A model generated the notes under the pieces. It saw only the letters and a list, made by a program, of their open reading frames with translations. It had not been told where the DNA came from and did not search any database. The position numbers were made by a program, and so were the translations under genes. Of a stretch of 27,214 bases of DNA, positions 1 through 27,214 are shown piece by piece. Origin of the DNA: a virus; the IMG/VR virus record IMGVR_UViG_3300036715_001053, positions 1 to 27,214 of that record; one strand, given 5' to 3'. Every line of letters starts with the position of its first letter. Within the stretch, counting starts at the first letter, position 1.

Positions 1-3000
1 TGCATAATTACTTGCAGCCGTAGCTGAAGCAGTAAGTGCAGTAGCTACATTATCTGAAGCCTCTTTTAGCTCTTTCTGAGCATACACTTGATTTATAAGA
101 CTAATAGTAGTATCATCAATTGCAGTTGCAAGGTCTTTAGCTTTATCTATTGCTAATTGAGTACGGGCACCTGTTAATACATCTAACTGTTCTTGCCATC
201 CTTTATTAGCATCTTCTACTGCGCCTCTAGTTTGATTAAAAGCTGGAGCTAAATCCATAAGACTCTGATACATCTCACGACCTGCTTTAGTTGATAAATC
301 CAACCCTTTTACTACTGCGTATAACTGTTCTCTAGTTTTAATACCTGAAAGACCTAAGCCTCCTAGAGTAGCATTTAATTTAGTTGTAATAGGGGATATT
401 TTATCTGCTAAAGGTACAAAGTTTTCTGAGAAGAACTTAGCTTGATCGACAAAGTTTGATAGACTACCTGCACCTGTGATAAGAGCTTCGCTAATATCAA
501 ACTTAGATAAAGTTTCATCAACTTGTTCCAGACCATTAGCTAGGTGGGATACTTCGCCAACTAATACTTGAATTGTTTTAGGTATATGGAGCAATGCTCC
601 TCTACTTATACTTTCAAAGTTATCTTTAGCATCCTGTAGTGCAGGATTTAATCTAGTTTCAATATGCCCAGCTATATCAATTATTTTGGTACCTATTTCT
701 GGAGTTACCTTTATAACTCTGTTTGCAGTAACATCAAAGGTAGATCCCATAATTGATAAGGCATCTCTTACTTTGTTATTACCATCAACTACGCGAGTTA
801 CTGTTTGTAGCATACCTTCGCCGAACTCCTTATACTTATCAAAAGAAGCAAAAATAGTTGTTGCTGCGTCATCAAGTCCTGCATTTATCATTTCGCCTAA
901 AGCTTTTGATAAATCAGCGCCACTTAACTTCATAAGACTAGCACTAATATTAACTGGTAAACTTTCGAAGGTTTTTATTACATCATCTGAGGATAATCCT
1001 GCATCTTTAGCAATTGCTCCAAATACTGTACTAGCATTTTTATATATATCACCAATTTGTGTAGTAATTTTTCCAGTAAGTTTTTCAGTATCTGTAATAG
1101 TTTTAGAATGAGAGCTTCCACCAATACCTAAGAACCCGCTATTAGATGAAGTAACTAGTACATCTTTATACTTTTGAATAACTCCAACACCTCGTATAAG
1201 AGCACTAACTGTCCCGTTAATTTGGACGCCAGCGTCCTTAATTTCGGCAGTTGTGGATGATTTACCTATTCCTAGGAACCCTGAACTACTAGAGATTACT
1301 CCCTCGCCAGTACCAAAGCCAGTTCCGGAGGTTAATCCTTTGATTGAGTAAAGCGTAACTGCTGCAGCTCCTACTGCACTAGCAACACGCTCCATAGCTT
1401 TAAGCATTTTATTATCATAGTTTAATCCTTCAATTGAGTTATTTTTTAATATCTCAATTGAGTTAGCAATAGATTCTGATTTAGCTGAACTATCTCCAAG
1501 TACTCCACGTCCGTTATCTACTTTAACTAATTTACCCTCTTTATCATTAGTCCAATCTTGACCAGTACCTTGAGTTTCCTGTTTCTGTTTATAATCAGGT
1601 ACTGCAGAAGCAGAGCCTCCGCCATGCCCTCCTAGTAGTGATATAAAGGATGCTACTAATGCAGCACCTGCAATTGGCCCTGCAATTGGACCTAAATCAG
1701 AATATGCTTTACCCATGATTCCTGCAATAGTTAGAGGTGCTCTTTCAACTACCCCGGCAGTATTTGCAGCAGTTATACCTCCTTCTGCAACTACCTTAGC
1801 CGGAACTTCAGCAAACCATGCTGCTATTTTAGTCCCACTTTCTAGTAGTGTATTAGCTAATCTGGCTACTTGCATACCCTTTTCAACAGCATCCATTATT
1901 TTATATGCAGCAGTTTTCTTACTAAATAGTTGCTTAGTAGAGTCTAGAATAGCTATATCAGTATTTAGTGTTTGTTTTTCTTTATCCTTTTCATACTTAG
2001 CCGTAAGAGTAACATCCTTTTTACCTGCTGCACTTCTAAGAGCATTTTTAGCATCAAGCTTACCTTGTTCGTTAAGTACCATATTCTTATCAATATCTTC
2101 AAGATCTTTATTTAGAGTAGCTTGATCTTTTAATTTATTATCATTATAACTTTTTTCTATATTAGCTTGTGACTCTAGTCCAGTAGTAATAGCATTAACT
2201 GCTTTACCTACAGCTGAACCTAAGGTACCAAATACTTCACCTAACTGAGCAACTAGACTAGTTTGGAGTCTAATTTGTTCAGACACTGTAGTATTTAAGC
2301 CAATAGCTATTTTCTTTGCCTCATTATCTGCGTTAAGTGCTGAAGTTGCTAGTGCTTGAGTGGTTGCTTGTGTAGCTAGTTGACCAGATATATTAGATAC
2401 GGAGGTATCAGCTGCAAATTTTTCATCATATTGTTCTTTAGTAGGTACACCATTAGCTCCAATAGCATCTTGAGCTTTGCTTTGTACTTTTTTAGCATTT
2501 TTTAAAGCTAATTCAGTAGCATCAGTTTCCTTAGCTTGGCTATTTGCTAGATCACGTAAAGAGTTATTATATGCTAATTGTTGTCCTATTAGTTCTAAAG
2601 ATTTCTTTTCTTGTATATATCTTTCCTCTGAAACAGTACCTAAAGTTTTCTGAGATTCTAATTCAGAAATAGCTGTAGAGTTTCTAGTAGTAGCTAATTG
2701 GCTTCTATACCCTTCTTGTTTTATTAATTCATCCCTTATAAGTTCTTCACTAGCCTGTTTAGCTTTAGTAGTACTTTGGGTTCTAGCTAGATCATTTTGG
2801 GAAAATGTTCTTCTTAGTACATCAATTTCAGCTAATAGGGCCTTAAGTTTATCTTCTTTACTACGTCCTATATCTTCCCTCAAACTATTAGAGTCTGCTC
2901 CAGTTCTTCGTATCTTTGCTTCCGCAGAAGCTTTTTCTAGTTCATTGAATTTTTTCTGTATTTCTTGTGCTTCTTTAGCTTTAGTAGTAGTTTCTATTAA

Positions 3001-6000
3001 ACTATTCAATTGTTCATTGTATATAGGGGTTAGCTCCTGCATACTAGCATATCTAGTAAGATCAATCTCTTTTAATTTTATTGACTCATCTAAAAGACGT
3101 TGTCTTACTACTAATTCCTCATTAACAATTCCTAGCCTTTCTCCAATATTTATAGCTGTGCCTTTAGCTCTTAATTCGTCTGTACGTGCTGCAAAACCTG
3201 CCAATTGGTTTTTATACTTAGATAGTACATCTGCTTGAATAGCATCTTCTTTACTTCCTGAAAGTTGTAACCTAGATATTTCTTTAGTAAGGTTAGATAC
3301 TACTTCAACTACATTAGCTCCAGAAGAAGTAGTCTGTATAGCGGCATTCTTCTTATATGCTTCGTCTAGATCCTTAAGTTTCTTAGGGTCTGTAGTAAGT
3401 TTTTTCTGCTCAGTAAGGTCTAAAGCCTCAATAGTTAAGCGTAAACGTTCCTGACTATCTAGTACATCGCCTTGAGCTTCTAGTATCCTTTGTTGAATAG
3501 CTAATTCTCTTCTAGAGATTTCAGCAGCTGCAGAGGCTGTTCCTGGTCCAGATAGTCCTGCAGTAGCTGCTTTATCAACATTAAGAGATGCTTGCTCTTT
3601 AGCTAGATTTAAAGAAAGAGCTAACTTTTCTGCTCCTGCTTTATACTGTGCAGCGACTAAATCCCCCTGACCTGCAATAAGTGATAAGGTATTACTAGCG
3701 TGAACTTCTATAGCTCTTAATTGAGTGACTTGGGCTGTTAGTCTTGCTTCTAACTCAGCTTTTTTACCATCTTCTGGGTTAGAGAATTTTAATCCAGCTA
3801 TTGTTGAATCAGAGAATTTTAAGTCACCTTTTTCTGAACCCTTTTTAAGATCCATGCTTTGTGCACCATTTTGCTTAGTTAGCTCAATTTCAGCAGTTAA
3901 CTTTTTTATTTGAAGTTCTGTAGTACTAGCAGCATCTTGAAGTACCTTTAAATCCTCTCTATAACGGATTAAGGAGGTTTGAGATCCTTTAGGAAAAAGA
4001 CTTAGCTTATTTACATCTTGTACTGTTTCAGATAGTAAAGTTATAGCTTTAATAGGGTCCTTAATTGCTATAGCAAGCTTAGAGGCTTGTTCCATTTGTG
4101 CAATTCCAAATTTACCCATTAGATCAGTAGGAGCAAAACTTTGAACTAAAGCTCCTACTGCTTTTTCAGTTAATCCTGCTGCTTCATTATATGCTTTTAA
4201 AGCGAAAGCAGAATTCCCCATATCCTTATTTACTTTCTCTATTTGCTTATTAAGTTCTGTAACTTTATCTTCCAAAGCACTTGTGCTTATACTATCTAGA
4301 GCATCCTGAATACCTTTAGGGGAGAAATTTTTTGGCGTAATTATTTCTGCAATAGCTGCTTTAATTTTAGCTCCATCAGTATTACTAGCAACTTGTATAC
4401 TACTAATTAGCATTTCAGAAATAGCTTTAGTAGTTTTAGATTTTATATCCGCGCTTCCGATACTCTTCACAGCGTCTACTAAAGGTTCCCAAATATTACC
4501 TACTTTGAAGGCTGTATACATTGATACTTTTACTTTATCTAGCCCTATAACTACGGTATGTAATGAGGTGGATAACTCATTGAAAGCTGTAGCACTTGCT
4601 ATAATTGAGGCACTTGTAGCAAAAGGGTTAGGGGCTTTTTCTTGTGCTTCAAAAACCCTATGAGCTGCTTCCGCAGCTGTAGTTAATGCTTCAATAGACT
4701 CTTTGTACTTTTCAGTATTTTTAGAGTTACTACTAAGTACGCTATCTAGTACTGAAAATACTGCTATAACTATTCCTACTACCATAAATACATTACCAAA
4801 GGAAGAGGCTATTGTCATTATTGATGTAGCTGCTGCAGAGGCCCATCCTTTTATTAAAGCAAAGGACTTTGCTTGGCCTTCTAGAGGTACCTTAGTAAAT
4901 GTTTCCAATTGACCTTTAGCATTTACTAGCTCTATAGAAGTAGCTTTAATATTATTATTTAGTTGTTCAATTGCATAGTTAAACCCACCTAATTTAACAT
5001 CATTAACAACTGCAGCGGAGACTGCCAGTTTAGCAAAAGATGTAGCTGCTTTATCTGCTTGTACTTGTAAAGATCCGCCTACCGTAGCCCTACCAAAATT
5101 TTTCTCTGCCTTTACTATTGCTTCCTCTTGTATTCTTGCAGCTTCTGTATGCTTATCTACAGCTATAGTTGCTTGATCATAAGCTACTTTTTCTGCTTCT
5201 AATGAAGCTTTTTGCTTTGTTATACTACCTGCTAAAGCGCTAGCTGACTTAGTATTATTTTCAGATAAAGCAGTAGCTTGTCTATCTTCTGTCTCTGCTA
5301 ATTTCTGAGTCTTTATATTTAACTCTTCTAATATTTGGCTTTTTAATTTATCAGTAGCTTCACCAGCTTTAGCAGCATCTACTAGTTTACTTTTTGCTGC
5401 AATTAGAGCATTAGTCATTGCTACTTCAGCAAGTCCTGCTTGTAGCTGTATAGGATCTGCTGCTTTACGTCCTGCAGCTATTTTACCTGAAGCATCAAAA
5501 ACTACTGCATCATCTCTAGCAGTAGCGGCTATTTTCTGTGAAGCTAGTGCTGTATCAAATAGTGCTTGTTTATATTTAGTTAAAGCAGGGATCGCTTTTG
5601 TTAGTAATAAAGCAGCAAGTCCTGCCATAGCTGCTGTTAAAGCTGCTGGAGACTCCCCTAGGAGCTTAGCAATAGGCCCCAGTACTTTATTTATCAATTC
5701 GCCACCGGTTATAGCTATATTAGTAAAACTAGCAAGTAGCTTTTGGTAAGGATTAGCATCTAACTTAATACTATTGAACTTACGTTCGCCTTCTTCTAGT
5801 ACTGCAGTAGTGTAGGCTTGATGCTTTTCAAAGTCAGTAAGAGAAGTAACACTTTTACCTAGGCTTAAAGCATAATTTCTGGTAGCAGTATCTACCTTAA
5901 CCATAATTCCTAATTCATCTAAGAGTTCAGGTTCAATTTTCGTAATACCTCTAGATAGACGACTAAGAGCATCGCCCATATCTCTACCTAGTGCTTGTGA

Positions 6001-6552
6001 GGCATTTTTTGCTACACCTGCTAATCTTTCAATTTGAGCCCCACTAAGTCCACCTGCGGTAGCTTGAACAGCGGCTTCAACAGCCTGTTTTGAGGAAATT
6101 GCACCATCCGTAATCTGGGTAATACGTTTAGCTAAAGAACCTAGTGCTTGTCCTGATGCAGCACCTAGCTGATCCATACCTTTAATCATATTTGTGAAGT
6201 CCGCAGCTTTTGATAAAGCTGTGAAGGCTGCACTAACTGCAAATATATTGGCAGCGAAAGTAGCATAGACGTGAACAAGCCCGCCCAACCCTTGAGCTTG
6301 ACGAGCAAAATCTTTAGAGTCATCACTACCCCCTACACCTGTTGCACCTCTATTAAGTCCAGCACTTTCTTGTGCTGAGCTAGTTGAAGAGGCTGCAGAA
6401 GACTTAAATGCAGCTGTCTGGCTAGGAACTCTAATACTAGAAGCAGCTTTGGCTGCACTTTGCATATTGGAATTAAACTCTGCTGATTCCTTATTGGCTT
6501 CGGAAAGGTTTGTAGTAACCTTTACACCAATATTAACTTGCTGTTCTGCCAT
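1..6552 (-). CDS. Tail tape measure protein (3' end beyond window)
   Basis: The minus frame is open from the ATG at 6552 to the window edge, at least 2184 codons, with no stop. The product begins MAEQQVNIGV and is rich in Ala, Lys, Glu, Ser and Thr, with long predicted coiled-coil stretches. Hydrophobic segments lie near residues 85-110, 580-600 (MVVGIVIAVFSVLDSVL) and 1620-1650 (IAGPIAGAALVASF). This composition, the extreme length and the position right after the chaperone pair identify the tape measure, which sets tail length and takes part in DNA ejection. A motif of the form SGFLGIG(K/G)SS occurs twice, near residues 1755 and 1805, after a LGDSAKSESI stretch; similar motifs are known from other tape measures. 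An AGGAG site lies 8 bases upstream and the gene has its own consensus promoter (6598-6626). From about 0.15 nm per residue, the tail would exceed roughly 330 nm. Confidence 0.93.
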   Translation of the reverse strand, partial: MAEQQVNIGVKVTTNLSEANKESAEFNSNMQSAAKAASSIRVPSQTAAFKSSAASSTSSAQESAGLNRGATGVGGSDDSKDFARQAQGLGGLVHVYATFAANIFAVSAAFTALSKAADFTNMIKGMDQLGAASGQALGSLAKRITQITDGAISSKQAVEAAVQATAGGLSGAQIERLAGVAKNASQALGRDMGDALSRLSRGITKIEPELLDELGIMVKVDTATRNYALSLGKSVTSLTDFEKHQAYTTAVLEEGERKFNSIKLDANPYQKLLASFTNIAITGGELINKVLGPIAKLLGESPAALTAAMAGLAALLLTKAIPALTKYKQALFDTALASQKIAATARDDAVVFDASGKIAAGRKAADPIQLQAGLAEVAMTNALIAAKSKLVDAAKAGEATDKLKSQILEELNIKTQKLAETEDRQATALSENNTKSASALAGSITKQKASLEAEKVAYDQATIAVDKHTEAARIQEEAIVKAEKNFGRATVGGSLQVQADKAATSFAKLAVSAAVVNDVKLGGFNYAIEQLNNNIKATSIELVNAKGQLETFTKVPLEGQAKSFALIKGWASAAATSIMTIASSFGNVFMVVGIVIAVFSVLDSVLSSNSKNTEKYKESIEALTTAAEAAHRVFEAQEKAPNPFATSASIIASATAFNELSTSLHTVVIGLDKVKVSMYTAFKVGNIWEPLVDAVKSIGSADIKSKTTKAISEMLISSIQVASNTDGAKIKAAIAEIITPKNFSPKGIQDALDSISTSALEDKVTELNKQIEKVNKDMGNSAFALKAYNEAAGLTEKAVGALVQSFAPTDLMGKFGIAQMEQASKLAIAIKDPIKAITLLSETVQDVNKLSLFPKGSQTSLIRYREDLKVLQDAASTTELQIKKLTAEIELTKQNGAQSMDLKKGSEKGDLKFSDSTIAGLKFSNPEDGKKAELEARLTAQVTQLRAIEVHASNTLSLIAGQGDLVAAQYKAGAEKLALSLNLAKEQASLNVDKAATAGLSGPGTASAAAEISRRELAIQQRILEAQGDVLDSQERLRLTIEALDLTEQKKLTTDPKKLKDLDEAYKKNAAIQTTSSGANVVEVVSNLTKEISRLQLSGSKEDAIQADVLSKYKNQLAGFAARTDELRAKGTAINIGERLGIVNEELVVRQRLLDESIKLKEIDLTRYASMQELTPIYNEQLNSLIETTTKAKEAQEIQKKFNELEKASAEAKIRRTGADSNSLREDIGRSKEDKLKALLAEIDVLRRTFSQNDLARTQSTTKAKQASEELIRDELIKQEGYRSQLATTRNSTAISELESQKTLGTVSEERYIQEKKSLELIGQQLAYNNSLRDLANSQAKETDATELALKNAKKVQSKAQDAIGANGVPTKEQYDEKFAADTSVSNISGQLATQATTQALATSALNADNEAKKIAIGLNTTVSEQIRLQTSLVAQLGEVFGTLGSAVGKAVNAITTGLESQANIEKSYNDNKLKDQATLNKDLEDIDKNMVLNEQGKLDAKNALRSAAGKKDVTLTAKYEKDKEKQTLNTDIAILDSTKQLFSKKTAAYKIMDAVEKGMQVARLANTLLESGTKIAAWFAEVPAKVVAEGGITAANTAGVVERAPLTIAGIMGKAYSDLGPIAGPIAGAALVASFISLLGGHGGGSASAVPDYKQKQETQGTGQDWTNDKEGKLVKVDNGRGVLGDSSAKSESIANSIEILKNNSIEGLNYDNKMLKAMERVASAVGAAAVTLYSIKGLTSGTGFGTGEGVISSSSGFLGIGKSSTTAEIKDAGVQINGTVSALIRGVGVIQKYKDVLVTSSNSGFLGIGGSSHSKTITDTEKLTGKITTQIGDIYKNASTVFGAIAKDAGLSSDDVIKTFESLPVNISASLMKLSGADLSKALGEMINAGLDDAATTIFASFDKYKEFGEGMLQTVTRVVDGNNKVRDALSIMGSTFDVTANRVIKVTPEIGTKIIDIAGHIETRLNPALQDAKDNFESISRGALLHIPKTIQVLVGEVSHLANGLEQVDETLSKFDISEALITGAGSLSNFVDQAKFFSENFVPLADKISPITTKLNATLGGLGLSGIKTREQLYAVVKGLDLSTKAGREMYQSLMDLAPAFNQTRGAVEDANKGWQEQLDVLTGARTQLAIDKAKDLATAIDDTTISLINQVYAQKELKEASDNVATALTASATAASNYA

Positions 6553-6597
6553 ATATACTCCTCTTTAATTTCTACAGACTAATTCAATTTATCACCT

Positions 6598-6626
6598 ATT
6601 ATATCATTGAGGCATCGAATTGTCAA
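6598..6626 (-). promoter_or_regulatory. Consensus sigma-70 promoter of the tape measure gene
   Basis: On the minus strand TTGACA (6626-6621) and TATAAT (6603-6598) are separated by exactly 17 bases, a perfect consensus match. It lies between the terminator at 6651-6683 and the tape measure start at 6552, so this gene can be transcribed separately from the upstream tail genes. Confidence 0.88.
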
Positions 6627-6650
6627 TGATAAAGTTTTCTGATGCATAGC

Positions 6651-6683
6651 AAAAAACCCGCAAGCGTGAGCTAAGCGGGTTTT
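6651..6683 (-). terminator. Rho-independent terminator after the chaperone genes
   Basis: Arms AAAACCCGC and GCGGGTTTT (6653-6661 and 6675-6683 on the plus strand) form a GC-rich stem whose loop holds a small AGC/GCT stem. On the minus strand it runs into six T residues (6656-6651). The upstream arm overlaps the last codons and stop of the chaperone extension. Confidence 0.85.
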
Positions 6684-6973
6684 GTTGATTTCTTATTAAG
6701 TATTTGACTACGGGCATTATCTATCATTCTTATAATATCAAAGCAAGTAGTGTGATCATCTACACCTCTCATCTTAAATATATCTATAATACCTGTCATC
6801 ACTTTACCTAAATAAATTCCATTCATAGTATCCCAATTATCTTGTAGGGCATTATAGACTACGATTGCTTCCTGAACATCTTCATGAAGGTCTTCATATT
6901 CTATAGGAGTATTCTCTGGAATGGGCTCTTGTTTTAACATTTCGCACATATCTAGATAATGCTCCTTAGTCAT
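6671..6973 (-). CDS. Tail assembly chaperone, downstream (T-like) reading frame of a -1 frameshift product
   Basis: This 100-residue frame (from M at 6973) lies directly after the first chaperone and before the tape measure, the usual place of the frameshifted partner of lambda gpG/gpGT. The ATG at 6973 has no recognisable ribosome binding site. The same frame is open upstream through at least 7045 into the first chaperone gene, and is -1 relative to it. Slippage at 7039-7045 would join 135 residues of the first frame to 122 of this one, giving a protein of about 257 residues. Independent translation from 6973 is therefore doubtful. The extension is acidic and helical with no catalytic motif. 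Its expected role is to recruit tail tube subunits to the tape measure during assembly. Confidence 0.8.
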   Translation of the reverse strand: MTKEHYLDMCEMLKQEPIPENTPIEYEDLHEDVQEAIVVYNALQDNWDTMNGIYLGKVMTGIIDIFKMRGVDDHTTCFDIIRMIDNARSQILNKKSTKPA

Positions 6974-7002
6974 ACCGACTTGGGAATACTGATAAAAGGC
7001 TT

Positions 7003-7443
7003 TTATTTGGCTACTGACTTGGCCCCACTGGGCGCTTGAAAATTTGAGAGTTCGGTCACCGTTTCGCTAATGAACGAATCGAAGTTTGAACTTGCTTTCA
7101 TTAAGAACAATGCGTTCTCACGAGAGTATCCTAGTGTATCATCGGGGGTTTGACCAGAGATATCTACTGGAGCTAAGGTTTCTAGGAATGAGAACTTAAG
7201 TCCCTTCCATCCTTTAATACAGCCGTCAACATATAGCTGTAGGAATAAATCGTCATTTAACGTTTCGGTTGGAACGCGATTTTTGTATTCTAATTTCGTA
7301 GCCTTTTTACGAATTTTCATCAGTTCTTCACGTGAGAGAAATGACAGATCTAGAAGAAATCCTTCCATACCTGGAAACTCAACTTCAACTGACTTACTAG
7401 GAACTAATAGGCTTTTTAGGCTTACACTCGATTCTTGTGACAT
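7003..7443 (-). CDS. Tail assembly chaperone (gpG-like), frameshift donor frame
   Basis: A 146-residue protein beginning MSQESSVSLKSLLVPSK and containing DLSFLSREELMKIRKKATK, a pattern typical of siphovirus tail assembly chaperones. The position between major tail protein and tape measure agrees. Such proteins bind the tape measure and keep it soluble until the tube polymerises around it; they are absent from the virion. A canonical A AAT TTT heptamer near the 3' end (7045-7039) is predicted to divert a fraction of ribosomes into the following frame. The gene follows the terminator at 7469-7502. Upstream of the ATG only a modest GAAGG and a TATAAT-like stretch are visible, so its promoter is unclear. 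Confidence 0.85.
   Translation of the reverse strand: MSQESSVSLKSLLVPSKSVEVEFPGMEGFLLDLSFLSREELMKIRKKATKLEYKNRVPTETLNDDLFLQLYVDGCIKGWKGLKFSFLETLAPVDISGQTPDDTLGYSRENALFLMKASSNFDSFISETVTELSNFQAPSGAKSVAK
7022..7045 (-). promoter_or_regulatory. Programmed -1 frameshift site (slippery heptamer plus hairpin)
   Basis: On the minus strand the heptamer AAATTTT (7045-7039) sits in the zero frame as A AAT TTT, fitting the X XXY YYZ rule. Five bases further a GC hairpin forms: GCCC (7033-7030), loop AGTG, GGGC (7025-7022). The -1 frame is open from here into the 6671-6973 frame. Spacing and geometry match known -1 sites. Confidence 0.82.
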
Positions 7444-7468
7444 ATTATTATTATACCTTCATTGGGTT

Positions 7469-7502
7469 AAAAAGAGGGGTGAGCAAGCTTAGACCCACCC
7501 CC
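7469..7502 (-). terminator. Rho-independent terminator after the major tail protein gene
   Basis: On the minus strand the arms GGGGTG and CACCCC (plus-strand 7496-7501 and 7476-7481) close a 14-base loop containing AAGCTT, followed by TCTTTTT (down to 7469). It lies between the stop of the major tail gene and the chaperone start. Confidence 0.8.
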
Positions 7503-7518
7503 AGAAAACAATTAAAAA

Positions 7519-9066
7519 TTAAGACGAGAAGTAACGCACTGATACGTCATTAGTGTTACCAATATCATAAGTTCCGACTGCGGAAGCAATTGAGGTATTA
7601 GCAATACTTTGTGCATTAAATGTAATTGCAGTAGAAATAATATCTGCTACATCTACGCTTGGAACCCCTAACATTGCACCAGGTAATTCTACTTCAATAC
7701 GAGTAGTATTGCTTAGTCCACCAATTTCAATTTGCATACGATACTTAGTATCTGTAGCAGTTGAAGCACCTGTTAGAATATCAGTTAGAAGCTGAGCAGT
7801 TTCATTAGTACCTGTCTTTAGATACGCATTCATAGTACCACTAATTGCACGATTTCCAGTAAAGTAACCAATTGGAATGTTAACCACACCAATATTATTT
7901 GGAGTTACATATGTGATGTTATTAGCAATACTAATTGAACCACCAGTTAAAACTACACTGTATGCCGTACCACCAGTATCTGCTACATTACCTATGTTAC
8001 TCTTAACTTGTACAGTTGAAAGTTTATTAGTAATATAGTTAGCTGTAGTAACTTTACCTTGAGCAGTACCTTGTAAGTTACCTACAGTAAATACTACAGT
8101 AGAAGCATCAAGACCAGGGCTAGTATCAGTGATTGTTGAGTTAGCTAGGACTTGGATAAGCTTAGTACCTTTAGCAGTCCAAGCAGCCATTGCAATAGCA
8201 TCTAGACCAAAATCAACCTGTGCTTGATCTATCGCGCAGTTTTCAATAACATAAGTAGAGTTATCAACTATGAAAATAAATCCAATAGCTTGCATCTGAT
8301 TCTTATTAGAGAATGCGGAAGTTAGCTCAGCATATGTAACATTAGAACCAGCAACTGGCATTTCTATCCAAGCAGCTTTATCTAAAGTAACTGCGGTAGC
8401 TGCAGCAGTTACGCCACCAGCAACATCAGGAACTGTTAGGTAAGTACATGTAATAGCTGTTGCGCCGATTGTACCAATTACTACAGGACCATTCCATGCT
8501 GTAGCATTTGCGGCAGTAGAGTTTTGTTTAAGATAAACAGTATCTCCAGCAGACACGCCTGTAGCAGTTAGTGCAGTACCTACAATAGTAGCAATACCAG
8601 TAGTAGTTGCAGTACGAGTAATGTTAGTAATAGTGCCACCAACAGTAGCTGCAGTTACTAAAGCACCACTTTGAGTAGTACCACTAATACCAACTGTACC
8701 TAGTAAGGCATTCCACAGTCCACGTTCTTCACAAGTTGCCTGTGCAGACTTCTGGCGAGGACGAAGATATGTAGAGAAAGAAATATCTACAGGGTTTAAG
8801 GCTGTATTGAAAGAGCGTTGACCACGAATTGGGGTTGCGCCGGCTTCCTTGATTTGAACATTTGCGGTATTTGTACCTTGACTAAACTTAAATCCATCCA
8901 GAACCTGGAGCTCAAAAGTGTTAGCTATCGTCATACCAGTAGATAGAATCTGTCCCGGACCGGTTGAAGTACTTGTACCAGTTGGAGAAATTACAGTCTG
9001 TCCTGATGCTGTTGATACGTTTGTAGTAACAAACACGCGCGAGTTACGCGCTAAATTATATGCCAT
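7519..9066 (-). CDS. Major tail (tube) protein
   Basis: A 515-residue protein beginning MAYNLARNSRVFVTTNV and containing an ISFSTYLRPRQKSAQATCEE segment, features I associate with tube proteins of aquatic siphoviruses. It lies between the tail terminator and the chaperone genes, the conserved place for this gene. It is long for a tube protein. The extra length is Thr/Ala/Gly/Val-rich, about residues 140-240 and 320-420, which suggests added beta-sandwich domains on the tube surface. An AAGGA site lies 8 bases before the ATG. It has its own 3' terminator (7469-7502), as expected for a protein made in hundreds of copies. The function is firm from context; the domain reading is inference. Confidence 0.85.
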   Translation of the reverse strand: MAYNLARNSRVFVTTNVSTASGQTVISPTGTSTSTGPGQILSTGMTIANTFELQVLDGFKFSQGTNTANVQIKEAGATPIRGQRSFNTALNPVDISFSTYLRPRQKSAQATCEERGLWNALLGTVGISGTTQSGALVTAATVGGTITNITRTATTTGIATIVGTALTATGVSAGDTVYLKQNSTAANATAWNGPVVIGTIGATAITCTYLTVPDVAGGVTAAATAVTLDKAAWIEMPVAGSNVTYAELTSAFSNKNQMQAIGFIFIVDNSTYVIENCAIDQAQVDFGLDAIAMAAWTAKGTKLIQVLANSTITDTSPGLDASTVVFTVGNLQGTAQGKVTTANYITNKLSTVQVKSNIGNVADTGGTAYSVVLTGGSISIANNITYVTPNNIGVVNIPIGYFTGNRAISGTMNAYLKTGTNETAQLLTDILTGASTATDTKYRMQIEIGGLSNTTRIEVELPGAMLGVPSVDVADIISTAITFNAQSIANTSIASAVGTYDIGNTNDVSVRYFSS

Positions 9067-9134
9067 ATTTTTTCCTTATATATGGTTGTGTTCTTTATTG
9101 CATCGCGACTAGATATTTATCTGTACTTAATACG

Positions 9135-9575
9135 TTAAAGAACGGGATATTGAACACTAATATTAACCTCTCCAATTCCGTAGGGGGCTAACAGACCTTC
9201 ATCTGTAACTATAGAATTGATCAGAATTTCTACAGTCTGCTTACTAGGATTTGTTGAATCATAACCTAATGTCCGATTCGCATCGAGAACCTTCTCAACA
9301 TCTTCAAGAAGGTTTTCTAAGTCTTGAGCAGGGTCTTCACCCTTTACATAACACTTTAAGGAGATTCCTAGGAATGCCCATTTAAATCCCCCAGGAAGAT
9401 ACTCTCTAGTTTCAGAACCTGTGGACATATATATTGCTGGGAAATCATTAACTTCATCCCAGAACTTTAAAAAAGGCTTGGTATTCCCGTTTACATTACT
9501 AATATAAGAGCCTGTACCATCAATTAACTTTAATTTTTCCGCTAAAGCTTTAGCGATACTTGTGCGTACGCTCAT
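9135..9575 (-). CDS. Tail terminator / tail completion protein
   Basis: A 146-residue protein beginning MSVRTSIAKALAEKLKLIDG. The central part (residues 40-100) has the pattern DFPAIYMSTGSETREYLPGGFKWAFL, then a Lys-Cys-Tyr strand and a helix with AQDLENLLEDVEKVLD, ending in strands with VNISVQYPVL. This layout resembles the gpU/tail-terminator fold that caps the tube and joins it to the head. Its start overlaps the stop of the upstream gene (ATGA, 9572-9575), implying translational coupling, with AAGGGC about 9 bases upstream. It directly precedes the major tail protein, the usual order connector, completion, terminator, tube. Confidence 0.72.
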   Translation of the reverse strand: MSVRTSIAKALAEKLKLIDGTGSYISNVNGNTKPFLKFWDEVNDFPAIYMSTGSETREYLPGGFKWAFLGISLKCYVKGEDPAQDLENLLEDVEKVLDANRTLGYDSTNPSKQTVEILINSIVTDEGLLAPYGIGEVNISVQYPVL

Positions 9576-11140
9576 ATTAGTACTGCCCTTAATCTATTTT
9601 TAACAACTGTTGCTGCTATCTCTCGTATACTCTGGGAAATTAGTAATCTAGGATTACGGGATGCAGGGGAACCTTGCTTATAGCCAGGTTCGAATGTTTG
9701 GTAGGGGTACTTCATATACGTATAAAATGCCGTTATCATTCCTTCTCGGGAACTAGACATACGCTCAACTTTTACTGTATCAGCAAATCTACCTGATCTA
9801 TAATTAAGAACTTTAGTAGCAGTTCCGGTACCCATATTGGCTTTAATTCGATCAGCTAATTGCTGATTTAAGATAACTTGTAAAGCTGCTAGAGAGAAGA
9901 AGTGGCCCTTGAGATTTCTAACTCTAGAACTAGCAGCTTTAGCTTTTTTAAGCTGCTCTTTTACTTTTTTATTTTTTATCTGTAGTTCTTTTGCTATAGC
10001 CTTAATTTCGTCCATTAATAGCTTATTTGATGTAGGTATAGTAGCAATTTTTACTTTAGGGTATTTAGTATCCTCGCCCTTCGGAGGTTTAATACCTTCT
10101 AAGGCATTAATTATGACTTTAACTGAATAATCTTTTAAAGAATCTGAGCCTTTAGCTTCTAATAAAGCATCTAAATTTTTAGTAGCTGCATCTTTTATAG
10201 CTTCTGGATACTTAGAAATTAGCTCTTTAGCTTGTACTTCTAATAACTTAAGATTTTCTCCAAGAGTTTTAAGTTCTATAGATACTCCACTACCAGATTT
10301 TTGTGCTGATGCAATAGCAGCTAATGCTTTAGTAACTGGACCTAATATACTACCTGTTTGCTGGTTCCCGGTACCTTGCTCATTTACTAAAGCTTGGAAC
10401 TCAATATACATAGAGGGGTTTAAAGTCTGATTTCCTAGATTTTTTGTAGCGCCTGCATAAATCCCTGTATCCGTTTGTAAAGAGTTTGCTGAAGCAAGAT
10501 CTAAATCTATTAGTAATTGATTTATTCTATCAAAATAAGCTAGATCAGGTTCACCTCTAATTACTACTCTCCCAGACTCTTCATCAATATTAGATCCAAA
10601 ACTAATTAAGGATCTATATGAAGCTATTCCTATAATATGCCCAGCTTCAAATTTACCTAAACAATCATCAACTGCTTGTTTAGAGTACCCACTAATTTCT
10701 AGAAATTCTCCTGTCCACTTACGTAAACTACTATAGGGGGTATTATAAATAATTGTCCAAGGATCTTTTATTCCTGGGATAGAAGAGCTTTTAATTTGTT
10801 CTGAAGTACTCTCCATACTAGAATACCTAAACTCAAATTCATCTATAGATTTAGTACTAGGACCCCCAGACTTTCTATAAGACATATAGTCGCTATATTG
10901 CTCAAAGGTTATTGCCTCTGTACTTACCTGTATTTCTGCTAGAAGGCTTTTAAAGCCTTCTTTAGTAAGTACTATATTATTAAATTCTGCGGCTTTAAGT
11001 TTGTTCCTAAGACCCTTAACATCTTTAGTGCTACTTCCAATAAGTCCAGATACATTTTTTAAGATACCTATATCTAAGTTATTTTTAATAGCTTTTCCTA
11101 AATGATTTTTTAAGGTATTGCTAAGTTCAGTGAATGACAT
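9572..11140 (-). CDS. Putative head-tail completion / neck protein (gp10-like C-terminus)
   Basis: A 522-residue virion protein. The last 130 residues carry an LNYRSGRFADTVKV segment followed by YMKYPYQTFEPG, SPASRNPRLLISQSI and a terminal helix. This resembles small HK97 gp10-type completion proteins, which are usually 110-150 residues. The N-terminal 390 residues are mostly helical with a Lys-rich coiled-coil stretch around 370-410, and I do not recognise that part. The start abuts the stop of the connector gene (TAAATG at 11143-11138) and the end overlaps the tail terminator gene by four bases, so the three are one translational unit. The large N-terminal extension is unusual; it could be a fused neck domain or a scaffolding-type arm. 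Confidence 0.55.
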   Translation of the reverse strand: MSFTELSNTLKNHLGKAIKNNLDIGILKNVSGLIGSSTKDVKGLRNKLKAAEFNNIVLTKEGFKSLLAEIQVSTEAITFEQYSDYMSYRKSGGPSTKSIDEFEFRYSSMESTSEQIKSSSIPGIKDPWTIIYNTPYSSLRKWTGEFLEISGYSKQAVDDCLGKFEAGHIIGIASYRSLISFGSNIDEESGRVVIRGEPDLAYFDRINQLLIDLDLASANSLQTDTGIYAGATKNLGNQTLNPSMYIEFQALVNEQGTGNQQTGSILGPVTKALAAIASAQKSGSGVSIELKTLGENLKLLEVQAKELISKYPEAIKDAATKNLDALLEAKGSDSLKDYSVKVIINALEGIKPPKGEDTKYPKVKIATIPTSNKLLMDEIKAIAKELQIKNKKVKEQLKKAKAASSRVRNLKGHFFSLAALQVILNQQLADRIKANMGTGTATKVLNYRSGRFADTVKVERMSSSREGMITAFYTYMKYPYQTFEPGYKQGSPASRNPRLLISQSIREIAATVVKNRLRAVLI

Positions 11141-11713
11141 TTAACCCACCGCTGATATATATAAATCAAATACCCTAGAAATGTGGGAGGGTAGGGAATT
11201 CTTTGTGATGAACTCAACCTGTGTTGTATTTGACCCAGCATTACGCTGTGATTTAATTGCCATATCTGACTTGACATAGTATGCTACTAAATCAAGTACA
11301 GCGATTTTTAGGTCTTGAGGTATTGTCTCATATCCTGCAGTATATGTAATACGGTAGGCATTTATTTGTTTTGGAAATATTGTATCTAAGATAGGGGCAA
11401 TACTTCCATCTTCTTTATCTAAAGTATAATCTGTAAACTCTACTAAGGTAGTATACGTATTACCGTAATCTGATGAGTATTCTAAAGAGCTAATACTAAG
11501 GATAGGGTATTCTTTAAGTATAATTTTGCTAGTTCCACCCGAGTATACTTCGGTTGTTGCATTATCGACAAGGTCTACGAAAGTTCTGGCGCAATATGTT
11601 TTGCATAATTGTGATGCAGATTTAATAATACTACTAATCTGAGTATCTTGAGTAGTACTAGTAATTCCTGCATAGGCTTTATACTCAGCTAGAGTTACTA
11701 AATCTAATCCCAT
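11141..11713 (-). CDS. Head-tail connector protein (gp6-like)
   Basis: A 190-residue protein whose start, LVTLAEYKAYAGITSTTQDTQI then IIKSASQLCKTYCARTF, is the classic beginning of the HK97 gp6/SPP1 gp15 connector family. The middle has VYSGGTSKIILKEYPI, and the C-terminal half has AYRITYTAGYETIPQDLKIAV, the usual Y-x-A-G-Y element before the long helix. It forms the ring below the portal. AAGGAG lies about 5 bases before the ATG. The gene follows a double hairpin after the capsid gene, so it probably depends on read-through or an unseen promoter. Confidence 0.88.
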   Translation of the reverse strand: MGLDLVTLAEYKAYAGITSTTQDTQISSIIKSASQLCKTYCARTFVDLVDNATTEVYSGGTSKIILKEYPILSISSLEYSSDYGNTYTTLVEFTDYTLDKEDGSIAPILDTIFPKQINAYRITYTAGYETIPQDLKIAVLDLVAYYVKSDMAIKSQRNAGSNTTQVEFITKNSLPSHISRVFDLYISAVG

Positions 11714-11730
11714 TGTAACTCCTTATTATT

Positions 11731-11766
11731 CTTTTATAAGCTCTAATTAATTAGAGCTTATAAAAG
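11731..11766. terminator. Long perfect inverted repeat (16-bp arms) before the connector gene
   Basis: The left arm CTTTTATAAGCTCTAA and its exact complement TTAGAGCTTATAAAAG are separated by TTAA. It lies immediately after the capsid terminator hairpin and about 17 bases before the connector start (11713 on the minus strand). It may be a second terminator stem, an mRNA end protector or a protein-binding palindrome; the sequence does not decide. Confidence 0.7.
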
Positions 11767-11789
11767 AAGAGTGGACCTAAATCCACTCT
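11767..11789 (-). terminator. Rho-independent terminator after the capsid gene
   Basis: On the minus strand AGAGTGGA, loop TTTAGG, TCCACTCT is followed by TCTTTT. The 8-bp stem is perfect. It begins 17 bases past the capsid stop codon and would limit transcription of downstream connector genes relative to capsid. Confidence 0.78.
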
Positions 11790-11805
11790 AATTTATGCTA
11801 GACTA

Positions 11806-13155
11806 TTAAGACCAGCGAAGTGCTGAAATACCTATACCATTAACTGTTGAAAGCTGAGTCAAACCAGTACGCATTGAAGCAACTAGTACACGACGTTGTG
11901 TTTCTGCAAGTTCTTGAGTATCGAAACGAAGACCGCGTTGATTACCTGCAATAAAGTTTGCAGGAGCAATACATACTGCGCCAATGTTAGTAGCTGAAGT
12001 AGTAGTACCAGTTGTTTTAGTTGCAAGAGCATCTGAAACAAGTACTGGAGTATTACCAATTGTACCGATTTGACCAGTTAGTAGTGTAGCTGCAGGTCCA
12101 ACTTGATTCATTGTTTGGAATGCTGTATCTTCCATTAGATCGTAGTATGAGTCTGTTGAAACAACATAAACGAGTTCTGCAGGATCAAGACCCCAAGCAC
12201 CTAAATCTTTACGTAGAGCACGTAAGTTAGCTAGTGTAACTGTACCAGTATTGGTAACGTTAACTGCTGAAGTTGCATCATATATAGCTGCACCTTTAAC
12301 TGGGTCTGCACCAGAACCAGCACCTAGGATAAATGCCTTATCTACAGCACGGGCAACACGGCGAACCATAGCATCACGGATGATTGGAAGCAATACTAAA
12401 ACTGCATCTTCTTCTTCTTCGTAAGCCATATATTCGTTAGTAGCTACTTTATATGCATTAAGAGTAATTTCTTTTAATGTATGGGTTTGAGTAGCACCGG
12501 CTGAAGCTGCACTACCGAATGAAGAGTTAGCCATCCATGTTGCAAAACCAGCTTCTGGATTTACAGGGATTGACATAACATTTGTCTTCATCGCAAGTTG
12601 GCGGAAGATTGGAGCGAAAATTAGGCGTCTACGGATTTCAGCTTCCATTACTGTGGAGATTTCTAATTCCCACTGGGCTGAAGGTACATGTGCACCATAT
12701 TTTTGAACTATTTCTTGACCAAACTTAAGCTGTTCAATACCTTTACCCATGATTTTAGCAGCAAGATATGCTGATTCACGGTCTGTGTATGCTTTAGCGA
12801 AGTCTGATTGATTGCCTTTGTCTGCAAAATTCATTTTGCTAGCTTGAAGCTTAGCAAGGTCATCTGCTTTTTCTTTGATAACAGCTTCTAGACCTTCAAG
12901 AGCTGATTTTGAAGCAGCAGTTTGGTCATTAAGACGTTTCTCAACATCTGCTAGCAAGCGTTCTGAGCCTGAAGCACCTAATTGTATAGCAGCAGCGATT
13001 TTTGCATCTAGAGCAGCAGCGTCGTCGGCAGCTTTCTTTTCAGCAATAGCTACTAAAGCAGCTTTTGCATGTTTCTCTTCGATTGCAGCAGCTGTTTTAG
13101 CAGAAGCATCTTCTGCAGCTTTAGCAAGTAGTAGTTCTAATTCTTTTGGATCCAT
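11806..13155 (-). CDS. Nested in-frame start: scaffold-capsid protein without protease (predicted)
   Basis: Codon 202 of the fusion is ATG (13155) and is preceded by AAAGGA with 7 bases between, a good ribosome binding site in the middle of an open frame. It lies exactly at the junction between the protease linker (rich in Pro, Ser, Thr) and the delta-like coiled coil. Translation from here gives a 449-residue protein equal to a normal HK97 gp5 precursor. This would solve the stoichiometry problem of a 1:1 protease-capsid fusion. Evidence is sequence only. Confidence 0.55.
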   Translation of the reverse strand: MDPKELELLLAKAAEDASAKTAAAIEEKHAKAALVAIAEKKAADDAAALDAKIAAAIQLGASGSERLLADVEKRLNDQTAASKSALEGLEAVIKEKADDLAKLQASKMNFADKGNQSDFAKAYTDRESAYLAAKIMGKGIEQLKFGQEIVQKYGAHVPSAQWELEISTVMEAEIRRRLIFAPIFRQLAMKTNVMSIPVNPEAGFATWMANSSFGSAASAGATQTHTLKEITLNAYKVATNEYMAYEEEEDAVLVLLPIIRDAMVRRVARAVDKAFILGAGSGADPVKGAAIYDATSAVNVTNTGTVTLANLRALRKDLGAWGLDPAELVYVVSTDSYYDLMEDTAFQTMNQVGPAATLLTGQIGTIGNTPVLVSDALATKTTGTTTSATNIGAVCIAPANFIAGNQRGLRFDTQELAETQRRVLVASMRTGLTQLSTVNGIGISALRWS

Positions 13156-13758
13156 GTTCCATTCCTTTGTGATTACGCCAGTACTTGGAGCAGGGGATTC
13201 TAGCCCTTTAGCTGCTTCCGACTTTTCCATATATTGGCTTTTGAAGTTACTATAATCCTCAGCGCTATCGAAGGCTTTGGACAAACTGAATGTGCTATCC
13301 TGATTACAGGGCACTGATACTACTGAAATCTCTAGGAGTTCTAACTCTTTGATTATAAATAGATCGGTAATAGAATCATAAGTAGCATCTTTGATGTAGA
13401 ATCCTACACTAAATGCTGTTAAAATTCCATCTTTTACTAGGTTAAACACATCGTCTGCCGCAGCAGAGATACGGGCCTTTACCCATAGGCCTTTTTCGTC
13501 TATCTTATGGTCAACCATTCTACCTATAGGGTTATCAGCATCGTGATATCCTAGGATAATAGGGTTTTTAAGGTAGTTTTGAACTGCTGCATTCCAAGCG
13601 GTCATTGGTATAATATCGCCTGATCTATCTTTAGAAGTAGTATTTGCATACCCTTCAATAAATATTGACTCTATAGGACCGTTAACCGATTCTTCAGGGT
13701 CTGCAGCATCTTTACGAAAAGTTTGGGTAAGATATAAAATCTTATTTTTTTCTTTCAT
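11806..13758 (-). CDS. Prohead protease-major capsid protein fusion (HK97 type)
   Basis: A 650-residue polyprotein. Residues 1-160 are an S78-family prohead protease: GYANTTSKDRSGDII (36-50), PIILGYHDADNPIGRM with candidate catalytic His72, TAFSVGF with candidate Ser117, and LLEISVVSVP (141-150). Residues 202-308 are an Ala/Lys/Glu-rich coiled coil like the HK97 delta (scaffold) domain. Residues from about 309 form the HK97-fold capsid subunit, with an E-loop-like stretch near 400-440 and MEAEIRRRLIFAPIFRQLA at 371-389. The protease would cut near the 308/309 region to release the delta part; the exact site is inference. In HK97 the two are separate genes; fusions are known in other phages. 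A second start inside the gene (13155) may make delta-capsid without protease. AAGGAG precedes the main ATG. Confidence 0.93.
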   Translation of the reverse strand: MKEKNKILYLTQTFRKDAADPEESVNGPIESIFIEGYANTTSKDRSGDIIPMTAWNAAVQNYLKNPIILGYHDADNPIGRMVDHKIDEKGLWVKARISAAADDVFNLVKDGILTAFSVGFYIKDATYDSITDLFIIKELELLEISVVSVPCNQDSTFSLSKAFDSAEDYSNFKSQYMEKSEAAKGLESPAPSTGVITKEWNMDPKELELLLAKAAEDASAKTAAAIEEKHAKAALVAIAEKKAADDAAALDAKIAAAIQLGASGSERLLADVEKRLNDQTAASKSALEGLEAVIKEKADDLAKLQASKMNFADKGNQSDFAKAYTDRESAYLAAKIMGKGIEQLKFGQEIVQKYGAHVPSAQWELEISTVMEAEIRRRLIFAPIFRQLAMKTNVMSIPVNPEAGFATWMANSSFGSAASAGATQTHTLKEITLNAYKVATNEYMAYEEEEDAVLVLLPIIRDAMVRRVARAVDKAFILGAGSGADPVKGAAIYDATSAVNVTNTGTVTLANLRALRKDLGAWGLDPAELVYVVSTDSYYDLMEDTAFQTMNQVGPAATLLTGQIGTIGNTPVLVSDALATKTTGTTTSATNIGAVCIAPANFIAGNQRGLRFDTQELAETQRRVLVASMRTGLTQLSTVNGIGISALRWS

Positions 13759-13766
13759 AATGCTCC

Positions 13767-14963
13767 TTATGGTGCTGGTGGATCTTTTGGCTTCGGAGGT
13801 GCACCACCAACTCCTGGATTAACAGCTGATCCTGCTATATTCGCCGGGACTCTAATATCATCTAAGCCAGATTTGATAGGTAGTCTTAGAAATTCACGAG
13901 CTTCGGAAGGGGTTTCAATTCCACCATTAACTAACGAAACGTGATAAGTAGCTACATCTTTCATTTCTGGCTGAAGGGCAGAGACAGTAGAGGTAATAAT
14001 TTGAACGTCATATCCAAAGTATCTTTCTAACGCAGACACTAAACGTGTTGCAATTGGAACGACTGTCTCTAGATAAAATAGACGTAGGTTAGGGGATATG
14101 TTAGCATTATTTCCACCATCTAGTAAAACTGTTGGTACACCTAATGCCGTTAGTATTTTATTATTATGAGTAGTAATTGAATTATCAAAATCCATATCTT
14201 TGAAATTGGTATCTCCGATACTTTTTAATTTTAGTCCGCTATCTAATAGCATGGGGCGTTTAGCACCATTTGAAGTGTTATATTTTTGTTGCCAGTTAGC
14301 AATTGTACGGTCTTTAGCAGCTTGACTAAGTGTATTCTCTGTTTCGATTACTATACCTGCAATAGCACCATTAACAAAGAACTGATCTTGGAAGTCTTGC
14401 ATCTTATATAAGGTCTTCATACTACGTTCAGCTGCCATTAAGCGGCTGGTTCCACGATATACTGAAGTACCGCTTAAATCTTTAATATGTATAATCTCAT
14501 CAGGGGTAAAATCCTGGATACTATTATAGGTATATTTATTTACAAAAGTTTTAGGGTCTGGATGTACTACTATTTTTGCCGCAGGTAAATGGTATAAATA
14601 TACTCCATCATAGTATATAAACATATTACCTTCTAGCAAGAAGTCTGTAAACAGATGTGTTCTAAACTCTTGTGCTGACATATAGGGATTTGGAGCAAAG
14701 TTTAGCATATTTACTAAAGTTTTCTGCTTAACTCCATTTACTATCCCTGTATTTTCTTTATTCTTTACATCATAATCTAGTGATGAACATGCACTAACAA
14801 TCATATTAACCCCTCTACATACTACTTCAAGCTTATCATACGCTTGACTAAAAGTTATATGTGAGGTTGTAGATACATAAGATCCAGCTTCTCGTGATAT
14901 TATGTTCTGTGCTGGATTATTTTTACTAAAGTAATCCTTTATATCTTTATTCCACCATGCCAT
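13767..14963 (-). CDS. Portal protein (HK97 family)
   Basis: A 398-residue protein with the HK97 portal pattern: an early helix AYDKLEVVCRGVNMIVSACSSL (about 41-62), NPYMSAQEFRTHLFTDFLLEGNMFIYY (92-118), the stretch EIIHIKDL (155-162) leading to YRGTSRLMAAERSMKTL, and GVPTVLLDG near 280 followed by the stem/crown helices. It forms the dodecameric DNA channel at the capsid vertex and binds TerL. AAGGA lies 6 bases before the start and the gene sits 8 bases from both neighbours, in an operon with the HNH gene and the capsid fusion. The C-terminus is Pro/Gly-rich and probably disordered. Confidence 0.92.
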   Translation of the reverse strand: MAWWNKDIKDYFSKNNPAQNIISREAGSYVSTTSHITFSQAYDKLEVVCRGVNMIVSACSSLDYDVKNKENTGIVNGVKQKTLVNMLNFAPNPYMSAQEFRTHLFTDFLLEGNMFIYYDGVYLYHLPAAKIVVHPDPKTFVNKYTYNSIQDFTPDEIIHIKDLSGTSVYRGTSRLMAAERSMKTLYKMQDFQDQFFVNGAIAGIVIETENTLSQAAKDRTIANWQQKYNTSNGAKRPMLLDSGLKLKSIGDTNFKDMDFDNSITTHNNKILTALGVPTVLLDGGNNANISPNLRLFYLETVVPIATRLVSALERYFGYDVQIITSTVSALQPEMKDVATYHVSLVNGGIETPSEAREFLRLPIKSGLDDIRVPANIAGSAVNPGVGGAPPKPKDPPAP

Positions 14964-14971
14964 AGCATTCC

Positions 14972-15391
14972 TTAATAGAAGGAGCTAAATGACCCTGCTT
15001 TCTTTTCAGGTTCCAGTCCATTAGCTTTTGTGACCTGTTTCTCAATCCATCTACTCTGTTTAGGTGCTGAAGTTAAGGCAGGCGCTTTACCAAAAACACT
15101 ATGTAATTTTACATGGTGCTTATTACATAAAGTGAATACTTCGACATATATCTCAGAATGATGTGCTTCGATAAACTCATCTCTAATTGCTATAACTTCC
15201 TCGTCAGTTGCTAAGCTATGTCCATTCTCTTTTGCCCACTTATCTAGAAGTAAGGTTAAGGAGTTTAGGTGGTGTAGCTCTAGATCATCAGTATAACCGC
15301 AGATAAAACATATATCTTTCTTGTCGTATGCTGACTTAGCTCTATCACGTATATGCTTAACAGCTACGCGCTTATTTGTATTTATAGCCAT
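14972..15391 (-). CDS. HNH endonuclease (packaging-associated type)
   Basis: A 139-residue protein with an HNH/treble-clef pattern: Cys28-x2-Cys31, LELHHLN with His40-His41, Cys89, and KHHVKLH with His92, His93 and His97. Cys28, Cys31, Cys89 and one of the histidines would hold zinc; His41 is the likely general base. Small HNH proteins beside terminase and portal genes are common in HK97-type phages, where HK97 gp74 works with the terminase in DNA cleavage for packaging. That role fits the place here, first gene of the portal-capsid operon behind its own promoter (15437-15465). A homing role is the alternative and is less likely because the gene is co-directional and operonic. Confidence 0.82.
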   Translation of the reverse strand: MAINTNKRVAVKHIRDRAKSAYDKKDICFICGYTDDLELHHLNSLTLLLDKWAKENGHSLATDEEVIAIRDEFIEAHHSEIYVEVFTLCNKHHVKLHSVFGKAPALTSAPKQSRWIEKQVTKANGLEPEKKAGSFSSFY

Positions 15392-15436
15392 TACAGGAGT
15401 TCCGTCTTTTTAGTTACTATTACAAGTTTATATAGT

Positions 15437-15465
15437 ATTATAACCTGTATGCATGATAAAGTCAA
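15437..15465 (-). promoter_or_regulatory. Sigma-70 promoter of the HNH-portal-capsid operon
   Basis: On the minus strand TTGACT (15465-15460) and TATAAT (15442-15437) are 17 bases apart. It starts about 45 bases upstream of the HNH start, just after the terminator of the GIY-YIG gene. Confidence 0.82.
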
Positions 15466-15491
15466 GGATAAAATTTTTTATGCCGGGTAAC

Positions 15492-15518
15492 AAAAAAGCC
15501 CGCTATAAAAGCGGGCTT
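15492..15518 (-). terminator. Rho-independent terminator after the GIY-YIG gene
   Basis: On the minus strand AAGCCCGC, loop TTTTATA, GCGGGCTT runs into T residues at 15497-15492. It lies 10 bases past the stop of the GIY-YIG gene and insulates it from the HNH operon. Confidence 0.87.
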
Positions 15519-15527
15519 GGTAGGGTT

Positions 15528-16067
15528 TTACTTATTTAGTAGTCGATCTAGCCAATTTCTTGACTTTAACCTTTTAATTTCAGCGTTTAGTTTCTCATTT
15601 ACACGTTCTTGTGATTCTATATAGGTTCCAGAAATCATATCCCTAATCTTGGCTTGATGGCTAGATTGTAAGTGTTTTATTTTTCCTTCTAGGTTACTTA
15701 TCTTAGTATTTGAAGCTAGTACCATATTACCTAAAGTACCTGTACTGTAGCATAATAAAGGTAGGTGATCTTGGTTTAAATCTTCTGATACTTTTGGTCT
15801 AGAGGCATTTAAAATATTATCTGACCAATTATTGTGTATTAAATTAGCTTCTAATAGTCCTATATGGTCTTCGTGGCAAGTTATCATTATACTTGTACTA
15901 GGGTATCCTGATCTATTATATTCCATTTGCATTTTTAAAGCAGCAGTACCTTTATCGAATTTATCAAAGTGCTCTTTCCAACGACGTTCGAAATCGTTAG
16001 TTTTACCGATGTAGTATTTACCACTTTTAAATTTGAGAATGTATACACCAGAGTTTTGATGGGTCAT
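15528..16067 (-). CDS. GIY-YIG endonuclease
   Basis: A 179-residue protein. Residues 7-35 carry SGVYILKFKSGKYYIGKTND followed by FERRWKEHF: the GVY and YIG elements with catalytic-type Tyr and Arg. Glu73 in LLEANLIHNN is the expected metal-binding Glu. Residues 125-179 are a Lys/Arg-rich coiled coil, perhaps for DNA binding or dimerisation. No LPxTG or transport signal. It is flanked by a terminator and a divergent promoter region and faces a second nuclease gene, so it is most simply a free-standing homing-type endonuclease inserted between large terminase and the HNH gene. No clear ribosome binding site is seen upstream of its ATG, and I see no intron boundaries. Confidence 0.85.
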   Translation of the reverse strand: MTHQNSGVYILKFKSGKYYIGKTNDFERRWKEHFDKFDKGTAALKMQMEYNRSGYPSTSIMITCHEDHIGLLEANLIHNNWSDNILNASRPKVSEDLNQDHLPLLCYSTGTLGNMVLASNTKISNLEGKIKHLQSSHQAKIRDMISGTYIESQERVNEKLNAEIKRLKSRNWLDRLLNK

Positions 16068-16078
16068 AAAAAATATAC

Positions 16079-16107
16079 TTGAAAAAATTTGATTGTTAGA
16101 GTATAAT
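16079..16107 (+). promoter_or_regulatory. Sigma-70 promoter of the plus-strand endonuclease gene
   Basis: TTGAAA (16079-16084) and TATAAT (16102-16107) are 17 bases apart, followed by AGGA and the ATG at 16136. The -10 is part of a palindrome (16100-16121) that could be an operator. Confidence 0.75.
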
Positions 16108-16121
16108 AATTATATTATACT
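16100..16121. repeat. Palindrome over the -10 box between divergent nuclease genes
   Basis: Arms AGTATAATA and TATTATACT flank ATTA. The repeat presents a TATAAT on each strand and lies midway between the two nuclease genes, so it may be a shared operator or a bidirectional -10 region. The minus-strand copy lacks a good -35. Confidence 0.55.
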
Positions 16122-16135
16122 TGATGAGGAATAAA

Positions 16136-17518
16136 ATGGCACATAAAAAAACTACAGAAGATTTTAAGGTAGAAGTATCTTTGAAATATCCTGAGCTAGT
16201 AGTACTGGGGGAATATAAAGGTGCTGCTATAAGTATTGAGATAGGTTGTCAAGTAGGGCATACTTGGACAGTGTCGCCTACTAACTTACTATCAAAAGGT
16301 ACTAGAAGTACTTGTAGAGAATGCTATGGTAAAAGTACTATTAGGTTAGATTGGACTTCTGCTAATATTTTAAAATTAAGGGAGTTAGTAGAAAATAATA
16401 CTTCTACTGAAGAACTACAGAAAATATTTAATACTACTAAAGCCTCTATAGATAATGCCTGCTCCAAAAATAATATTACTAGAGATAGGTTTCTTAGCCA
16501 TACAAAGAGAAGGTTATTAGACATAACTAGTTCTTTAAATTATACAGTACTATCTATCCAGAACTCAAGTTATGGCAATATTGAGTATATTTGTGACAAA
16601 GGGCACTCTAATACTCAAACTATCAGTAATTTTATGGCAGGACATTATTGTCCAAAATGTATATCTGCATTAGGCATAAGCAAAGGCGAATCTGAATTAT
16701 TAGAGTTTATTAAATCAGAGTATTCCGGCTGGATAGAGACTAGTGATAGAGATATACTAGAAGGGAAAGAGTTAGATATTGTACTTCCTGATTTAGGTAT
16801 TGCTTTTGAATTTAATGGAGAGTACTGGCATAGGGAAGATAAAGTAGGTAAAAATTATCACCTAAATAAAACTAAAGATACTATAGATTTTGGGTATCAG
16901 TTAATTCATATCTATGAATCTGAGTGGGCTACTAAGAAGGAGATAGTTAAATCTCGTATAAAAAGTATCCTAGGTAGTACTTCTAAAATATTTGCTAGGA
17001 AATGTATAGTTAAGGAAATTAGGTTCCCAAAGGATTTTTTAAATACTAATCATATACAGGAGCAAGGTAGTCCTACTTCAGTTAATTTAGGGTTATTTTT
17101 TGAGAATAATTTAGTTGCAGTAATGACCTTTAGTTCTCCAAGATTCTCTAAAGAGTATACGTATGAGTTAGTTAGGTACTGCTCTATATTGAATACTACT
17201 ATAGTAGGTGGGGCGTCTAAGCTTTTAAAGTATTTTAAGAATAAATATATGGGGTCTATTATATCCTACTCAGATAAAAGATGGAGTATAGGGTCATTAT
17301 ACTCCACTTTAGGTTTTAAATACTCACATACTTCAGTACCTAACTATAGATACTATAAAAGACTAACTTCTTTATCTAGATATAAATGCCAGAAACACCT
17401 GTTAAAAACTCTATTCCCTAACTCCTTTTCAGAAGAATTAACCGAAAAAGAAATTATGTCTTTAGAAGGCTACTACCCTGTTTATGATTGTGGGAACGAT
17501 GTATGGGTACTTAACTAG
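16136..17518 (+). CDS. Homing-type endonuclease with zinc ribbons and PD-(D/E)XK/Vsr-like core
   Basis: A 460-residue protein on the strand opposite to the late genes. Two zinc-ribbon units open it: Cys38/His42/Cys60/Cys63 and Cys153/His157/Cys172/Cys175. Between them residues 72-113 look like a helix-turn-helix. Residues 183-265 resemble a Vsr-like PD-(D/E)XK core: GESELLEF, KELDIVLPDLGIAFEFNGEYWH (211-232) and a following Lys and YESEW. The C-terminal half (270-430) has LVAVMTFSSPRF and SYSDKRWSIGSLY, a domain seen with similar phage nucleases whose role I cannot state. I chose ATG 16136 (AGGA 5 bases upstream) over the more upstream TTG at 16121. The 3' end overlaps the TerL stop tail-to-tail by 8 bases. 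Placement between TerL and HNH/portal, own promoter and opposite strand indicate a mobile element. Confidence 0.75.
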   Translation: MAHKKTTEDFKVEVSLKYPELVVLGEYKGAAISIEIGCQVGHTWTVSPTNLLSKGTRSTCRECYGKSTIRLDWTSANILKLRELVENNTSTEELQKIFNTTKASIDNACSKNNITRDRFLSHTKRRLLDITSSLNYTVLSIQNSSYGNIEYICDKGHSNTQTISNFMAGHYCPKCISALGISKGESELLEFIKSEYSGWIETSDRDILEGKELDIVLPDLGIAFEFNGEYWHREDKVGKNYHLNKTKDTIDFGYQLIHIYESEWATKKEIVKSRIKSILGSTSKIFARKCIVKEIRFPKDFLNTNHIQEQGSPTSVNLGLFFENNLVAVMTFSSPRFSKEYTYELVRYCSILNTTIVGGASKLLKYFKNKYMGSIISYSDKRWSIGSLYSTLGFKYSHTSVPNYRYYKRLTSLSRYKCQKHLLKTLFPNSFSEELTEKEIMSLEGYYPVYDCGNDVWVLN

Positions 17519-18821
17519 TAAAGGTATATAGTGCATACCGCATAGCATCTGCAATATGAGATGCTTCGTTATGTAGTGGTTTCTCGGTTATTAGAGCCTC
17601 ATTAGGATCCCATTGATATTGGTCCATAGAATCAACAGTGTGAGAACAGTTCCTAAGAACATATAATCTATCTGTTTGTAATAATGTCTGACAGTAGCTG
17701 ATCGATTCTAGCAAAGCTTTCTTTGCTTTTGTTGTGGCAATATCGTATGTGTAAGCTAGATCAGCTGCGAACTGAGCAGCTGCAGGGTCAATGAATATAG
17801 TCTCTATATTATACTTAGCAATATATTCATGTATGTTAGTAGCGTGCTGTGAGGTTACTAATCCTGATTCACAATAATCATCAACTATAAAGTATACATC
17901 AGTATCAATATTATAGGCTGCAACTATAAAACCTGTAGCATCCCTATATCCTGGATCTAGTCCAGCGAACCATTCATAGTTACCTTCGGGTAACTCATCA
18001 AGTATATGTCCGTGATCTAAGTTAAAGATTTGCCCATCAAATGTATTAAAGGAAGCCATGTATTCTTGTTCAAATTCTGCCTTGGACATTGTAGCCTTAG
18101 CCTCTGCTACGTCGGCTGCACTCATACGTTTATTTTCAAGGTAATCAGCTGTTATACTAACCCATTGCGCATAGGCAGGGTCTGTACTAAATCCTCTAGC
18201 ATGGAACCTAGAAAACCAGTTCTTCTTACCGCGAGGTGTTGAAATAAAGATAGCTTTTGAACCAGGTATATCTAGGGTAGGGCGCAGACTTACATTAAAG
18301 GCAGCCTCGCCATCTTTAGATAGGGCTGCTTCATCAAATATAATTAAATTATAACTACGTCCCACACAACTATCAACTTGAGAAACTGAACCCATACGTA
18401 CAGTAGATCCATTACTTATTTCTAGTACGCGATCTTTTAAGTTATCACGTATAATTTCTAAATCAAATTGACCTATAAACTTACGCTGTAGTTCGAAACT
18501 AATAGATGATAGATTATAGTTAGGCGACATAATAAGAATATTACATCCTGGCACTAGTAGTACTAGTTGACCAATAATATTAGATATAAAGGTCTTCCCT
18601 AGCCTACGGGAAAGTGCAGCGCAGATAAATCTATATTTAGGTGAATTAACTGCGTTTATCAATGCACGCTGGGGATCATTTAAATGGTCAAAAACAGTAC
18701 CCTTTCCTACTGGAGAAGGTACTAGTTTTAGATATGCCTCTACTGGTAATTTGATTCCTCGTTCAGGCCCGTAGTCTGTTAATTCAGTATGGCTAATATC
18801 TTTTCTTGAAACGGTTAGCAT
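17511..18821 (-). CDS. Terminase large subunit
   Basis: A 436-residue ATPase/nuclease that pumps DNA into the prohead. The ATPase part shows a variant Walker A SRRLGKT (71-77), Walker B NLIIFDE (158-164) and the coupling motif STPRGK (194-199). The RNase H-like nuclease part has acidic residues Asp289 in GLDPGYRDATG, Asp345 in FIDPAAA and Asp425 in HIADAMRYAL. Length is usual. The first codons overlap the end of the FkbM-type gene by 7 bases, so it is translated from the same message as the glycosyltransferase and methyltransferase genes. The last codons overlap the oppositely oriented endonuclease gene, and no terminator is visible there. Confidence 0.95.
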   Translation of the reverse strand: MLTVSRKDISHTELTDYGPERGIKLPVEAYLKLVPSPVGKGTVFDHLNDPQRALINAVNSPKYRFICAALSRRLGKTFISNIIGQLVLLVPGCNILIMSPNYNLSSISFELQRKFIGQFDLEIIRDNLKDRVLEISNGSTVRMGSVSQVDSCVGRSYNLIIFDEAALSKDGEAAFNVSLRPTLDIPGSKAIFISTPRGKKNWFSRFHARGFSTDPAYAQWVSITADYLENKRMSAADVAEAKATMSKAEFEQEYMASFNTFDGQIFNLDHGHILDELPEGNYEWFAGLDPGYRDATGFIVAAYNIDTDVYFIVDDYCESGLVTSQHATNIHEYIAKYNIETIFIDPAAAQFAADLAYTYDIATTKAKKALLESISYCQTLLQTDRLYVLRNCSHTVDSMDQYQWDPNEALITEKPLHNEASHIADAMRYALYTFTS

Positions 18822-19528
18822 TTAATAGGCTTACAGATTAAATTATGAGATACATAATTATATGGTGCCCATACATTAATAGGCTTTCTAAAGAAGTTCA
18901 TCTCTCTATAAAGACTAGGTCTATGCTCTTCAATAGTATATCCAAGTCCTTCTATATACTTACGCAAAGATGCAGATTTCTCCCGTCTATCATCCTCAAT
19001 GTACATAATAGGTTTACATTGTAGAATTGTCTCACGTCCACCCATAAGAACCTGCTCTTCAAAGCCTTCTACATCAATCTTTATAAAGCCAATGTTATCA
19101 AACTTAAAGCTATCTAAAGTATCCACATATACATCAATTGTCCCTAGCTCACTCTTAAAGCCAATTCCTTGACCTCCATAGTTACACTTTGAACCACGTA
19201 AAATCTTAGGCATTTGTAGTGTGCCAGTAACTGACCCTAACCCCCTATTATAGCATTTTTCAAATGGAATATTTTTCACTAAAACGTCGTAGACGTCCGG
19301 TTGTGGTTCAAAGGCTAAGCAATCCATACCACTAGCTATAATAGCTTGTGCCATTACGCCAAAGTTAGCTCCAATATCTAAATTAAGTCCGCCACCCATA
19401 CGAGCTAGGTCAATAATCTTCTCAGTTTCGTCAGGGTTATACTCACCGTAGTTATGCAGTGATCGTCCTACATATTCGTCTTTACCGTAGTACCAAACGG
19501 TACCCCATCTTCCTTCTACGCTACGCAT
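18815..19528 (-). CDS. FkbM-family SAM-dependent methyltransferase
   Basis: A 237-residue protein. The SAM-binding loop LDIGANFG is at 50-57, the acidic residue FEPQPDVYDVLVKN at 73-86, and the FkbM signature VDTLDSF ... FIKIDVEGFEEQVLMGG at 135-164. FkbM enzymes O-methylate small molecules and sugars. It overlaps the upstream glycosyltransferase by 13 bases and TerL by 7, so all are co-translated. The pairing suggests that it methylates the sugar added by its neighbour, possibly on a virion protein; this is inference. It could instead act on a host surface glycan. Domain assignment is firm, substrate unknown. Confidence 0.88.
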   Translation of the reverse strand: MRSVEGRWGTVWYYGKDEYVGRSLHNYGEYNPDETEKIIDLARMGGGLNLDIGANFGVMAQAIIASGMDCLAFEPQPDVYDVLVKNIPFEKCYNRGLGSVTGTLQMPKILRGSKCNYGGQGIGFKSELGTIDVYVDTLDSFKFDNIGFIKIDVEGFEEQVLMGGRETILQCKPIMYIEDDRREKSASLRKYIEGLGYTIEEHRPSLYREMNFFRKPINVWAPYNYVSHNLICKPIKC

Positions 19529-20844
19529 AACATATCCTGTTCTATTATATTTATCTGCTCTATAATGGCAGACTTTTCTTTATCAGCTATGAACTTAATT
19601 AAAGCAGCTTCTACATTATCAAATGTCTTTTCCCATGACCCTGGATTCTCAAAGATTCTAATATCTGAGTACCAAGCACATTTACTAACTCCATTACCCC
19701 AGCGGAAGTCAGTCTCTCTAGAAGGTTGCATTAGCCAGCCTTCAACGCCTAGAGAGCCACACATATGCATTACTGAGGTATCTACTCCAAGTACGAGATC
19801 GAGTCCACAGATTGCCGATGCCGTATCTGTCCAAGTTTTAATGTTAAGCGAAGTAACATATTTAGTGCTAGAAAACCCAGGACTAAGGGAAAAGAGATTA
19901 ACATGCTTAGCAAGACGGCTAAAACGCCCAATATTAATACTACGATTAGCATCGTTAAGGTGAGTAGGGTTACCAGACCAAACAATACCGACATTAAGCT
20001 TCTTTTTATCAACGATTTTACCATTAAATTTCTCCGGGCCAAAAGCCTCATATTTACCACGTAACCAGTCTCCCGCAATAGGCACTCCACCATTTATAAC
20101 TTTTGCTAAAGAACACATTGGATATGCTACTAGAGCAGACGATTCAATATCAATAGCATCGCGCACAGGATAAAATCCAGCACGAGTAAACATATCAGAT
20201 AGTATCTCAGGGCACTGTACATACACCTTTGAGAACATGCCTGCTAGAACGCCTAAATATCGCCCCCACATGAATGAGTCTCCAAGTCCTTGTTCTACTA
20301 GAACAACTATATCTCCACCTATGGAAGTAGTATCCCAATACATTAAGTCAGGGCGGTTATTCTTTACCTTAACAGGAGGATTTTTTAAGAATCTAGCATC
20401 ATAAGCTTCCCACCCACGTTCCCAGTACTTAGAATCAAATCCAGAAGATGCACGCCTTAAAGTTGCAGTGGAGTAGTTCCACCAAGCTTCCCAAGCTTTA
20501 TCGTTTAGCTTAATAGCTCTGAGAAGAGTTTTGCAGGCTGATAAATCATCTCCTAGAGCATAATACTCTAGGCCAAGGTTATTAAGAGCATGTATCATAG
20601 CAGAAGTATCTTTAGCATCTAAGCAAGGTATCTCATCGGAAACTGCACTTAAATAGCTAGGGAGAATCTGTGCATGCATTCCAAGTCCACGGTAGCAGTT
20701 ACCTATATTTATGTAAGCTTCCTTAAACTCGCACTGGCGGAGTACTTTTCTAAGAATAGGTAGAGCTTTTTTAAAGTTACCTTTTATTACTAATTCTGTT
20801 GCCCTATTATATTCTAGGATTATATCACGATCTACATGTATCAT
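19516..20844 (-). CDS. TPR domain-glycosyltransferase (GT9/GT41-like)
   Basis: A 442-residue protein. Residues 10-135 form about three to four TPR helical pairs (YNRATELVIKGNFKKALPIL; YINIGNCYRGLG; LNNLGLEYYALGDDLSAC; WWNYSTATLRR). Residues 165-440 match the glycosyltransferase part of TPR-GT proteins related to heptosyltransferases: VLVEQGLGDSFMWGRYL (182-198), VGIVWSGNPTHLNDANRSI (285-303) and LDLVLGVDTSVMHMCGSLGV (348-367). TPRs typically hold a protein acceptor, so protein O-glycosylation is a reasonable guess. It overlaps TerS by 4 bases (ATGA) and the methyltransferase by 13. Its insertion between the two terminase genes is unusual and makes its expression late, with the structural proteins. 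Confidence 0.85.
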   Translation of the reverse strand: MIHVDRDIILEYNRATELVIKGNFKKALPILRKVLRQCEFKEAYINIGNCYRGLGMHAQILPSYLSAVSDEIPCLDAKDTSAMIHALNNLGLEYYALGDDLSACKTLLRAIKLNDKAWEAWWNYSTATLRRASSGFDSKYWERGWEAYDARFLKNPPVKVKNNRPDLMYWDTTSIGGDIVVLVEQGLGDSFMWGRYLGVLAGMFSKVYVQCPEILSDMFTRAGFYPVRDAIDIESSALVAYPMCSLAKVINGGVPIAGDWLRGKYEAFGPEKFNGKIVDKKKLNVGIVWSGNPTHLNDANRSINIGRFSRLAKHVNLFSLSPGFSSTKYVTSLNIKTWTDTASAICGLDLVLGVDTSVMHMCGSLGVEGWLMQPSRETDFRWGNGVSKCAWYSDIRIFENPGSWEKTFDNVEAALIKFIADKEKSAIIEQINIIEQDMLCVA

Positions 20845-21332
20845 TTTTGTGTATTTAAAAGTTGTGTCATTAGACTACCATACTTTGTTGGTGGCCCACC
20901 TAAGTCGTTCATTTGTACGTTAATTTGATTCTTAATTTTACCAGTATTAGCTGATCGAGCTTTCTCTAGGGCGATCTCACGATCAAGCACCTCCATTGAC
21001 ATTTTATGTGAAAGTGCGATAAGCTCGGCAATATCTTTACTTGATCCTACTTCAGCTTCGTCCATTTCTTCTAATTTCTTCTGAATTACTACATCTAGGA
21101 CAGACCTAATGCGGAAGCGGTTATTAAATCCTACATCTCTAAAGATACTATCTATATAAGAACGGATTTCACGTCTATCTAAAATTTCGGATATTTGGTC
21201 AGTGGGAATGCCTAGTTTTGAAGCTGTAAGACGCATGTCCTGTGTCTCAAGGTAGCAATTTGCGACTTCAAGATTCTCTGGTGATATGCTTAAAGCTTGG
21301 GCAGGTGAGTGGATTGGAGCTAGCTGGTTCAT
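20841..21332 (-). CDS. Terminase small subunit
   Basis: A 163-residue protein. A helix-turn-helix lies at about 35-55 (MRLTASKLGIPTDQISEIL), followed by REIRSYIDSIFRDVGF, a helical oligomerisation region with KKLEEMDEAEVGSSKDIAELIALSHKM and a Gly/Pro-rich tail GGPPTKYGSLM. This is the layout of small terminases that bind pac/cos DNA and regulate TerL. First gene of the late transcript, 34 bases from the promoter -10 at 21366-21371, with AGAAGG 5 bases before the ATG. Confidence 0.82.
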   Translation of the reverse strand: MNQLAPIHSPAQALSISPENLEVANCYLETQDMRLTASKLGIPTDQISEILDRREIRSYIDSIFRDVGFNNRFRIRSVLDVVIQKKLEEMDEAEVGSSKDIAELIALSHKMSMEVLDREIALEKARSANTGKIKNQINVQMNDLGGPPTKYGSLMTQLLNTQK

Positions 21333-21365
21333 ATTGCCTTCTATATAAATCTTTAGTAATTATAT

Positions 21366-21394
21366 ATTATAACACTTTAGGGAACTTAAGTCAA
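21366..21394 (-). promoter_or_regulatory. Sigma-70 promoter of the terminase operon
   Basis: On the minus strand TTGACT (21394-21389) and TATAAT (21371-21366) are 17 bases apart. The bases around the -10, GTGTTATAAT, resemble the start of the repeated 16-mer (GTGTTATAAG on this strand) that fills the region just upstream. Confidence 0.85.
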
Positions 21395-21453
21395 GTTTAA
21401 AAATTTTGTTGCTATCTTTTAAGTTATTTCTTGTTCTTCTGGTTAATCAACTA

Positions 21454-21648
21454 GCTATACTTATAACACCTAATTACTTTTTTGGAGGTTAAGCAACTCG
21501 CTATACTTATAACACTTTGGGGTATATGAATTTTACACCTTTTGCTATACTTATAACACCTAATTGCTTTTTTGGGGTTAAGCAACTCGCTATACTTATA
21601 ACACTTTGGGGTATATGAATTTTATACCTTTTGCTATACTTATAACAC
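21454..21648. repeat. Five direct 16-bp repeats at 44-46 bp spacing (iteron-like array)
   Basis: GCTATACTTATAACAC occurs exactly at 21454, 21500, 21544, 21589 and 21633. The spacers alternate: copies 1 and 3 run into CCTAATT then a T-rich run and GGTTAAGCAACTC, while copies 2 and 4 run into TTTGGGGTATATGAATTTTA, giving a 90-bp composite unit repeated about 2.2 times. Periodicity of 45 bp is about four helical turns, so bound proteins would lie on one face. The array lies in the 559-bp gap between leftward late genes and rightward early genes. Iterons of an origin or a regulator-binding array are the main candidates. Confidence 0.8.
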
Positions 21649-21698
21649 CTAATTACTTTTATGGCATTTTCTAATATAATTTTTCTGAGAGGGGGCCT

Positions 21699-21740
21699 AT
21701 GTGTGTTAGTAAATTGATAAGTCTCACAACCGCCCTATAA
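21699..21740 (+). CDS. Possible 13-codon leader peptide
   Basis: A TATAAT (21675-21680, weak -35) is followed by a purine-rich GAGAGGGGG and an ATG opening a 13-residue frame, MCVSKLISLTTAL. Its stop lies in a small CCCT/AGGG stem-loop (21734-21744), and a longer alternative pairing (GGGGC with GCCCT, TGTG with CACA) encloses the frame. This looks like a translated leader or attenuator but the signal is short and could be chance. Confidence 0.25.
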   Translation: MCVSKLISLTTAL

Positions 21741-21752
21741 GGGTAGTCTCTT

Positions 21753-21782
21753 ATTATAGCATGTGAAACTCCGCCGCGTCAA
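21753..21782 (-). promoter_or_regulatory. Leftward extended -10 promoter upstream of the repeat array
   Basis: On the minus strand TTGACG (21782-21777), 18 bases, then TGC-TATAAT (-10 at 21758-21753). It would drive transcription through the repeat array towards the terminase genes, giving a leader of about 400 bases, or act as an antisense/priming transcript for replication. Confidence 0.6.
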
Positions 21783-21828
21783 CTACAGTTTTATTATATA
21801 TTTTACGCTATATATTACATTTCTATAT

Positions 21829-21857
21829 GAGACAACCTATACTATCAGGTATATAAT
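21829..21857 (+). promoter_or_regulatory. Weak rightward promoter of the first early gene
   Basis: GAGACA (21829-21834), 17 bases, TATAAT (21852-21857), 35 bases before the ATG at 21892. The -35 matches the consensus at four of six bases. Confidence 0.45.
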
Positions 21858-21891
21858 TACTACATCTAATTAATAAACAGAAAGAAACAAG

Positions 21892-22050
21892 ATGATTAAA
21901 TATATTAAGCCAATCTCCTTGGTACGTACTTCTAGCGTATATACTAATATTAATAATATTAAAGATGTTAACACTCGTCATCGTTTGTTATCGGCTCATG
22001 CTATTACAATGTTAAAAGATACGAAATTAACTCTTGCATCTCACGCTTAA
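21892..22050 (+). CDS. Small protein, 52 residues, unknown function
   Basis: The frame begins MIKYIKPISLVRTSSVYTN and ends TLASHA. The product is basic with no signal peptide or membrane segment and no motif I know. The upstream AGAAAG is a modest ribosome binding site. It is the first rightward gene after the intergenic region, 35 bases from a candidate -10. Its last codons contain the -35 and the operator-like palindrome of the next gene's promoter, so the two are closely packed. Spacing, start and promoter context favour a real gene; function is unknown. Confidence 0.55.
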   Translation: MIKYIKPISLVRTSSVYTNINNIKDVNTRHRLLSAHAITMLKDTKLTLASHA

Positions 22051-22062
22051 TAAGCGTATAAT
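22034..22062 (+). promoter_or_regulatory. Promoter with palindromic spacer for the HTH-like gene
   Basis: TTGCAT (22034-22039) and TATAAT (22057-22062) are 17 bases apart. The spacer holds ACGCTTAATAAGCGT (22043-22057), a perfect 7-bp-arm palindrome. The AAGCGTATAAT part also occurs in the repeated cassette promoters further right, suggesting one regulator for all of them. Confidence 0.7.
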
Positions 22063-22129
22063 AAATTCTTGGGGTGACGAAACGGACAGCGAAACCCTTC
22101 TTTTTAATCGTCCATTAAAGGAAATTACT

Positions 22130-22567
22130 ATGACTATCAAATCTACAAAAGCTATAAACTACACTGATGAGCAGACTACTAAAATGATGGCTGACTATGC
22201 GGCAGGTGTTACTGTTGAAGTTATTGCTACTAATCTTGGTAAGACTGTTCGCTCTGTTATTGCTAAACTTTCTCGTGAGAAGGTATATACTGCGAAAGTT
22301 CGTACCACTAAAACGGGTACGGCTATTGTTAAGAAGGATACTACCGCAGATGCGATTGGTGCTTTGCTTGGCATGACAGAAGCTGAGATCGAAAGCATGA
22401 CCAAGGCTAATAAGACGGCACTTGTTAAAGTTCTCTCTGCTTTGCAGATGGCTGTTCGTGATGAGTTGACTGATGAGCAAGATGTTACAACTGAGCAAGA
22501 CTTAGCTGATGCTGATGCTTTGGATGATGAGACATTTGCTTACCTTGCGGATGTTGTAACAGAGTAA
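22130..22567 (+). CDS. Conserved phage protein with helix-turn-helix-like N-terminus
   Basis: A 145-residue protein starting MTIKSTKAINYTDEQTT. Residues 11-52 read as a helix-turn-helix: a helix ending in MMADYAAG, then VTVEVIATNLGKTVRSVIAKLSREKVY. This resembles a protein found in many large and aquatic phages, in which the V-R-S-V-I-A-K-L-S-R-E string recurs; I know no proven function. The middle (70-110) has LGMTEAEIESMTKANKTALVKVLSAL, and the tail is very acidic. I chose the ATG at 22130 because AAGGA lies 8 bases upstream and the transcript begins only near 22070; the frame is open further up to 22034. Regulator of early genes is a possible role, not shown. Confidence 0.78.
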   Translation: MTIKSTKAINYTDEQTTKMMADYAAGVTVEVIATNLGKTVRSVIAKLSREKVYTAKVRTTKTGTAIVKKDTTADAIGALLGMTEAEIESMTKANKTALVKVLSALQMAVRDELTDEQDVTTEQDLADADALDDETFAYLADVVTE

Positions 22568-22582
22568 TACTTAATACCTTAG

Positions 22583-22610
22583 AGCAACATTGCATTCGAG
22601 CAATGTTGCT
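22583..22610 (+). terminator. Gene-end stem-loop (11-bp perfect stem)
   Basis: AGCAACATTGC, loop ATTCGA, GCAATGTTGCT, 15 bases past the stop of the HTH-like gene. No U-tract follows, so it may be an RNA processing or stability element instead of a simple terminator. Related stem-loops, sharing the ATTGC/GCAAT core, follow both Cys-triplet genes. Confidence 0.6.
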
Positions 22611-22750
22611 TAGGCGCCATTATACCATACTAATTGGTACGCAGTCAAACTATTTCTACCGAATTTTCTATGTTTATTTGTTGAATTACCATAGAAAATA
22701 TATTGCTTATACTTAAAATAAGCGTATAATCACTTATATCGGATAACTAA
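22583..22750 (+). repeat. Intergenic cassette, copy 1 (upstream of 22762)
   Basis: In order: stem-loop (22583-22610), inverted repeat TACCA/TGGTA (22623-22639), inverted repeat TTTTCTATG (22664-22672) / CATAGAAAA (22690-22698), promoter TTGCTT-16-TATAAT (22703-22730) whose spacer carries half of a GCTTAT/ATAAGC inverted repeat, and the leader CACTTATATCGGATAACTAA. Nearly the same DNA precedes 24113, 25080 and 26068. Confidence 0.85.
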
Positions 22751-22761
22751 TAAGGAATAAA

Positions 22762-22833
22762 ATGGATAAGCAAGAAAAGATCGCTTTCTTCATCTTGGCA
22801 ATTGCCTTTATTGTTGTATCATCACTTACTTAA
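22762..22833 (+). CDS. 23-residue single-helix membrane micropeptide
   Basis: The frame reads MDKQEKIAFFILAIAFIVVSSLT: a charged N-terminus followed by about 16 hydrophobic residues, enough for one membrane helix. AAGGA lies 7 bases upstream and the start follows the conserved cassette leader at the same distance as in the longer genes, which supports translation. Function unknown; a small membrane effector of host physiology is one option. Confidence 0.6.
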   Translation: MDKQEKIAFFILAIAFIVVSSLT

Positions 22834-22845
22834 TGGAATACTATC

Positions 22846-23016
22846 ATGCAAGAGAAACCTCTAAGAATACCTAACACTAAGAAGCCTACGGGTATTGTAG
22901 CAAATTTCAAGCCAATTGAGTATGCTACGGCTTGCAGCGTATATCTTCAAGAGCAGAAGCGCATTGTCGAAAATTTGGCAAATCAACCTAAAAAATTACC
23001 TGCGGGCATGTTATGA
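22846..23016 (+). CDS. Small protein, 56 residues, unknown function
   Basis: The product begins MQEKPLRIPNTKKPTGI and ends KKLPAGML. It is basic with a central helix (YLQEQKRIVENLANQ) and one Cys, no known motif. It follows the micropeptide gene by 12 bases and its stop overlaps the next start (ATGA, 23013-23016), which indicates translational coupling and supports it as a gene. Confidence 0.6.
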   Translation: MQEKPLRIPNTKKPTGIVANFKPIEYATACSVYLQEQKRIVENLANQPKKLPAGML

Positions 23017-23348
23017 CTTTCGCAACTATTAAATCAAGCGTGATACTAGAATGTATTGCATCATATCATAAGAAAATGACTACTAAAAATAAAGAAGGAT
23101 TACAGCGTATTATTTTTAGCAGGATGAGAGATAAAAAATATTGGCTATTTGGTCGTACTCTAACATCAAGCGAAGCAATAGCACGTCTTGAAAATGAGCC
23201 TTCTTATTATTATGGTTACTGGAGTTGCAAAAACAATAACTATGCTTATGATTATGAACTTAGGCAAATTAAACAACTAGCTAATGCATCAGAGACAATT
23301 CAGCTATCTGAAGAAATGTCTTGGATTTTAAGATATACAGAGGTATAA
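23013..23348 (+). CDS. Protein of unknown function, 111 residues
   Basis: The start overlaps the previous stop by four bases. The sequence is rich in Tyr, Lys, Asn and Trp: QRIIFSRMRDKKYWLFGRTLTSSEAIARLENE then a SYYYGYWSCKNNNYAYDYE stretch. This looks like a small globular domain; I do not recognise a family. No membrane segment. The promoter of the following Cys-triplet gene (TTGGAT at 23321, TATAAT at 23344) lies inside its last codons and stop. Confidence 0.6.
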   Translation: MTFATIKSSVILECIASYHKKMTTKNKEGLQRIIFSRMRDKKYWLFGRTLTSSEAIARLENEPSYYYGYWSCKNNNYAYDYELRQIKQLANASETIQLSEEMSWILRYTEV

Positions 23349-23369
23349 TCACTTATATCAGATAACTAA
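23321..23369 (+). promoter_or_regulatory. Promoter and conserved leader of Cys-triplet gene 1 (reduced cassette)
   Basis: TTGGAT (23321-23326), 17 bases, TATAAT (23344-23349). From the -10 on, the DNA is the same as in the full cassettes, TATAAT then CACTTATATCAGATAACTAA, but the upstream stem-loops and inverted repeats are missing because the preceding gene occupies that space. Confidence 0.7.
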
Positions 23370-23378
23370 GGAGATAAA

Positions 23379-23921
23379 ATGTTTAGCTCAATGAAAACAA
23401 AAGCTGGTAATATAGGAATGTCAAAAATATCTCAAGAGCTTGCCGATAAGCAAGCTTCTGATATGGATAAGCAGGGATGTATTAATTGTACGAATTGTAC
23501 AAATTGTAAGAATTGTACGAATTGTACGAATTGTGTATTTTGTAGGGGTTTCACTAATTGCATTAATTGTACGGATTGTACGAATTGTACTTATTGTACG
23601 AATTGTACTAATTGTATGAATTGTACGAATTGTACGAATTGTACTAATTGTACGAATTGTACGGATTGTACGAATTGTACGAATTGTACATATTGTACGG
23701 ATTGCACGTATTGCACGTATTGCACGGATTGCAAGAATTGCACAGATTGCAAGAATTGCATAGATTGCAAGAATTGCATGGATTGCATGAATTGCAAGAA
23801 TTGTACGTATTGTACCTGTTGCAAGGATTCCGCGAATTGTATGAATTGTACTAATTGCAAGAATTGTAATAATTGTACGAATTGTAATAATTGCACGAAT
23901 TGCACAGATTGCACGGATTAA
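23379..23921 (+). CDS. Cys-x-x tripeptide-repeat protein 1
   Basis: A 180-residue protein. Residues 1-33 are a leader ([16 protein letters not shown]...), nearly identical to that of the gene at 25080. Residues 34-180 are 49 consecutive triplets starting with Cys: 47 have Cys and two have Phe or Ser in its place, and the register never breaks. The second position is mostly Thr, then Lys/Met/Ile; the third is mostly Asn, Asp or Tyr. In total there are about 48 Cys. Each neighbouring pair is a CxxC. No signal peptide or membrane helix, so it should be cytoplasmic, where thiols stay reduced. Possible roles are metal binding or a repetitive rod or solenoid; I know no characterised family. AAGGAGAT gives a strong ribosome binding site. 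The open frames on other strands here are by-products of the 9-bp DNA repeat. Confidence 0.85.
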   Translation: MFSSMKTKAGNIGMSKISQELADKQASDMDKQGCINCTNCTNCKNCTNCTNCVFCRGFTNCINCTDCTNCTYCTNCTNCMNCTNCTNCTNCTNCTDCTNCTNCTYCTDCTYCTYCTDCKNCTDCKNCIDCKNCMDCMNCKNCTYCTCCKDSANCMNCTNCKNCNNCTNCNNCTNCTDCTD

Positions 23922-23933
23922 AGTAATTGACAT

Positions 23934-23965
23934 GAGGAAACATTGCTTTTTAGCAATGTTTCCTC
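23934..23965 (+). terminator. Gene-end stem-loop with 14-bp perfect stem
   Basis: GAGGAAACATTGCT, loop TTTT, AGCAATGTTTCCTC, 12 bases after the stop of Cys-triplet gene 1. No U-tract follows. The ATTGCT-TTTT-AGCAAT core is repeated after Cys-triplet gene 2. Confidence 0.7.
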
Positions 23966-24103
23966 GCGCCAATTATATCATGCCAGCATTAGCATGTCAA
24001 GCGATTTTCACCGAATTTTCTATGTTTATTCGTTGAATTACCATAGAAAATATATTGATTATACTTAAAATAGGCGTATAATCACTTATATCGGATAACT
24101 AGG
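23934..24103 (+). repeat. Intergenic cassette, copy 2 (upstream of 24113)
   Basis: Stem-loop, then GCGCCAATTATA, inverted repeat TTTTCTATG (24016-24024) / CATAGAAAA (24042-24050), promoter TTGATT-16-TATAAT (24055-24082) and the leader CACTTATATCGGATAACTA. The TACCA/TGGTA repeat of copy 1 is replaced by a divergent ATGCCAGCATTAGCATG stretch. Confidence 0.83.
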
Positions 24104-24112
24104 GGGCAAGAA

Positions 24113-24199
24113 ATGGAATTATTACTGCAAATAGTTGGCTATACTCTTGTAGCTCTTGGTTGGTTGGGTTTTATTGCTTTCTGTATAAGCGAATATTAA
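24113..24199 (+). CDS. 28-residue single-helix membrane micropeptide
   Basis: The frame reads MELLLQIVGYTLVALGWLGF followed by IAFCISEY: one hydrophobic helix covering most of the peptide. AGGGGGCAAG provides a ribosome binding site 6-8 bases upstream, at the usual distance from the cassette leader. It is followed after one base by the next gene, also a membrane protein, so the two may act together. Function unknown. Confidence 0.58.
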   Translation: MELLLQIVGYTLVALGWLGFIAFCISEY

Positions 24200-24200
24200 A

Positions 24201-24404
24201 ATGGAAAAAATTGGTACAATTTGTGGTATATCAGGCGCGACACTCGCCGCATGTGGGCTGGGTGCATTTGGTTATCCTTTGTTTACTTTGTCTAGTATTT
24301 TCTTACTTCGTTCATCATTTATGCAAGGTAACAAAAACCTTATGATGCTGCAAGGTGCATTTTTATTGACTAATATAATTGGGATATTTCACTATGTCAT
24401 CTAA
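24201..24404 (+). CDS. Two-helix small membrane protein, 67 residues
   Basis: Hydrophobic segments lie at about 8-36 (ICGISGATLAACGLGAFGYPLFTLSSIFL) in two halves broken by GYP, and 48-66 (MMLQGAFLLTNIIGIFHYV). A short polar RSSFMQGNKN joins them. This hairpin topology recalls small transporter-like or superinfection-exclusion proteins, but no motif proves either. The start lies one base after the previous stop; no separate ribosome binding site is evident, so coupling is likely. Its last codons and stop form the first copy of a 34-bp direct repeat. Confidence 0.6.
   Translation: MEKIGTICGISGATLAACGLGAFGYPLFTLSSIFLLRSSFMQGNKNLMMLQGAFLLTNIIGIFHYVI
24371..24404. repeat. 34-bp direct repeat, copy 1
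   Basis: Identical to 24548-24581, exactly 177 bases apart. It spans the end of the two-helix protein gene and the ATGTCATCTAA start of the next gene. Confidence 0.92.
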
Positions 24405-24540
24405 GATAAATAAGGATGCTATCGAATACTTAAAAAATAGATTTTATTTTTGGGATTGGGACTTAGCAATAAGCTTGAAAACCCCTAGGAATTTGATTTT
24501 GAGAGAATGGAAGAAAGCAAAGCAAAAAGGGTATATATAA
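24394..24540 (+). CDS. Small protein, 48 residues, unknown function
   Basis: The product begins MSSKINKDAIEYLKNRF and ends with basic KKAKQKGYI. It has several aromatic residues (FYFWDWD) and no known motif. It overlaps the preceding membrane protein gene by 11 bases. The start region is duplicated in front of the SprT-like gene, so both proteins begin MSSK. Its C-terminal part, SLKTPRNLILREWKKAKQKGY, has the look of a short helix-turn-helix, but this is a weak reading. Confidence 0.5.
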   Translation: MSSKINKDAIEYLKNRFYFWDWDLAISLKTPRNLILREWKKAKQKGYI

Positions 24541-24547
24541 TAGCGCT

Positions 24548-24581
24548 TAATATAATTGGGATATTTCACTATGTCATCTAA
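24548..24581. repeat. 34-bp direct repeat, copy 2
   Basis: Second exact copy of 24371-24404. Here the part that coded for the end of the membrane protein is non-coding, so it marks a past duplication or insertion; it supplies the start region of the SprT-like gene. Confidence 0.92.
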
Positions 24582-24954
24582 ATACGATTTAATTGCTTTA
24601 CAGAAATTTGCTGATGAATGGGCTGATTTTTGGTGGAAGGTTGCACAGGAGAAATTTAAACATCGGTATAATAAAAGTATTGGTACAATACCAACTATTA
24701 TTATTAATACAAGGTTAACATCAACGGCTGGGTATGCTTTTTATTGTGGTACAAAAATTGATCTTTCTGCTAAACTAATGTCGGAAAACTACCAATATTT
24801 TGCGCATGATACAATACCGCATGAACTTGCGCATATTATAGCCGATAAGATTTTTGGTTCTAAAGGACATGACGATGCTTGGAAAAAGACTTGTGTTATT
24901 ATGGGCTTTAAAACTACGCGATGCCACTCAATGCAAGTTACTAGGAGGAAATAG
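24571..24954 (+). CDS. SprT-like zinc metalloprotease domain protein
   Basis: A 127-residue protein. The HExxH zinc site is HELAH at 84-88, with GHDDAWKKTCVIMGFKTTRCHSM (99-121) downstream, as in SprT/Spartan: a third metal-binding His100 in the GH-x-x-x-W element and the conserved R-C-H. The C-terminal zinc ribbon of some SprT proteins is missing. Spartan-type enzymes digest proteins crosslinked to DNA in eukaryotes; phage members are uncharacterised as far as I know. I chose ATG 24571 over an upstream TTG at 24556; GGGATA about 9 bases before is a weak binding site. It lies between the two Cys-triplet genes. Confidence 0.83.
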   Translation: MSSKYDLIALQKFADEWADFWWKVAQEKFKHRYNKSIGTIPTIIINTRLTSTAGYAFYCGTKIDLSAKLMSENYQYFAHDTIPHELAHIIADKIFGSKGHDDAWKKTCVIMGFKTTRCHSMQVTRRK

Positions 24955-24965
24955 TTGGTAGGGTA

Positions 24966-25070
24966 TCAAGCTATTTCACAGAATTTTCTATGTTTATTCG
25001 TTGAATTACCATAGAAAATATATTGCTTATACTTAAAATAAGCGTATAATCACTTATATCAGATAACTAA
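24966..25070 (+). repeat. Intergenic cassette, copy 3 (upstream of 25080)
   Basis: TCAAGCTATTTC, inverted repeat TTTTCTATG (24984-24992) / CATAGAAAA (25010-25018), promoter TTGCTT-16-TATAAT (25023-25050) and leader CACTTATATCAGATAACTAA. The gene-end stem-loop is absent after the SprT-like gene. Confidence 0.83.
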
Positions 25071-25079
25071 GGATATAAA

Positions 25080-25874
25080 ATGTTTAACTCAAAGAAAACA
25101 AAAGCTGGTAATATAGGGATGTCAAAAGTATCCCAAGAGCTTGCCGATAAGCAAGCTTCTAATATGGATAAGTATGGATGTATTAATTGTACGGATTGTA
25201 CGAATTGCACAGATTGCGCGAATTGCCTACATTGCACGGATTGCCTGAATTGTACGAATTGTATGAATTGTACGGACTGCAAGAATTGCACGGATTGCAA
25301 AAATTGCCTAAATTGTACAGATTGTATGGATTGTACGAATTGTACGAATTGTACGAATTGCACGAACTGTATGAATTGCAAGAATTGTAAGAATTGTACG
25401 AATTGTACGAATTGTACATATTGTACGGATTGCACGTATTGCACGGATTGCACGGATTACCTGAATTGTACATATTGTACGGATTGCACGGACTGCAAGA
25501 ATTGCAAGAATTGCACGAATTGCACGTATTGCACGGATTGCACGGATTGCACGTATTGTAAGAATTGCAGGAATAGCAAGAATTGCAAGAATTGTAAGAA
25601 TTGTACGAATTGTACGAATTGTACATATTGTACAGATTGCACGTATTGCACGGATTGCATATATTGTGTGAATTGCATGAATTGTAAGAATTGTAGGGAT
25701 TGCACAGATTGCAAGAATTGCACGGATTGCAAAAATTGCCTAAATTGCACAGATTGTACGAATTGCATGAATTGCATGGATTGCATGAATTGTAAGAATT
25801 GCATGAATTGTAAAAATTGTACTTCTTGCACGAATTATGTACTTTGCACGGATTGTAGGGATTGCACGGAATAG
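25080..25874 (+). CDS. Cys-x-x tripeptide-repeat protein 2
   Basis: A 264-residue paralogue of the gene at 23379. The leader (1-33, [16 protein letters not shown]...) differs at only a few positions. Residues 34-264 are 77 triplets, 74 with Cys first; the three exceptions are Tyr, Ser and Tyr, each one base away from a Cys codon. The register is unbroken. Second positions are Thr, Lys, Met, Leu, Arg or Ile; third positions Asn, Asp or Tyr. It has no signal peptide and no membrane helix. The repeat DNA is a degenerate 9-mer (AATTGTACG, GATTGCACG) with blocks preferring TGT or TGC. The AGGAT ribosome binding site and promoter lie in a full cassette. The length difference from its paralogue is a whole number of triplets. 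Function unknown. Confidence 0.85.
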
Positions 25875-25884
25875 TTATCAAAAT

Positions 25885-25910
25885 GAAATATTGCTTTTTA
25901 GCAATGTTTC
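25885..25910 (+). terminator. Gene-end stem-loop after Cys-triplet gene 2
   Basis: GAAATATTGCT, loop TTTT, AGCAATGTTTC; an 11-bp stem with one T-G pair. Same core and place as the stem-loop at 23934-23965, without the outer GAGG/CCTC pairs. Confidence 0.62.
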
Positions 25911-26051
25911 TTTGTGCCAATTATACCATACTAATTGGTATGTAGTCAAGCTATTTATACCGAATTTTCTATGTTTATTTATTGAATTACCATAGAAAAT
26001 ATATTGCTTATACTTAAAATAAGCGTATAATCACTTATATCGGATAACTAA
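25885..26051 (+). repeat. Intergenic cassette, copy 4 (upstream of 26068)
   Basis: Stem-loop, inverted repeat ATACCA/TGGTAT (25923-25941), inverted repeat TTTTCTATG (25965-25973) / CATAGAAAA (25991-25999), promoter TTGCTT-16-TATAAT (26004-26031), leader CACTTATATCGGATAACTAA. Closest to copy 1. Confidence 0.85.
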
Positions 26052-26067
26052 CAAGGAATAGAAACCA

Positions 26068-26562
26068 ATGAAAACCAAAAACCCTAAAATCACTCTGATT
26101 TTTGATCTTGATGAAACTGTAATTAATTCTAAGCATAGAATACCACCAAATTTGCCAGACGGTAGGTTTGATCTTGAAGGTTACTTTGCAAAAAATACTG
26201 ATGAAAATATTGCTAAGGATACGTTATTGCCTTTAGCTGGCTTGATGCGTCAAGCGATTGAAAATGGTTATCTTGTAGCAATTCTTACATCTCGCACAAT
26301 GAAAAATGCTGATTATGAATTTTTGCAAAACCATGGGATCTCACCTAAGTTTATTTTTAGCCGTAATATTGCTAAAAAGAAACATGCTGCAATGGTGCAT
26401 GATGGTGATTACAAAACAAAATGGCTTTCGCTTATGCCAAAAAAGCTAACAAGAAACCATTGTATTATGTTTGATGATAATAAGCTTGTAAAAAAGGCAA
26501 TGCGTGAAATTGGCGTAGTTTGTATTTGTCCTATAAAATTAAATCGCAAATTAGCGCATTAA
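26068..26562 (+). CDS. HAD-superfamily phosphatase
   Basis: A 164-residue protein. Motif I is IFDLDETVIN with Asp13 (nucleophile) and Asp15 (acid/base); motif II is ILTSRT (72-77); a Lys in KTKWL (116-120) stands for motif III; motif IV is MFDDN with Asp136/Asp137. A short insert after motif I (SKHRIPPNLPDGRFDLEGYF) is shared with phage HAD proteins of this size, which are related to the phosphatase part of polynucleotide kinases. The substrate may be a nucleotide or nucleic-acid end phosphate; this is inference. It is expressed from cassette copy 4, with AAGGA 10 bases before the ATG. No kinase domain is attached. Confidence 0.85.
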   Translation: MKTKNPKITLIFDLDETVINSKHRIPPNLPDGRFDLEGYFAKNTDENIAKDTLLPLAGLMRQAIENGYLVAILTSRTMKNADYEFLQNHGISPKFIFSRNIAKKKHAAMVHDGDYKTKWLSLMPKKLTRNHCIMFDDNKLVKKAMREIGVVCICPIKLNRKLAH

Positions 26563-26573
26563 TCTATTATAAT

Positions 26574-26625
26574 AATACCCTACCGAGAAAATCCGACGGT
26601 ATTTAAAAATATCGGTATTTATTAC
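26574..26625 (+). promoter_or_regulatory. Possible alternative stem-loops between HAD and exonuclease genes
   Basis: TACCG (26581-26585) can pair with either of two CGGTA segments downstream (near 26597 and 26615), giving mutually exclusive stems, as in an attenuator. A TATAAT lies at 26568-26573 without a good -35. The signal is short. Confidence 0.25.
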
Positions 26626-26639
26626 TAGAAAGCAATACA

Positions 26640-27214
26640 ATGGCTAAAAAACAATTTTTTCTAATCGTGGATACTGAAACAACTGTAAATGATACTGTCT
26701 ATGACTTTGGTGCAATCGTGGTAGACCGCCAAGGTAAAATCTTTGCATCATGCGCGGTTATCATAGCAGAATCAGCAGATATGGAACTATTTTATGATCC
26801 AACCTCAAAAAACCATTTGTGGTCTAAACAATATGCTGCCGAGAAAAAGGCGGGCTATAATGCAATGCTTTCATCAGGCTCTAGAATGCTTGCTTCTAGC
26901 AATGCTATTAATCGTTGGTTATCAAAAGTGCAAGCAAAGTATAATCCTACTTTGACAGCATATAATGTAGCTTTTGATCGTAGCAAATGCGCAAAAACAA
27001 ATATTGATCTTGCAATATTTACGCAAAGTTTTTGCCTATGGCATTTGGCTTGCGAAGTTTTTGCTAAGACAAAAGCCTATAAGCAATTTGTTTTAGAGAA
27101 TCATTATTTTGGTAATCGTACAGAATTAGGCAATATGACATATAAGACTAATGCTGAATGTATGGCGCATTTTGTAACAGGTACTTATTCAGATGAACCA
27201 TACAGCTTTGGAAG
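26640..27214 (+). CDS. DnaQ-like 3'-5' exonuclease (C-terminus beyond window)
   Basis: The frame is open from ATG 26640 to the window edge, 191 codons. Exo I is FLIVDTETT with Asp11 and Glu13; Exo II is TAYNVAFDRSK with Asp113 (residues 106-116); the expected Exo III (His or Tyr with Asp) should follow DEPYSFG at the edge and cannot be seen. The insert between Exo I and II (DFGAIVVDRQGKIFASCAV) has the usual strand pattern of DEDD exonucleases. Roles in the family are proofreading, end processing or degradation of nucleic acid. AGAAAG lies about 8 bases before the start. It follows the HAD gene by 77 bases, consistent with an early nucleotide/DNA metabolism block. Confidence 0.85.
   Translation, partial: MAKKQFFLIVDTETTVNDTVYDFGAIVVDRQGKIFASCAVIIAESADMELFYDPTSKNHLWSKQYAAEKKAGYNAMLSSGSRMLASSNAINRWLSKVQAKYNPTLTAYNVAFDRSKCAKTNIDLAIFTQSFCLWHLACEVFAKTKAYKQFVLENHYFGNRTELGNMTYKTNAECMAHFVTGTYSDEPYSFG

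Follow-up and report, generated by a model that had tools for sequence, protein, structure and literature searches.

Phage proteins built of cysteine triplets probably form a novel type of repeat rod that takes the place of pentapeptide repeats

The stretch of DNA analysed here (the window) is a 27,214-base IMG/VR virus record, and contains two genes that each encode a short leader followed by a long ladder of Cys-x-x triplets. Most likely the ladder is a repeat rod of a new type, and not a metal sponge. It would work like pentapeptide repeats but lies outside that family, because the five-residue repeat by which the family is defined was looked for and is not present. The reading that we favour, with moderate confidence, is that the proteins are cytosolic β-solenoid rods, with a column of reduced cysteines in the core and a helix capping the start, which serve during infection as a binding scaffold or inhibitor in the manner of pentapeptide-repeat proteins. 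If a Cys repeat of three residues takes over from pentapeptide repeats in the same phage proteins, it would constitute a new minimal class of β-solenoid with a thiol core, and raises the question of why phages repeatedly swap repeat rods ahead of the same small modules. The ladder would be a length-tunable scaffold, open to direct study in cultured phages.

Protein 1 has 180 residues (open reading frame 23379–23921, plus strand) and protein 2 has 264 (25080–25874, plus strand). Both consist of a 33-residue leader and then of triplets up to the stop codon, 49 in protein 1 and 77 in protein 2, with no C-terminal module. The features of the two genes and their surroundings are as follows.

23324–23371, plus strand: shorter, diverged copy of the promoter-like block (TATAAT box to GATAACTAAGG), 5′ of gene 1; from repeat comparison and alignment.
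23379–23477, plus strand: leader (N-cap) 1, type B, 33 residues, T-x3-N-x3-S-x2-SQ-x2-A-x3-A-x2-M; 10 invariant columns in six phage proteins, and AlphaFold2.
23478–23918, plus strand: Cys ladder 1, 49 triplets, 47 of them Cys-first; triplet count and PHROG 15341.
23934–23965, no strand assigned: palindrome GAGGAAACATTGC-TTTTTA-GCAATGTTTCCTC, 3′ of gene 1; read from the sequence, one of a repeat family.
24571–24951, plus strand: SprT-like gene between the ladder genes, given as context and outside the system; Pfam PF10263, E 1.2e-13.
24964–25069, plus strand: 106-nt repeated promoter-like block with a TATAAT box, immediately 5′ of gene 2; 88–93% identical copies, by alignment.
25080–25178, plus strand: leader (N-cap) 2, 33 residues; 85% identity to leader 1 across 39 aligned residues.
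25179–25871, plus strand: Cys ladder 2, 77 triplets, 74 of them Cys-first; triplet count and PHROG 15341.

An earlier reading, made from the sequence only, had described 49 and 77 uninterrupted triplets with Cys in first position in 47 and 74 of them, and a recount gave exactly these numbers. It had also named Phe, Ser and Tyr as the only exceptions, which is correct (FTN and SAN in protein 1; YLN, SKN and YVL in protein 2), and had seen no insertion or deletion in the register, which is indeed unbroken in both open reading frames. Its statement that the third residue stays within Asn, Asp and Tyr holds for 46/49 and 73/77 triplets, and fails for the remaining three and four. Within both tracts the second base of the Cys codons is nearly fixed while the wobble base is free, with entropies of 0.29 against 0.96 bits in gene 1 and 0.17 against 0.99 bits in gene 2. 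The ladder DNA is a 9-nt tandem repeat (76% match), and for this reason several further frames, on both strands, are likewise open across it, so that an open frame alone is no proof of a protein. Chance is the wrong null hypothesis for a tract that arose through duplication of repeats, and the decisive evidence on the ladder comes from relatives.

Selection was examined in three pairs of Campylobacter phages (WX1/CC_R7, IBB_35 contig 2/F379, and CJLB-12/IBB_35 contig 4), orthologue pairs being used because TGT and TGC are too little mixed, in the family median, for a test of selection. The Cys codons differ by 33 synonymous and 4 non-synonymous changes (P ~2e-12 if, generously, a third of neutral changes are expected to be synonymous), while the non-Cys columns vary freely. 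This shows that the protein is selected, as the sequence-only reading had argued, and that it is under purifying selection at Cys. The clear ladder indels among Campylobacter orthologues are whole triplets, of 9, 12 and 27 residues, and intact ladders differ widely in length, from 26 to 70 CxxC pairs. Stops and frameshifts in related phages had been put forward beforehand as evidence against a protein role. They do occur in two cultured Campylobacter phages, with a premature stop within the ladder in CPt10 and a frameshift in CJLB-14, but the pattern of conservation is otherwise strong. These two broken copies imply that the gene is accessory.

Neither ladder protein matches any Pfam or NCBIfam family, metallothionein models included, at E ≤ 1. 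PHROG 15341, a family with no assigned function, matches both over the ladder, with E values of 7.3e-21 and 3.7e-33, and also matches 10/10 relatives scanned, although composition accounts for part of the match, the profile being a Cys repeat too. Raw Cys-triplet scans gave many out-of-frame or low-complexity repeats; with diverse second residues, Asn or Asp in third position and a recognised leader as filter, 136 relatives were collected, mostly from phages. The view that no characterised family has this pattern stands in that none is characterised, but a large family does exist, and includes cultured phages. All 136 relatives hold leader and ladder in a single frame, and they have several leader types and several C-terminal modules. 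Leader type B is common to the window and eight other phage proteins among them, and has ten invariant columns in the six proteins aligned. After the ladder, many relatives run into a module (A, B or C) or a short tail. Family-wide, Cys occupies 3993/4033 first positions (99%), and the ladder ranges from ~8 to 85 triplets with no preferred cluster size evident. The third residue, Asn or Asp in the window, is often Gly elsewhere in the family. Paralogues are common, with at least eight in the phage L333, four each in L028 and L073, and two in the window.

Among cultured phages, a search with leader type A, which is the leader of the Campylobacter phages (that of the window being type B), found the gene in 17 Campylobacter phage records. 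In those opened it lies mostly between portal and DNA ligase, and some have a second locus. These members are publicly named ‘Caib/baif family’, or ‘cysteine rich’ in one record; the name ‘Caib/baif’ found no support in this analysis. Searches of cultured phages with tblastn gave no matches for the whole protein, probably because of the low-complexity filter, and none for the window leader. Module A is encoded in 422 stretches of IMG/VR; 79 of these were examined, and most have a Cys ladder. The family is large and widespread, yet absent from Pfam, and is mis-named or mis-framed in public records. No mention of the ladder was seen in the passages searched in papers on the Campylobacter phages, and literature searches, with most subscription journals lying outside their coverage, found no description of the family.

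The main evidence on the structure of the ladder is the swapping of modules, which bears on the window proteins by way of their relatives. Module A (HCRAGW) was examined at 79 loci, and is preceded by a Cys ladder in 71, by pentapeptide repeats in 7, and by an unclear region in one. A comparison showed it to be the same module behind both kinds of repeat, and all four of the pentapeptide proteins with module A that were scanned matched PF00805 (E 6.5e-17 to 3.3e-28). Module B is found behind Cys ladders and, in gp3 of EBPR siphovirus 1, behind pentapeptide repeats; in Paenibacillus phage Pd_22F it follows a different repeat-like region that has no Pfam match. Module C follows Cys ladders at L461 and L318; Rheinheimera phages have it behind pentapeptide repeats, in a gene annotated ‘pentapeptide’. 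Three unrelated modules each occur behind both types of repeat, and from these three independent swaps it follows that the ladder is the positional equivalent of the pentapeptide β-helix. The leaders behave differently. When leader type C was searched for without the ladder, 28 of 31 loci ran into a Cys ladder, the other three being truncated or at a contig end, and in none of the 31 did it stand ahead of pentapeptide repeats. Leader C is specific to Cys ladders, and the swap is therefore limited to the C-terminal modules. When modules A and B were searched as profiles in the PDB, they gave noise only. The pentapeptide Pfam models PF00805, PF01469, PF13576 and PF13599 are not matched by either window protein at E ≤ 1.

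AlphaFold2 was run with protein 1 and 82 relatives as input. The leader is predicted confidently (pLDDT ~93) as containing one helix, at residues 19–31. In the ladder, a β-bridge is predicted at the residue after Cys in nearly every triplet, but with a pLDDT of only ~50–70, and pTM is 0.46. The module swaps favour the suggestion of a Cys-striped solenoid of three-residue pitch, as does, weakly, this model, in which confidence in the ladder is low. A fold search of the PDB with the model produced no matches at E 0.001; the nearest folds are mostly right-handed β-helices, including AlbG, at E 0.07 or worse. In a viral structure library, matches at E < 0.001 were to a mimivirus-type protein (1.6e-8), the ‘Caib/baif’ family member of IBB_35 (1.1e-4) and an ectromelia virus protein (3.4e-4), the last of which is taken to be unrelated. 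In the model of a relative carrying module A, the module is confident and mainly helical and the ladder is unstructured, mostly at pLDDT < 50; neither its leader nor its module matched the PDB. Autocorrelation of the second and third residues detected no period above one triplet, such as might be expected from the coils of an ordinary solenoid. The strongest sequence match in the PDB (9e5c, E 3e-37) was rejected as an artefact of composition, as it aligns no Cys. From the swaps and the model together we infer a β-solenoid fold for the ladder.

The mechanism that we propose would run as follows. Each gene would produce a rod-shaped protein, assumed to be cytosolic, in which the helix at the end of the short leader caps the start of a Cys-x-x β-solenoid. 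The Cys side chains would point inward and pack the core as a column of thiols, assumed to be reduced and without ligands, with the second residue of each triplet in a short β-bridge and the third (Asn or Asp, and often Gly in other members) forming the corner. The number of triplets would set the length of the rod, and would be altered by in-register duplication and deletion. Functionally the rod would replace pentapeptide-repeat rods, its surface side chains binding, and probably blocking, a host macromolecule during infection, and in many relatives it would also bear a small C-terminal module. The thiol state, early expression and the role in binding or inhibition are suggested more tentatively than the fold.

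Pentapeptide-repeat proteins (PF00805; AlbG, MfpA, Qnr) are similar to the ladder in standing ahead of the same three C-terminal modules, in having a short repeat of variable number, and in the small or hydrophobic inward residue that we propose for the ladder; AlbG, as noted above, is among the nearest, non-significant, folds to the model. They differ in period (five against three), in having Leu/Phe and Ala in place of Cys, and in their N-caps. The PHROG 15341 and Campylobacter ‘Caib/baif’ or ‘cysteine rich’ proteins share the Cys-x-x ladder, and the Campylobacter members have a comparable build of leader plus ladder. The antifreeze protein of Tenebrio molitor (1ezg), a β-helix with 12-residue coils, is likewise a tight Cys-rich β-helix with a core Cys column, as proposed for the ladder, but it is secreted and disulfide-bonded, and its repeat is of 12 residues, not three. 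It was matched by sequence (E 6.6e-6), but the match is compositional and is no evidence of kinship. Metallothioneins share the very high Cys content and the CxxC pairs; they have cluster motifs, whereas the ladder has a long regular register in which Cys is replaced by Ser, Leu, Phe or Ala. Ice-binding proteins of the snow flea type also have a three-residue repeat, Gly-x-x, with one conserved small residue. These are polyproline-II bundles built with Gly, whereas the ladder has predicted β-bridges and swaps with β-helices.

What replaces or precedes Cys bears directly on the metallothionein-like reading, in which the overlapping CxxC pairs bind soft metal ions (Zn, Cu(I), Fe) for storage or sequestration by the phage. 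The 40 in-register replacements comprise Ser 15, Leu 7, Phe 6, Ala 3, Tyr 2, Asn 2 and five singles; His never occurs and Asp does so once. They are mostly core-like residues, and although Ser, Phe and Tyr are one base away from Cys, Leu and Ala are further. Ahead of the ladder, five bacterial relatives (three or more of them mycobacterial) have ~25 triplets in the same three-residue register, which begin with Ser, Thr or Val in 112/125 cases. Both observations would fit a residue packed inward better than one that binds metal. It is true that each neighbouring pair of cysteines forms a CxxC, that each protein has 47 or 74 ladder thiols, and that Cys is maintained against mutation. However, there is no sign of a preferred number of triplets, and its place can be taken by pentapeptide repeats, or it can follow on from a Ser/Thr/Val ladder, and neither of these uses metal binding by thiols. 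Metal binding is thus an unlikely explanation, and this part of the sequence-only reading is not supported. A variant in which an unbroken core column of tens of free thiols conducts metal ions or electrons down the rod, as a length-tunable wire or redox sink in infection, we regard as improbable.

A special case of the binding role would be DNA mimicry of the sort seen in MfpA and Qnr, by which the rod inhibits or protects gyrase or a different host enzyme that binds DNA. The functional analogy to pentapeptide repeats speaks for this, as does the charge of the tracts, which are acidic on balance in 92/138 proteins and basic in 4/138. So do the genes next to the relatives: among 68 adjoining proteins (25 listed families), those with a named PHROG include helicases, primase, HNH endonucleases, endonuclease VII, terminase subunits and a DNA methyltransferase, and are mostly DNA replication, nuclease and packaging genes, with no constant partner among the 68. 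These neighbours also agree with the wider binding role. The tracts of the window are, however, near neutral (−0.04 and −0.08 per triplet), and DNA mimicry by analogy is possible but rather unlikely. A leader ahead of a Cys-rich repetitive core also recalls RiPP precursors, of the ranthipeptide or sactipeptide type, the leader recruiting an enzyme that links or alters the core cysteines. The Campylobacter phages that have the ladder gene also encode 11–12 radical SAM proteins (PMC2853527), and one of these, in IBB_35, lies four genes away. Against this, many relatives have C-terminal modules behind the core, the leaders are of several unrelated types, and no maturation enzyme was present in the 25 listed families of neighbours or among the window proteins tested (the window being a phage fragment), and we think a RiPP very improbable. 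That the ladder is a DNA repeat open in frame by chance, with no protein role, we scarcely credit: the 9-nt repeat with its other open frames and the broken copies in CPt10 and CJLB-14 are what such a repeat might give, but it is contradicted by the 33:4 ratio at Cys and by the in-frame leader and ladder of 136 relatives.

The window appears to belong to a T5-like phage, as its terminase shares 46% identity with the terminases of certain Vibrio phages, which we take to be T5-like. The portal, capsid-protease and terminase genes are on the minus strand, and the ladder genes are to the right of them on the plus strand. The 106-nt promoter-like block recurs at 22644 and 23996, and one related to it lies ahead of 26068. 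These TATAAT-box blocks hint at early expression of the ladder genes. Gene 1 has a putative ribosome-binding site, AGGAG, ahead of its ATG. A palindrome related to that of gene 1 is found at 25885–25910, 3′ of gene 2.

Paralogues of the Cys-ladder proteins are clustered in four of the loci (L333, L028, L073 and L341), where they number from three to eight or more; within these clusters the ladders differ, while the leaders are near-identical. A mixed ladder is found in five bacterial contigs (L164, L173, L207, L210 and L235), at least three of them mycobacterial, in which a ladder of Ser/Thr/Val-x-x triplets is followed by a Cys ladder in the same register, and the protein ends with a conserved stretch of the SGL(R/T) type.

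Two of the Cys-ladder genes are shortened:

L501 901-1110, CPt10: Cys-ladder gene truncated by an in-frame premature stop
L504 901-1197, CJLB-14: Cys-ladder gene truncated by a frameshift

In Flavobacterium phage FL-1 (KY421186.2; L467 1000-1800), a gene encoding a Cys ladder followed by module A, the small HCRAGW module, was missed in the annotation of the record, which instead gives an APVAPIAP ORF that is out of frame with the true gene. The reading frame of the Cys-ladder gene shifts inside module A.

Gp43 of Rheinheimera phage Barba5S (L464 891-1868) is a Pentapeptide_2 (PF01469) protein, whose tail was found on comparison by eye to be similar to those of the Cys-ladder proteins of L077 and L126. 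Judged in this way, it is possibly a fourth module swap.

One neighbour of the Cys-ladder genes (alignment A12 set) matches phage phosphoadenosine phosphosulfate reductase, and may be of interest for cysteine supply.

The window also has the following elements:

24000-23972, 25949-25920, 22648-22619, 21782-21753 and 21394-21366, minus strand: sigma-70 promoters that are close to perfect and have an extended -10
21434-21664: five direct repeats, spaced about 44-46 nt, with GCTATACTTATAACAC common to all

Two of the five promoters lie directly 3' of the ladder genes and point antisense into them, and three adjoin a palindrome around AACATTGC...GCAATGTT. The direct repeats separate the late genes from the plus-strand genes. 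An HNH/homing-endonuclease-like gene (16121-17515, plus strand) adjoins the terminase, on the strand opposite to the surrounding late genes.
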